From Actinomycetota bacterium (GTDB lineage Bacteria; Actinomycetota; Actinomycetes; Nanopelagicales; Nanopelagicaceae), in contig JAPLAY010000056.1 in NCBI GenBank assembly GCA_026393035.1, positions 1 to 54,676 on the forward strand: 54,676 bases of DNA, in the 5' to 3' direction. Of this stretch, positions 1-54,676 are shown piece by piece; the first letter of the stretch is position 1; every line of letters begins with the position of its first letter. The position numbers were made by a program, and so were the translations under genes. Under the pieces are notes generated by a model. That model did not search any database. It saw only the letters and a list, made by a program, of their open reading frames with translations, and was not told the DNA's origin.

Positions 1-2
1 TT

Positions 3-92
3 GATGGAAAGCCAGATTCATTCACAGTGGGATCAATCGTTGTTCAGGCTCTGTTAATTCCAGTCGCTTGGAAGGCGCTTAAGAGCAAATAA
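3..92 (+). CDS. C-terminal end of an unidentified protein (5' end outside window)
   Basis: An open frame enters from the left edge and ends at TAA 90-92, giving 29 residues. It ends in a hydrophobic stretch (VVQALLIPVAWKAL) followed by a basic tail (KSK), as in a last transmembrane helix with a cytoplasmic end. A terminator hairpin lies 15 bases downstream, which supports a real gene end. The family cannot be recognised from this fragment. Confidence 0.55.
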   Translation, partial: DGKPDSFTVGSIVVQALLIPVAWKALKSK

Positions 93-107
93 ACTGTTAG
101 TTAAATT

Positions 108-136
108 GGGCTGGGGCTTAACACCTCAGCCCTTTT
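108..136 (+). terminator. Rho-independent terminator
   Basis: GGGCTG (108-113) pairs with CAGCCC (127-132), with further partial pairing inside, and is followed by TTTTGCTTTT. It closes the partial gene at the left edge and lies just past the 3' end of the convergent DUF1761 gene. Confidence 0.7.
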
Positions 137-153
137 GCTTTTCATTTTATGCA

Positions 154-582
154 TCAGTTAAAGAAAGCGATGATTGCGCCTGCAATGGTGAGATTTATTG
201 CGTCATTAGCCGTTTCAATGATCCAAACTTTGAAACTCTCACCGCCAAATAAGCGATGAGAAAGTGAAGCAAACATTGCAATACCGACACCTAAAGCAAA
301 CCCAAATCCTGCGCCATCAAGAATCCCAAAGTTTTCTTGGTGCAGTTGGAGTGAATTGATTATTAGACCGAGAGTTAGAGTTTGTATTAAGACGCCAACA
401 ATAGTTCCGCCAAAGAGGGCAACGGGTTTGTTTTGGTTGGCGTTAAGTTGCCCACTAGTTTTACCGCGGGCCTTCATCCAAATTGGATAAAAAGTCTTTG
501 GTCCAAACCAGATTGCACCACTTATAAATGAAACCGCGAAGGCAACTAAAATACCGATGAAGTTAAGGCCAGAAAATGTCAT
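154..582 (-). CDS. DUF1761-family membrane protein
   Basis: A 142-residue protein with about four hydrophobic segments (near residues 7-27, 53-75, 85-105 and 122-141). The opening pattern NFIGILVAFAVSFISGAIWFGP and the sequence FGP.TFYPIWM fit the DUF1761 family of small integral membrane proteins of unknown function. Length is normal for the family. A TAAAAT hexamer (589-594 on the minus strand) ends six bases before the ATG and no Shine-Dalgarno sequence is present, so the mRNA is probably leaderless. Confidence 0.75.
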   Translation of the reverse strand: MTFSGLNFIGILVAFAVSFISGAIWFGPKTFYPIWMKARGKTSGQLNANQNKPVALFGGTIVGVLIQTLTLGLIINSLQLHQENFGILDGAGFGFALGVGIAMFASLSHRLFGGESFKVWIIETANDAINLTIAGAIIAFFN

Positions 583-708
583 GGTTGAATTTTAACAAAA
601 AGTAGAAATTTCAATGTTCAAAACGCCAGGAATTAGTAAAAAGCTGATTAAAGCCCGTCTGGCCCTGCGGAAATAACCCCGAGGTGCACAAATTTTTTGA
701 GCCATTAG

Positions 709-2902
<2,194 letters not shown>

Positions 2903-2922
2903 GTTATTTAGCTCTTTTGAAG

Positions 2923-2928
2923 TAGAGT
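2923..2928 (+). promoter_or_regulatory. -10 element of a likely leaderless uppP transcript
   Basis: TAGAGT ends six bases before the ATG at 2935 and no Shine-Dalgarno sequence lies between. The same arrangement recurs across the window. Confidence 0.5.
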
Positions 2929-2934
2929 TGGGCC

Positions 2935-4257
2935 ATGTTTGAAGCGATATTTTTTGGCATTCTCCAAGGTCTAACCGAATTTCTTCCAATTTCTTCAAGT
3001 GCTCACGTTCGAATCTTTGCCAAGTTCTTCGGAATGGCGGAAGACCCGGGCGCCAAGTTCACTGCAATTATGCAGATTGGAACTGAGTTAGCGGTCTTAA
3101 TCTTCTTTAGAAAAGATATCGCCAGAATAATCTCTGCCTGGTTCCGCAAAGTGGTCTTAAGAAAAGATTTACATTTAGAAGAGACTGCAGATGCCCGTAT
3201 GGGTTGGTTGATAATTGTCGGAAGCTTGCCAATCGTGGTTCTTGGCTACCTTGGCCAAGATGCAATCACAACAAACTTTCGTTCGCTCTGGCTTATTGCT
3301 TCAGTCCTAATTATCTTCGGCGTGGTTCTGGGCGTTGCAGATAAATATGGAAAATCAGATAAGAGCCTTAAAGACTTAAATATCTCGCATGGAATTCTTT
3401 ATGGCTTAGCACAGGCTTTGGCGCTAATACCTGGTGTATCTAGATCTGGCTCAACAATCGCAATGGGTCGAGCCCTTGGTTACAAGCGCGAAGCCGCGCT
3501 TAGATATTCATTCCTATTGGCCATCCCAGCAGTATTTGGAAGTGGTCTTTATGAACTAAAGCAAGCACTTTCAGATACCCAAGGCACAAACGTTTTCTCG
3601 ATGACCGAAACTGTAGTTGCAACGATTATCGCTTTCATTATCGGATATCTAGTAATAGCTTGGTTGCTTAAATTCGTAAGCACCAAGAGCTTCATGCCAT
3701 TCATTGTTTATCGAATCGCGCTCGGCGCACTTGTTATGGCGCTTCTAGCAACTGGCGTTATTAAGGATTCAGCTAAAGCCGAAGTAATTACTCCTGTGAA
3801 ATCAATTTCATATTCAGTTCCAAAGGATTGTTTATCTACTGATGTCCTTGCGGCACTTCAAAAAGATGTTCGCCAAGCACAATTTATTGACACCCCTTGG
3901 CAGCCAGCCCCAGGTACTGAACTTGCCGATTTCTTAAACAATGGCGGTATTGCATGCAGCTATGGAATGCAAAGTGCAGAAGTTGGCATAACTGTTGATT
4001 GGGTTGCAGATGGAACAAAACTCTTTAATGGCCGCACCGCAGGATGGCTAGGCGAGGGGTACCAGAAAATAGATATTCCTAATCTGATGGAAACAGATGC
4101 TTATTTCATGCAGAAAGATCAATCTCCAACAAATGAATTTTCGCAGTATCACGTTAAATTCTTAATAAATGGTTTCTGGATAAATGTTAGTTCAACATTC
4201 GGTAAAACTATTGAAGATGGTTCGGGCTGGATTAAAGCCGCTGTTGATTCACTTTAA
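2935..4257 (+). CDS. uppP: Undecaprenyl-diphosphatase UppP with an extra C-terminal domain
   Basis: UppP dephosphorylates undecaprenyl diphosphate to recycle the lipid carrier of cell-wall synthesis. Residues 1-277 are a complete membrane domain with both active-site motifs: QGLTEFLPISSSAH (11-24) and PGVSRSGST (166-174). The usual protein is about 270 residues; this one has 440. The added part, about 278-440, has no membrane helix, follows the last helix, and contains two cysteines (299 and 341) that could form a disulfide if it lies outside the membrane. I do not recognise the extra domain. The stop overlaps the stop of the convergent dedA gene by a few bases. Confidence 0.92.
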   Translation: MFEAIFFGILQGLTEFLPISSSAHVRIFAKFFGMAEDPGAKFTAIMQIGTELAVLIFFRKDIARIISAWFRKVVLRKDLHLEETADARMGWLIIVGSLPIVVLGYLGQDAITTNFRSLWLIASVLIIFGVVLGVADKYGKSDKSLKDLNISHGILYGLAQALALIPGVSRSGSTIAMGRALGYKREAALRYSFLLAIPAVFGSGLYELKQALSDTQGTNVFSMTETVVATIIAFIIGYLVIAWLLKFVSTKSFMPFIVYRIALGALVMALLATGVIKDSAKAEVITPVKSISYSVPKDCLSTDVLAALQKDVRQAQFIDTPWQPAPGTELADFLNNGGIACSYGMQSAEVGITVDWVADGTKLFNGRTAGWLGEGYQKIDIPNLMETDAYFMQKDQSPTNEFSQYHVKFLINGFWINVSSTFGKTIEDGSGWIKAAVDSL

Positions 4258-4859
4258 TTACGTTTTGATCTGACAAAGTTCTTGATTGTTATCGCGATTG
4301 TCAGAAATATGAAGAAGCCAGCAATTTGTCGAGATGAGCCATCAAGAGCAGGGATTGATGCCGCATAAAATCCGAGCGTTGTTATGCCCGCACCCCAGAG
4401 CAGAGCACCGAAAATATTTGCGCTAAGAAACTTGTAGTAATTCATCTTCCCAAGCCCGGCGATTGGTGGAATGAATGTACGTATCCAAGGATAGAAGCGG
4501 GCGAGCACAACGGCGGTCCAGCCATATTTTTCATAGAAATCTTCAGAACGTTTAATCATTTTCTGAATAGCTGGTCGCTGGCTTTTGCCTAAATAATTGC
4601 GGCCATATTTGCGTCCGAGCACAAATCCAATTTGGTCTCCGAAGAATGCGGCCAACACAATTATTGATACCAAGATAACGATATTTGTGTCATGGCGAGT
4701 TGCGGCAACAAAACCCGCGGCAAAAAGTATTGAATCACCTGGGATAAAGAAGGCGATCAGGATTCCAGTTTCTATAAAGACTAGGGCTCCGAGTAGTACG
4801 TAAATCAAAAATGGGGTAGCTGTGCCAAGGTACTGTTGAACCCAATCTGAGATTGTCAT
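4254..4859 (-). CDS. DedA-family (SNARE-associated/VTT) membrane protein
   Basis: A 201-residue polytopic protein of the DedA family, which in other bacteria acts in lipid-carrier or phospholipid flipping and membrane homeostasis. Visible signatures are FIPGDSILFAAGFVAA, GDQIGFVLGRKYGRN and the conserved RFYPWIRTFIPPIAGLGKMNY with its essential arginines. The start is set at 4859 because its ATG overlaps the stop of the upstream EamA gene (ATGA). A longer in-frame start at 4907 would lie inside that gene. Its place beside uppP fits a shared role in undecaprenyl-phosphate traffic, which is inference. Confidence 0.85.
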   Translation of the reverse strand: MTISDWVQQYLGTATPFLIYVLLGALVFIETGILIAFFIPGDSILFAAGFVAATRHDTNIVILVSIIVLAAFFGDQIGFVLGRKYGRNYLGKSQRPAIQKMIKRSEDFYEKYGWTAVVLARFYPWIRTFIPPIAGLGKMNYYKFLSANIFGALLWGAGITTLGFYAASIPALDGSSRQIAGFFIFLTIAITIKNFVRSKRN

Positions 4860-5281
4860 AGGGAAATCATCAATGCGCCAGAAACTAGAATTACAACACC
4901 TAGCCAATGGCGGGGCGAGAATTTTTCATGCAAGAAAATTACTGAAAATAAGATTGTAAGCGGAATGCTCATCTTGTCTATCGGAATTACCTTAGTGACG
5001 CTGCCCAATTGGATTGCCCGAAAATAGAAGAGCCAAGATATTGCACCTGCAAGTCCAGATAAAGAAATCCAGATCAGAGCAGATCCCCGAACCTCGCCAA
5101 TTTTTGTCCAGAGCCCTGAAGTAATGAGAACTACAATAAAAAATGCTGCCATTACGAAGCTTCTAATCGCAGTAGCAACTGTTGAATCTAGGTTATCTAG
5201 CCCAATCTTTCCGAAGATTGCAACCAATGAGGCAAAAACCGCAGATAAGCCCGCGTATATCAGCCATTTATTGTCAACCAC
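4856..5281 (-). CDS. Single-domain EamA-type small transporter
   Basis: A 141-residue protein with one EamA unit (NKWLIYAGLSAVFASLVAIFGKIGLDNLDST at the start, LHEKFSPRHWLGVVILVSGAL at the end). Single-repeat members of this drug/metabolite transporter superfamily probably act as dimers; the substrate is unknown. A frame upstream is open to 5398, but that stretch does not resemble EamA proteins and lies over the adjacent pseudogene. The GTG at 5281 was chosen because TATCGT (5289-5294, minus strand) ends seven bases before it. It is translationally coupled to dedA. Confidence 0.75.
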   Translation of the reverse strand: MVDNKWLIYAGLSAVFASLVAIFGKIGLDNLDSTVATAIRSFVMAAFFIVVLITSGLWTKIGEVRGSALIWISLSGLAGAISWLFYFRAIQLGSVTKVIPIDKMSIPLTILFSVIFLHEKFSPRHWLGVVILVSGALMISL

Positions 5282-5319
5282 AAAAGGAACGATACCTGTA
5301 TTTTTCCGACAATCGGTAA

Positions 5320-5953
5320 CTTGCAAAGGCAGATTCCAATATTGAAATTGTTGAACTAGATGTAACGAATCAGAAGAGCGTTGATGCACTTGCCGCAAAA
5401 TTGGCTGATAAGCCAGTCCGTATTCTCGTTAACAATGCTGGAGGCGCATTTGATGCGGCGCCAATCGAAGATTCGGATCCAGAAATTTGGGCCAAGGGCC
5501 AAGACTTACGAAGTAAACGTAACTGGGGCAGTACGAGTTACCAAGGCAATGATCCCATTGATGAAGAAACATGGCGAGGGCCATATTGTTCTAATGTCAT
5601 CAACTGCCGGTCGCATCGCATATGAAAATGGTGGAACCTATGTCGCTGCAAAGCATGCAGTCGCTGCTATCGCGGGAACTTTGCGATTGGAATTAAATGG
5701 TCATCCAATTCGAGTCACTGAAATCGCGCCAGGGATGGTTAAGACTGATGAATTTGCCGTCACTAGGTTTGCCGGCGATAAAACTAAAGCGGCGAAAGTT
5801 TATGAAGGTGTCGAAAAGCCACTTACAGATGCCGATATTGCAGAAACAATCCGCTGGGCAGTGATGCTGCCATCACATATAAATATTGATTTACTAGTGG
5901 TTCGCCCAGTTGCCCAAGCGGCCCAACATAAAGTTCACCGAGTTATTAAGTAA
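5320..5953 (+). pseudogene. Short-chain dehydrogenase/reductase pseudogene
   Basis: The remains of an SDR oxidoreductase lie in two frames. The first piece (5320-5496) reads LAKADSNIEIVELDVTNQ...RILVNNAGGAFDAAP...EIWAK, including the NNAG motif. The second (from 5504) reads TYEVNVTGAVRVTKAMIP...IVLMSSTAG...YVAAKHAV, including the catalytic Ser and YxxxK. They are separated by a 7-base tandem duplication that shifts the frame; removing one copy restores a continuous SDR sequence. The N-terminal dinucleotide-binding part (TGxxxGIG) is absent: the first frame is closed upstream by TAA 5317-5319 and abuts the EamA gene. With both lesions it cannot make a normal SDR. An assembly error is the alternative. 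Confidence 0.85.
5489..5503 (+). repeat. 7-base tandem duplication causing a frameshift
   Basis: GGCCAAG occurs twice head to tail (5490-5496 and 5497-5503). Deleting one copy joins EIWAK directly to TYEVNVTG in one frame, the expected SDR sequence. This is typical of a replication-slippage duplication. Confidence 0.85.
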
Positions 5954-6499
5954 TTACTTGCTTTTGGATTTATGAGTTAGATCAGAGACCCAATCCATAA
6001 TTGCAAAGACCAAGCCAGATAAAACGAAGGTTAAGTGGATTGCAATTCGCCATTTAACTTCAGTTACATCCACGCCATTGGCGGCATTCATGAAATCCTT
6101 TAATAGTTCGATAACTGAAATCGCAACAAGTGAGCCAATCAGCTTTAACTTAAGGCCAGAGAAGTCAACGCTTCCCATCCATTCCGGACGGTCGATATCA
6201 TCGGTTGCAACTTCAATCTTTGAAACGAAGTTTTCATAACCCGCAAAAATTACAATCAAAATCAGATTTGCAAGAAGAGTTAAATCTAAAAGGCCAAGTA
6301 ACCCTAGGACCATCTCTTCAGTCGAAGTCGAAGTAACGTGGCTAGCGAAGTGCCAGAATTTTTGGAAGAACTTCACCATCATTATTACGAGGGCAAATGT
6401 CAGACCCAAGTAGAAGGGCGCCAATAGCCAGCGGCTGCCAAATATAAGTCGTTCAAGCAGATGTTCTAGTACTCCGCGGCCGTGACGTTTTTCATTCAT
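5954..6499 (-). CDS. YqhA-type (UPF0114/TIGR00645) membrane protein
   Basis: A 181-residue membrane protein with about four hydrophobic segments. It has the family features LERLIFGSRWLLAPFYLGL near the N-terminus and SVDFSGLKLKLIGSLVAISVIELLKDFM in the middle. The function of the family is unknown. The open frame extends further upstream, but the ATG at 6499 matches the family N-terminus and has TACGCT ending six bases before it on the minus strand, so a leaderless start is preferred. It is convergent with, and directly adjacent to, the SDR pseudogene. Confidence 0.8.
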   Translation of the reverse strand: MNEKRHGRGVLEHLLERLIFGSRWLLAPFYLGLTFALVIMMVKFFQKFWHFASHVTSTSTEEMVLGLLGLLDLTLLANLILIVIFAGYENFVSKIEVATDDIDRPEWMGSVDFSGLKLKLIGSLVAISVIELLKDFMNAANGVDVTEVKWRIAIHLTFVLSGLVFAIMDWVSDLTHKSKSK

Positions 6500-6505
6500 T
6501 TTCAA

Positions 6506-6535
6506 AGCGTAACAAAATGGCCTTTGCCTTATTCT
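6506..6535. promoter_or_regulatory. Interleaved divergent promoters (yqhA-like / mpaB-like)
   Basis: Only 42 bases separate the two start codons. On the minus strand TACGCT (6506-6511) ends six bases before the ATG at 6499; on the plus strand TATTCT (6530-6535) ends six bases before the GTG at 6542. A -35 site placed 17 bases upstream of either -10 would fall on the other promoter's -10, so the two polymerases should compete. Confidence 0.5.
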
Positions 6536-6541
6536 TAATAG

Positions 6542-7441
6542 GTGCCCGCGTTTCATAAATTTTTTCTGACAAAACCATTAGCTGATGCATTCCGCAAGAA
6601 CGTTTCAGGTTCTAAAGATGGTTTACCGGATTGGGCGAGAGATATTGCCCTTGGAGAAGACGCTGGATTGTTTGAAGCCGATGGCGCCGTTTGGAAAGTT
6701 CACGGAAATCTTGGGACTTTGGTCGGCGGGGTTAGGGCCCTTCTTTTACAAGCCGCCCATCCCGCCCCCTTGGCAGGTGTCGCGCAACATTCAAGATATG
6801 AAACCGATCCGATGGGGCGATTGGCCGGAACAACTAGATGGCTAACAGTTACAACTTTTGGGTCCAAGCAAATAATCGAACGCGAAGCTGCGCGAGTTAA
6901 CGCGATGCACTCGAAAGTAGCGGGGGATTACACCGATAAGTCTGGGGTGCACTCAAATTATCGGGCGCAAGATTCACGGTTCTTATTGTGGGTGCATTGC
7001 GCCTTTACAGATTCATTTATTAAATCTCATCTCGCACTTGGTTATGCCTTGCCACAAGGCGGCGATGAATATGTGAAGGAGTGGGCAAAGAGCGCAATTC
7101 CACTTGGACTAACCGATGCACCAAAATCTATGGCCGAACTTGAGGCAACGCTAAATGATTTTCGTCAGAAAGATTTAGCAAGAAGTGAGAAAACTCTTGA
7201 GGTTGTGCGTTTTATCTTAAAGCCGCCATTTGGAAGCGCCGGTCTACTTTTTTATCGGATTATTTCGAACGCTGCGGTTGCGACTCTCGATTCAAACGAG
7301 TTAGAAATATTGGGGCTAAAAGCGAAATCTAAAATCTGGTTAAAGATTGCTAGGGCAGCCTTAAATATTTTTAGAGCGATCCTTGGGCCCGAATCACCGA
7401 GTCAGAATTTGGCTCGCCAACGCATTGCTCGTATTAGCTAA
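6542..7441 (+). CDS. MpaB-like oxygenase (DUF2236 family)
   Basis: A 299-residue protein of the DUF2236 family (MpaB / latex-clearing-protein-related), whose studied members are b-type heme oxygenases. The family core is visible: LLQAAHPAPLAGVAQHSRYETDPMGRLAGTTRWLTVTTFG (about residues 67-107) and the FLLWVHCAFTDSF motif (about 147-159). The histidines in AHP, AQHS and WVHC are candidate heme-pocket residues. No signal peptide is seen, so it should be cytoplasmic. It starts with GTG, probably on a leaderless mRNA. The substrate is unknown. Confidence 0.8.
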   Translation: MPAFHKFFLTKPLADAFRKNVSGSKDGLPDWARDIALGEDAGLFEADGAVWKVHGNLGTLVGGVRALLLQAAHPAPLAGVAQHSRYETDPMGRLAGTTRWLTVTTFGSKQIIEREAARVNAMHSKVAGDYTDKSGVHSNYRAQDSRFLLWVHCAFTDSFIKSHLALGYALPQGGDEYVKEWAKSAIPLGLTDAPKSMAELEATLNDFRQKDLARSEKTLEVVRFILKPPFGSAGLLFYRIISNAAVATLDSNELEILGLKAKSKIWLKIARAALNIFRAILGPESPSQNLARQRIARIS

Positions 7442-7571
7442 TTATTAAGTCCAGATACCAAGGCAGATTTCCCTTGGGTTTCTGCAATTTACATTCAAAG
7501 TTTTTACTTGCGATTTCAAATAATTCTGCTGGCTGATTCTTGCCCTCGCTGGGTGGCAGCAGGATCAGCAT
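7434..7571 (-). pseudogene. N-terminal remnant of a YaaA-family gene
   Basis: A 45-residue frame begins with ATG immediately after the tgt stop codon (TAAATG). Its first residues, MLILLPPSEGKNQPA, match the start of YaaA/DUF328 peroxide-stress proteins, normally about 240-260 residues long. The rest (to LDLIIS) does not continue the family pattern and stops within the 3' end of the oxygenase gene. It is most simply a gene truncated by deletion. It could still be translated by coupling to tgt. Confidence 0.55.
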
Positions 7572-8807
7572 TTATTTACTGGATGGTGAATAGAAGCGGC
7601 CGAGAAAATCTTTCTTGAACTCTTGGAAATCGCCGTTGTTAATCTCGGTTCGCATCCGCTCGACCAGTCGCACGATAAAGCGTTCGTTATGGATTGTCGC
7701 AAGGGTAGAACCAACCATCTCTTTGCTGCGGAAGAGATGGTTTAGATATGCCGCGGTGTAGTTGGCGCAGGTATAGCAATCACAGCTTTCATCAATCGGA
7801 TTGAAGTCACGATTAAATTTGGCATTGGTGATATTTACTCGACCATCATTTGTGAAGACTGCGCTGGTACGGGCTTGGCGAGATGGTGCAACGCAATCAA
7901 AAGTATCTGCGCCATTTTCAACGCCAACGAATAAATCATCAGGCTCGCCTATACCCAGTAGGTGACGGGGTTTATCGCGAGGCAATTCATCAGTCATCCA
8001 ACCAACAATGGTTCCAAGGTTTGCTTTATCAAGTGCGCCACCAAGTCCAAAGCCATCGAAGGTAATTCCATCTTCATCCAAGGCACCAAGATCTTTTGCT
8101 GCCTTGCGACGCAGATCTTCATATTGCGCACCTTGCAGAACGCCCCAAAGTGCTTGGTATGGCTTACTTGCGCGCTCGCGAGTTAGGCGACCATGTTCCA
8201 CTAAACAACGCTTTGCCCAGAGCCGAGTGCGCTCGAGAGATTTCTCTTGATACTTGCGGGTGTTGTGAAGAGTCGTGCATTCGTCGAAAGCAAAAATTAT
8301 GTCGGCGCCAAGTTGGTGTTGGACCTGCATCGAAACTTCTGGGGTAAATCGATGCATCGAACCATCTAGGTGAGATTTGAAAGTTACGCCATCGTTATCG
8401 ACATGGGCGAGACGTTCTTTATGATCCGCAATTACTTCATCAGATCTGAAAGTGTCTTCATCCATGGCGATTACTTTTTTAAATCCAACACCGAGGGAGA
8501 GGACTTGGAAGCCACCGCTATCGGTAAATGTTGGACCAGACCAATTCATAAACTTTCCAACGCCACCGGCTTCATCAACAATCTCCGGGCCTGGTTGCAA
8601 GTAGAGGTGATACGCATTTGCAAGAAGCGCTTGGGCGCCAAGATCCGCCATAGATTCTGGAAGAACAGATTTAACCGTTGCCTTGGTGCCGACTGGAATG
8701 AATGCTGGAGTTTTAATCTCACCATGAGGGGTGGTTATGACACCAGTTCGGCCATTTAAATTTGAATCGCCAATCTCATTTTCGACTTTAAATTTAAATT
8801 GGCTCAT
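7572..8807 (-). CDS. tgt: tRNA-guanine transglycosylase Tgt
   Basis: Exchanges guanine 34 of GUN-anticodon tRNAs for a queuosine precursor. It has 411 residues from the chosen start. Asp96 in TFTDSGGFQVLSL and the Asp in DTFDCVAPSRQARTS are the catalytic acids. The zinc site is CDCYTCANYTAAYLNH with a downstream His in ATIHNERF. A longer frame exists to 8885, but the start at 8807 matches the family N-terminus and has TAGATAAT (8814-8821, minus strand) ending six bases before it. No other queuosine gene is present in the window. Confidence 0.93.
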   Translation of the reverse strand: MSQFKFKVENEIGDSNLNGRTGVITTPHGEIKTPAFIPVGTKATVKSVLPESMADLGAQALLANAYHLYLQPGPEIVDEAGGVGKFMNWSGPTFTDSGGFQVLSLGVGFKKVIAMDEDTFRSDEVIADHKERLAHVDNDGVTFKSHLDGSMHRFTPEVSMQVQHQLGADIIFAFDECTTLHNTRKYQEKSLERTRLWAKRCLVEHGRLTRERASKPYQALWGVLQGAQYEDLRRKAAKDLGALDEDGITFDGFGLGGALDKANLGTIVGWMTDELPRDKPRHLLGIGEPDDLFVGVENGADTFDCVAPSRQARTSAVFTNDGRVNITNAKFNRDFNPIDESCDCYTCANYTAAYLNHLFRSKEMVGSTLATIHNERFIVRLVERMRTEINNGDFQEFKKDFLGRFYSPSSK

Positions 8808-8813
8808 ATCCGT

Positions 8814-8821
8814 ATTATCTA
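8814..8821 (-). promoter_or_regulatory. -10 element deciding the tgt start
   Basis: TAGATAAT on the minus strand, six bases before ATG 8807. It would lie inside the coding region if the longer frame were used, so it favours the shorter protein and a leaderless mRNA. Confidence 0.55.
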
Positions 8822-8912
8822 CCTTTAATTTGTCGTCGAAACTTAGAGATGTAGCTTTGCGGGGAAAGGGGCTTAAAACCGCCATTTAAGGCGAATAATC
8901 CCCATTTCTGGG

Positions 8913-10868
8913 CTACCAAATTCGAACGCGCTCGCTTTCGGGTAAATAAAGCGCATCTTTTTCAGTTACACCGAATGCTTCATAGAACTCAGTTAGGTTT
9001 CGAACTACTTGGTTACATCGGAATTCATCGGGTGAGTGTGGGTCTGTTGCAACGCGACGTCGAACCTCTTCGGCACGCATTTTCTGGCGCCAACATTGGG
9101 CCCAACCCATGAACAGCCTTTGATATCCCGTGAGGCCATCGATAACCGCAGGCACTTTGCCTTCGAGGGATAGTTGGTAAGCCTTATACGCAATTGTTAG
9201 GCCACCCAAGTCGCCAATATTTTCACCGATAGTCAGGGCGCCATTTACATGTACATCCTGAGCCTCAAGTGGGCGAAGCTCTTCGTACTGGGCAATTAAT
9301 TTATTAGCGCGCTTCTCAAATTCTTCGCGATCTAAATCGGTCCACCAGTTATTTAGATTGCCATCGCCATCGTATTTCGAACCTTGGTCATCAAAACCAT
9401 GGCCGATCTCGTGGCCAATAACGGCGCCGATTCCACCATAGTTCGCGGCATCATCAGCATCGATATCAAAGAATGGTGGCTGCAAGATTGCGGCCGGGAA
9501 AACGATCTCATTCATACCCGGCATGTAATAAGCATTTACGGTTTGTGGCGTCATCAGCCATTCAGTGCGATCCACTGGTGCACCTATTTTTGCAAATTCA
9601 TAATCTTGATTGAATTTTGTTACTCGGGCTAGATTCCCAATTAGATCATCTCTTGTAATTTCCAAGGCAGAGTAATCACGCCACTTGTCGGGATAGCCAA
9701 TCTTGGGCGTGAACTTATCTAACTTTTCGAAGGCCTTTGATTTAGTCTCGGAAGTCATCCAAGACAGGGCGGCGATATCAATTCGGTAGGCCTCAATTAG
9801 ATTGGCAACAAGTTCAACCATTCGCGTTTTAGCAGCTGGTGGGAAATGCTTCGCAACATAAATCTGGCCAACTGCTTCGCCCAGTGAGCCTTCAACTAGG
9901 CCAACACCGCGCTTCCATCGCGCCTTGAGTTCTGGCGTTCCCGAAAGCTTGGTGCCATAGAAAGCAAAGTTTTCATTTACGAATTCACTGCTCAAATAGG
10001 AAGCGGCGCCAGATAGTAAATGCCAAGCAAGCCAGGCCGACCAAGCTTCCGAATTAAAGTTTTTTAGAATCTCACCAAGACCGGTAAAGAATGAGGGTTG
10101 GCGAACAATTACATTCGCCATAACTTTGCTTGGAACTTTTGAGGTCGCAAGCCAGGTATCCCAATCAAAGCCAGGGGAGGCGGTCTTTAGCTCGGCGAAG
10201 CTCATCTTGTTATAGGTCAGAAGTGCGTCGCGATCTTTGACTTGATCCCAATGCTTGCTAGCAATCTCAGTTTCTAATTTCAAAATAGCTTCAGCTTTAC
10301 CTGCTGCATTTTCAATCTTGGCTAGTGTGAACATTTTGGTTATGTGTTCTACAAAGGCAGTTCGGATTTCAGCAAATTCTTCTTCGCGATAATAGGCCTC
10401 GTCCGGAAGACTTAAACCGGATTGCCCGAGGTAGGCGATGTTGGTAGTTGAATCCATGTTGTCGGTTGTTATGTACTGGTATAAAATTCCACCTAGGCCA
10501 CGGCTTTCGAAATCACCAAGCACTTTATGGAACTGATCAACGTTTGAAACTTGTAACGCGAGTTCTAAATCTTTTGCAATTGGCGTAAGCCCAAGTGCTT
10601 CGGCTTTCGCCTCGTCCATAAATGAGCCATAGAGATCCCCAATCTTCTGGGCAACGCTTCCCTTGGCACCACCACTTGCACCAAGCTCTTCAATAATTTC
10701 GCGGACCTGCCGTTCTGCATTTTGATAGAGCTCGTAGAAGGCGCCATCAGATGAACGGTCTGCGGGTATTTCTGCGCCATCAATCCAGGTGCCACTTACA
10801 TGGCGATATAAATCATCCTGAGGTCGGACAGAGGGCTTGATATGTTTTAAATCGATTCCGCTTTTCAT
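8913..10868 (-). CDS. M13-family zinc metallopeptidase (PepO/neprilysin-like)
   Basis: A 651-residue endopeptidase. The zinc site HEIGH is at about 486-490 in GAVIGHEIGHGFDDQGSKYDGDG, the third ligand Glu is in ENIGDLGG (about 549), and the substrate-binding motif VNAYYMPGMNEIVFPAAILQPPFF precedes it. It ends in ..RIW, like the CxxW end of relatives. There is no signal peptide or membrane anchor, unlike animal members, so it is probably cytoplasmic and acts on peptides. The start at 10868 was preferred over 10913 because TAGGCT (10876-10881, minus strand) ends seven bases before it. It is divergent from a MarR-type regulator. Confidence 0.92.
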   Translation of the reverse strand: MKSGIDLKHIKPSVRPQDDLYRHVSGTWIDGAEIPADRSSDGAFYELYQNAERQVREIIEELGASGGAKGSVAQKIGDLYGSFMDEAKAEALGLTPIAKDLELALQVSNVDQFHKVLGDFESRGLGGILYQYITTDNMDSTTNIAYLGQSGLSLPDEAYYREEEFAEIRTAFVEHITKMFTLAKIENAAGKAEAILKLETEIASKHWDQVKDRDALLTYNKMSFAELKTASPGFDWDTWLATSKVPSKVMANVIVRQPSFFTGLGEILKNFNSEAWSAWLAWHLLSGAASYLSSEFVNENFAFYGTKLSGTPELKARWKRGVGLVEGSLGEAVGQIYVAKHFPPAAKTRMVELVANLIEAYRIDIAALSWMTSETKSKAFEKLDKFTPKIGYPDKWRDYSALEITRDDLIGNLARVTKFNQDYEFAKIGAPVDRTEWLMTPQTVNAYYMPGMNEIVFPAAILQPPFFDIDADDAANYGGIGAVIGHEIGHGFDDQGSKYDGDGNLNNWWTDLDREEFEKRANKLIAQYEELRPLEAQDVHVNGALTIGENIGDLGGLTIAYKAYQLSLEGKVPAVIDGLTGYQRLFMGWAQCWRQKMRAEEVRRRVATDPHSPDEFRCNQVVRNLTEFYEAFGVTEKDALYLPESERVRIW

Positions 10869-10942
10869 GGGCAGGAGCCTATTACACCGAGAAATAAGTA
10901 ATTCAACTTTCAACTAAATGGCTTTTAACCTAAACTTCTTCC

Positions 10943-11431
10943 ATGGCATCCCAATCATCAGACAAGAGCCCAAAGTGGTTGAATCCACGTGAGATGAAGG
11001 CTTGGCGTTCTTACATAATCGCTTCACGCCGCCTACTTGAAGCACTTGATGCAGACCTAGATGGCCATGATTTATCTATGGCCGATTATGAAGTCTTGGC
11101 CCAATTATCAGATGCCCCTGATCGCCGGATGCGGATGACCGAACTCGCTGAAATTGCAATGCTCTCGAAGAGTCGACTCTCACATCGAATGAAAGTTATG
11201 GAGAAGGCGGGTTGGGTTCGCCGCGAAGTTTGCACCGAAGATAAACGAGGATCATTTGCTGTGATGACCGAGAAAGGTTGGCGGGCAATTGTTAAGGCCG
11301 CCCCAGATCATGTTGCAAGTGTTCGAAATAGATTCGTTGATAATTTGAATGTGAAGGATCAAGAAGAGTTAGCAAAAATATTTGATCGGCTTTCAACAAA
11401 GCTAAGAGATGAATTTATAAAAGATTTGTAA
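10943..11431 (+). CDS. MarR-family transcriptional regulator
   Basis: A 162-residue winged-helix regulator. The DNA-binding part is clear: MRMTELAEIAMLSKSRLSHRMKVMEKAGWVRREVCTEDKRGSFAVMTEKGW (about 65-115), with the recognition helix around KSRLSHRMKVMEKAG and the wing DKRG. Such proteins usually repress their own promoter and a neighbour until a small ligand binds. It is divergent from the M13 peptidase with 74 bases between starts, so it may control that gene. TAAACT (10931-10936) ends six bases before the ATG, suggesting a leaderless mRNA. Confidence 0.9.
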   Translation: MASQSSDKSPKWLNPREMKAWRSYIIASRRLLEALDADLDGHDLSMADYEVLAQLSDAPDRRMRMTELAEIAMLSKSRLSHRMKVMEKAGWVRREVCTEDKRGSFAVMTEKGWRAIVKAAPDHVASVRNRFVDNLNVKDQEELAKIFDRLSTKLRDEFIKDL

Positions 11432-11435
11432 AATG

Positions 11436-11469
11436 AAAAAGCCCCGTGGTTTTCACCGCGGGGCTTTTT
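11436..11469. terminator. Bidirectional Rho-independent terminator
   Basis: GCCCCGTGGT (11441-11450) pairs over ten positions (one G-T pair) with ACCGCGGGGC (11455-11464) around a TTTC loop. AAAAA precedes the stem and TTTTT follows it. It ends marR on the plus strand and the Lys/Ala-rich protein gene on the minus strand. Confidence 0.9.
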
Positions 11470-11478
11470 CGAGAAAAA

Positions 11479-11907
11479 CTACTTTGCAGCAGCCTTCTTA
11501 CGACGACGACGCTTTGGAGCAGCTGCTGAAGCTGCTGCCTTCTTACGACGCTTCTTTGGAGCAGCCTTCTTAGCTGCTGCCTTCTTACGACGCTTTGGAG
11601 CAGCCTTCTTAGCTGCTGCCTTCTTGCGACGCTTCTTTGGAGCAGCCTTCTTAGCTGCTGCCTTCTTGCGACGCTTCTTTGGAGCAGCCTTCTTAGCTGC
11701 TGCCTTCTTGCGACGCTTTGGAGCAGCCTTCTTAGCTGCTGCCTTCTTGCGACGCTTTGGAGCAGCCTTCTTAGCTGCTGCCTTCTTGCGACGCTTCTTT
11801 GGTGCTGCTGCTGATGCAGCTGCCTTCTTGCGACGCTTCTTTGGTGCTGCTGTTTTAGCAGCTGCCTTCTTGCGACGCTTTGGTGCAGATTTCTTAGCTG
11901 CGGCCAT
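11479..11907 (-). CDS. Lys/Arg/Ala repeat protein, histone H1-like
   Basis: A 142-residue protein made almost entirely of ten tandem units of 13-15 residues of the form AAAKKAAPK(K)RRKK, ending AAAK. It has no folded domain such as HU. The composition matches the DNA-binding tails of actinobacterial HupB and of bacterial H1-like proteins (chlamydial Hc2, for example), so binding and compacting DNA, or RNA binding, is the likely role. The ATG at 11907 is chosen because AGGAG (11914-11918, minus strand) lies six bases before it; an earlier ATG at 11913 touches that site. A strong bidirectional terminator follows. Confidence 0.8.
   Translation of the reverse strand: MAAAKKSAPKRRKKAAAKTAAPKKRRKKAAASAAAPKKRRKKAAAKKAAPKRRKKAAAKKAAPKRRKKAAAKKAAPKKRRKKAAAKKAAPKKRRKKAAAKKAAPKRRKKAAAKKAAPKKRRKKAAASAAAPKRRRRKKAAAK
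11490..11900 (-). repeat. Tandem 39/42/45-base coding repeats
   Basis: Ten near-identical units encode AAAKKAAPK(K)RRKK. Units differ by insertion or loss of one Lys or Arg codon, and two contain AAASAAAP instead of AAAKKAAP. The near-identical DNA between central units suggests recent unequal recombination, so copy number may vary between strains. Confidence 0.8.
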
Positions 11908-11913
11908 GTACAT

Positions 11914-12092
11914 CTCCTAATCAGAATAGTTCGATCCGTCACCGAACCTGTTCATGGATAAGCGTGTCATCAAATGCAAAAACTTTCCACTATTTTGAGT
12001 GATTTTTTACCTGCGTGTCGCAACATTATTTTTATATTTTTTTATGCATTTCTGCAAATTATTTTCGCAATTTTGGAAGATATTTATAAAAA
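11914..12092. other. AT-rich intergenic region
   Basis: About 180 bases between two minus-strand genes, rich in A/T runs, holding the 5' region of the repeat-protein gene. Apart from the AGGAG site at 11914-11918, no convincing promoter, terminator or RNA gene was found. Confidence 0.4.
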
Positions 12093-13388
12093 TTACTGAT
12101 CAGTTTCCGAATTTTTTGCCAAATTAGCACTTTCGGCCCGAATTTTTCGTTGTTCGACGGCAAATTGGTTGGTTCTGGCGTCATATTTTCTAAATTTGGG
12201 CAGTGCGCCGGCCGCAATCGACACAAAACCGATGCAGAGCAAGCCACCACTTATTACTGAAGTCCGCAAATTAGTAACAGCAGCGAATGTACCGGCACGC
12301 ATTTGGCCACCAAGTGGTCCTACTGAGTAAGAAAGTAATTCGATACCTGCCAATCTGCCACGAAGTTCGTCCGGGATTGACTGGTTCCAAATTGCTCCTC
12401 GGAAGAGTGCACTGACCATGTCGGATGCACCGGCGAGTGCCAAGAAAAGCAGAATTAGAAAGAGTGAATTGGTGGCTCCGGCCATGGCAATGGCTGCACC
12501 CCAACCAAGTGCTGCAATAAAAACTGCTCGCCCATGGTGATGATAATTTTTTATCCAACCACTTGTAAGAGTTACTAAAACTGAACCGATTGTTCCGGCG
12601 GAATAGAAGAGTCCAAGGGCCCAAGTGGCATCTAATTGATCAGCCCAGAATGGGAAGAGTGCATTTGGCATTGCGAAGAACATGGCCGCGAGGTCCACCA
12701 AGTAAGTGCCCAGTAGGTCTTTGCGAGAGGTTGCGTATTTAATACCCTCGACCATTGCACTAATTGTTGGCGCAGATTCTTTACTTGTTGGTTTTACAGA
12801 TTTAACGCGAGCAATAAATATCAATGAGATTGCAAAAGTAATTACATCAACTAAGTAGGCAGTTCCGATACCGGTTGTTGCAAGCAAGATGCCCGCGAGG
12901 GCTGGACCTGTGATTACTCCGGTCTGCCAACGCAACGACATCAGGGCACTTGCAGAAGGCAGATCATCATGACCAACCAACCTTGGCAAAATCGCATCGG
13001 CACTTGGTCTTTGTAATCCATCAAGTGCGGCGAAGGATCCAGCCACGATATAAATCCAGAGCAAGCTGGGCTTTGCCAATTGGGAATTTATGAAGAGTGA
13101 GAAAGTCATAATCATTAAGGCGAATTCGGTAATGAAAATCATCTTCCGACGATCGACTCGATCTGCCAGGACCCCGCCATAAAGCCCAAAAATGATTAGC
13201 GGAATCAATTCAACGGCGCCCATAAGCCCAACCGCGATATATGAGTTGGTTAGCTCTTTAATTTGGAAGGGGAGAGCGACATAAGTAATCATCGAGCCGA
13301 AATAGCTAATTAGACCCGAAGACCAGAGGCGTCTGAAATCTGGATAATTGCGAAGTGGGGAGATATCGACCGCGATCTTTTTAAGCAC
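12093..13388 (-). CDS. MFS transporter, EntS/MFS_3-type exporter
   Basis: A 431-residue major facilitator protein with about 12 membrane helices. The loop motif GGVLADRVDRRKMI (about 73-86) and the overall pattern, including LRNYPDFRRLWSSGLISYFGSMITYVALPFQI at the N-terminus, match the EntS-like subgroup of exporters (enterobactin exporter and macrolide-efflux relatives). The substrate cannot be inferred. It starts with GTG, and TAGATT (13395-13400, minus strand) ends six bases before it. The C-terminal 40 residues are hydrophilic and charged. Confidence 0.85.
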   Translation of the reverse strand: MLKKIAVDISPLRNYPDFRRLWSSGLISYFGSMITYVALPFQIKELTNSYIAVGLMGAVELIPLIIFGLYGGVLADRVDRRKMIFITEFALMIMTFSLFINSQLAKPSLLWIYIVAGSFAALDGLQRPSADAILPRLVGHDDLPSASALMSLRWQTGVITGPALAGILLATTGIGTAYLVDVITFAISLIFIARVKSVKPTSKESAPTISAMVEGIKYATSRKDLLGTYLVDLAAMFFAMPNALFPFWADQLDATWALGLFYSAGTIGSVLVTLTSGWIKNYHHHGRAVFIAALGWGAAIAMAGATNSLFLILLFLALAGASDMVSALFRGAIWNQSIPDELRGRLAGIELLSYSVGPLGGQMRAGTFAAVTNLRTSVISGGLLCIGFVSIAAGALPKFRKYDARTNQFAVEQRKIRAESANLAKNSETDQ

Positions 13389-13408
13389 GGCGCTAATCTA
13401 GTTAATAA

Positions 13409-14212
13409 CTAGTGAAAAGTTTGCTCTGGTCCAGGGAATTGCCCAGAAGAAACATCACTTGCATACTCTTTGGCAGCATTTAGCATCTCAATTCGAAGGT
13501 TTCGATAGGCCTTGGCCAACTTAGGTGCATCCTTAGTAATTCCCATTAAGTCAGTCCAGACCAATACCTGGGCATCACATTTGGCTCCTGCGCCAATTCC
13601 AATAACTGGAATCGAAAGCTCTTTAGTAATTTGTTCTGCTAATTCTTCTGGGACTAATTCCAGAACTAGAGCAAATACTCCAGCTGCTTCAAGGGCTTTG
13701 GCATCAGCCAAAATTCGCGCCGCATCATCGCCTCGACCTTGAACTTTAAAGCCGCCGAGGGCATGTACAGATTGTGGGGTCAATCCAAGATGGCCCATCA
13801 CTGGAATTCCGGATTCGATAAGTTTTTTTATCTGGGGCACAACGCGTGCGCCGCCCTCTAATTTAACGGCTTGGGCTTTAGCCTCTTTAAAAAATCTAAT
13901 GCCAGTAGCAAGTGCTGCGTCCGGTCCACTTTCATATGAACCAAATGGAAAGTCGGCCACAACCATTGCACGCGATGTCGCATTCACAACGGCCCGAGCT
14001 AGAGGGATTAATTCATCAACGGTTACTGGGATGGTGTCGGCCGCCCCAAAGAAATTATTGCCTGCTGAATCGCCAACTAAGAGAACTGGGATTTGGGCTT
14101 CATCAAAAATCTCGGCAGTCATCTGTTCGTATGAGGTGAGCATCGCCCATTTTTCGCCGCGCTTTTTATAGGCAGCAAGATCCGAGATAGAAATTCGATT
14201 ATTAAGAGACAT
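13409..14212 (-). CDS. panB: 3-methyl-2-oxobutanoate hydroxymethyltransferase PanB
   Basis: Makes ketopantoate from alpha-ketoisovalerate and 5,10-methylene-THF, the first committed step to pantothenate and CoA. It has 267 residues, normal for PanB. Recognisable parts are AMLTSYEQMTAEIFDEAQIPVLLVGDSAGNNFFG, FPFGSYE, GIPVMGHLGLTPQSVHALGGFKVQGR and IPVIGIGAGAKCDAQVLVWTDLMG. The common GDSLGMVV is here GDSAGNNF. An AGGAG site lies six bases before the ATG, so this gene has a leadered start. It is divergent from nadE. Confidence 0.95.
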   Translation of the reverse strand: MSLNNRISISDLAAYKKRGEKWAMLTSYEQMTAEIFDEAQIPVLLVGDSAGNNFFGAADTIPVTVDELIPLARAVVNATSRAMVVADFPFGSYESGPDAALATGIRFFKEAKAQAVKLEGGARVVPQIKKLIESGIPVMGHLGLTPQSVHALGGFKVQGRGDDAARILADAKALEAAGVFALVLELVPEELAEQITKELSIPVIGIGAGAKCDAQVLVWTDLMGITKDAPKLAKAYRNLRIEMLNAAKEYASDVSSGQFPGPEQTFH

Positions 14213-14310
14213 GCAAGGCTCCTGGATTCAAAGTTAGCGAACTCAAAGCCGGATTTCGGTCCCTGGTCGCTATCTGAACTATCGGAAAGTGTAACCAATA
14301 GTTGTGCAGG

Positions 14311-14316
14311 TAGGCT
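14311..14316 (+). promoter_or_regulatory. -10 element of a likely leaderless nadE transcript
   Basis: TAGGCT ends exactly six bases before ATG 14323; no Shine-Dalgarno sequence is present. Confidence 0.5.
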
Positions 14317-14322
14317 AGCCGC

Positions 14323-16035
14323 ATGGGAAATAATGGCGGCCTAGCTATCGGTCAACTCCGTATTGCCCTTGCGCAAATCAACCCAACGCTCGGTGATCTA
14401 ACTGGGAATAGCGAATTAATTTGTGAGTACGCCGCCAAGGCAAGTGCTGCTGGCGCAAATGTTCTGCTCTTTCCCGAGATGGTTATGACTGGTTATCCAG
14501 TTGAGGATTTGGCGCTTCGCCAGACATTTCGCAGTGCAAGCAAAGCTGCAGTTCTCGATGTCGCAGACCGATTAGAGGATCAAGGCTTTGGTGAAATTCT
14601 TACAGTCATCGGATATTTAGATGGCAGCGCAGAACAGAAACCGCAGAATGCAGTATCTCTGGTTTATCGCGGTGAAGTTGTAGCTACTTACGTAAAACAT
14701 CATCTGCCAAACTATGGCGTCTTTGATGAGTTCCGAAACTTTGTAGCAGGCGACCGCTCTTTAGTTGTGCGCTTTCATGGCGTAGATATTGGAATTGCAA
14801 TTTGTGAAGATATTTGGGTTGATGACGGCCCCGTCGCCGAACTCAAAGCCCGAACACCTGGCTTAGTTCTTGTGCCAAATGGCAGCCCGTTCGAGCGAGC
14901 TAAAGAAGATGTTCGACAGCAGCTAGTTAGAAAACGTGCAAAAGATATAGGTGCCCCACTTGCATATGTAAATATGACTGGTGCCCAAGATGATTTGGTA
15001 TTTGACGGCGACAGCATCGTCGCAACTGCAAATGGCGACATCGTCGCTAGAGCCCCACAATTTTTCGATGGTCTAATGGTGGTTGATTTAGATCTTCGCC
15101 TTCGAACCTCCACACCCGATGTTGTTATTACTGATGTCCCACTTTTGGCATATGAAAAAATAACTCACGGCATTGCTCATCCCATGAGCGACTTATCTCA
15201 AACCTGGCAGGCCCTGGTTATTGGACTTCGCGACTATGTTGAGAAGAACAAATTCAAGAGCGTAATTCTTGGACTATCTGGCGGCATTGATTCTGCACTT
15301 GTCGCAACAATTGCTGCCGATGCAATCGGAGCCGAGAGAGTATTTGGTGTCGGGTTGCCAAGCAGATATTCATCAGATCATTCACTAACCGATGCTGCCG
15401 AACTTGCGAAGAACCTCGGAGTTAATTATCGAGTTATTGAAATCGAGCCAATGGTTTCTACCTTCTTATCTCAACTCGGATTAACTGGATTGGCTGAAGA
15501 GAATGTTCAAGCCCGAGTTCGCGGAACGACTTTAATGGGGCTTTCCAATCAAGAGGGCCATTTAGTTTTAGCAACCGGAAATAAATCAGAGCTAGCGGTC
15601 GGATATTCAACAATGTATGGCGATGCGGTCGGGGGATATGCTCCAATTAAAGATCTATTTAAATCTGAAGTTTGGGCGCTCTCAAAGTGGCGCAATGATC
15701 AGGCAATTAAGAATGGTCAAACGCCACCTATTCCAGTTAATTCGATTTCAAAAGAGCCAAGCGCAGAACTTCGACCTGGCCAGAAAGACACAGACTCATT
15801 ACCCGAATATTTAATTCTCGATCAAATACTTCATATCTATATTGACCAAGATTTAGGTCTTGCCGGAGTCCTGGCAGCGGGTTTTGATTTGGAGCTTGCG
15901 ACGAAAGTTATTCGCATGGTTGATGCCGCTGAATACAAGCGTCGCCAATATCCACCAGGAACCAAGATTTCCAAGCGGGCATTTGGTAAAGATCGAAGAT
16001 TGCCTATTACCTCGGCCTGGCGCGAACACAACTAG
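14323..16035 (+). CDS. nadE: Glutamine-dependent NAD+ synthetase NadE
   Basis: Amidates deamido-NAD to NAD using ammonia from glutamine. It has 570 residues in two domains. The N-terminal nitrilase-type glutaminase has Glu52 (LLFPEMVMTGYP), Lys125 (YVKHHLPNYGVFDE) and Cys161 (GIAICEDIW). The C-terminal synthetase has the ATP-pyrophosphatase loop LGLSGGIDSALVATI and ATGNKSELAVGYSTMYGD. It is slightly shorter than the roughly 680-residue mycobacterial type and closer to the shorter glutamine-dependent form. It is divergent from panB, with 110 bases between starts. Confidence 0.96.
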   Translation: MGNNGGLAIGQLRIALAQINPTLGDLTGNSELICEYAAKASAAGANVLLFPEMVMTGYPVEDLALRQTFRSASKAAVLDVADRLEDQGFGEILTVIGYLDGSAEQKPQNAVSLVYRGEVVATYVKHHLPNYGVFDEFRNFVAGDRSLVVRFHGVDIGIAICEDIWVDDGPVAELKARTPGLVLVPNGSPFERAKEDVRQQLVRKRAKDIGAPLAYVNMTGAQDDLVFDGDSIVATANGDIVARAPQFFDGLMVVDLDLRLRTSTPDVVITDVPLLAYEKITHGIAHPMSDLSQTWQALVIGLRDYVEKNKFKSVILGLSGGIDSALVATIAADAIGAERVFGVGLPSRYSSDHSLTDAAELAKNLGVNYRVIEIEPMVSTFLSQLGLTGLAEENVQARVRGTTLMGLSNQEGHLVLATGNKSELAVGYSTMYGDAVGGYAPIKDLFKSEVWALSKWRNDQAIKNGQTPPIPVNSISKEPSAELRPGQKDTDSLPEYLILDQILHIYIDQDLGLAGVLAAGFDLELATKVIRMVDAAEYKRRQYPPGTKISKRAFGKDRRLPITSAWREHN

Positions 16036-16060
16036 ACACCAGCAACCAGCCTTCTTTAGA

Positions 16061-16079
16061 ATTCCCGAATTCGGGGAAT
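16061..16079. promoter_or_regulatory. Inverted repeat ahead of the amino-acid ABC operon
   Basis: ATTCCC (16061-16066) and GGGAAT (16074-16079) flank a GAATTC-containing centre. There is no T-run, so it is a weak terminator candidate for nadE; an operator or 5' hairpin for the transporter is equally possible. Confidence 0.35.
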
Positions 16080-16120
16080 CCCAATGTTGTAACAAATAGA
16101 AGAAGTGAAGGGCGAAAAGA

Positions 16121-16972
16121 ATGAAAAAACTTAAGTTAATTACGCCGCTAGCAATTGCAGCCCTGCTGCTAACAAGCTGTGGTTCTTCAGGCGATAGCAA
16201 GTCTGCTTCAGCTTCTGCTGATTGCAAGGCTGGCGCACTTTCAACAGTTACCCCAAAGGTTTTAACAATCGCAACTGGTGAACCTGCATATTCACCTTGG
16301 GTTCTAAACGATAAGCCAGAATCAGGCGAAGGATTTGAAGCTGCAGTTGCTTACGCAGTTGCGACTGAACTTGGTTACAAGAATGAAAACGTGAAGTGGG
16401 TTCGCACCACATTTGATGGCGCAATCGCTCCAGGACCAAAGACTTTCGACTTCAACATTCAGCAATATTCAATTACTGCAGAACGCGCAAAGGTTGTTGA
16501 CTTCTCATCTTCTTATTACAAGTCAAACCAATCAATCGTCTCCTTCAAGGGAAGCAAGATTGCTGGCGCAATTTCAATCGCAGATATCAAGGCCGCTAAT
16601 CCAAAGATCGGCGCCGCTGTTGGTACTACATCGCTAGATGCCGTTGAAAATGTACTTGGCTTAAAGCCACAAGTTTTCAATGACAATGCTGCTGGTGTTG
16701 CTGCACTTAAGAATGGTCAGATCGATGGCTTCGTTGTTGATCTACCAACAGCTTTCTACCTATCTGCTGCTGAAATTAAGAATGGAATCATTGTTGGCCA
16801 ACTTGAGAACTCAAGTTCAGCTGATGAAGGTGCCGGACTACTTCTTGCTAAGGACAGCCCAATCACAGCCTGCGTTACTAACGCGCTAGAAGCTGTTCGC
16901 AAGAGCGGTGAATTGGAAAAGATCACTAATAAGTGGCTAACTTCTGCTGCAGGAGCGTCGTTCTTAAAGTAA
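16121..16972 (+). CDS. Amino-acid ABC transporter, substrate-binding lipoprotein
   Basis: A 283-residue extracytoplasmic binding protein. It starts with a lipoprotein signal (MKKLKLITPLAIAALLLTSC, cysteine at residue 20) followed by a Ser/Ala linker. The body is the polar amino-acid binding fold: GEPAYSPWVLNDKPESGEGFEAAVAYAVATELGY, FDFNIQQYSITAERAKVVDFSSSYY and GAAVGTTS. It is the first gene of an operon with a permease and an ATPase. The exact ligand is uncertain; a glutamate-, glutamine- or cystine-like amino acid is a family-level guess. Confidence 0.9.
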   Translation: MKKLKLITPLAIAALLLTSCGSSGDSKSASASADCKAGALSTVTPKVLTIATGEPAYSPWVLNDKPESGEGFEAAVAYAVATELGYKNENVKWVRTTFDGAIAPGPKTFDFNIQQYSITAERAKVVDFSSSYYKSNQSIVSFKGSKIAGAISIADIKAANPKIGAAVGTTSLDAVENVLGLKPQVFNDNAAGVAALKNGQIDGFVVDLPTAFYLSAAEIKNGIIVGQLENSSSADEGAGLLLAKDSPITACVTNALEAVRKSGELEKITNKWLTSAAGASFLK

Positions 16973-16985
16973 TCTCCAACCTAAT

Positions 16986-17897
16986 ATGAGTAATGACATG
17001 GGGCGTCCATCTGAATCAGATTCAGGTGCGGCGCCCTATAACTTTGGTGGGGATTGGGTTCCGAGCCAACTTGAAATCGCAAGGCGCGCAGCGCGCAAAA
17101 CCCGCAATTTCCGAAATTCAATAATTGCTGTCGCCTCCAGCATTGTTGTAATTGGGGGACTTGCTTTAATCGCAGTCACATCACCGGGCTGGAAATCATT
17201 ATCTGACACATTCTTCGCTTGGGCATATGGCGTTGAAGTTCTACCGAAAATAATTCTCGGCTTTGGCACAAACATAACTCTTACCCTCATTGCATCAACC
17301 TGTGTTGCGATTCTTGGTTTAAGTATCGCTCTAATTAGAACTTCAAGATCTCCAGCTTTGGCACCATTTCGAATATTGGCGACGCTTTATGTAGATGTCT
17401 TCCGCGGAATCCCGATGTTGTTGGTAATCCTTCTAGTCGGTTTTGGGATCCCAGCGCTTCGGATTCAAGGCTTGACTAATAACGTTTTAATTTTAGGAAC
17501 CATTGCAGTGATAATTACTTACACCGCATATGTTGCAGAAGTAATTCGAAGCGGAATCCTGACAATTCATCCAAGCCAGCGCGCCGCAGCAAGATCGCTA
17601 GGTTTAAGCCATTTCCAAAGCCTGCGCTATGTCGTACTGCCACAAGCATTTAGAAGAGTCACACCTCCGCTATTGAATGACTTAGTAGCACTTATCAAGG
17701 ACACTGGTCTGGTTTCAATTCTCGGTGTTACAGATGCGGTTCGGGCGGCACAGATTGCAAGTAGCCGAAGTTTTAATTACACGCCATATGTAATGGCCGC
17801 AATTATCTTCCTTCTTGTGACCATTCCACTTACCCGATTTACTGATCGCACACTTCGCCGATCTATCGAACGTCAGAATGCGACTGGTGTCGCATGA
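16986..17897 (+). CDS. Amino-acid ABC transporter permease (HisM/GlnP type)
   Basis: A 303-residue permease with about five or six helices. The EAA loop that contacts the ATPase is clear: EVIRSGILTIHPSQRAAARSLGLSHFQSLRYVVLPQAFRRVTPPLLND (about 183-230). The 40-50 N-terminal residues are hydrophilic (SESDSGAAPYNFGGDWVPSQ) and longer than in most relatives. It starts 13 bases after the binding-protein gene and its last four bases overlap the ATPase start (ATGA). Confidence 0.92.
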   Translation: MSNDMGRPSESDSGAAPYNFGGDWVPSQLEIARRAARKTRNFRNSIIAVASSIVVIGGLALIAVTSPGWKSLSDTFFAWAYGVEVLPKIILGFGTNITLTLIASTCVAILGLSIALIRTSRSPALAPFRILATLYVDVFRGIPMLLVILLVGFGIPALRIQGLTNNVLILGTIAVIITYTAYVAEVIRSGILTIHPSQRAAARSLGLSHFQSLRYVVLPQAFRRVTPPLLNDLVALIKDTGLVSILGVTDAVRAAQIASSRSFNYTPYVMAAIIFLLVTIPLTRFTDRTLRRSIERQNATGVA

Positions 17898-18643
17898 GCC
17901 AACCAGTTCTCGAAGTTAAACAATTACGGAAGTCATATGGCTCAGAAGTTGTTCTCGAAGATATTTCATTTACCGTGCCGGTTCACACCGCGACAGTATT
18001 TATTGGCTCCTCTGGTTCTGGTAAATCAACGCTACTTCGTTGTATAAATTTGCTCGATCAAATCGACGATGGCTCAATAGTTTTAGATGGCGAAGATATA
18101 ACCGCGGTTGGTGCTGATGTAGATAAGGTCCGCCGCAAACTAGGTATCGTCTTTCAATCCTTCAATCTCTTTCCACACATGAAAGTAATCGACAACATCA
18201 CCTTGGCCCCGATGAAAGTTCAGGGGATTTCAAGAGAGCTTGCCCGCGAAAATGCCTACAAGTTATTGGATCGCTTCGGCTTGCATGACAAGGCCGAGAA
18301 TTATCCAGATCGACTAAGTGGTGGCCAACAGCAACGGGTGGCAATCATTAGATCTATTGCAGTTGCACCAAGACTTTTATTGTTGGATGAGATTACATCT
18401 GCGTTGGATCCGGTCTTAGTTAACGAAGTTCTATCGACTGTTCGAGACCTAAAAATTGAAGGCATGACAATGGTTTTAGCTACTCATGAAATGGGTTTCG
18501 CAAAGCAAGTTGCTGATGAAGTTTGTTTCTTGCACCATGGGAAAATTTTGGAATGGGGAACCCCATCTCAGATTCTCGAGGCGCCAAAGCAACCAGAAAC
18601 AAAAGAGTTCCTAAAACGAGTCCACGAGGCTGGTCGCCTTTAG
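17894..18643 (+). CDS. Amino-acid ABC transporter ATP-binding protein
   Basis: A 249-residue ATPase of the polar amino-acid family (GlnQ/HisP type). The Walker A loop is GSSGSGKST, the signature LSGGQQQRVAI, Walker B LLLLDEITSAL, and the switch histidine lies in LATHEMGFAKQ. It has the HMKVIDNITLAPMKVQG segment typical of amino-acid importers. It follows the permease with a 4-base overlap and ends at the G of the next gene's GTG (TAGTG). Confidence 0.95.
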   Translation: MSQPVLEVKQLRKSYGSEVVLEDISFTVPVHTATVFIGSSGSGKSTLLRCINLLDQIDDGSIVLDGEDITAVGADVDKVRRKLGIVFQSFNLFPHMKVIDNITLAPMKVQGISRELARENAYKLLDRFGLHDKAENYPDRLSGGQQQRVAIIRSIAVAPRLLLLDEITSALDPVLVNEVLSTVRDLKIEGMTMVLATHEMGFAKQVADEVCFLHHGKILEWGTPSQILEAPKQPETKEFLKRVHEAGRL

Positions 18644-19431
18644 TGGCAGATAACTTTGAAGTAATTGCAGGGCATCCAACTTCACATTTAATTATTCATG
18701 TTCCGCACTCTGCTAGATATATTCCAGAGAAAGTTCGAGGCGGCATTTTATTAGGTGATGCGGATCTTGAATCCGAGTTAGATGAGATGACCGATTCGCT
18801 AACTGCTGAAATGGTCCTGCATGCCACAGCAAATTTAGTCAGCCCACCAACTCTCTTTATTAATAAGTACTCCAGGCTAGTAATAGATCCAGAACGCTTT
18901 CCAGATGAGCGCGAGATTATGAATCAGGTTGGAATGGGCGCGGTCTATTTAAAGAGTTCAAAGGGCGAGCAACTTCGCGAACCTAATTTTGATTCAAGTC
19001 AGCTAATAGCTAACTACTACCTTCCATATGCCAAGGCACTTACCGAGTTAGTTACAACAAAGTTAAGTGAACACGGCAAGGTTTTGATTATTGATTTTCA
19101 TTCTTATCGAAATGAACAACACCCAAATGCAGTCAATCATGGCCAGGCCCGGCCGCCAGTTTGCATTGGCACTGATTCATTTCATACGCCAAGTGGGTTG
19201 GTTGAACTTGCCCAATCGCAGTTCGCAATTTTTGGCGAGAGCGTTCTAAATCAGCCATATGCCGGAACCTATGTTCCATTGGATTTCTATCAGAGCAATC
19301 CTCGGGTCACCTCGATCATGTTAGAAAATCGTGCCGATCTGCTTGTAGACGAGTACCTAAACCCCGGCCCTAATTTCGATGAATATTCCAAGGCGTTGGC
19401 GCAGTTCATCACGCTCGCTGCAAACTATTAG
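18643..19431 (+). CDS. N-formylglutamate amidohydrolase-like protein
   Basis: A 262-residue zinc hydrolase of the N-formylglutamate amidohydrolase (HutG-type) family, which cleaves N-formyl-L-glutamate to formate and glutamate. The pattern is clear: LIIHVPHSARYIP, DEMTDSLTAEMV, FINKYSRLVIDPERFPDE, IIDFHSYRNEQHP and PYAGTYVPLDFYQ. The start is the GTG at 18643, sharing one base with the ATPase stop; the frame is open further upstream but that part is shadow coding. No other histidine-degradation gene is nearby. The coupling to the ABC importer suggests it acts on an imported N-formylated or related amino acid. Confidence 0.82.
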   Translation: MADNFEVIAGHPTSHLIIHVPHSARYIPEKVRGGILLGDADLESELDEMTDSLTAEMVLHATANLVSPPTLFINKYSRLVIDPERFPDEREIMNQVGMGAVYLKSSKGEQLREPNFDSSQLIANYYLPYAKALTELVTTKLSEHGKVLIIDFHSYRNEQHPNAVNHGQARPPVCIGTDSFHTPSGLVELAQSQFAIFGESVLNQPYAGTYVPLDFYQSNPRVTSIMLENRADLLVDEYLNPGPNFDEYSKALAQFITLAANY

Positions 19432-19469
19432 CAATTAGACATCTCGCATTTAGTTATTTACAATTTCGC

Positions 19470-19585
19470 CAAGGTCACGAGTTCCAGGTTTTAGCCCCGG
19501 CTTACTGGACGGCAACCCTCCACCACGGTGGGGTGCTCCGGGTGAAGACCAGGTCAGTTGCAAATTGCAATTGGCAAGCGTGGGT
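19470..19585 (+). ncRNA. SAM-IV-type riboswitch
   Basis: The core matches the actinobacterial SAM-IV / SAM-I-related aptamer: GGTCACGAGTTCCAG, AGCCCCGGCTTACTGG, CGGCAACCCTCC, CGGTGGGGTGCTCCGGGTGA and AGACCAGG occur in the expected order. GGTC (19473-19476) can pair with GACC (19547-19550) to close the aptamer, and a further hairpin segment follows to about 19585. It lies directly before metY-metX, methionine genes that S-adenosylmethionine would be expected to shut down. SAM-IV is preferred over SAM-I because of the extra 3' structure and the actinobacterial context. Confidence 0.85.
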
Positions 19586-19602
19586 AACGAATAAAAAACG
19601 CT

Positions 19603-19624
19603 ACCCCCTTATTTTCTGGGAGGT
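19603..19624 (+). promoter_or_regulatory. Hairpin that could hide the metY ribosome binding site
   Basis: ACCCCC (19603-19608) can pair with the Shine-Dalgarno-bearing GGGAGGT (19618-19624), with one mismatch. A segment at the aptamer's 3' edge, GGGTA (19582-19586), can instead pair with TACCC (19602-19606). The two pairings are exclusive, which would give translational on/off control. Confidence 0.45.
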
Positions 19625-19629
19625 CTGTA

Positions 19630-20949
19630 ATGTCATTTTCATTAGATAAAGCTTCATTTGAAACTCGTCAAGTTCATGCCGGTCAAGTTCCTGATCCAAC
19701 AACTGGCGCACGTGCATTGCCGTTGTATCAAACAACTGCATATCAATTCCGCGACACCAAGCATGCGGCTGATCTTTTTAGCCTTGCTGAATTAGGAAAT
19801 ATTTACACGCGCATCATGAACCCAACTCAAGATGCAGTAGAACAACGTATTGCCTCACTCGAAGGTGGCGTTGCTGCGCTTCTAGTTGCATCAGGTTCTG
19901 CGGCAACTACATATGCTGTGTTAAACGTTGCCGAAGCCGGCGATCACATCGTTTCTTCACCAAGTCTTTATGGCGGAACTTATAATTTGTTCCACTACAC
20001 ACTTCCAAAGTTTGGCATCGAAGTAACATTCGTAGAAAACCCAGATGACCCGGCTTCATGGCAAGCAGCAGTAAAGCCAAATACCAAGGCCTTCTTTGGT
20101 GAAACAATTGCTAATCCAAAGAATGATGTTCTGGACATTGAAACTGTTGCAAATATTGCACATAAGAATGGTGTCCCTCTTATCGTGGATAACACTGTTG
20201 CAACACCATTTACTATTCGTCCAATCGAACATGGTGCTGACGTTGTAGTTCACTCAGCAACGAAGTTCTTATCTGGTCACGGAAACTCAGTCGTTGGTGC
20301 AATTGTTGATTCAGGTAAGTTCGATTATGCCCAGCACAAAGATCGCTTCCCAGGATTCAATCAACCAGATCCAAGTTATAACGGCCTGGTTTATGCGCAA
20401 GCACTTGGCGTTGGTTCAGCCTTTGGTGCAAACCTTTCTTACATCTTCAAGATTCGCTTGACTCTGCTTCGCGATATGGGAGCTGCAGTTAGTCCATTTA
20501 ACGCCTGGTTATTGGCACAAGGACTTGAAACTCTTTCACTGCGTATCGAGCGCCATGTTTCGAATGCAAAGGCACTAGCCACCTGGCTTGAGAAGCAACC
20601 ACAAGTTGAAAAGGTTAACTACGCATCACTTCCGTCATCACCATGGAACAAGTTGGCTACAAAGTATGCGCCGACTGGTTCTGGCTCAGTTCTCTCCTTT
20701 GAAATCAAGGGTGGAATCGAAGCGGGTAAGAAGTTTGTTGAAGCGCTAAAGCTGCATTCACACGTAGCAAACATTGGTGATGTGCGTTCGTTGGTAATTC
20801 ATCCAGCATCAACAACACACTCACAACTTTCACCGGCAGAACAATTAACCGCTGGCGTAACTCCAGGTTTAATCCGACTCTCTGTTGGAATCGAGAACAT
20901 CGAGGATATTAAGGCTGATATCACCGATGGTTTCGCCGCAGCTAAATAA
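19630..20949 (+). CDS. metY: O-acetylhomoserine sulfhydrylase MetY
   Basis: A PLP enzyme that converts O-acetylhomoserine and sulfide to homocysteine. It has 439 residues, typical of MetY. The PLP lysine is Lys212 in HSATKFLSGHGN; also visible are ETRQVHAGQVPDP, NIYTRIMNPTQDAVEQRIASLEGG and SSPSLYGGTYNLF. The ATG has a GGGAGG site six bases away that may be masked by the riboswitch hairpin. metX follows after 21 bases, so acetylation of homoserine and its direct sulfhydrylation are made together. Confidence 0.95.
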   Translation: MSFSLDKASFETRQVHAGQVPDPTTGARALPLYQTTAYQFRDTKHAADLFSLAELGNIYTRIMNPTQDAVEQRIASLEGGVAALLVASGSAATTYAVLNVAEAGDHIVSSPSLYGGTYNLFHYTLPKFGIEVTFVENPDDPASWQAAVKPNTKAFFGETIANPKNDVLDIETVANIAHKNGVPLIVDNTVATPFTIRPIEHGADVVVHSATKFLSGHGNSVVGAIVDSGKFDYAQHKDRFPGFNQPDPSYNGLVYAQALGVGSAFGANLSYIFKIRLTLLRDMGAAVSPFNAWLLAQGLETLSLRIERHVSNAKALATWLEKQPQVEKVNYASLPSSPWNKLATKYAPTGSGSVLSFEIKGGIEAGKKFVEALKLHSHVANIGDVRSLVIHPASTTHSQLSPAEQLTAGVTPGLIRLSVGIENIEDIKADITDGFAAAK

Positions 20950-20970
20950 TTAATCTGCGAAACTAACTTC

Positions 20971-22080
20971 ATGGAATCTGGCTGTAATTGTCATATCACT
21001 GGGGCTTGGCTTGAAAGCCATGACCCTGGTGATCGGCAATTCCTAAAAATCGGTGACCTTGAACTTGAGTCTGGCGAAAAGCTTTTAGATACAACAATTG
21101 CTTATCAAACTTGGGGAAAGTTAAATGCCGCGGGCAATAATGCAATTCTGGTTAACCATGCGCTAACTGGTTGGTCAGATGTTCCCGGATGGTGGCCATC
21201 AATGGTTGGCCCAGGACTTCCACTAGATACTGATAAATATTTTATTATCTGCCCAAATGTAATTGGTGGATGTCAGGGGAGTACCGGACCTTCATCACTT
21301 GCACCAGATGGGAAACGTTGGGGATCAAGATTTCCAACGGTAACAATTCGCGACATGGTGGCGGCCGAACTTGCGCTAACAGATGCACTCGGAATTTCGC
21401 ATTACATCTTGTCGGTAGGTCCATCACTAGGTGGCATGCGAGCACTCGAATGGGCGATCACACATCCGACTCGCGTTAATGCAATCTGCACCATTGGGTC
21501 ATCTGCCGTTGCTACTGGCGATCAAATTGGCGCCGCATCAATTCAAATTCGCGCAATCAAATCTGACCCACATTTCAACAACGGTGACTATTACGAACAG
21601 GACCAAGGTCCAACCGAGGGAATGGGGATTGCTCGTCGAATTGCCCACCTTACGTATCGCACAGAGACCGAGATGGATGTTCGCTTTGGTCGTGAACTTC
21701 AAGGTGATGACACTGGACGTTATGCAGTTGAATCGTATTTAGACCACCAAGCAGATAAGTTGGCTAAAAGATTTGATGCCAATACCTATATCGCCCTTAC
21801 CGAAGCGATGAATTCGCATGATGTTGGCCGAGATCGTGGGGGAGTTGCAGAAGCCCTAGCCACAATAAAGATTCCGGTAGTAATAATCTCGATTGATTCT
21901 GATCGTCTTTTCTGGCCCAGGTTGCAGGAAGAGATAGCCGAGCTAACTCCAACCGCCCTGCCTTTGGTGACGATTTCCTCACCTTTTGGCCACGATGGCT
22001 TCCTTATTGAGGTCGAAGCAGTAGGTAGCGTGCTCAAAGATGCGCTCGCAATTGGACTGAAGGCAAATTCCAGTAAGTAA
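20971..22080 (+). CDS. metX: Homoserine O-acetyltransferase MetX
   Basis: Transfers acetyl from acetyl-CoA to homoserine, the first step of methionine synthesis. It has 369 residues of alpha/beta-hydrolase fold. The nucleophile is Ser152 in SVGPSLGGM; the catalytic Asp and His are in ISIDSDRLF and FGHDGFLIE. NHALTG and NVIGGCQGSTGPSS are typical of the family. It sits behind metY and shares the riboswitch. A GAAACT hexamer six bases before the ATG could allow some separate leaderless expression. Confidence 0.94.
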   Translation: MESGCNCHITGAWLESHDPGDRQFLKIGDLELESGEKLLDTTIAYQTWGKLNAAGNNAILVNHALTGWSDVPGWWPSMVGPGLPLDTDKYFIICPNVIGGCQGSTGPSSLAPDGKRWGSRFPTVTIRDMVAAELALTDALGISHYILSVGPSLGGMRALEWAITHPTRVNAICTIGSSAVATGDQIGAASIQIRAIKSDPHFNNGDYYEQDQGPTEGMGIARRIAHLTYRTETEMDVRFGRELQGDDTGRYAVESYLDHQADKLAKRFDANTYIALTEAMNSHDVGRDRGGVAEALATIKIPVVIISIDSDRLFWPRLQEEIAELTPTALPLVTISSPFGHDGFLIEVEAVGSVLKDALAIGLKANSSK

Positions 22081-22119
22081 CTAGCGTTTCCTGATGTGCA
22101 AAAAGGGCTGTGGACAATT

Positions 22120-22125
22120 TATAAT
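22120..22125 (+). promoter_or_regulatory. -10 element for the sigma-factor gene
   Basis: A perfect TATAAT lies about 58 bases before the GTG start; the -35 region is poor. It would give a leader of roughly 50 bases containing the AAAGGATG ribosome site, in contrast to the leaderless genes around. Confidence 0.45.
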
Positions 22126-22182
22126 ATAGCCAAGCAAGTTTCGCTGGTCCGAACAGAGGCCAGACAAACCAAAGGATGAATT

Positions 22183-23649
22183 GTGGCTGGAATTCGTGCG
22201 CACAAAAATAGCGCAAGCAGTAAGAAGACAGTGAAAAAAGCTGCAACCAAAAAAGTTGTTGCAAAGAAAGCCGCTGTTAAGAAGACTGCAAAGAAAGCTG
22301 CACCAAAAAAGATTGTTAAGAAATCAGCCGGTCCTCGTCGCTTTCCAACTAAAGCTGAATTAGAGGCACAAAAATTAGCAGCAGCTACTAAAACTACAAA
22401 GAAAGCTGCACCTGCACCATCAGGAAAGAAATTATTTCCAACTAAAGCTGAACTAGAAGCGAAACGACTTGCAGCACTCGGCGTTAAGCCAGTTGCAGAA
22501 GGCAAGCCCGGCAAGCCAATTGTCACCAAGATCGATGGCGAAGAAGTTGAATTAGAGGAAATTGAATTAGAAGATCTCGAAACTCTTGTTGAAGAAGTTA
22601 AAGAGATTATTGAAGAAGAGAAAGAGAGCGAGATTCGCGTAGTAAATGTCGCTGAAGAATCTCAGAACGAAGAGAACGCGTTCACAATTAAAGATTCTGA
22701 AGAAGATGACGCACCTGTACAAACAGTTCTGACTGCCGGTGCTACTGCGGACCCAGTTAAGGATTACCTAAAACTTATCGGTCGTGTGCCACTTCTAAAT
22801 GCTGAGATGGAAGTTGATCTTTCACTTCGGGTTGAAGCTGGGCTATTTGCCGAAGAAATCATTAAGAACGAGAAGAAGATTGATAAGAAATATAAGCGCG
22901 AACTTGAGCAATTAGTCCTTGATGGCAAGCGCGCAAAGAACCATTTGCTTGAAGCAAACCTTCGTCTCGTAGTTTCGCTAGCAAAGCGTTACACCGGCCG
23001 TGGCATGTTGTTCCTAGATTTAATTCAGGAAGGTAACTTGGGACTAATCCGTGCAGTTGAGAAGTTCGACTATACAAAGGGTTATAAGTTCTCGACATAT
23101 GCAACTTGGTGGATTCGCCAGGCGATTACTCGTGCGATGGCTGACCAGGCAAGAACAATTCGTATTCCGGTTCACATGGTTGAAGTCATTAACAAACTTG
23201 CACGTGTTCAACGTCAGATGCTTCAAGATCTTGGCCGCGAACCGACACCAGAAGAGCTTGCTAAAGAACTTGATATGACACCTGAAAAGGTTGTTGAAGT
23301 TCAGAAGTATGGCCGCGAGCCAATCTCGCTTCACACCCCACTTGGCGAAGAGGGCGACTCTGAATTCGGAGATTTAATCGAAGACTCAGAAGCAATTGTT
23401 CCTGCCGATGCGGTTTCATTTACATTGCTACAAGAACAACTTCACTCAGTTCTAGGAACTCTGTCAGAACGTGAAGCTGGCGTAGTAAAAATGCGCTTTG
23501 GTCTTACCGATGGTCAACCAAAGACGCTTGATGAAATTGGCAAGGTTTACAGCGTTACACGTGAGCGGATCCGCCAAATTGAATCAAAGACGATGTCGAA
23601 GTTGCGTCACCCATCTCGTTCACAAGTCCTACGCGATTACCTAGATTAA
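22183..23649 (+). CDS. rpoD: Primary RNA polymerase sigma factor (SigA/HrdB/RpoD)
   Basis: The housekeeping sigma factor, 488 residues, GTG start behind AAAGGATG. The C-terminal half holds regions 1.2 ([16 protein letters not shown], from about 190), 2 ([53 protein letters not shown]), 3 and 4 ([15 protein letters not shown]...[22 protein letters not shown]). The N-terminal 185 residues are a low-complexity extension: Lys/Ala-rich to about 50, then two copies of [14 protein letters not shown] (about 54-67 and 85-98), then a strongly acidic block (about 118-180). Actinobacterial primary sigma factors commonly carry such extensions. The CDGSH gene follows after 14 bases. Confidence 0.95.
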
Positions 23650-23663
23650 GAGCGAGAATTTAA

Positions 23664-23879
23664 ATGAGCGAAAACGCAAACGATAAAGTTCAAATTCGTA
23701 TTAAAGAGAACGGTTCCATTCGCGTGAAGGGAACCATAGAGATCATTGATGCAGATGGAAATGTGATTGAAACTAAATCAGATTTCTCGCTCTGTCGCTG
23801 TGGGCTTTCAAAAGAGAAGCCTTTTTGCGATGGCTCACACAAAGATAAATTTGTGGCCGACGAAGGTTTAGGAAAGTAA
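23664..23879 (+). CDS. CDGSH iron-sulfur protein
   Basis: A 71-residue protein with the 2Fe-2S binding motif CRCGLSKEKPFCDGSHK (three Cys and one His ligand) near residues 43-59, preceded by a short beta-rich part (IRIKENGSIRVKGTIEIIDADG). Such proteins carry redox-active or transferable 2Fe-2S clusters; the target is unknown. It lies 14 bases after the sigma-factor gene and is probably co-transcribed. Its stop is one base from the stop of the convergent DUF7455-type gene. Confidence 0.9.
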   Translation: MSENANDKVQIRIKENGSIRVKGTIEIIDADGNVIETKSDFSLCRCGLSKEKPFCDGSHKDKFVADEGLGK

Positions 23880-23880
23880 A

Positions 23881-24102
23881 TTAATTAGAGTCTGAAGAAA
23901 CTGCAGTTAGCTTGTCAGTCTCATCTTGAATCACTTTTACAACCGGCTTTAGCTTTTCAGCATATTCCTTAGCGTGATGTCCACAGAACAAGAGCTCGCC
24001 ACCATTTAGCAGTACTGCACGTACATATGCTTGGGCTCCGCAGCGATCGCAACGATCGACGGCATTGAGCGGTGTGGTTTCGAGAATCAATTGCTCGGTC
24101 AT
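23881..24102 (-). CDS. DUF7455-type small zinc-binding protein
   Basis: A 73-residue protein with a likely zinc site: VDRCDRCGAQAYVRAV and ELLFCGHHAKEY (CxxC plus CxHH). Actinobacterial genomes often carry this gene beside the primary sigma factor gene, as here; the function is not known. The start is 24102 because AAGGAG lies about five bases before it; an upstream in-frame ATG at 24150 adds residues not typical of the family. Confidence 0.8.
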   Translation of the reverse strand: MTEQLILETTPLNAVDRCDRCGAQAYVRAVLLNGGELLFCGHHAKEYAEKLKPVVKVIQDETDKLTAVSSDSN

Positions 24103-24313
24103 TTCGCTCCTTCTACTTCGGTTAGTAACTCTTGTGTAGGGGAACATCAAACCATGAAAGGTTTATTCCCCGCTCATTAAAATATCTAAATTCACGCTCG
24201 GGCGTGTCATAAATCCCACATAATTTCCTGTAAATGCCCTGAAATAAAATTCTTTTGCAAAGTGCTTGCAATCAACCATCAAAATCACCCCTCACAAGAT
24301 AACCTTCATCTCC

Positions 24314-26386
24314 GTGGCTACCGACGATCTCGAATCAACAACAGAGAATGGCTATAACGCCAAAGATCTAGCCGTCTTAGAAGGCCTTGATGCAGTTCGC
24401 AAACGTCCAGGTATGTATATCGGTACAACAGATTCACGTGGACTTATGCACTGTCTCTGGGAAATTATTGATAACTCAGTAGATGAAGCACTTGCAGGTC
24501 ATTGCAAAAATATTGAAATTAATTTGGAATCAGATGGATCGGTTGAAGTTCATGATGATGGTCGTGGAATTCCTGTAGATAAAGAACCAAAGACCGGACT
24601 TACTGGTGTTGAAGTTGTTATGACTAAATTGCATGCCGGCGGAAAATTCGGTGGCGGTTCATATGCCGCATCTGGTGGTTTGCACGGAGTAGGCGCATCA
24701 GTTGTAAACGCACTTGCATCTCGTCTTGATGTTGAAGTTGATCGTAATGGAAAAATTTATTGGATGTCATTCCAACGCGGTAACGCAGGTATCTTTGATG
24801 GCGATGGCCCTAAGGCTTCATTTACTGAAAGCTCTGGACTTCGTGTAATCGGAAAAGTTAGTGCGAAAGTTACTGGCACCAGAATTAAGTGGTGGGCAGA
24901 TCGTCAGATTTTCTTAAAAGAGGCCGAGCTTGCAATCGAGGATATTTACGCTCGTGCGCGCCAAACTTCTTACCTAGTTCCTGGTCTAACTCTTACAGTT
25001 GATGACAACCGCACAAAGGCTAAGAGTTCTGAGAAGTTTTTCCATAAGGGCGGCATCTCTGAGTTCTGTTCATTCTTGCGCCCTGATGATCCAATCGGTG
25101 AAGTAATTCGCCTTACTGGTTCTGGCGAATACACCGAGACAGTTCCTGTTCTCGATGAAAAAGGCCACATGATGCCTACTGAAGTAAATCGTGAAATGGG
25201 CGTCGACATCGCACTGCAATGGGGCAATGGTTACGAGAACACCATGTCGAGCTTTGTAAATATTATTTCAACTCCTAAGGGCGGAACTCACGTTCAAGGG
25301 TTCGAGCGTTCAATTACAAAGGCATTTAATGATGCCCTTCGTGCAACAAAGACACTTAAGAACAATGAAGCTGATGTAATCAAGGATGACGTTCTTGAGG
25401 GCTTAACTTCAGTTGTGACCGTTCGGATGTCTGAGCCACAATTTGAAGGCCAGACCAAGGAAGTTTTAGGAACCGCTGCAGCCACAAAGATTGTTGCCGC
25501 AGTTGTCGCTGAAGAGATGAAGAAATTCTTCGCAACAACAAAGCGAATTGATAAAGCAACCGGCAAGATGATCCTGGAGAAAGTCGCTGGGGCATCTAGA
25601 ACTCGTATCTCAGCTCGAGCTCACAAAGATATTCAGCGCCGCAAAAATGCTTTGGAAAGTTCATCACTTCCAACCAAACTTTCAGATTGTCGATCAGATG
25701 ACACTGATCGCACCGAGCTCTACATCGTCGAGGGCGACTCAGCTTTGGGTACTGCAAAGGCAGCTCGTAACTCAGAATTCCAAGCAATTCTGCCAATTCG
25801 CGGCAAGATATTGAACGTTCAGAAAGCCTCACTTTCTCAAATGCTTGAGAACAATGAATGTGCCTCAATCATTCAGGTTATTGGCGCTGGCTCTGGTCGC
25901 TCCTTCGAACTAGATGACACTCGATATGGTCGAATTATTCTGATGTCCGATGCCGACGTTGATGGCGCACACATTCGTTGCCTTCTTCTTACTTTACTTT
26001 CACGTTACATGCGCCCATTGATCGAAGATGGACGAGTTTTTGCCGCTATGCCACCTCTGCACCGTATTGAAGTTGTCGGCGGAAAGCGCGGGGAAGTTCA
26101 TTACACATATTCAGATGATGAGATGAAGAAGATGACTGCAGATTTAACAAAGGCCGGAAAGCGTTGGAAAGAACCAATCCAACGTTACAAAGGTCTTGGT
26201 GAAATGGATGCTGATCAGCTTCGTGAGACCACAATGGATCCAGAACACCGCACCCTACGTCGAATCACAATGAAGGATGCCAACGCCGCAGAAGCGATGT
26301 TTGAACTGCTTATGGGCAATGAAGTTGCACCTCGCAAAGAATTTATTTCAACTGCTGATATCGCACGCGATCGAATTGATGCTTAA
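24314..26386 (+). CDS. parE: Topoisomerase IV subunit B-like ParE (second GyrB)
   Basis: The ATPase subunit of a type II topoisomerase, 690 residues. The GHKL ATPase is visible: MHCLWEIIDNSVDEALAG, VHDDGRGIPV, GGKFGGGSYAASGGLHGVGASVVNALA. The TOPRIM domain follows, with ELYIVEGDSALGTA and ILMSDADVDGAHIR. It is called ParE rather than GyrB from its place next to the primary sigma factor, an actinobacterial ParE location, and from the parC gene nearby on the opposite strand. The GTG at 24314 is preferred over a TTG at 24266 because it matches family N-termini. Confidence 0.88.
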   Translation: MATDDLESTTENGYNAKDLAVLEGLDAVRKRPGMYIGTTDSRGLMHCLWEIIDNSVDEALAGHCKNIEINLESDGSVEVHDDGRGIPVDKEPKTGLTGVEVVMTKLHAGGKFGGGSYAASGGLHGVGASVVNALASRLDVEVDRNGKIYWMSFQRGNAGIFDGDGPKASFTESSGLRVIGKVSAKVTGTRIKWWADRQIFLKEAELAIEDIYARARQTSYLVPGLTLTVDDNRTKAKSSEKFFHKGGISEFCSFLRPDDPIGEVIRLTGSGEYTETVPVLDEKGHMMPTEVNREMGVDIALQWGNGYENTMSSFVNIISTPKGGTHVQGFERSITKAFNDALRATKTLKNNEADVIKDDVLEGLTSVVTVRMSEPQFEGQTKEVLGTAAATKIVAAVVAEEMKKFFATTKRIDKATGKMILEKVAGASRTRISARAHKDIQRRKNALESSSLPTKLSDCRSDDTDRTELYIVEGDSALGTAKAARNSEFQAILPIRGKILNVQKASLSQMLENNECASIIQVIGAGSGRSFELDDTRYGRIILMSDADVDGAHIRCLLLTLLSRYMRPLIEDGRVFAAMPPLHRIEVVGGKRGEVHYTYSDDEMKKMTADLTKAGKRWKEPIQRYKGLGEMDADQLRETTMDPEHRTLRRITMKDANAAEAMFELLMGNEVAPRKEFISTADIARDRIDA

Positions 26387-26903
26387 GAAACTTCTAGTTC
26401 TGCTCTTCGCTTCATCCCTGCTTTTCCCAAATTCGGCAATTGCAATGGGATCAGGAAATAAGTATCAGGACGCCCAAACCGGTGTCAGCTATCAAATTCT
26501 CCAACCCACATATGTCGGAGATTTATTGCCACGATCATTTTCTTTGCAATCCTGTGGTTCAAAAAACGAACAATGGCTTGCGGCAATTTATGGCGAGGAT
26601 CGCTCGATTCAATTTCTAGAGACAGATTCAGCTGTGAAGTGCTCGAATCCTGGACTTGGCGTGAAGGTTGCAAGTGTGAAAATTAATGGGAACAAAGCCG
26701 CGATTGTTGCGTTTTGTGACCCAGCAAAGAAGAAAGAGTGGAAGAACTGCAAGACTTCCGATATCCATAACTATGGTGGTTACGCCATGTGGAAAGTTCC
26801 GGCTACCAAGAGATTGCACGGCACTGAAGTTGAAGTACTGGTATCTGGCTTTACCTATGAAGAACTTCTCAAAATTGCTAAAGGCCTGAAACCAATAAAG
26901 TAA
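26379..26903 (+). CDS. Exported cysteine-containing protein, unknown family
   Basis: A 174-residue protein with a classical signal peptide (MLKKLLVLLFASSLLFPNSAIA, cleavage expected after AIA). The mature part has four cysteines (SFSLQSCG, AVKCSNPG, VAFCDP, KNCKTSD) that could make two disulfides, and a conserved-looking end (EVEVLVSGFTYEELLKIAKGLKPIK). I do not recognise the family. The ATG overlaps the end of parE by eight bases, so translation is probably coupled. A longer frame from 26277 is inside parE and is rejected. Its stop touches the stop of the convergent flavin oxidoreductase. Confidence 0.75.
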   Translation: MLKKLLVLLFASSLLFPNSAIAMGSGNKYQDAQTGVSYQILQPTYVGDLLPRSFSLQSCGSKNEQWLAAIYGEDRSIQFLETDSAVKCSNPGLGVKVASVKINGNKAAIVAFCDPAKKKEWKNCKTSDIHNYGGYAMWKVPATKRLHGTEVEVLVSGFTYEELLKIAKGLKPIK

Positions 26904-27968
26904 TTAAATAGTTCGACCACGTTCTAACTGTTCTGGCCAATCGATCTTTACGCCAAGTTTTTCTGCTGCATAAAGTGGCCATCGTGGATTTCTAAGCATT
27001 GCTCTTGCCAGAAATACAGCATCAACTTCTCCAGATTCAATCAAATGTTGGGCTTGATCTGGCTCAGTAATTAGGCCAACTCCAGTTGTTGGAATTCCAA
27101 CTTCACTTCGAATCGCTGTTGCGAATGGAACCTGGAAGCCTGGTGCTGGCTTGATTGGTGCATTGTGAATATTTCCACCAGTTGAAACATCAATTAAGTC
27201 AACGCCCAAGGCTTTTAGCTTTGCAGCAAGTTCAACTGAATCGATTAAATTCCAACCATCTTCAACCCAGTCAGTCGCTGAGATTCGTACGAATAATGGA
27301 ACCGTATTTGGGATTGCCTTGCGAACTGCTTCGACAGTTTCAAGTAAGAACTTGGTGCGTCCAGCAAAATCGCCGCCATATTCATCGCTTCGCTTATTGG
27401 AAACCGGGGAGTAGAACTGGTGGAATAAATATCCGTGGGCGGCATGAACTTCGATGACATCAAACCCAACTGCGATTGCACGCTTTGCCGCTTCAACAAA
27501 TTTAACTTTTAGTTCGTTGATTTCCGGAATTGTAATTTCGCGAGGTTCGGCATAGCCGTGGTACGCGATCGCCGATGCTGAAACACATTCCCAGCCACCC
27601 TCTGAAATCGATGCCATCAAGTGATCATCGCTAGGCAACATAGTTGAACCTTTTCGCCCAGCGTGTGCCAGTTGAATTCCTATCTTCACATTTTGGGTAT
27701 GCGCAAAATCAATCATTGGTTTGAAAGCTTGGGCATGGGCATCATCTTCGATAGATGTGCAGCCAATTGAAATACGACCTTCAGGTACAACACCAGTTGC
27801 TTCAACCATAATCAAACCTGGTCTACCGCTTGCAAGTGAACCTAAGTGAACTCGATGCCATTCATTTGCCAGGCCATTTTTTGCCGAGTATTGGCACATT
27901 GGTGAAACCCAGGCACGATTCTCAAATGTAACGGAGCGAAGAGTTAGGGGATCGAATAAATTGGTCAT
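26904..27968 (-). CDS. NADH:flavin oxidoreductase, Old Yellow Enzyme family (YqjM type)
   Basis: A 354-residue FMN enzyme that reduces activated C=C bonds with NAD(P)H. Family marks are SPMCQYSAKNGLANEWHRVHLGSLA, GIQLAHAGRKGS, EVHAAHGYLFHQFYSPVSNKRSDEYGG and VFLARAMLRNPRWP at the FMN phosphate site. The Cys in MCQYS and the HAAHGYL pair are typical of the thermophilic-like/YqjM class. Physiological substrates are unknown; detoxification of electrophiles is a common view. TAAGAT (27975-27980, minus strand) ends six bases before the ATG, so the mRNA is probably leaderless. Confidence 0.92.
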   Translation of the reverse strand: MTNLFDPLTLRSVTFENRAWVSPMCQYSAKNGLANEWHRVHLGSLASGRPGLIMVEATGVVPEGRISIGCTSIEDDAHAQAFKPMIDFAHTQNVKIGIQLAHAGRKGSTMLPSDDHLMASISEGGWECVSASAIAYHGYAEPREITIPEINELKVKFVEAAKRAIAVGFDVIEVHAAHGYLFHQFYSPVSNKRSDEYGGDFAGRTKFLLETVEAVRKAIPNTVPLFVRISATDWVEDGWNLIDSVELAAKLKALGVDLIDVSTGGNIHNAPIKPAPGFQVPFATAIRSEVGIPTTGVGLITEPDQAQHLIESGEVDAVFLARAMLRNPRWPLYAAEKLGVKIDWPEQLERGRTI

Positions 27969-28001
27969 GCCAAAATCTTAGTGCACCGAATTAGGAATAA
28001 C

Positions 28002-28289
28002 TTATTTAACTTCAGTCAATCGGGCTTTCACAAGTGACAAGAGTAACTTGGCATCTACATCCCAATCGTTGGGAACACCTATGGTCTTCTTAAGGACTAC
28101 TAAATCGCTCATCTTTGCTGCAAAATCTGCGATTACATCTGCGCTCCAAGGAGACATCAAAATTCGTTTGGTCGAAGCTGATGCGCCAAACACATAATGA
28201 CCATCGATACGCAGCATTGGTTGATTCCATGCGATAACTAGCTCGGCTTTTGGATATTTTGTGGTTATAACTTTAAAAATTGCACGCAT
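28002..28289 (-). CDS. DUF1801/YdhG-like protein, possibly N-terminally shortened
   Basis: A 95-residue protein with the DUF1801 core: KYPKAELVIAWNQPMLRIDGHYVFGASASTKRILMSPW and DWDVDAKLLLSLVKARL. Proteins of this fold have been described as iron-chaperone-like, but the function is not settled. Relatives usually carry about 20-30 more residues at the N-terminus. In the same frame just upstream of the ATG the DNA reads VEKVSAQ-stop-QAKT, which resembles that missing part with one nonsense codon. It may be a slightly shortened functional gene or one decaying. Confidence 0.7.
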   Translation of the reverse strand: MRAIFKVITTKYPKAELVIAWNQPMLRIDGHYVFGASASTKRILMSPWSADVIADFAAKMSDLVVLKKTIGVPNDWDVDAKLLLSLVKARLTEVK

Positions 28290-28396
28290 AGTTTTTGCTT
28301 GTTATTGCGCAGAGACTTTCTCAACACAATGGCTTTAATGGGAACTTCAAATATTGCTGAAGTTCGTCAGTCCCAAGTTCGGCTTCGCTCACATAA

Positions 28397-29362
28397 TTAA
28401 GCAACTTGCAGAATTAGTTTCCCTGTTGTTCTTCTGGCTTCCAATTCCATATGTGCAGATGCCGCATCGGCTAGGGGATAGCGGCCACCAATTGCGACTT
28501 GCATGTCACCACGTCTAAAAGTTTCGAATACTTCATTTGCTCGCCAAAGCAATTCACTTCGCTCGGCAACATAATCCGCAAGAGTTGGTCTCGTTAAAAA
28601 GATTGAACCTGCTGAAATTTTCATAATTTCGATTGGCACAACTTGGCCACTCGCGGCTCCGAAAACAGCCAGGGTTCCTCTTCTGCGCAGAGCCAGTAAG
28701 TCTTGGTCAAAAGTATCTTTTCCTACGCCATCATAAATAACGTTTGCGCCAATTCCATTTGTGAAGTTTTTAACGGCTTCCGAGAATCCTTCATAACCAA
28801 TCGCTAGATCAGCGCCTGCTGCAATCGCTATTGCCCGCTTCTCTTCTGTAGAGGCGGTCGCTATAACGCGGCCACCAAGTGCTTTGATATATCTAGTTAG
28901 TAGAAGGCCAACACCACCCGCACCAGAATGAACTACCGCGGTATCACCAGGTTTAATTTCGAAAGTATTGCGAGTCAAATAGTGAGCCGTCATTCCCTGA
29001 AGCAATAATGCAACTGCATCTTCATCTTTAATATCTTCTGGAATTGGAATCAAAGTTTTTGCTGGAATAGCTGCAGTTTCGGCGTATCCGCCACTTGCCA
29101 TTACCCAGCCAACGCGCATCCCAGCTTTTAAATCTGTCGGTGAATTCGAACCAAGCGCGGCAATTGTTCCGACACCTTCAACCCCTGGAATGAAGGGAAG
29201 GTTTATTGGATACTTTCCAGAACGGTGATAGATATCAATAAAGTTAACGCCTGCAACCGTTACATCGATTAAAGCCTGGTCGTTATTCAATGAAGGCCGC
29301 TCGACATCACCTATTTTAAGAACATCAGGTCCGCCAACATGGGAGATCTGAATTGCATTCAT
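28397..29362 (-). CDS. Zinc-independent quinone oxidoreductase (QOR, MDR family)
   Basis: A 321-residue NADPH-dependent reductase of the medium-chain family. The catalytic fold (AGVNFIDIYHRSGKYPINLPFIPGVEGVGTI) lacks zinc-binding cysteines, and the Rossmann motif is HSGAGGVGLLLTRYIKALGGRVIAT. Relatives reduce quinones to semiquinones or hydroquinones. It starts seven bases after the parC stop and is probably co-transcribed with it, although there is no obvious functional link. Confidence 0.92.
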   Translation of the reverse strand: MNAIQISHVGGPDVLKIGDVERPSLNNDQALIDVTVAGVNFIDIYHRSGKYPINLPFIPGVEGVGTIAALGSNSPTDLKAGMRVGWVMASGGYAETAAIPAKTLIPIPEDIKDEDAVALLLQGMTAHYLTRNTFEIKPGDTAVVHSGAGGVGLLLTRYIKALGGRVIATASTEEKRAIAIAAGADLAIGYEGFSEAVKNFTNGIGANVIYDGVGKDTFDQDLLALRRRGTLAVFGAASGQVVPIEIMKISAGSIFLTRPTLADYVAERSELLWRANEVFETFRRGDMQVAIGGRYPLADAASAHMELEARRTTGKLILQVA

Positions 29363-29369
29363 TTAGTTA

Positions 29370-30866
29370 TTAAGCGATACGAGTGCGACGCGGTGTTGCA
29401 AAGTTCTTTGAAACTTCATCGAGCTCAAGTGAAACTTGGGCCTTAATTGCTTCCTCAGATGAGAGCAGCGCCTTTAGCTTTGTAACAATTGCTTTGAGGT
29501 CTTTCTGTTCAGTTTCAAGTTCTAGCTTGCTTAGCTTTGTTAAACGACGAAGTGGCATATCTAGAATGTAGGTTGCTTGCTCATCTGAAAGTTTGTAGGC
29601 CTTGATAAGTGCGGCCTTAGCTTCAGGTGCATCTTGGGCGGCACGAATTAATTTGATTACCTTATCGATATCAATAATTGCCTTAAGCAGACCATCAACC
29701 AAGTTCAATCGGCTCTCGGCCTTCGCCTTACGGAACTCTGAACGACGACGAATAACTTCGATTCGGTGATCGATAAATACTTGTAATAACTCTTTTAGCC
29801 CAAGCGTTAGTGGCTTTCCGCCTACGAGAGCGACAGCATTTATTGAGAATTGATCTTCCATCGGAGTTAACTTAAAGAGGTTAGCCAGAACATCTTCTGG
29901 CTCAAATCCATTCTTAAGTTCAACAACAACTTTGGTGCCTTGCTGGCCATCAGAGAGATCGACGATGTCAGAGATGCCTTGAATCTTCTTCGCTTTAACT
30001 AGGTCAGCAATCTTTTCAACAATCTTCTCGGGGCCGATGTTGTAGGGGAGTTCGGTAATAACTAGGCCCTTTTTTCTGGCGGTAACTTTCTCGATTGCAA
30101 CTGTTGCGCGAACTTTGAAAGCGCCACGGCCTGATTCATAGGCTTCGACGATTCCCTCTTTGCCAACAATCTCGCCACCAGTTGGAAAATCTGGGGCAGG
30201 AACAAATTTCATTAAGGCCTTAAGAGTTGCCTTTGGATTTTCGATTAAATGCTTGGTCGCAGCAATTACTTCGCCCAAGTTATGTGGCGCCATATTTGTA
30301 GCCATACCAACCGCGATACCAGTAGCACCGTTTACAAGCAGGTTTGGAAATGCAGCAGGAAGTACTTGTGGTTCAAGTAATTGACCGTCGTAGTTTGAAC
30401 CAAAATCAACGGTGTTCTCATCTGACTCATCAACCATTGCCATTGCGGCGGCTGCAAGTCTGGATTCGGTGTAACGCATTGCTGCAGGACCAGCATCTAG
30501 TGATCCAAAGTTTCCGTGACCATCAATTAGTGGAAGTCTCATTGAGAAGCTCTGTGCCATACGAACCATGGCATCGTAAATTGCGCCATCGCCGTGCGGA
30601 TGCAACTTACCCATAACTTCACCAACAGCACGTGCGCATTTAACATGGCCCTTATCGGGACGAAGCCCCATATCTGACATCTGATGCAAGATACGACGTT
30701 GTACTGGTTTCAAACCATCACGTGCATCAGGAAGCGCACGTGAATAAATTACTGAATATGCATATTCGAGAAATGATTCTGACATCTCTTGCGAGACATC
30801 GATATCAATTATTCGACCTGGGTTCTCACCTGGTTTTGGGAGAACGGCTTTGGGTGTTTTTGCCAT
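29370..30866 (-). CDS. parC: Topoisomerase IV subunit A-like ParC lacking the C-terminal domain
   Basis: The DNA-cleaving subunit of the type II enzyme with ParE. It has 498 residues, while usual ParC/GyrA proteins have about 750-850. The breakage-reunion domain is complete: [41 protein letters not shown], the active Arg131-Tyr132 in [10 protein letters not shown], and the tower and coiled-coil regions. It stops at [10 protein letters not shown], exactly where the linker to the beta-pinwheel domain begins. The next gene follows after seven bases, so no separate C-terminal domain is encoded here. The start at 30866 fits the family; a longer frame to 30947 runs into psuK. Confidence 0.9.
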
Positions 30867-30924
30867 GTGGCGTATCTTGCCAATGAAGTGCTTGATTAGT
30901 TGGTAGCGACTCGGTTCCGCAAAT

Positions 30925-31812
30925 TTAAATGAGAGGTCTAGCCCCAACTAGCGCAACACATTTGGCTGCAAGGTTGGTTCCAGATTCCAAAGCATCAATA
31001 AGCGAACCATCCTCAGCCCAGACTGAAATGAATCCGGCAGCGAAGGCATCGCCGGCTCCTGTTGTGTTCACCACAGTCGTCTTCCGTGCTTCAACTTGAA
31101 CAAGTTGGCCACCTTGAGTTTGTCCGAGTGCGCCATTTGATCCACGTTTAATTACAACAGTTTTTACATGATTTAGTAATTGCGCAGCAGCATCAACTGG
31201 ATTCTTGCTTCCAGTTAAGAAATGAGATTCTTCTTCATTTAAAATTATGGTGTCAATAAATGAAAGCCATTCATTCGCAGCTTTAACGCCCACTTCCATC
31301 AATACTCCGACAGTTGCCGGATCTAAAATTATTGGCAGATTTGCACGGTTAATTTCAGCGATGATTTCAAGTACGCCAGATCGAGATTCAGCATTAATTA
31401 GCGAATAAGCAGAGAGATAAACAGCGCTAAATTGCGAAAGATCTGGCAGATCACTTAAACCGAGTCCAGAATTAGCTCCAGAATCGGGAAACATAGTTCG
31501 TTCGCCTTCGGCCCCGACTATAACTACGACTACTCCAGTATTGGTATTTGGAATGATGTTATTTGAATGTTCAACGCCAAAGGCATCCAATTCTGCGAGC
31601 ACCGTTCTGCCTGCCGAATCGTCACCGACGCGAGTGACTAGATATGAACTAGTTTTGTTATAGGAGAGCCAAGAGGCCACATTTGCTGCAGCGCCACCGC
31701 CTTGTGTTGAAATTCTGGCCCTTGTCTCCAGACCTTCAACGATTGGTCGATTTAAAAGAACTGTTACATCCAACATGATGTCGCCGATGCATAGAATTTT
31801 TAGATCAGCCAT
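30925..31812 (-). CDS. psuK: PfkB-family sugar kinase, probable pseudouridine kinase
   Basis: A 295-residue ribokinase-fold enzyme. It has the N-terminal pattern [15 protein letters not shown] and the C-terminal signature [13 protein letters not shown] with the catalytic Asp. It lies 12 bases after psuG, so the likely reaction is ATP-dependent phosphorylation of pseudouridine to pseudouridine 5'-phosphate, the substrate of PsuG. The family alone would also allow ribokinase or fructokinase activity; the call rests on the neighbour. Confidence 0.8.
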
Positions 31813-31824
31813 GGCGCTAGCTCG

Positions 31825-32709
31825 CTAAAGTGCGCAGGCGATTTGTGCCGCCAACTTTGCATTCGATTTAATAATTTCGATATTAACGCGAAGAGATTCG
31901 CCGTTACTGGTGCTGTGGAAATGTTCGAGCAGGAATGGCGTTACGCCCTTACCAGTAATGGATTTGGCGGTAGCGGCTAAAAGGCCAGCCTCCAGAATTT
32001 GATCATGGAAAGCTTTATCCATCTGGTTTACAACTGGATTCGCAACTATGACTGCGGTGTCGTCAGTGTTTAGACCATGACGTAGGCCCCAAATTTTTGC
32101 AATATCGTCAGAACTTTCAACTCGGTGTTCGAGTTTGAAACCGGAATCAGTTAAGTAGAAACCTGGGAAATTGTTTGTTTTATATCCAAGGACCGGAATG
32201 CCTAGAGTTTCAAGTCTCTCTAAAGTTCCAGCGACATCCAAAATAGATTTAACGCCAGCGCAAACAACAATAATTTTTGTCTTGGCTAATTCGATTAAAT
32301 CCGCAGATTCGTCGTACAGATGGCCACGATGAACTCCACCTAAACCACCAGTGGCAAAGACATCGATATCCGCAAGGTTTGCAATATGGGATGTAGCAGC
32401 GACAGTAGTAGCTGCACTTTGGCCATTTGCACAGACAATCGCAAGGTCACGAGTTGAAGCTTTAACAATATTGTCATCATTCGCGATTCGGATTAATTGA
32501 TCTTCTTCAAGGCCAACGTAAATTTCACCATCAATAATTGCAATCGTTGCTGGGGTCGCACCTTCTTTGCGGACAATAGCTTCGACTTCTTTAGCTACTT
32601 CTAAATTTGTTGGACGGGGCAGACCATGCGAAATAATTGTGGATTCGAGGGCAACAATGGGGCGGCCTTGACTCTTGGCGGCGCTAACTTCCTTCGAATA
32701 CTTAATCAC
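31825..32709 (-). CDS. psuG: Pseudouridine-5'-phosphate glycosidase PsuG
   Basis: Splits the C-C glycosidic bond of pseudouridine 5'-phosphate into uracil and ribose 5-phosphate. It has 294 residues. The sequence matches PsuG along its length: VALESTIISHGLPRPTNLEVA, GATPATIAIIDGEIYVGL, FATGGLGGVHRG, VVCAGVKSILD with the active-site Lys, and GYKTNNFPGFYL. It starts with GTG, and TAATGT (32716-32721, minus strand) ends six bases before it, so the mRNA is probably leaderless. With psuK it forms a full pseudouridine salvage route. Confidence 0.95.
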   Translation of the reverse strand: MIKYSKEVSAAKSQGRPIVALESTIISHGLPRPTNLEVAKEVEAIVRKEGATPATIAIIDGEIYVGLEEDQLIRIANDDNIVKASTRDLAIVCANGQSAATTVAATSHIANLADIDVFATGGLGGVHRGHLYDESADLIELAKTKIIVVCAGVKSILDVAGTLERLETLGIPVLGYKTNNFPGFYLTDSGFKLEHRVESSDDIAKIWGLRHGLNTDDTAVIVANPVVNQMDKAFHDQILEAGLLAATAKSITGKGVTPFLLEHFHSTSNGESLRVNIEIIKSNAKLAAQIACAL

Positions 32710-32715
32710 GTGCGC

Positions 32716-32763
32716 ACATTACATCAGCCAATTGCATTGTGGCTAAAAAAGTTAGGGCAAGAT
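32716..32763. promoter_or_regulatory. Divergent promoter pair psuG / phosphodiesterase
   Basis: Minus-strand TAATGT (32716-32721) ends six bases before psuG GTG; plus-strand CAAGAT (32758-32763) ends six bases before the ATG at 32770. Only 60 bases separate the start codons. Confidence 0.45.
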
Positions 32764-32769
32764 AGCGCT

Positions 32770-33873
32770 ATGAATCCTCGGAATTTGGCGGCGCTATCGA
32801 ATTCCATATTCGCCACCCTCCAAGTTTCTGGAACGGTTAATGAACTTGGAATTTCAGAAAATCCTGGAAAGCGCGAATGCCTTCTTTTAATCGATGGCAT
32901 GGGCGCAAAATTAATTGAAGAATATGGATCACAGTTTCCAATATTTAAAGAGCTAACTAGTTTTCCTAAATTAGATTCGCACTTCCCATCGACAACCGCG
33001 ACAAATCTCTCGTCCCTGGGCACTGGAACCCTTCCTGGAGTTCACGGCATGTTGGGATACACCGTTCGAGTACCAAGGAGCGGTGAACCAGGCCGCTTAT
33101 TGAATTCGCTTAAGTGGGATGAACGCGTAGATCCAATTATTTGGCAGAGCGTCCCAACACTTTTCGAGCGCGCCGCTATCGATGGCGTAAAGATTTCACA
33201 CATTGCCGCAAAGCGATATGAAGGATCAGGTTTTACTCAAGCAGCGCTTCGTGGCGCCGAGTATTTAGGTGCAAATCAAATCGCTGAAAAAATTGAGAAA
33301 ACTGTTGAAGCGATGGCGCCGTCACCAGCATTTTCATATGTATATATAAATCATTTGGATTCCGCAGGACATGATGATGGTGTTGGTTCAGAGAAATGGA
33401 TGCTGGCTCTTGCAACAGTTGCAGAGTTGATCACCGGACTTCGTGATCGACTTCCAAAGGGAACCAGGCTCTGGGTGACTGCGGATCACGGAATGATAAA
33501 CGTCGGCGAAAAAATAATATTGGGCCAAGATAATAATTTGATGCAGAACATCTCGTTAGTTGGCGGTGAGCCAAGAGCGCGGCATATGTATGTAAACGCA
33601 GGTGGCCTAGAAGAAACCGTAGCAATTTGGCGCGAAGCTTTGGGAAAGAAAGCTGATATCTATACCCGGGAAGAAGTGATAGCGGCAGAGTTATTCGGCC
33701 CAGAAGTATCGATAGATAGCAGCGAGCGAATGGGCGACTTTATTGCGATTGCAAATGCGGAAGTTATTTTGATTGACCCAACTCGCATCAAAGAAGAGAG
33801 CAAGATGGTTGGGCACCATGGTGGACGCAATCAAATCGAAGTAGATATTCCACTTCTTAGCCAAGAAATTTAA
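32770..33873 (+). CDS. Alkaline phosphatase-fold protein (type I phosphodiesterase/nucleotide pyrophosphatase)
   Basis: A 367-residue metal-dependent hydrolase. Metal and nucleophile sites are visible: LLLIDGMGAKL, FPSTTATNLSSLGTG with the nucleophile Thr, YINHLDSAGHDDG, VTADHGMINVG and MVGHHGG. No signal peptide is seen, so it is cytoplasmic if this start is right. The start at 32770 removes an upstream extension that lies over psuG. The substrate is unknown. It ends four bases from the convergent sepH stop. Confidence 0.88.
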   Translation: MNPRNLAALSNSIFATLQVSGTVNELGISENPGKRECLLLIDGMGAKLIEEYGSQFPIFKELTSFPKLDSHFPSTTATNLSSLGTGTLPGVHGMLGYTVRVPRSGEPGRLLNSLKWDERVDPIIWQSVPTLFERAAIDGVKISHIAAKRYEGSGFTQAALRGAEYLGANQIAEKIEKTVEAMAPSPAFSYVYINHLDSAGHDDGVGSEKWMLALATVAELITGLRDRLPKGTRLWVTADHGMINVGEKIILGQDNNLMQNISLVGGEPRARHMYVNAGGLEETVAIWREALGKKADIYTREEVIAAELFGPEVSIDSSERMGDFIAIANAEVILIDPTRIKEESKMVGHHGGRNQIEVDIPLLSQEI

Positions 33874-33876
33874 AGC

Positions 33877-34743
33877 TTATTCATCCTCGGTCTTAGAGCC
33901 ACCGAACATGATGTCATCCCAAGATGGCAGCTTTGGCCGCTTTGAAACACCATCAGAAACTGGATCTGATTCATCTACAACTTCAATATCTAACTCTTCG
34001 GCAAAATATTCTTCATCTTCTTCAATTATTTCAGTAACAGTTATCTCTTCGCGCACTGCAACAAGTCTTGGGGCAGGTGGCGGGGGAGTTGAAGGTGAAA
34101 ACGGTGTTGGATCTTGGGAATTAATAAAGCCATGTGTTGCAGTTCGAGGTCGAGCCTCTTTAGCATCACCGGCGATCCATCTGGCTGAATCATCTTGGGC
34201 GGTAAGAATTCGGTTTCCTAATTCAAAGTTCCAATTCGCTTCGGCAGTGCCGTCGATGTTTGGATACATAACAACGATGTTCCAAGTGCCATCTGGATTG
34301 CGATGGGTATTCCATTCGACAGATTCCATATCTACGCCATGATTTGAAAGTTGAACAAAGGTTGCTTCACTCAGAATTGGTGATGAAGCTTCGCGACGCA
34401 AGTTCGACTTAAGAGCAGTGTCAATTACATATGCGCGCTCTTGCAGTATCGGCCCAGCAAACTTCTCAATTTTTTCAATTGACCAATCGGTAGTTCTAGA
34501 AATTGACGGCATACTTTCACCGCTACGTAGTCGTGCTTGAACTTCCTTGACGCTAAAAGATGGGCGCTCATCAATCGGTGCGACTGAAGTCAACCTTGGT
34601 TGAGTAACTGTTGATTTGAGAGCATCTGTAATTGGTAATGAATATTTCGCACCAGAACCGTCAGTTAATTCGATAGCACCACCATCGGCCATTCGGCCAA
34701 CGAGTTGCAGTTCGGCTAGTTGGTCCTTTGATTCATCACTCAC
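33877..34743 (-). CDS. sepH: Cell division protein SepH (DUF3071)
   Basis: SepH is an actinobacterial regulator that binds FtsZ and promotes septum assembly. It has 288 residues here. The N-terminal DUF3071 part (LAELQLVGRMADGGAIELTDGSGAKYSLPITDAL and VQARLRSGESMPSISRTTDWSIEKIEKFAGPILQERAYV, a helix-turn-helix-like unit) and the C-terminal end RPKLPSWDDIMFGG are diagnostic. A proline-rich and acidic linker joins them. It starts with GTG and is divergent from an inositol phosphatase gene. Confidence 0.92.
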   Translation of the reverse strand: MSDESKDQLAELQLVGRMADGGAIELTDGSGAKYSLPITDALKSTVTQPRLTSVAPIDERPSFSVKEVQARLRSGESMPSISRTTDWSIEKIEKFAGPILQERAYVIDTALKSNLRREASSPILSEATFVQLSNHGVDMESVEWNTHRNPDGTWNIVVMYPNIDGTAEANWNFELGNRILTAQDDSARWIAGDAKEARPRTATHGFINSQDPTPFSPSTPPPPAPRLVAVREEITVTEIIEEDEEYFAEELDIEVVDESDPVSDGVSKRPKLPSWDDIMFGGSKTEDE

Positions 34744-34805
34744 GGGCGTAACTCTGCCACAGGGGGTGAGAAAAAGTGGGTAGCAACGAGTGGTTAAATT
34801 CTCTA

Positions 34806-35579
34806 ATGAAGAGCGAAATTAAAGCCGAACTCCTGGACCTAGCTATTTCGATTGCGAAAGAAGCCGGGGAGTTGCTTATGGCCAGACCTGATGTCTTTGA
34901 TTTAGAGATGAAATCCTCAGCCATAGATTTTGCGACTCAGATGGATTTGGCAAGTGAAAAATTGATCGTCTCAAAGATATTAGAAGCTAGGCCAGATGAC
35001 GGAATTATTGGCGAAGAAGGTTCTTCGATTCCAACAAAATCTGGGGTTACCTGGGTAATTGATCCACTTGATGGAACCGTAAATTACTTCTACGGAATTG
35101 CCGGATGGAATGTGAGCATCGCCGCAAAAGACAGTGAAGGCGTGCAAGTAGGAGTTGTTTATGCACCTTCTATTAATTCACTTTGGGCCGCAACAAAAGA
35201 CGGTGGCGCAACATGTAATGGGAAGAAAATAAAATGTAATGACCCAGTTGAATTCAATCGCGCTTTAATTGCTACTGGATTTTCTTATGATGTTGCTGAT
35301 CGCGAAGCGCAAGCAAAGTTGGTTTCTAAACTTTTATTGGAAATCCGTGACCTACGACGTATTGGCGCTGGCGCTGCAGATTTATGTTTAGTAGCAACTG
35401 GTCGACTAGATGCCTTTTACGAAAAGGGATTAAACGAATGGGATCTGGCTGCTGGTGGTTTGATTGCAACTGAAGCCGGAGCCTTGGTCACAGGTCGAAA
35501 TGGCGGGCCAGCTGGCAAGGAGATGGTCATCGCAGCGGGTCCACATCTGCACGCAAGGCTCGTCTCTGAGATTGGGTGA
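34806..35579 (+). CDS. Inositol monophosphatase family protein
   Basis: A 257-residue Mg2+-dependent phosphatase. Metal sites are IIGEEGS, WVIDPLDGTVNYFYGI and EWDLAAGGLIATEAGA. Relatives act on inositol 1-phosphate, histidinol phosphate or PAP; which applies cannot be told. Next to sepH is a common actinobacterial location for such a gene. The ATG at 34806 is preferred; a GTG at 34776 in frame would add ten residues (MGSNEWLNSL). Confidence 0.88.
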   Translation: MKSEIKAELLDLAISIAKEAGELLMARPDVFDLEMKSSAIDFATQMDLASEKLIVSKILEARPDDGIIGEEGSSIPTKSGVTWVIDPLDGTVNYFYGIAGWNVSIAAKDSEGVQVGVVYAPSINSLWAATKDGGATCNGKKIKCNDPVEFNRALIATGFSYDVADREAQAKLVSKLLLEIRDLRRIGAGAADLCLVATGRLDAFYEKGLNEWDLAAGGLIATEAGALVTGRNGGPAGKEMVIAAGPHLHARLVSEIG

Positions 35580-35590
35580 TCTGGGACGAA

Positions 35591-35620
35591 TTGGTCGGAT
35601 AGGGGCTGCTGTGGCAAGAT
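35591..35620 (+). promoter_or_regulatory. Probable promoter of the rplS operon
   Basis: TTGGTC (35591-35596) and CAAGAT (35615-35620) are 18 bases apart, upstream of rplS. Transcription would begin near 35628, giving a leader of about 60 bases with a Shine-Dalgarno sequence (AAAAGGAAA) before the ATG. Confidence 0.4.
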
Positions 35621-35647
35621 ACGTCTTCTGCCGAGAACACTTCGGCC

Positions 35648-35665
35648 AAATCTAGTTCTAGATTT
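35648..35665 (+). repeat. Perfect inverted repeat in the rplS leader
   Basis: AAATCTAG and CTAGATTT are separated by TT, giving an 18-base palindrome about 20 bases before the rplS start. A second small hairpin (GCCGA...TCGGC, about 35630-35646) precedes it. Together they could form an autoregulatory ribosomal-protein leader. Confidence 0.45.
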
Positions 35666-35685
35666 ACTATAGAAAAGGAAATGCC

Positions 35686-36213
35686 ATGAACGTGTTAGAC
35701 GCGGTAGATGCCGCATCACTTCGCTCCGATGTTCCAACCTTCCGTTCCGGAGACGAAATCAAGATTCATGTTCGTGTTATCGAAGGTAGCAAGAGCCGTA
35801 TCCAGGTTTTCCAAGGTTTAGTAATCCGTCGCCAAGGTTCAGGCGTTCGCGAAACTTTCACAATTCGTAAGCTTTCTTACGGTGTCGGAGTTGAACGTAC
35901 CTTCCCAATTCACACACCAGTAATTGAAAAGTATGAAATGGTCCGTCGCGGAGATGTTCGTCGCGCAAAGCTTTATTACCTTCGCGATCTTCGCGGTAAG
36001 GCATCAAAGATTAAAGAGCGCCGTGGCGTTGGTGGCGAGTTCATCGTTGAAGAAGTTATCGCAGCTCCAGTAGTTGCAGCCGCTCCAGTAGCTGAAGTTG
36101 TTGAAGCTCCAGCCGCAGAAGTTGTAGAAGTTGTAGAGACTCCAGATGTTGTAATTGTTGAGACAACTGAAGCGGTCGCTGAAGCAACTCCAGAAGCTAC
36201 CCCAGAAGCGTAA
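35686..36213 (+). CDS. rplS: Ribosomal protein L19 with an acidic C-terminal extension
   Basis: A 50S subunit protein at the 30S interface. Residues 1-115 are a normal L19: [59 protein letters not shown] and [23 protein letters not shown]. The usual protein ends there (about 115-120 residues), but this one continues to 175 with a low-complexity tail of Ala, Val, Glu, Pro and Thr ([17 protein letters not shown]...). The tail is strongly negative. It heads the conserved order rplS-lepB-rnhB-yraN-comM-dprA. Confidence 0.95.
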
Positions 36214-36239
36214 ATAACTTTTAAGTGCGTTTAATTTAA

Positions 36240-36923
36240 GTGCGCGCTCCAAAGAAAGGTTCGCTACTTCGCGAACTTCCAATCATCATAGTTGCGGCTT
36301 TAGTCGTATCTGTTGTTGTTAAAACTTTTCTAATTCATTTCTTCTATATTCCATCCGGCTCGATGGAGAACACGCTGCAAATTGGCGATCGCATCGCAGT
36401 AAATAAACTTGCAAGTTACTTCAGTGATATAAAACGAGGCGAAGTTGTAGTTTTCCGAGATCCTGCAGGCTGGCTTGGTGCACCCGCAGAAAGCACCGAT
36501 CCAAAAGTAATCTCAACCATTAAGAGCGGCTTAGTAACTGTTGGAGTCCTTCCAGATCCTGCGAAACAATATTTAATCAAGCGCACAATTGGCGTTGGCG
36601 GCGACACCGTTAAATGCTGTGATGCCAAGGGATTCTTAACTGTTAACGGCAAATCAATTAATGAGCCATATATCTTCACCGGAAACAAACCAAGTGATAG
36701 CGACTTTAAAGTTACAGTTCCGAAAGGTTTCATCTGGGTAATGGGAGATCATCGTGGAGCTAGCGCTGATTCCCGATTCCATACTGATGACATCCACAAA
36801 GGAATGGTTCCACTTTCATCTGTTGTTGGTCGCGCCGCATTTGTGGTCTGGCCTTTTAACCACGTGAAATTCTTAAGTGTCGGCAGCGATTTATCTAAGG
36901 TAGCCGTAACTAAAAGTAAGTAA
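36240..36923 (+). CDS. lepB: Signal peptidase I LepB
   Basis: Cleaves signal peptides of exported proteins at the outer face of the membrane. It has 227 residues, one N-terminal membrane helix (about 12-35), the catalytic Ser41 in IPSGSMENTL and the general-base Lys114 in YLIKRTIGVGGD, then GDHRGASADSR. It starts with GTG. The last base of its stop is the first base of the rnhB ATG (TAATG), so the two are coupled. Confidence 0.95.
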   Translation: MRAPKKGSLLRELPIIIVAALVVSVVVKTFLIHFFYIPSGSMENTLQIGDRIAVNKLASYFSDIKRGEVVVFRDPAGWLGAPAESTDPKVISTIKSGLVTVGVLPDPAKQYLIKRTIGVGGDTVKCCDAKGFLTVNGKSINEPYIFTGNKPSDSDFKVTVPKGFIWVMGDHRGASADSRFHTDDIHKGMVPLSSVVGRAAFVVWPFNHVKFLSVGSDLSKVAVTKSK

Positions 36924-37531
36924 TGAAACATATTGAATCTACGCTAATCACTTCGGGAATTAAAGTGATTGCGGGAGTAGATGAAGCAGGGCGCGGGCCA
37001 TGTGCCGGACCATTAGTCGTAGCATCGGTAATCCTTAAAGATCCTTTTGCACCAGAGCTAGCGCAGGTACGCGATTCAAAAGAACTTTCGGAAAAATTGC
37101 GCGAAGAGTTATTCGATGTTGTTATCGATCAAGCCATTGCGTATTCGATAATTGAAATATCAGTCGAAGAGATAGATAGCTTCGGACTTCACAAATCAAA
37201 CCTTGAGGGCATGCGTCGGGCTGTTAATTCGCTGGCGATAGTTCCGGAATATGTTCTGACCGATGGCTATGCAATCGAAGGCTTAGCGATTCCAAACCTC
37301 GCAGTTTGGAAGGGCGATCAAGTCGCAATTTCAATTAGCGCGGCATCAATTCTCGCCAAGGTTTATCGCGATCGCGAGATGGTGAAACTAGATAGTAAAT
37401 ATCCGGGATATGGCCTAGCAAAGCACAAGGGCTACATAACGGCAGCTCACACCAAAGCGCTATGGGAGTTAGGCGTTACCGAGATTCATCGAAAGTCTTT
37501 TGCAAATATCGCAGCACTTATTAACAACTAG
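36923..37531 (+). CDS. rnhB: Ribonuclease HII
   Basis: Removes RNA from RNA-DNA hybrids and misincorporated ribonucleotides. It has 202 residues. The acidic active site is in AGVDEAGRGPCAGPLVVASVIL and VLTDGYAIEGL; VRDSKELSEKLR and SISAASILAKVYRD are also typical. It overlaps lepB by one base, and 66 bases separate it from yraN, where a small hairpin (GCCCA-CATC-TGGGC, 37537-37550) without T-run is present. Confidence 0.95.
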   Translation: MKHIESTLITSGIKVIAGVDEAGRGPCAGPLVVASVILKDPFAPELAQVRDSKELSEKLREELFDVVIDQAIAYSIIEISVEEIDSFGLHKSNLEGMRRAVNSLAIVPEYVLTDGYAIEGLAIPNLAVWKGDQVAISISAASILAKVYRDREMVKLDSKYPGYGLAKHKGYITAAHTKALWELGVTEIHRKSFANIAALINN

Positions 37532-37597
37532 TTATCGCCCACATCTGGGCACAAGCAAGGATTTTCGAATTAGCTATTGATTTAACCTCACCCTTCT

Positions 37598-37957
37598 ATG
37601 GGAACAAAACAATTAATAGGTGCGCTGGGCGAAGATTTTGTCGCAAAATATTTAGTCGGAAAAGATTACGAAATTCTCGACCGTAATTGGCGAATTCGAG
37701 AGGGCGAAATAGATCTAGTTGCAATCACAAAACATGGAGTTGTTGTCTTCGTAGAGGTTAAGACCAGAACAAGTACCTCCTTTGGACATCCGTTAGAGGC
37801 GATTACCAAAGATAAGGCCTATCGACTTCAAAGACTTGCCCTTGCCTGGCTGACAGTTCATCACAAGTGGGGTTTTGAATATCGCATTGATGCAGCCGCG
37901 GTATTGATTTCAAAAGGCGAGAAATTTGAAATTGATTATCGAATTGCGGTTCTATAA
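37598..37957 (+). CDS. YraN-family (UPF0102) nuclease-like protein
   Basis: A 119-residue protein with the restriction-endonuclease-like pattern GALGEDFVAKYLVGKDYEILDRNWRIREGEIDLVA...VVVFVEVKTRTSTSFGHP (E, D, EVK). The family is thought to be Holliday-junction or DNA-processing related, but the role is not firmly established. It is in the usual actinobacterial order before comM. The comM start follows its stop directly. Confidence 0.9.
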   Translation: MGTKQLIGALGEDFVAKYLVGKDYEILDRNWRIREGEIDLVAITKHGVVVFVEVKTRTSTSFGHPLEAITKDKAYRLQRLALAWLTVHHKWGFEYRIDAAAVLISKGEKFEIDYRIAVL

Positions 37958-39481
37958 GTGGGTCTAGCTATGACATCAAGTGTTGCGCTGACTGGGCTAA
38001 TCGGGCACTTGGTCGACGTAGAAGTAGATATCTCAGATGGCCTTCCAGGCTATGTTCTCTTAGGTCTTCCGGATGCAGCGCTTAATGAATCTAAAGACCG
38101 AGTACGTGCTGCACTAGTAAATAGCGGCGAAAGTTGGCCGAATAAGAAAGTAACAGTTTCACTTTCACCAGCTTGGCTTCCCAAGAGTGGCTCAGGATTT
38201 GATCTTCCAATTGCGATTGCACTCTTGATGGCACAAGGGCTGATACCAAAAGATGAAATCGGTAACACCATTTACCTGGGCGAGCTGTCGCTAGATGGGC
38301 AAGTGCGAGCTATTCGTGGCGTTCTTCCATCCGTTCTCGCAGCGAAGAAGAGCGGATTTGTTAGAGCTTTAGTTCCCTTTAAAAATTATGCTGAAGCAAA
38401 ATGTGTATTTGGAATCGACGTAGTTGCAATTAACTCACTTGGCGATGCGCTCCGATATTTACGCCTAGGTGAAATCCCAGAAACTCCAGAAGATTTAGAG
38501 TTGAGCGAAAATGATTACCTTTTAGATTTATGTGATGTCGCGGGGCAAGTTGGTGCTCGTAAGGCTTTAGAGGTTGCCGCAATTGGTGGACACCACCTAC
38601 TTTTCATTGGACCACCAGGCACTGGAAAAACTATGTTGGCTGAACGAATTCCATCAATTCTCCCGCCATTAGATGATGAATCCATTTTGGAAGTTACTGC
38701 AATACATTCAATTGCGGGAACACTCTTAGATCGAGCGCTGCTTTCGAAATTGCCGCCCTTTGTTTCCCCACATCACACGACTACTGCGCCAGCGATGATT
38801 GGTGGTGGCGCACATGCAATACGACCAGGTGCAACTTCGCTTGCTCATCAAGGAGTTCTATTTATTGATGAAGCACCAGAATGTGCGCGTGGCGTTTTAG
38901 ATTCACTCCGGCAGCCACTTGAATCTGGAAATGTAACTATTTCAAGAGCGGTTGGCTCTGTAACTTATCCAGCAAGATTTATGTTGGTTCTTGCCGCAAA
39001 TCCATGCCCTTGTGGCAAGTTCAGCGGGCGCGGAAGAAGTTGTACTTGTACGCAAGTCGCAATCCGAAGATATCTTCAAAGATTATCTGGTCCGTTGTTA
39101 GACCGGATTGATATCCGCGTTTTTGTAGATTCACCAAGTCGAGTTGAAATGGCAAGTGATCAACTTGGTGAATCAAGTGCAACGGTTAGAGCCCGAGTAA
39201 TTCTTGCTCGCGAAATAGCAGATCATCGATTCCAAGATTGCGCTTGGAAGTTGAATTCACAGATTCCGCCAAGTGAGTTGCGCAAAAGATTCAAAGCCGA
39301 GAAACAAGGAATGAACTTTCTTCATACGGAACTGGATAATGAAAGGCTGAGCGCACGCGGATTTCATAAGGTTCTCCGCATTTCTTGGAGCATTGCAGAT
39401 TCAAATGGCCACGCAATTCCTACCCGCGAAGATGTTGAATCGGCTTTTAGATTACGAGAAGGAATGGAGTTACTTGCGTGA
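37958..39481 (+). CDS. ComM/YifB-type Mg-chelatase-like AAA+ ATPase
   Basis: A 507-residue AAA+ protein. The N-terminal domain has DGLPGYVLLGLPDAALNESKDRVRAAL, Walker A is FIGPPGTGKTMLAERIPSILPPL, Walker B GVLFIDEAPECARGVLDSLRQPLE, and a cysteine cluster NPCPCGKFSGRGRSCTCT follows. ComM is a branch-migration helicase supporting recombination during natural transformation. It is coupled to dprA (GTGA overlap), another transformation protein. A start at ATG 37970 instead of GTG 37958 is possible. Confidence 0.92.
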   Translation: MGLAMTSSVALTGLIGHLVDVEVDISDGLPGYVLLGLPDAALNESKDRVRAALVNSGESWPNKKVTVSLSPAWLPKSGSGFDLPIAIALLMAQGLIPKDEIGNTIYLGELSLDGQVRAIRGVLPSVLAAKKSGFVRALVPFKNYAEAKCVFGIDVVAINSLGDALRYLRLGEIPETPEDLELSENDYLLDLCDVAGQVGARKALEVAAIGGHHLLFIGPPGTGKTMLAERIPSILPPLDDESILEVTAIHSIAGTLLDRALLSKLPPFVSPHHTTTAPAMIGGGAHAIRPGATSLAHQGVLFIDEAPECARGVLDSLRQPLESGNVTISRAVGSVTYPARFMLVLAANPCPCGKFSGRGRSCTCTQVAIRRYLQRLSGPLLDRIDIRVFVDSPSRVEMASDQLGESSATVRARVILAREIADHRFQDCAWKLNSQIPPSELRKRFKAEKQGMNFLHTELDNERLSARGFHKVLRISWSIADSNGHAIPTREDVESAFRLREGMELLA

Positions 39482-40353
39482 GTGCATTATTAGCAAGGGC
39501 ACAATTATTCTCGGCAATCGAAGGTGGCTCTATTTTCTGGAGCAATGAGATTGCCGAATTAGGCGCGATCTTAGTTAAAGACCGGATAGTTAGTGGACGC
39601 TACGGCGAATTAAATTCTTCTCCCAAAATTGCTGACCGAATAAAGCAGAGCAGTGGGGAAGAAGTCATAACTCAAATAACAAGTGCTGGAGCTTTTCTTC
39701 TAACCCCTGAAGATATGGATTGGCCAGTTTCTTTGAATGATTTGGCAGCGCCACCAATTGCGTTATTGATTAAGGGGCAACGCGAATATTTGCCAAATCT
39801 AATTGATTCGATTTCGATTGTTGGAACCAGAAATCCAACACCTTACGGCAGAAGAATTGCCGAAGATTTTGGGGCCGGTGTTGCCGATCATGAATGGGCT
39901 GTCGTAAGTGGCGGCGCAATTGGAATTGATGCCGCTGCACATAATGGTTGTTTGGTTGGCGAAGGAATAACAGTTGCAGTTCTTGGTGGGGGATTCAATA
40001 AAAATTATCCAGCAGCACACGAGAAACTCTTTGCCGAGATAAGCGAGAGCGGCTTACTAATTTCAGAGGTAATGCCTGATGTCCCCGCAATCCCACATCG
40101 CTTTCTTACTCGCAACCGATTGATTGCAGCGTTATCCAAAGCGACCATAGTTGTAGAGGCAGCATTTCGTAGTGGATCACTTCGAACAGCTCGTGATGCG
40201 GCAGAGATATTCCGTCCGGTTATGGCGATACCGGGTCCGATCAATTCACCAACAAGTGAAGGCTGCCACCGTTTAATCGCTGAACGTGTAGCAGAGTTAG
40301 TTTCATCGGTATCTGAAGTAATGGAATTGGTGAAGCCCATAAGCATTAAGTGA
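39478..40353 (+). CDS. dprA: DNA processing protein DprA
   Basis: Binds incoming single-stranded DNA and loads RecA during transformation. It has 291 residues. The Rossmann-like core is clear: SIVGTRNPTPYGRRIAEDFGAGVADHEWAVVSGGAIGIDAAAHNGCL, TVAVLGGGFNKNYPAAHEKLF, SEVMPDVPAIPHRFLTRNRLIAALS and VMAIPGPINSPTSEGCHRLI. The GTG start overlaps the comM stop. Most competence-machine genes are not in this window. Confidence 0.94.
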   Translation: MSALLARAQLFSAIEGGSIFWSNEIAELGAILVKDRIVSGRYGELNSSPKIADRIKQSSGEEVITQITSAGAFLLTPEDMDWPVSLNDLAAPPIALLIKGQREYLPNLIDSISIVGTRNPTPYGRRIAEDFGAGVADHEWAVVSGGAIGIDAAAHNGCLVGEGITVAVLGGGFNKNYPAAHEKLFAEISESGLLISEVMPDVPAIPHRFLTRNRLIAALSKATIVVEAAFRSGSLRTARDAAEIFRPVMAIPGPINSPTSEGCHRLIAERVAELVSSVSEVMELVKPISIK

Positions 40354-40365
40354 GAGAATTAGGAC

Positions 40366-41280
40366 ATGAGTGTTGAACATAAAGCCGGTTTCGTCGCCAT
40401 CATTGGGCGACCAAATGTTGGAAAATCCACTCTCGTAAATGCTCTAGTTGGCCGAAAGATTGTTATTACTTCAAAACATCCAAACACAACTAGAAATCCC
40501 ATTCGCGGGATTATCTCAAAGCCGGATTTTCAGATGATTGTTGTTGATACTCCAGGTATCCATAAGCCAAAGACTCTGCTCGGATCAAGGCTAAATGCAA
40601 TGGTCTCTGAAAACTTAGAGTCAGTTGATGCAGTACTTATCTGCCTACCTGCCGATGAAGAAATTGGTCAAGGTGATGAATTTATTGCACGCCAGGTACA
40701 AAATCAGAGGCGGATACTAATCGCGGTTACAAAGAGCGACAGCGTTAAGCAAGAAACGATGCTGGCAAAGCTGATTGAAGTTGGGCAGTTTGCGCAGCGA
40801 GTTGGTTTAAACGTCGCCGAAATTGTTCCGATATCAGCAAAGAATCTAGATCAGACCGAACTTCTTCTAGGACTTTTGGCTGAGAAACTTCCAGTGTCAC
40901 CTTCACTTTATCCTGAGGATATTTCAACTGACCAAGCAACAGAAATGACTATTACCGAATTAATTCGCGAGGCAGCAATAGAGAATCTATATGAAGAAGT
41001 TCCACACTCGATTGTTGTCACAATTGATGAAATGGCAAAGCGCGAAGGTAAAGAGTTTTTTGATATTCACGCTACCTTGCATGTCGAGCGAGATAGCCAG
41101 AAATCAATCATCATCGGACCTCAAGGTTCTAGGTTAAAAGATATTGGAGTTAGAGCCCGTGGATCTGTCGAGACCTTCTTGGATGCAAAAATCTTCTTAG
41201 GGTTGCATGTAAAAGTTAGTAAAGAGTGGCAACGCGATGCGAAAGCACTTACTAAGTTGGGATTTATTGAGCGGAAGTAA
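40366..41280 (+). CDS. era: GTPase Era
   Basis: A ribosome-associated GTPase for 16S rRNA maturation and 30S assembly. It has 304 residues: G1 GRPNVGKST, G2 in HPNTTRNPIRG, G3 DTPGIHKPK, G4 TKSD, then a C-terminal KH domain (SIIIGPQGSRLKDIGVRARGSVETFLDAKIFLGLHVKVSKEW). It starts 12 bases after dprA; GAGAAT (40354-40359) ends six bases before the ATG and could give a separate leaderless mRNA. The 3' end overlaps the convergent transporter by 17 bases. Confidence 0.95.
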   Translation: MSVEHKAGFVAIIGRPNVGKSTLVNALVGRKIVITSKHPNTTRNPIRGIISKPDFQMIVVDTPGIHKPKTLLGSRLNAMVSENLESVDAVLICLPADEEIGQGDEFIARQVQNQRRILIAVTKSDSVKQETMLAKLIEVGQFAQRVGLNVAEIVPISAKNLDQTELLLGLLAEKLPVSPSLYPEDISTDQATEMTITELIREAAIENLYEEVPHSIVVTIDEMAKREGKEFFDIHATLHVERDSQKSIIIGPQGSRLKDIGVRARGSVETFLDAKIFLGLHVKVSKEWQRDAKALTKLGFIERK

Positions 41281-42136
41281 CGGTCTTACGGCTTGCAAAG
41301 TAGGAGCCGATTAGAACTAGCGGCAAGCCAAGCGCGATTCCAAGTGTGAACGGTTCTCTTAGAATAATTACGCCAAGAACAACTGCGAATGCGGTATTCA
41401 AATAGGTTACTAATGAACCTCTTGCAGTTCCAATATCTTTGACTAGTTGGAAGAAGAGAATAAATGCCATTGCGGTAGGGAAAAGACCAAGTACTAGAAC
41501 TGAGCCAAGAACTTTGGCTGAAGGCATATGTTCTGGTGCATTAAGGAAGACAAATGGCAGATAAACAATTGCGGTAAAGACCATAGCCACACCATTAATT
41601 GAAATGGGTTCGATATGCGGAACTTTTGCAGTGATCATCGTTACCGCCCATGAATAACCAATCGACGCGATGAGCACCATTGCGATTGCAACAATCGATT
41701 GTCGGCCTGAGAAACTTTCAATTCCTACCACCAGAATAATTCCTATGAATCCGATCAGGATTCCAAGTAGGCGTTTGTGATGCCAGACAGTTTTATCGCC
41801 ATGAAGTGAAGCAAGAATCGTTGTCCAAATTGGGACGGTTGCTACTAATAAACCTGTTAATCCAGATGTCATCTTCTGTTCTGCTGCTGTGATTAAGAAC
41901 CAGGGTCCAATCATTTCGCCAATCGCATATGGAATTACATATTTCCAAGCTTTTATAGCTGGCATCAAGGAACCGTGCTTTACTGCAATTGGAATCAATA
42001 TTGCAGCACCGATTGCAACTCTAGCGAAGACAATTACTGGTGGCGATAAATCTTCGACTGCAACTTTAATAAGCAAATATGGAATTCCCCAGATAAAACC
42101 TACAAAGAAGAAGAGGAACCAATTGCGACGCGACAT
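41264..42136 (-). CDS. EamA-family (DMT) transporter
   Basis: A 290-residue transporter with ten predicted helices and two EamA repeats (FVGFIWGIPYLLIKVAVEDLSPPVIVFARVAIGA at the start; SLVTYLNTAFAVVLGVIILREPFTLGIALGLPLVLIGSYFASRKT at the end). Substrate unknown; amino-acid or metabolite efflux is common in the family. Its last residues are coded in the 17 bases shared with era on the other strand. GAAACT lies six bases before the start. Confidence 0.88.
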   Translation of the reverse strand: MSRRNWFLFFFVGFIWGIPYLLIKVAVEDLSPPVIVFARVAIGAAILIPIAVKHGSLMPAIKAWKYVIPYAIGEMIGPWFLITAAEQKMTSGLTGLLVATVPIWTTILASLHGDKTVWHHKRLLGILIGFIGIILVVGIESFSGRQSIVAIAMVLIASIGYSWAVTMITAKVPHIEPISINGVAMVFTAIVYLPFVFLNAPEHMPSAKVLGSVLVLGLFPTAMAFILFFQLVKDIGTARGSLVTYLNTAFAVVLGVIILREPFTLGIALGLPLVLIGSYFASRKTVTSAQ

Positions 42137-42172
42137 TAGGTCAGTTTCTACTAATAACTTGTATTGTCAAAA

Positions 42173-43105
42173 TCAACGCTTAAGGAGCGCATTAATTTCA
42201 TCAGCCAGATATGAATGCAAAACTTCAGCTTCCGGGGTTACGCCAGCCAAGGTGAAGTAGCCATGTATTACGCCTTCATATTCGCGATAAATAGTTTGAA
42301 CACCTGATTTACGTAAAAGTTCGGCATATATGTAGCCATCATCCAATAACGGATCGAATTCGGCGGTAGTAATAATCGCAGGAGCAAGTCCGGAAAAATC
42401 TTTAGCAGAAACAGGTACCGCATATGGATTTTTAGCATCGGACTTCTTTGCTAGATATTGCTCCCAGAACCACTTCATCGCTTGAGTGCTTAGGCCATAT
42501 CCAGTTCCATTGTTATATGCCGAGTCATAATTCATATCGCTGTCATTGCATGGATAAATTAGTAATTGGAAGGCCAGTTCCACATCATTTGTATCTCGTG
42601 CCTTAAGCGCAACACCTGCCGCAAGATTTCCACCAGCGCTGTCACCACCAACACCAATTTGGTTTGGATCGATTCCCAATTTAGTTGAATTCTCTTTCAC
42701 CCAGAGCAGGGTTGCATAACAATCATCAAAGGGAACCGGGAATGGTAGTTCTGGTGCCTTCTGATAATTAACTGCAATGACTACGAGCTGTCCCTTATTA
42801 GCAAGAGAGCGCATTGATTGTTCATAGCTATCTAAATTATTTAATACCCAGCCGCCACCGTGGAAGAAAACTAACACTGGCAAAACAGCGCCTTTTACTG
42901 GGCGATAAATGCGAATCGGCAGATCTGAAGTAGGACCGGGAATGTAACGGTGAATTACTTCGTGAATGTTCTCTGGTTCACCAGAAGCTTCTGCGCGGTT
43001 CTCTAGATTCTTGCGAATCGTAGAAACAGGCGCCTGCCAAACTTCAGGAAGTCCGCTTTGGGAACGTACCTGTAAATATTCGACTAGCTCTGGCTTGAGT
43101 CCCAT
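42173..43105 (-). CDS. Alpha/beta hydrolase, HSL/acetyl-esterase type
   Basis: A 310-residue esterase. The oxyanion-hole motif is VFFHGGGWVLNN, the nucleophile is in GVGGDSAGGNLAAG, and the acid and base are in EFDPLLDDGYIYAE and YEGVIHGYFTLAG. These mark the hormone-sensitive-lipase group. The substrate is unknown. It follows the xylulokinase gene by only a few bases; the ATG at 43105 is used, while a TTG at 43114 would overlap the xylB stop. Confidence 0.9.
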   Translation of the reverse strand: MGLKPELVEYLQVRSQSGLPEVWQAPVSTIRKNLENRAEASGEPENIHEVIHRYIPGPTSDLPIRIYRPVKGAVLPVLVFFHGGGWVLNNLDSYEQSMRSLANKGQLVVIAVNYQKAPELPFPVPFDDCYATLLWVKENSTKLGIDPNQIGVGGDSAGGNLAAGVALKARDTNDVELAFQLLIYPCNDSDMNYDSAYNNGTGYGLSTQAMKWFWEQYLAKKSDAKNPYAVPVSAKDFSGLAPAIITTAEFDPLLDDGYIYAELLRKSGVQTIYREYEGVIHGYFTLAGVTPEAEVLHSYLADEINALLKR

Positions 43106-43107
43106 TT

Positions 43108-44520
43108 TTACCAACCCTGTGTTTGATCTCGAAGTTTTCGATACTTTATTAATACTTCTGGTGTTGATTTCTCTTTAATACTTTCAACGTTTCCTAAATC
43201 CCATTGTGGTGGGCGATCACTTCCAAGTAGTGCCCAGGCTGCAAGTTTCGCTGCCCCGATCGCAACATATTCACCGGGTGGTGGAATTAAAACTTCGCGA
43301 CCAAAGATTGCAGATGCAATTTTTCCAACTGCAGGATTCTTAGCAGCGCCGCCAACTAACAAGATGCGTTTGACTTCAACACCCAACTTCTCAAGTGAAT
43401 TCACAGCATCTGCCATTCCGCAGAGCATTCCTTCAATCATTGCACGAGCTAAATTTTCAGGGTTTGAATTATTTAAATTCATTCCAGAAAACACACCAGT
43501 TGCATCGGGCCTATTTGGTGTGCGTTCACCTTCAAAGTAGGGAAGAAGAGTTAAACCATTCGCACCTGGTTCGGCTTTGAGTGCAAGCTCGCCAAGTTGG
43601 TCATGTGTTACTCCGAGAATTCGGGTAGCAGCATCAAGAATTCGCGCCGCATTTAACGTACAGACCAGAGGTAAGAAATATCCAGTTCCATCTGCGAAGC
43701 CAGCGACTTCACCACTCGCATCATGTGTAGGTGTAGTCGAAACCGCAAATGCGGTGCCACTAGTTCCAAGCGAAACAACTACATCACCAGGCTGAGCGCC
43801 AACTCCGATTGCTGCCGCAGCATTGTCACCAGTACCGGCCGCGATTGGAATTCCAGTTTTAGTTTTCATCGCAAAAACTTTAGGTTCGACAATTCTTGGG
43901 AAAGTTATTTCTTGTTTGCTACCTATAGCCAGCTGAAAAATATCTTCCCGATACTTGTTACTCACGCTATCGAAATAACCAGTTCCACTTGCATCACCGC
44001 GATCAGTAAAGAGGTCGGCAATAGATTCACTTCCTGAAATTTTCCAAGAGATCCAATCATGGGGGAGCGCAATTGCGGCAACTTGCGCTGCGTTAGCTGG
44101 TTCATGTTTTGCAAGCCAACGAACTTTACTTGCGGTAAATGATGCAACTAGCGATGAACCAACTGCCTTTGCAATCTCGGCGCTACCGCCCATTTCAGAA
44201 TTTAATTCAGCTGCTTCAGCTGCAGATCTAGTGTCATTCCAGAGAAGTGCTGGCCTTATTACTTTTCCAGATTTATCTAGCGCAACCATTCCATGTTGCT
44301 GCCCAGCAACAGCAATTGCAGAAACATCATCTAAACCGCCAGCCATTTTTATTGCGTCTTCGGTTGCACTCCACCAATGTGCAGGATCAACTTCACTGCC
44401 ATCTGGGTGAGGGGCGCGGCCTTCGCGAATAACTTGGCCACTTTGGGCATCGCGAATTACTACCTTGACCGACTGAGTTGAGGTGTCGACACCAGCTACT
44501 AATTGCGATTTGGCGTTCAT
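43108..44520 (-). CDS. xylB: Xylulokinase (FGGY family)
   Basis: Phosphorylates D-xylulose to xylulose 5-phosphate for the pentose phosphate pathway. It has 470 residues: VAGVDTSTQSVKVVIRDAQSG (phosphate loop), VAVAGQQHGMVALDKSGKVIRPALLWNDTRS, GDVVVSLGTSGTAFAV and ILLVGGAAKNPAVGKIASAIFG. The GQQHG..WNDTR pattern points to xylulokinase rather than glycerol kinase. The start at 44520 has GGAG seven bases before it; the longer frame to 44616 has none. No xylose isomerase gene is seen nearby. It is divergent from the phosphofructokinase gene. Confidence 0.88.
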   Translation of the reverse strand: MNAKSQLVAGVDTSTQSVKVVIRDAQSGQVIREGRAPHPDGSEVDPAHWWSATEDAIKMAGGLDDVSAIAVAGQQHGMVALDKSGKVIRPALLWNDTRSAAEAAELNSEMGGSAEIAKAVGSSLVASFTASKVRWLAKHEPANAAQVAAIALPHDWISWKISGSESIADLFTDRGDASGTGYFDSVSNKYREDIFQLAIGSKQEITFPRIVEPKVFAMKTKTGIPIAAGTGDNAAAAIGVGAQPGDVVVSLGTSGTAFAVSTTPTHDASGEVAGFADGTGYFLPLVCTLNAARILDAATRILGVTHDQLGELALKAEPGANGLTLLPYFEGERTPNRPDATGVFSGMNLNNSNPENLARAMIEGMLCGMADAVNSLEKLGVEVKRILLVGGAAKNPAVGKIASAIFGREVLIPPPGEYVAIGAAKLAAWALLGSDRPPQWDLGNVESIKEKSTPEVLIKYRKLRDQTQGW

Positions 44521-44570
44521 TCGTGCTCCAGACTTTAGGGGATGATTTAACCACCTCTTTGCGGAGGGTA

Positions 44571-44589
44571 GACTTTCCCAGTCAAAGTC
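44571..44589. promoter_or_regulatory. Inverted repeat between xylB and pfp
   Basis: GACTTT (44571-44576) and AAAGTC (44584-44589) with a 7-base spacer lie in the 122-base divergent region. A third GACTTT is at 44531-44536. It could be an operator for a sugar-responsive regulator; the evidence is the symmetry only. Confidence 0.3.
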
Positions 44590-44642
44590 GACCACCCAAA
44601 TAGTTATTTCAAGCATTATTAAACTAAAAATCAGGAGTAAAG

Positions 44643-45668
44643 ATGCGTATTGGTGTCCTAACAGGTGGCGGAGATTGCCCAGGATTAAATGCTGTTATTC
44701 GCGCAGTAGTTCGCAAGGGCGTAAAAGAGTATGGCTATGAATTTGTTGGTTTTCGCGATGGTTGGAAGGGTCCACTAGAAGGTTTAACAATGCCTTTGGA
44801 TCTAACAACAACACGTGGCATCTTGCCTCGCGGTGGAACAATTCTTGGTTCATCACGTACGAATCCATTCAAGATTGAAAATGGCGTAGAGCGAATTAAA
44901 GAGAACCTTGCAAAGATGAATATCGATGCCCTAGTTGCAATCGGTGGCGAAGACACACTTGGCGTCGCAACAAAGCTAGATTCACTTGGCGTAAAAGTTG
45001 TTGGCGTACCTAAGACTATTGATAACGATTTAAATAACACTGATTACACATTCGGTTTCGATACTTCAGTAAATATTGCGGTTGAAGCAATCGATCGTTT
45101 ACACACAACTGCTGAGTCACACCACCGTGCACTTATTGTTGAAGTTATGGGACGTCATGCTGGTTGGATCGCACTTCACGCAGGTATCGCTGGTGGCGCA
45201 TCTTGTATCTTGATTCCAGAAGTTAAATTCTCAGTCGACAAGGTCTGCGAGTGGGTTAATTCTCGATTCGAATCTTCTTATGCTCCAATCATTGTTATTG
45301 CTGAAGGCGCAATCCCACAAGATGGCGACATGGTTGTTAAGGATCAAACACTTGATTCATTTGGCCACGTAAAGCTATCTGGAATTGGCGAATGGCTTGC
45401 TGGCCAAATCGAAGAGAAGACCGGTAAGGAAGCGCGTACCTCTGTTCTCGGCCACATCCAACGTGGTGGATCACCGACCGCATTCGACCGCGTTCTTGCC
45501 ACTCGTTTTGGATTGCATGCAATCACTGCGATTCACGAAGGCGACTTTGGCAAGATGGTTGCACTGCACGGAACCAAGATCGAGCGAGTTCCACTGGCCT
45601 CAGCGACAACTCAATTGAAGTTAGTTACGCCTGATCTTTACGCTGAAGCAGAAGTTTTCTTCGGTTAA
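44643..45668 (+). CDS. pfp: 6-phosphofructokinase, predicted PPi-dependent
   Basis: Interconverts fructose 6-phosphate and fructose 1,6-bisphosphate. It has 341 residues: LTGGGDCPGLNAVIR, GGTILGSSRTNPFK, IGGEDTLG, VPKTIDNDLNNTDYTFGFDT and VMGRHAGWIALHAG. Asp104 (GGEDT) and Lys124 (PKTIDND) are the pair associated with pyrophosphate as phosphate donor, where ATP enzymes have Gly104; the whole protein resembles the PPi-dependent enzyme of Amycolatopsis methanolica. AGGAG lies six bases before the ATG. PPi use would make this step reversible. Confidence 0.9.
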   Translation: MRIGVLTGGGDCPGLNAVIRAVVRKGVKEYGYEFVGFRDGWKGPLEGLTMPLDLTTTRGILPRGGTILGSSRTNPFKIENGVERIKENLAKMNIDALVAIGGEDTLGVATKLDSLGVKVVGVPKTIDNDLNNTDYTFGFDTSVNIAVEAIDRLHTTAESHHRALIVEVMGRHAGWIALHAGIAGGASCILIPEVKFSVDKVCEWVNSRFESSYAPIIVIAEGAIPQDGDMVVKDQTLDSFGHVKLSGIGEWLAGQIEEKTGKEARTSVLGHIQRGGSPTAFDRVLATRFGLHAITAIHEGDFGKMVALHGTKIERVPLASATTQLKLVTPDLYAEAEVFFG

Positions 45669-45708
45669 TTAGCAGCGCCATTTTCCCCACCTCACTAAAA
45701 TTAAGGAC

Positions 45709-47052
45709 ATGATGAGCATCGATTCACTATTCACGCCCGGCCTTGTGGCTGCCCAGCAACCACAATGGCCCGGAGGTGCAACAGGTCCGCAAGTTACAAA
45801 GGCCGTTGAGACTTTGCGCAAACTTCCACCACTTGTCTTCGCGGGTGAGTGCGACAGTCTTAAAGAGCGCATTGCAATAGCGCAAGAAGGAAAGGCATTC
45901 TGGTTACAAGGTGGAGATTGCGCCGAAACATTCGAAGCTGCAACTGCAGATTCAATTCGCAACCGAATCAAAACAATTCTTCAAATGGCAGCTGTTCTTC
46001 AATATTTTGCCAGCCTTCCAGTAATCAAAGTTGGTCGTATGGCAGGACAATTCGCAAAGCCTCGAAGTAGCGATACTGAAACTCGTGGCGATGTAACTCT
46101 TCCGGCATATCGCGGAGATGCTGTAAATGATCTTGAGTTCACACTTGAAGCTCGTACTCCAAATCCAGATCGCTTAGTTCAGGTCTACAACACATCTTCT
46201 TCAACACTTAACTTAGTTCGAGCATTTACCCAAGGTGGCTTTGCTGATATCCGCAGAGTTCACGAATGGAATAAGGGATTCGCTAAGGATCCAAGATTCG
46301 GCGCACGCTACGAACAAATGGCAGGCGAAATCGGAAGAGCGCTTGATTTCATGGCATCTGCTGGAGTAGATCCAGAGGCATTTAAGACTGTTGACTTCTA
46401 TTCATCACACGAAGCTTTAATTTTGGAATATGAGAAAGCGTTAACTCGTATCGACTCTAGAACTGAACTTCCTTACGATGTATCTGCACACTTTGTATGG
46501 ATCGGTGAGCGCACTAGACAATTAGATGGCGCACATATGGACTTCGCTTCGAAGATCCAAAATCCAATTGGAATCAAACTTGGGCCAAAGAGCACAGTTG
46601 AAGATGCCCTTGCAATGATTAAGAAATTGAATCCAAGTAATGAACCTGGACGCTTAACATTTATTACTCGTATGGGCGCAACTCAGATTCGCGAAAAACT
46701 TCCAGCACTTGTTAAAGCTGTTACAGAATCCGGGGCAAAAGTTCTTTGGGTCTGCGATCCAATGCACGGAAATACTTACGAAGCACCAAGTGGTTATAAG
46801 ACACGTAAATTTGATGATGTTCTAGATGAAGTCCGTGGCTTCTTCGAAGTACACAAGGCGCTAGGAACCCATCCAGGCGGAATTCATATTGAACTAACCG
46901 GCGATGACGTAACTGAGTGCGTTGGCGGTGGCGAGCAGATTCTTGAATCCGACCTAGCCACTCGCTATGAAAGCGCTTGCGACCCTCGCTTGAACCACAC
47001 CCAATCTCTAGAGCTCGCATTTTTAGTTGCAGAAATGTTACGCGATCACTAA
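45709..47052 (+). CDS. aroG: Class II DAHP synthase
   Basis: Condenses PEP and erythrose 4-phosphate, the first step to aromatic amino acids. It has 447 residues of the plant/actinobacterial class II type: QQPQWPGG, PPLVFAGECDSLKERIA, AFWLQGGDCAETFE, KVGRMAGQFAKPRSS, GVDPEAF..VDFYSSHEALILEYE, PYDVSAHFVWIGERTRQLDGAHMDF and WVCDPMHGNTYEAPSGYKTR. Metal ligands lie in GGDCAE, DPMHGN and the ECVGGGE end. TAAAAT (45696-45701) ends seven bases before the ATG. Confidence 0.96.
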   Translation: MMSIDSLFTPGLVAAQQPQWPGGATGPQVTKAVETLRKLPPLVFAGECDSLKERIAIAQEGKAFWLQGGDCAETFEAATADSIRNRIKTILQMAAVLQYFASLPVIKVGRMAGQFAKPRSSDTETRGDVTLPAYRGDAVNDLEFTLEARTPNPDRLVQVYNTSSSTLNLVRAFTQGGFADIRRVHEWNKGFAKDPRFGARYEQMAGEIGRALDFMASAGVDPEAFKTVDFYSSHEALILEYEKALTRIDSRTELPYDVSAHFVWIGERTRQLDGAHMDFASKIQNPIGIKLGPKSTVEDALAMIKKLNPSNEPGRLTFITRMGATQIREKLPALVKAVTESGAKVLWVCDPMHGNTYEAPSGYKTRKFDDVLDEVRGFFEVHKALGTHPGGIHIELTGDDVTECVGGGEQILESDLATRYESACDPRLNHTQSLELAFLVAEMLRDH

Positions 47053-47072
47053 TTCAGGAATAGTGTTGGCAA

Positions 47073-47567
47073 GTGCTTTCCCAGGCGGTTCATAAGACAC
47101 CCATCGGTGATTTATTTCTTGTGAGCGATGAACATATCTTGCTCGCAGCCGGATTTAGGAGCTTTAAAGATTTATTCGAGAGAATGGATCCAAAAGATTC
47201 AGCTCGTGAAGTTAAAAGTGTAAAAAATATTCCAATTATTAGTGATTTGATCGCTGATTATTTTGCTGGAGATTTGACTGCTTTTGGTGGCATCAAAGTT
47301 CGCCAACCTGGCGCAGATTTCTCCCAAGATATTTGGAAAGCGATGCGCAAAATTCCGGTTGGAAAAACTTGGTCTTACTCAGATTTAGCTGAACGTGCTG
47401 GCTCTGCAAATGCGGTTAGAGCAACTGGAACTGCATGCGCAAGAAATTTAATTGCGCCAATAATTCCGTGCCATCGAGTAATAAAAACTGGTGGGGCACT
47501 TGGAAATTATGGCTACGGTCTAGGAGTTAAAGAGTGGCTACTTCGCCACGAGGGCGCTCTTAAGTAA
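47073..47567 (+). CDS. ogt: Methylated-DNA-protein cysteine methyltransferase (Ogt)
   Basis: A suicide repair protein that removes alkyl groups from O6-guanine. It has 164 residues; the acceptor Cys is in APIIPCHRVIKTGGALGNYGYGLGVKEWLLRHEG, and the helix-turn-helix part is VGKTWSYSDLAERAGSANAVRATGTACARNL. The Asn of the hinge (SANAVRA) is present. It starts with GTG; TAGTGT (47061-47066) ends six bases before it. The 3' end overlaps the convergent aldolase gene by 30 bases. Confidence 0.93.
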   Translation: MLSQAVHKTPIGDLFLVSDEHILLAAGFRSFKDLFERMDPKDSAREVKSVKNIPIISDLIADYFAGDLTAFGGIKVRQPGADFSQDIWKAMRKIPVGKTWSYSDLAERAGSANAVRATGTACARNLIAPIIPCHRVIKTGGALGNYGYGLGVKEWLLRHEGALK

Positions 47568-48584
47568 TTTCGGCAATACTTCTAAAACTTTCGCCATATC
47601 TAAATCGTTGATATCTAGATGCGTAACAAGTCTTAAAAAGTTTGGGCCGAGCGCACTTGCCAGAATTCCTTCATCCTTTAATTGCGAATTTAACTCTGGA
47701 GCTGAAATATTTAACCCAGTTAGATTTAGCGCAACGATATTAGTTTCAACGCCGTTCGCATCTATTAATTCAGGGGAGACTGCGGCACATGCTTGGGCAA
47801 TCGCTTTGGCTTTCTCATGATCCTTTGCAAGTCGGGAAATATTGTTGTCGAGTGCGAAGTTTGCAGCCGCTGCAAGGAAACCGATTTGGCGCATTCCGCC
47901 GCCATATCGCTTACGCCAGATTCGAGAATCGGCAATCCGCTCTGCAGTTGAAAGCACAGCCGAACCAACTGGCGCACCAAGTCCTTTGGAGAAACAGATA
48001 CTTATAGTGTCGAATTGTGAACCGAAATCCTTCAACGAAATTCCACTTGCTACATGCGCGTTCCAAATTCGTGCACCATCGAGGTGCATGCTGATGCCAA
48101 CTTCGGAACTCGCCTTGCGAAGTGACTTAATCTCATCGAATGATTGAACATAACCGCCACCAAAGTTATGAGTATTTTCAATTGCGATTGCTTTTGTTGA
48201 AACCAGATAAGGCCCGGCATCGGGCGCCGCAATTCGCATAACCTCACTTGCTTTAAATGATCCGCGAGCACCTTCCCAAGTTCGGGTTGTGATTCCACTA
48301 AAAGTTGCGCCGGCACCAAGTTCGGCGCGGACAATGTGGGAAGTAAGTTCTGTAAGTAGCTCTTCACCTGGTTTTACAAGTGAACGAATAGCTAATTGGT
48401 TAGTAAGGGAACCAGTAGATGCAAATAGCGCCGCTTCTTTTCCAAACATCTCAGCAACACGTTTTTCAAGAGCATTAACCGTTGGATCATCGCCATAAAC
48501 ATCGTCGCCAACTTGGGCAGCTGACATAGCTTCAATCATGGCCGGTGAAGGCTTGGTTACCGTATCGGATCTAAAGTCAGCCAT
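47538..48584 (-). CDS. ltaE: Low-specificity L-threonine aldolase
   Basis: A PLP enzyme that cleaves L-threonine or allo-threonine to glycine and acetaldehyde. It has 348 residues: DFRSDTVTKPSPAMIEAMSAAQVGDDVYGDDPTVNALEKRVAEMFGKEAALF, HLDGARIWNAHVASGISLKDF and SICFSKGLGAPVGSAV with the PLP lysine. It lies four bases after an EamA gene and is probably co-transcribed with it; that transporter may move a related amino acid. Confidence 0.93.
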   Translation of the reverse strand: MADFRSDTVTKPSPAMIEAMSAAQVGDDVYGDDPTVNALEKRVAEMFGKEAALFASTGSLTNQLAIRSLVKPGEELLTELTSHIVRAELGAGATFSGITTRTWEGARGSFKASEVMRIAAPDAGPYLVSTKAIAIENTHNFGGGYVQSFDEIKSLRKASSEVGISMHLDGARIWNAHVASGISLKDFGSQFDTISICFSKGLGAPVGSAVLSTAERIADSRIWRKRYGGGMRQIGFLAAAANFALDNNISRLAKDHEKAKAIAQACAAVSPELIDANGVETNIVALNLTGLNISAPELNSQLKDEGILASALGPNFLRLVTHLDINDLDMAKVLEVLPKLLKSALVAK

Positions 48585-48588
48585 TTTT

Positions 48589-49458
48589 CTATTCTTCTAC
48601 CTTGGTTTTGCGTTGGTCAAGCAAAATTATCAAATACATTGATGCAATCACCAAGAGGCCACCTAGTGCGATGCGCAGAGTGACAGGCTCATCGAGTAAC
48701 CAAATTCCGAAACCAGCGGCGAAGACAACTTCCATGGCCAAGATAACGGCAACACTTGATGGTGCAATAAATGATTGGGCCCAGGTTTGAACAATAAATG
48801 CCAGTGCGGTTGCGAATAGTGCGGTGTAGATAATTGAGAACCAAACTCCTGAATCAGGTGGCGCTCTAAATCCACTCTTAAGACTCGCGACGAAGGTGAC
48901 AACTGCGCAAGTTCCTAATTGCAGAACAGTTAGCGCGTAGGTGTCCAGTCCTTTTGACCATTCGCCTAGCCCAACAATATGCATTGCAAAAAGTAGAGCG
49001 CTCATCAATACTAAAAATTCACCAAGTCCAAAATGGAAGCCATTAAACGAAAGCAGAGCAAGACCGGCAGTTGCAACAAAAACTGCGAACCATTCAACCA
49101 AAGTGATGTTCTTCCGTAAAAATATGGCGGCGACAACTGGGGTCAAAACAACATATAGGCCAGTGATAAAACCGGTATTAGAAACCGTTGTTAAGGTGAG
49201 TCCAAATGATTGGAAGATATATCCGCTGCCTAGGAAGATTCCAAGGAGCGCGCCCTTCTTTGCGAAAGCTAGATCGATCTTCTTCACGACAGATGGTCGA
49301 ATTGCAATCAGAACTAAGGTTGCTATGGCAAAGCGCCAGGCCAGAAACGAATTAACATCAAGACGTTCTAACGTGCCTTTCATCGAAAGAAAAGCGCTTC
49401 CCCAGATTGCGGCTACTGCAGTTAAAATTACAGCAGAGAAAACTTTATTGTCTTTCAT
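48589..49458 (-). CDS. EamA-family (DMT) transporter
   Basis: A 289-residue protein with ten predicted helices and two EamA repeats (AAIWGSAFLSMKGTLERLDVNSFLAWRFAIA; PSSVAVILAMEVVFAAGFGIWLLDEPVTLRIALGGLLVIASM). The ATG overlaps the stop of nfo by four bases, and ltaE follows, so nfo-eamA-ltaE is one transcript. Threonine or another amino acid is a plausible but unproven substrate. Confidence 0.88.
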   Translation of the reverse strand: MKDNKVFSAVILTAVAAIWGSAFLSMKGTLERLDVNSFLAWRFAIATLVLIAIRPSVVKKIDLAFAKKGALLGIFLGSGYIFQSFGLTLTTVSNTGFITGLYVVLTPVVAAIFLRKNITLVEWFAVFVATAGLALLSFNGFHFGLGEFLVLMSALLFAMHIVGLGEWSKGLDTYALTVLQLGTCAVVTFVASLKSGFRAPPDSGVWFSIIYTALFATALAFIVQTWAQSFIAPSSVAVILAMEVVFAAGFGIWLLDEPVTLRIALGGLLVIASMYLIILLDQRKTKVEE

Positions 49459-50327
49459 TTAATCTTCGCCCTCATCTTTGAAAGTAGCGCGATTTCCTCG
49501 CCATGTTTCTCTTCCATTCCTGGAGTTTCAAGAATTAGGGGAGCGTTCTGTGCAACTGGATGTGCCAACAACTCTTCGAAAGGTTTTATCCCGATCTCGC
49601 CATCACCTAAGTTTTGATGGCGATCTTTAAGTGCGCCGCAGACATCCATCGAATCGTTGGCATGAATAAGTTGAATGCGCTCGATTCCAACTAACTTGAC
49701 TAATAAATCTAAAGTTTCGGTCATTCCACCTTTTTTGGCGATGTCATGTCCAGCGGCAAATACATGGCAAGTATCTAGACAGACGCCAACTTTTGGGTGC
49801 CATTCGAGCGCTTCGAAATAATGGAGCAGATCATCTAATTTCTTTACTAAGGATTGACCTTGACCTGCAGTTGGTTCGAGCAATAACCAAGGGTCTTCAT
49901 CAGTCAATTTATTTAAAACTGGCATCATGCCCTTTTTAATCTGCTTCCAAGCTTTATCAACAAAGTCAGATTCAACGGCCGAACCAGTATGGATAACTGC
50001 GCCCTTTGATCCAATTTCTCGCGCTCTGCGGAGCGAGTAAGCGGTTGATGCAACTGAATTTTCATAAGTGCCAACAGTTGGTGAACCCAAATTAATCAGG
50101 AAAGGTGCGTGAACATAAGTTTCAATATCTAATTCCAGGGCTTTATCTCTAAATAATTTATCAGCTTCAACGTTTGCATCTGGCATTGCCCAACCACGAG
50201 GGTTCGATGCAAAAACTTGAATCGCTTCGGCTTTAACTTCTTGCGCGTATGCGATAGATCGCTTCGCCATTCCACCGGAAGTAGGGGTGTGGGCGCCCAA
50301 TCTTGGGAGCTTAATTGGGCTGGCCAT
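49455..50327 (-). CDS. nfo: Endonuclease IV (AP endonuclease)
   Basis: Cuts DNA at abasic sites in base-excision repair. It has 290 residues of TIM-barrel fold with metal ligands in LGAHTPTSGG, YVHAPFLINLGS, VIHTGSA, LLLEPTAGQG, GVCLDTCHVFAAGHD, LIHANDSMDVCGALKDRHQNLGDGEIG and LILETPG. The ATG at 50327 was chosen because TAGGGT (50334-50339, minus strand) ends six bases before it; the frame could begin at a TTG two codons earlier. Confidence 0.93.
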   Translation of the reverse strand: MASPIKLPRLGAHTPTSGGMAKRSIAYAQEVKAEAIQVFASNPRGWAMPDANVEADKLFRDKALELDIETYVHAPFLINLGSPTVGTYENSVASTAYSLRRAREIGSKGAVIHTGSAVESDFVDKAWKQIKKGMMPVLNKLTDEDPWLLLEPTAGQGQSLVKKLDDLLHYFEALEWHPKVGVCLDTCHVFAAGHDIAKKGGMTETLDLLVKLVGIERIQLIHANDSMDVCGALKDRHQNLGDGEIGIKPFEELLAHPVAQNAPLILETPGMEEKHGEEIALLSKMRAKIK

Positions 50328-50358
50328 TGGCAAACCCTAACTCATAGCTTGGACTTAA

Positions 50359-52281
50359 TTACCCCAAAGTAATTGTGACAGTCGAGCCTGGCTTCACAGC
50401 GGCCCCAACCTTTGGCGAAATATTTGTCACTGTTTTCTTCTTAGCGATATATCGGTAGTCGACTTTGAATCCAAGATCTTCAAGAATCTTGGTTGCCGCC
50501 AGTTTGCTAAGTGAATAAACATTTGGAATGAAGATCTTTGAAGGCCCCTTAGAAATTACCAACGTAATTTTCTCACCTTTGGCAACAGTCGTAACGTCAC
50601 CTGGAGTTTGCGAGATGATTTTTCCGATTGGCACGGTATCGCTGAATTCATATTGACTGCTAACAATTAGCCCAGAAGAAGTTAATTCATTTTGAGCTTC
50701 ATCACTGGTTTTACCTTGGTAATTAGAGAGCGCAACTTGCTCGATACCTTTGCTGACAATTAAATCAACGGTGCTATCTTTTCGAACATCGGATCCACTT
50801 GCCGGACTTCCATCAATTAATAGCCCAGCTTCTTGGCTTGCACTAAATTTCTCAGTGACCCGACCGACTTTGAGTTTAGCTTCATTAATTGCTGTTGTTG
50901 CCGCTTCTATAGTTAGCCCAGCTAAATCTGGAACTTGGATGCGCTCTTTTCCTTTAGAGATAATCAGATGAACGGTCCCCGCTACTGCGACTTTGCCACC
51001 ACCTGCGGGATCGGATGTAATCACCTTTCCCTTAGCTACATCTTCGCTAAATAGTGATTCCGCAACATCAACCTTTAAGCCGAGGGCACCAACAGTTTTC
51101 GCGGCCTGGGTTTGTGTCATTCCAGCCAGAGATGGGATTGCAATCTTGTTACCTGCACCAGAAACAAAGTACCAACCACCAACTACTAGTGCGAGCAAGA
51201 TTGCTAGGGCGATGGCACGATTTCGTTTGACTCGTTTCGATAATTTGCGCTTGCGTTTTGTCTGGCTGGTATTTGTCTTTGAAGAATTGGTATTTTCGCG
51301 CATGGGATTGCTCCTCTTTAGATCTATCTGGGTTGTAACACTTTTTAAAATATCTAATTTGCTTCGCTTCTTCTTTTCAATCTTGGCTCGGGGAATTGGA
51401 ATATCAAGTTCAAGGCTCATCTGACGTCGCTTTGGATCCAATTTGGCTAAGACGGCTAGGACTTGTTCTTGCATTGCGCCAGCATCTTTATAGCGTTTAT
51501 CTGGATTATTTGCCGCTGCCTTTAAAACAATTTCATCTAATTCGGGTGGGACTGAAGGTGTAATCGAAGATGGGGCTGGAATATTTTCATTCACATGCAT
51601 GTAAGCAATTTGAATTGGGCTTTCACCATCGAAAGGCTTCTTACCGGTCAGCATTTCAAATAGCACTATTCCTAACGAATAGACATCGCTGCGGACATCA
51701 GAAACACCGCGTTGAACTTGCTCTGGCGAGAGGTATGAAACGCTCCCTAAGATCACACTGGATTCAACTGTGAGCGTTGATCCGAGCTCGGCCCCTTTTG
51801 CTAATCCAAAATCGGCAATCTTTACGCGACCGTCTTTTGAAATCAAGATATTTTCTGGCTTGATGTCACGGTGAAGAATTCCATGTTTATGTGCCGCGGT
51901 CATAGCGCTTACTACTGGAGCAAAGTATCGAAGGGTTTCGGTTGCGCTTAGTGCACCTTGATCACTTATTACATCGCGAAGCGTGAATCCTTCGATGTAC
52001 TCCATAACAATAAAGACTGCTGGAACTCCGCCTTCATTCCAACCTTGATCTTGAATCGCAACAATATTTGGATGGGAGAGAGTCGCAGCCGCTTTCGCTT
52101 CTCTTATAAATCGATTTACAAAATCTTCATCGTTTGCAAGATGTGGATGCATAATCTTTACCGCTACTTGGCGATCTAGTCGTAAATCAAGTGCGTGATA
52201 AATAGTGGCCATGCCGCCAGATGCCACCACACGTTGGAGCTGGTAGCGATTATCGATTAATTCGCCGGTTAAGTCGGACAC
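50359..52281 (-). CDS. PASTA-domain Ser/Thr protein kinase (PknB type)
   Basis: A membrane kinase that senses cell-wall fragments and controls growth and division. It has 640 residues. The kinase domain (about 10-275) has ASGGMATIYHA, Lys42 in VAVKIM, HRDIKPENI and IADFGLAKG. A basic juxtamembrane stretch precedes one helix (about 353-372), then four PASTA repeats run to the end (starting near IAIPSLAGM, IQVPDLAGL, VALSNYQGK and IFIPNVYSL). It starts with GTG, with TAAGAT (52288-52293, minus strand) six bases before. It stands apart from the usual pbpA/rodA/pstP cluster. Confidence 0.93.
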   Translation of the reverse strand: MSDLTGELIDNRYQLQRVVASGGMATIYHALDLRLDRQVAVKIMHPHLANDEDFVNRFIREAKAAATLSHPNIVAIQDQGWNEGGVPAVFIVMEYIEGFTLRDVISDQGALSATETLRYFAPVVSAMTAAHKHGILHRDIKPENILISKDGRVKIADFGLAKGAELGSTLTVESSVILGSVSYLSPEQVQRGVSDVRSDVYSLGIVLFEMLTGKKPFDGESPIQIAYMHVNENIPAPSSITPSVPPELDEIVLKAAANNPDKRYKDAGAMQEQVLAVLAKLDPKRRQMSLELDIPIPRAKIEKKKRSKLDILKSVTTQIDLKRSNPMRENTNSSKTNTSQTKRKRKLSKRVKRNRAIALAILLALVVGGWYFVSGAGNKIAIPSLAGMTQTQAAKTVGALGLKVDVAESLFSEDVAKGKVITSDPAGGGKVAVAGTVHLIISKGKERIQVPDLAGLTIEAATTAINEAKLKVGRVTEKFSASQEAGLLIDGSPASGSDVRKDSTVDLIVSKGIEQVALSNYQGKTSDEAQNELTSSGLIVSSQYEFSDTVPIGKIISQTPGDVTTVAKGEKITLVISKGPSKIFIPNVYSLSKLAATKILEDLGFKVDYRYIAKKKTVTNISPKVGAAVKPGSTVTITLG

Positions 52282-52290
52282 GCTGAAATC

Positions 52291-52848
52291 TTAGACAGTG
52301 CCCTGCCCACTTAAGCGGTAATCCGCGCGCTTCTTGGTCGCTTCTTTCTCAAAGTGAGCGCCCTGAAGAAGTAGAAAGGCGGGCATGAATTGGGCCACGG
52401 CCGGCCCATCTCGTTTGATAACCCGTTCTAAACCTACCTCTGGCAGCACTTCAATCCACAAAGCCAGTGAGGCGAAATCTCTAATTTCTCTCTGACCAGA
52501 TCCCACGCCTTCAAGAATTAAATACTTTGGAGCTGGAAGTTTAATTTCAGGAGCTAGGTTATTTTCTAGCCAGTTGAATGGGGTGAAACTGATTTGATTT
52601 TCAACTTTTACTTCAAGCAAAATTTCGCGCAATTTCTGAGTTAATTTTGGAGTAAGGGTTGAACCCCACCCTTCATATAGATCATCCATGTGAATCGTGT
52701 AACAATCTTCGAGTTCTAGCGCTAACTCTTTAGCAAGAGTCGTTTTGCCAGAACCCGCGGGACCATCAATTGTAATGACAATACTCGTCCCACACTTTGC
52801 AGTAAGCGAAGGTAGAACTTCTTTAATTTGTTGAAGTTGCTGACTCAC
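52291..52848 (-). CDS. P-loop kinase, uridine-kinase-like, in the thiamine-riboswitch operon
   Basis: A 185-residue protein with Walker A GPAGSGKTT (about 29-37), a DD pair in YTIHMDDLYEGWGSTLTP where nucleoside and vitamin kinases place substrate, LILEGVGSGQREIRDFASLALWIEVLPE, and a C-terminal lid with basic residues. The fold is that of uridine kinase-like P-loop kinases; the substrate is unknown. It overlaps the 3' end of the PnuC-family gene and shares its TPP riboswitch, so thiamine or a thiamine precursor is a reasonable substrate guess. The GTG at 52848 is chosen; an ATG at 52878 would overlap more. Confidence 0.75.
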   Translation of the reverse strand: MSQQLQQIKEVLPSLTAKCGTSIVITIDGPAGSGKTTLAKELALELEDCYTIHMDDLYEGWGSTLTPKLTQKLREILLEVKVENQISFTPFNWLENNLAPEIKLPAPKYLILEGVGSGQREIRDFASLALWIEVLPEVGLERVIKRDGPAVAQFMPAFLLLQGAHFEKEATKKRADYRLSGQGTV

Positions 52849-53413
52849 GTAGCCATCGCTTCCATCCACCAACTGCAATCAATACAAAGATGAAGTAGAG
52901 AATTGCTGTCAGGTATTGCTTACCATGCCAATATTGGTAGGTGTACACGGTATCTACGACAAACCAAACAATCCAGTTTTCATAGCGCTGAATAACCATT
53001 AGCAATTGTGCAATACAACTTCCAACAAAGCCAAAGGCGTCGGTCAACGAGGCAGCGGCCCCAATCTTTTTAAGTATCGGATATAGCGAGAACCATGCAA
53101 CTAAATAGGCTGCGCCCCAGATTGCAACATCACGTTTTGTAAGTCGTTTTGGTTCTGCACCTTTAGGCCCCCAGCCAAACCAGCCAGCAACCGCACCTGC
53201 TATGAATATGAATTGTAAAAAGCCACTTGCATAATATTTCCATTGAAAAAATAGTGCAGCGTAAAGTAGAGATGAAATACTCCACCAAGGCCAAGTCTTA
53301 CGCGGTCCGTAAACTCCAAGCCAAACACCAATAACTGAAGTTATAAAGGCCAGTAATTCGAGAAGCGATAATTTATAACCCCAAGCGGTAAAAACTGTAA
53401 CCATTAAATTCAT
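52823..53413 (-). CDS. pnuT: PnuC-family vitamin transporter, predicted PnuT (thiamine)
   Basis: A 196-residue membrane protein with about seven helices and the PnuC-family segment QRYENWIVWFVVDTVYTYQYWHGKQYLTAILYFIFVLIAVGGWKRW. PnuC proteins facilitate uptake of unphosphorylated vitamins that are then trapped by a kinase. A TPP riboswitch directly upstream argues for thiamine (PnuT) rather than nicotinamide riboside. A GGGG-containing ribosome site lies between the aptamer and the ATG. A kinase gene overlaps its end. Confidence 0.85.
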   Translation of the reverse strand: MNLMVTVFTAWGYKLSLLELLAFITSVIGVWLGVYGPRKTWPWWSISSLLYAALFFQWKYYASGFLQFIFIAGAVAGWFGWGPKGAEPKRLTKRDVAIWGAAYLVAWFSLYPILKKIGAAASLTDAFGFVGSCIAQLLMVIQRYENWIVWFVVDTVYTYQYWHGKQYLTAILYFIFVLIAVGGWKRWLRESATSTN

Positions 53414-53427
53414 CGATTAACCCCTTT

Positions 53428-53515
53428 CCAATTCGCATTACCGAACTGGTCCTACGGTCGATCTGAATTTCAGATCCTCTCAGCCAATTTCTCGGCTCCC
53501 GTCAATAACGAACGC
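53428..53515 (-). ncRNA. TPP (THI-element) riboswitch
   Basis: On the minus strand the conserved blocks occur in order: GGGAGCC, GGCTGAGAGGATC, a variable hairpin, GACCGTAGGACC, then CGGTAATGCG. TTCGT (forward 53508-53512) can pair with GCGAA (forward 53432-53436) to close the aptamer. The CTGAGA and GGTAATGC blocks are the hallmark pyrimidine- and phosphate-sensing regions. The ribosome site GGAAAGGGG is immediately 3' of the closing helix, so control of translation is likely. It lies between crtB and the PnuC-family gene. Confidence 0.87.
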
Positions 53516-53522
53516 TAGCAAA

Positions 53523-54422
53523 TTAACGAGCGGCGCGGGCCCTTAGCAGCGCTGGAAGTGCAACTTTAATTCGGCGCCAAGTCGAAGTTTTCGCGCGCTT
53601 CTCGAATATTTGATAATCAATCTTCTCTACTTCATCAACAATTCCGCAATAAAGTTCGGAAGCCGCTTCGATACAGGCCTGAGATTCTGGCGATAGCAAC
53701 TTAATTCCAGGTGCGGCCTCTTTCTGCAATCTACGTACTCGAGCAATTTGTTCTTGCAGTGCTGCTTTGATCTGTGGCGTTAGGGTTCGCTCTTCCAACA
53801 TTTCATGAGTAACGCCGTGCGCAGTTAGTTCTTGAATCGGAAGATAAATTCGGCCACGGTCCAAATCCTCGCCAACATCGCGGATGAAGTTCGCTAATTG
53901 AAAAGCGGTACCAAGCTTTTCAGCAGCTACATACGCATCGGGAGAGGAAGCGCCAAGGATTGGAACCATCTGAAGTCCAATTACTGATGCCGATCCATAA
54001 ACATATTCCATCAGATCATCAAAGCTTTGATATTCGCTAACTGTTAGATCCATCGTCATAGATTTCATAAAAGCTTCAAAATGTGCAACTGGAATCTTGA
54101 AACGATTTACGGTGTCGACCAGCGCGCGCCCAATGTGATCATGGCTAACTCCACTTTTAATATCTGCTAAAACTTGATTGCCCCAAGTTGAAAGCTCGAC
54201 TGCTTTCTCTTCGTCAGTTAGCGTTGAATTTAAATCATCAACTATTTCATCGGCATATCTTGCAAAGCCATAAAGTGCGTGAACGAATGGCCGTTTTGCT
54301 GGTGGTAGCAGAAGTGTTGCAAGGTAATAAGTTTTGCCATGTAATGAATTGAGCCTTTTACATTCAGCATACGAAGTCCGTAGATCTGGGTCGATTATTC
54401 CAGCAGCATCCAACTCATTCAT
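53523..54422 (-). CDS. crtB: Phytoene synthase CrtB
   Basis: Condenses two geranylgeranyl diphosphates to phytoene, the entry to carotenoids. It has 299 residues. The two Asp-rich sites are YADEIVDDL (about 57-65) and ANFIRDVGEDLDRGRIYLP; FYLATLLLP-like (YYLATLLLPPAKRPFVHALYGFAR) opens the protein. The ATG shares one base with the crtI stop (TAATG), so the pair is coupled. In planktonic actinobacteria carotenoids can supply retinal for rhodopsins, but no rhodopsin gene is in this window. Confidence 0.95.
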   Translation of the reverse strand: MNELDAAGIIDPDLRTSYAECKRLNSLHGKTYYLATLLLPPAKRPFVHALYGFARYADEIVDDLNSTLTDEEKAVELSTWGNQVLADIKSGVSHDHIGRALVDTVNRFKIPVAHFEAFMKSMTMDLTVSEYQSFDDLMEYVYGSASVIGLQMVPILGASSPDAYVAAEKLGTAFQLANFIRDVGEDLDRGRIYLPIQELTAHGVTHEMLEERTLTPQIKAALQEQIARVRRLQKEAAPGIKLLSPESQACIEAASELYCGIVDEVEKIDYQIFEKRAKTSTWRRIKVALPALLRARAAR

Positions 54423-54676
54423 TATTTAACGGGTCCAACAATCCGTTCAGCAGCAAGGCGACCAGAAATTAACACCATTGGAACGCCAACACCTGGTTGA
54501 GTTCCTGATCCGGCGAAGACCACATTTTCAAAACCTTTTGCAATATTGCGCGGTCTAAATGGTCCGGTTTGGAAGAAGGTATGAGCACTTGCAAATGGTG
54601 CGCCTTGCTCCATTCCTTGGCTCTGCCAATCTAGGGGAGTTGTCATATGTTCAACCTCGATTGAATCTGCAAATCC
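54422..54676 (-). CDS. crtI: Phytoene desaturase CrtI, C-terminal part (runs off the window)
   Basis: The last 84 residues of an FAD-dependent phytoene desaturase: LDWQSQGMEQGAPFASAHTFFQTGPFRP and FENVVFAGSGTQPGVGVPMVLISGRLAAERI, the typical C-terminal FAD-binding end. The 5' part lies beyond the right edge. With crtB it forms the core carotenoid pathway to coloured polyenes. Confidence 0.93.
   Translation of the reverse strand, partial: GFADSIEVEHMTTPLDWQSQGMEQGAPFASAHTFFQTGPFRPRNIAKGFENVVFAGSGTQPGVGVPMVLISGRLAAERIVGPVK

Follow-up and report, generated by a model that had tools for sequence, protein, structure and literature searches.

A riboswitch-linked PnuT transporter and a candidate thiamine kinase of the uridine-kinase type in Nanopelagicales

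What is the function of a P-loop kinase whose gene follows a thiamine-related riboswitch and a pnuC-type transporter gene in a member of the Nanopelagicales? The locus is contained in a stretch of DNA of 54,676 nucleotides (contig JAPLAY010000056.1), which was analysed as a whole and is called the window here. A first-pass annotation had proposed that the locus is a module for uptake and trapping of thiamine, and that its P-loop kinase may be a thiamine kinase not described before. The genome comparisons described below support this proposal, and from sequence evidence it would appear highly probable that the enzyme is a thiamine kinase, forming TMP from thiamine and feeding ThiL, in a thiamine uptake-and-trap operon.

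The aptamer, the pnuC-family gene and the P-loop kinase gene were found in the sequence and by profile scans to be consecutive on the minus strand, with the two genes overlapping, as had been described in the first-pass annotation. The aptamer, a divergent THI element resembling TPP riboswitches, is located at 53409–53512 (-) (RF00059, 36.6 bits, E 4.6e-6) and includes a shortened P4-P5 hairpin, the pyrophosphate-sensing part, at 53428–53449 (-), which was recognized from the predicted fold and from covariation in 27 PnuT-linked aptamers. Immediately 3' of this hairpin is the motif AAAGGGG (53421–53427 (-)), read as a putative ribosome-binding site, with a spacing of 7 nt to the ATG of pnuT. 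The pnuT gene (52823–53413 (-)) encodes a PnuC-family transporter of 196 amino acids (PF04973, E 1.3e-35; TIGR01528 above cut-off). The gene for the PRK06547-related P-loop kinase, proposed here as a thiamine kinase on the basis of profiles and an AlphaFold2 model, extends over 52291–52848 (-) from a GTG start. In the list of open reading frames it was given as 52291–52878 with a TTG start; the GTG at 52848 is favoured by relatives, several of which have ATG or GTG at that column, and results in an overlap with pnuT of 26 nt, versus 56 nt from the TTG at 52878, which is a possible alternative start. Two neighbours served as synteny anchors only, namely a crtB-like gene of the squalene/phytoene synthase family upstream (53523–54422 (-); PF00494, 2.3e-69) and a pknB-like gene for a PASTA Ser/Thr protein kinase downstream (50359–52281 (-); PF00069, PF03793).

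The order crtB, THI element, pnuT, kinase, pknB was observed in the window and in the loci of its genus. PnuT is encoded directly upstream of the kinase in 20 of the 22 loci of the genus that gave a long match to the kinase, one of the 20 being partial at a contig end; of the remaining two, L016 is broken by a contig end and L023 (genome G005) is truly without PnuT. The two genes are likewise adjacent in the PnuT loci read from further genera of this family (11 of 11), and the pair was also present in a contig of Candidatus Nanopelagicales (L129). Within the genus the kinase is less conserved than the adjoining genes, which speaks somewhat against a function as thiamine kinase.

When the entire window was scanned, RF00059 remained below its gathering score. 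A focused covariance search gave a match at 53409–53512 (-) covering model positions 1–105, so that the aptamer named in the first-pass annotation was recovered at full length, although its 36.6 bits fall short of the gathering score, 54.3. The pyrimidine-sensing core (P2, P3 and CUGAGA) is present, and CTGAGA was invariant in the alignments A3 and A5. No other match to RF00059 at E ≤ 10 occurred in the genome of the window (82.7% complete). Among 20 relative loci scanned, 17 contained a match at the same place, with 33–44 bits, and the three others (L023, L024, L026) are also without PnuT. A chance RNA match was rejected since the aptamer recurs at the same place in relatives, and the low score is for the same reason ascribed to divergence. 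With stricter Infernal filters aptamers were found in at least 99 of 206 genomes of the order; this number is a lower bound, since such filters lose weak aptamers, including some from genus members which were matched in the focused scan. All 20 aptamers of the order above the gathering score are located in genomes without PnuT.

The product of pnuT exceeded the cut-offs of PF04973 (123.4 versus 27.3 bits) and TIGR01528 (65.8 versus 42.45 bits), and the THI-type aptamer in the leader of its gene places it in PnuT, with the caveat that the aptamer is divergent and that control by it is a prediction. Kang et al. (2017, PMC5301498) described four acI genomes in which a pnuC gene is preceded by a THI element, and proposed the gene product as PnuT; nearly all enzymes of thiamine de novo synthesis and salvage were stated to be missing in acI. 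To judge from the part of that article which was accessible, its importer and riboswitch are the same pair as here, very probably from the same lineage, and its accessible text mentions neither an adjacent kinase nor "thiL". The pair itself is already known for acI; the assignment of the kinase and the short aptamer were not found in the open-licence literature.

Only P-loop families were among the Pfam matches of the kinase, e.g., AAA_18 with an E value of 5.1e-7; the TPK domain PF04263 and an APH-type (ThiK-like) domain were not among them. The best NCBIfam match was PRK06547 (NF005115; E 1.6e-25), a model which is named "hypothetical protein" and carries no function, and its cut-off of 173 was not reached with 89.5 bits, a point against the reading as thiamine kinase. 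This cut-off was passed by the YkoE-linked proteins of L128, L149 and L163 and by the unlinked one of L153, but not by those of L148, L098 and L024. Matches to uridine-kinase models were weaker; the kinase gave 25.6 bits with the equivalog model for the uridine/cytidine kinase udk (TIGR00235; cut-off 220.3). NRK1 was one of the proteins matched in sequence by the kinase profile. The AlphaFold2 model (mean pLDDT 88.5, pTM 0.86) had as nearest solved folds uridine/cytidine kinases (3asz, TM 0.67) and phosphoribulokinases. The assignment to the P-loop uridine-kinase type and not to the TPK fold, as made in the first-pass annotation, agrees with these Pfam matches and with the predicted fold. Besides the P-loop, W71 and W103 were invariant in 38 of 38 rows, comprising 21 sequences of the genus and 17 YkoE- or ThiB-linked ones; both were also present in all 32 unlinked close relatives and in 8 of 11 distant ones. 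It is a guess that they might hold thiamine. No paper on PRK06547 or on a kinase of this kind was found in the open-licence literature.

To determine the thiamine gene content, one set of 206 genomes from the order, each with a completeness of 80% or more and 108 being of high quality, was searched for the kinase, PnuT, ThiL, ThiE and the catalytic domain of TPK. The kinase was found in 196 genomes (105 of the 108 of high quality), PnuT in 182 (96/108), ThiL at E ≤ 1e-30 in 186 including that of the window (103/108), ThiE in seven (5/108) and TPK (PF04263) in none (0/206 and 0/108). The kinase and PnuT are widespread in genomes devoid of TPK, a co-occurrence for which the first-pass annotation had suggested a survey, and an ordinary TPK elsewhere in the genome, which would have counted against the proposal, was not encountered. 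Matches to PF04263 in nine other families of the class were pieces of 33–38 residues in frames of 394–604 amino acids, possibly from SteA-like proteins, in which such pieces occur, and were not counted as TPK. The control genomes of Corynebacterium glutamicum and Escherichia coli had the same pattern, namely no match to PF04263, with ThiL and ThiE matched; E. coli uses ThiK (YcfN). The presence of ThiL without ThiE or TPK implies that another enzyme is needed which makes TMP from thiamine. ThiL was not detected at E ≤ 1e-30 in 20 of the 206 genomes (5 of the 108 of high quality, including G137 at 99% completeness), a point against the proposed route. In genus g26, eleven of the kinase matches listed span one or two stop codons, the open frames having 164–171 amino acids (e.g., G085, G098, G106); probably the match extends upstream of a shorter N-terminus.

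The pathway could then operate as follows. The THI element in the pnuT leader would lower expression when thiamine compounds are plentiful. PnuT, judging from its family, should admit thiamine by facilitated diffusion, and the kinase would use ATP for conversion of thiamine to TMP, which could not leave the cell. ThiL, encoded elsewhere in the genome, would convert TMP to TPP. The kinase would thus do the work of ThiK of E. coli with a P-loop fold of the uridine-kinase type, and it would replace ThiE as the source of TMP.

Genomes which possess ThiE provide a useful contrast. The kinase is missing in five of the seven ThiE-positive genomes (all four of genus g20 and one of g22), and in five of 199 ThiE-negative ones, which are 81–86% complete and include G015, where PnuT ends at a contig end; the anti-correlation had a Fisher p of 1.7e-6, calculated with genomes treated as independent and based on a contrast from two genera only. 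The other two ThiE-positive genomes, G209 and G215, have both ThiE and the kinase, a point against the proposal; ThiC is present in both, and ThiM and ThiD of known folds were identified in G209. In the kinase-less genomes G050 and G056 (L096 and L097, respectively), the position directly upstream of pknB is occupied by thiE, which is on the opposite strand, followed by a TPP riboswitch and by thiO and thiG, and in G050 crtB is on the other flank of this stretch. The genes of G050 were named by family tests (TIGR02352, 6e-98; PF05690, 2e-103; thiE above cut-off), those of G056 by similarity and the ThiE match; between thiO and thiG is a gap of the size of thiS. Other genera have pnuT and the kinase at this site, and the locus gives the impression of having changed in place between synthesis and import of thiamine. 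Adjoining thiE in G050 is a gene for an Rv2175c-like DNA-binding protein (L096:5612–5965 (-)). A second TPP riboswitch in g20 (L095 in G050, 5518–5626 (-)) precedes a permease gene of the cytosine/purine/thiamine type (PF02133), perhaps an importer of HMP.

The 24 genomes of the order without PnuT, four of which were identified by subtraction, were instructive with respect to the importer. In 12 of them (L080–L090, L092) a TPP riboswitch precedes a ThiB-like gene, and 11 of these have a ThiP-like gene as well; all 12 have kept the kinase. Two of the ThiB-like proteins were tested and passed the thiamine-binding subfamily TIGR01254 and not the cut-off of the thiB equivalog; the other assignments are based on similarity. 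In G215 the riboswitch precedes a YkoE-like gene (PF09819, the match on which the name YkoE is based). Five are the ThiE-positive, kinase-less genomes mentioned above, and no importer was identified in six (G096, G103, G105, G136, G157, G174). In the ten PnuT-less kinase loci which were read (G005; L098–L106) the kinase gene is directly before pknB. The presence of the kinase in genomes with a ThiB importer and without PnuT indicates that it is associated with import of thiamine in general and not with PnuT in particular.

Beyond the order, at least 80 relative loci were obtained among named genomes, 71 of them with a kinase-length match; nine loci (L189–L197), matching only over 24–31 residues around the P-loop, were left out of the 71. 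The neighbour queries came from this order, and distant importers could thus be missed. A TPP riboswitch, searched with a model from 27 aptamers, was present at 18 of the 71 loci, in all cases upstream on the kinase strand at a distance of 0.66–3.2 kb; these 18 occurred in 390,382 upstream bases, versus none in 386,505 downstream bases of the 71 loci. Twelve of the 18 contain a YkoE-like gene, three ThiB-ThiP and three PnuT, the last three resembling the order itself. Among the hosts of the 15 loci which are not PnuT-linked are Cryobacterium, Leifsonia, Agromyces, Aurantimicrobium, Leucobacter, Corynebacterium and Mycolicibacterium; in Corynebacterium lubricantis the order is riboswitch, YkoE-like gene, double ATPase, CbiQ-like permease, kinase. 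From C. glutamicum, a TPP-riboswitch operon with cg1227 has been described (PMC3890552). Two more loci have a YkoE-like gene and no riboswitch match. A weak PnuC-like match at L123, downstream and on the other strand, was not counted. A family found mostly away from thiamine genes had been regarded in the first-pass annotation as evidence against the proposal, and the result is divided: 51 of the 71 relatives had neither a TPP riboswitch nor a thiamine gene within the flanks examined (about nine of the 71 having less than 4 kb upstream), which argues against a thiamine kinase, while the thiamine linkage of the other 20 involves importers of three unrelated kinds, and a TPP riboswitch precedes 18 of these 20. 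In a tree of the kinases, the YkoE- or ThiB-linked proteins and those of this order formed two sister clades; unlinked proteins occurred in both. Fusions of the kinase domain to a chorismate-binding (PabB-like) enzyme were found in Sinomonas (L131:5839–8028 (+)) and in genome G026 (L044:6051–8159 (-)); an aminotransferase-IV gene is near the fusion of L044, and L165 (Arthrobacter) is of similar length. The fusions indicate that the wider family is not uniformly related to thiamine, and another role for it is possible.

The predominance of relatives without thiamine neighbours, together with the PabB fusion and the uridine/cytidine kinases as closest solved structures, could suggest that the enzyme is a housekeeping protein, e.g., a nucleoside kinase, which merely resides in the operon. 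The linkage to PnuT, to YkoE-like proteins and to ThiB-ThiP, mostly riboswitch-led, in several actinobacterial families and in two sister clades, and the absence of the kinase from five of the seven genomes with ThiE, make this quite improbable. The enzyme could also be a thiamine pyrophosphokinase with a novel fold which forms TPP directly in one step, since a TPK is a frequent partner of thiamine importers and 20 of the 206 genomes are without a ThiL match at the threshold used. However, ThiL is retained in 186 genomes (103 of the 108 of high quality) though ThiE is gone in 199; that TMP is made is the reading which makes most sense of this retention. The fold, moreover, resembles uridine kinases, which transfer a single phosphate, and direct pyrophosphorylation is accordingly given very little credence.

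Phosphorylation of a thiamine precursor (HMP or hydroxyethylthiazole) imported by PnuT, an option left open in the first-pass annotation, is equally hard to credit. The substrates of PnuC-family proteins vary, and kinases for HMP and thiazole are common salvage enzymes; yet ThiE, which is needed for joining the two halves, is missing in 199 of the 206 genomes, and the binding proteins in the 12 PnuT-less genomes with a ThiB-like importer belong to the thiamine family TIGR01254, as tested for two and judged from similarity for the rest. In addition, G209 has ThiM and ThiD and nevertheless keeps this kinase. A thiamine kinase feeding ThiL would thus remain the preferred assignment.

Several known systems are comparable. 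In thiamine uptake of the Bacteroides type, PnuT acts with a thiamine pyrophosphokinase; common to both is a PnuC-family importer controlled by a TPP riboswitch, with trapping of the vitamin by phosphorylation, whereas in the order studied here TPK is absent (0/206), the trap would consist of a thiamine kinase and ThiL, and P4-P5 is shortened. The proposed route from thiamine via TMP to TPP is that of ThiK (YcfN) followed by ThiL in E. coli, but ThiK has a fold of the aminoglycoside-phosphotransferase type and the kinase of the window is a P-loop protein of the uridine-kinase type. PnuC with nicotinamide riboside kinase is likewise a combination of a facilitator and a P-loop kinase; here, unlike there, a THI element, a thiamine context and a different kinase family are found. 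If the assignment is correct, a conserved family which is at present called "hypothetical protein" could be given a role, what appears to be a gap in the salvage of thiamine by TPK-less actinobacteria would be filled, and the near-total loss of thiamine salvage in acI would become a working import route of PnuT, kinase and ThiL.

The aptamer itself deviates from ordinary TPP riboswitches. The internal loop between P4 and P5 helps to hold the pyrophosphate of TPP. In the predicted fold of the aptamer from the window this loop of RF00059 is missing, and P4-P5 forms one uninterrupted helix of 8 bp. A short P4-P5 stem was present in all 33 PnuT-linked aptamers that were read, 19 of them from the genus of the window and 14 from elsewhere in the order. 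The distance from the AC of J2/4 to the UAAU loop was 10 nt in 33 of 33, versus 11–12 nt, with a longer two-part stem kept, in all 33 aptamers linked to ThiB, YkoE or biosynthesis genes; four of the 66 (L017, L088, L090, L092) were measured by eye and are included in these figures. Predicted folds gave the uninterrupted 8-bp helix in 26 of the 33, and the other seven have a mismatch (L021), a bulge (L112, L116, L173), a small internal loop (L110, L117) or seven pairs (L129). Alignment of 27 of the 33 PnuT-linked sequences showed the named structure to be paired in 96.4% of cells. Pairs changed on both sides numbered nine, versus 4.0 in shuffles, three of the nine being within the short P4-P5 helix; further pair types were 20 versus 17.8, a value reached by 41 of 500 shuffles, which is weak and was one of five measures.

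In comparison with canonical TPP riboswitches (RF00059), the PnuT-linked aptamers have kept the CUGAGA core, P2/P3 and the UAAU loop, whereas P4-P5 is shortened and the usual internal loop is lost. The designation as TPP riboswitch, which the first-pass annotation had used, therefore holds with respect to a THI-type aptamer in the leader of pnuT and should be restricted insofar as this is not an ordinary TPP aptamer. Since P4-P5 has been described as the pyrophosphate-sensing stem (in the accessible part of PMC11751092), the ligand of the PnuT-linked aptamers could differ from TPP, although we consider this less likely than not; the short aptamer may still bind TPP through a rebuilt site. A combined interpretation would hold that PRK06547-type proteins are a general actinobacterial thiamine kinase with a fold unrelated to ThiK and TPK, and that the PnuT aptamer is a distinct class, derived from the TPP aptamer, in which the loop for pyrophosphate is lost and unphosphorylated thiamine or TMP is sensed; taken together, this is put forward with slightly more reserve still. 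Uptake would in that case be controlled by the substrate or product of the kinase and not by the finished cofactor. The short form, which accompanied PnuT wherever it was encountered, provides an example, open to direct experiment, of a vitamin riboswitch whose ligand may have changed. Elsewhere in the window, a SAM-IV riboswitch at 19473–19586 (+) (107.5 bits) was the only Rfam match above the gathering score.
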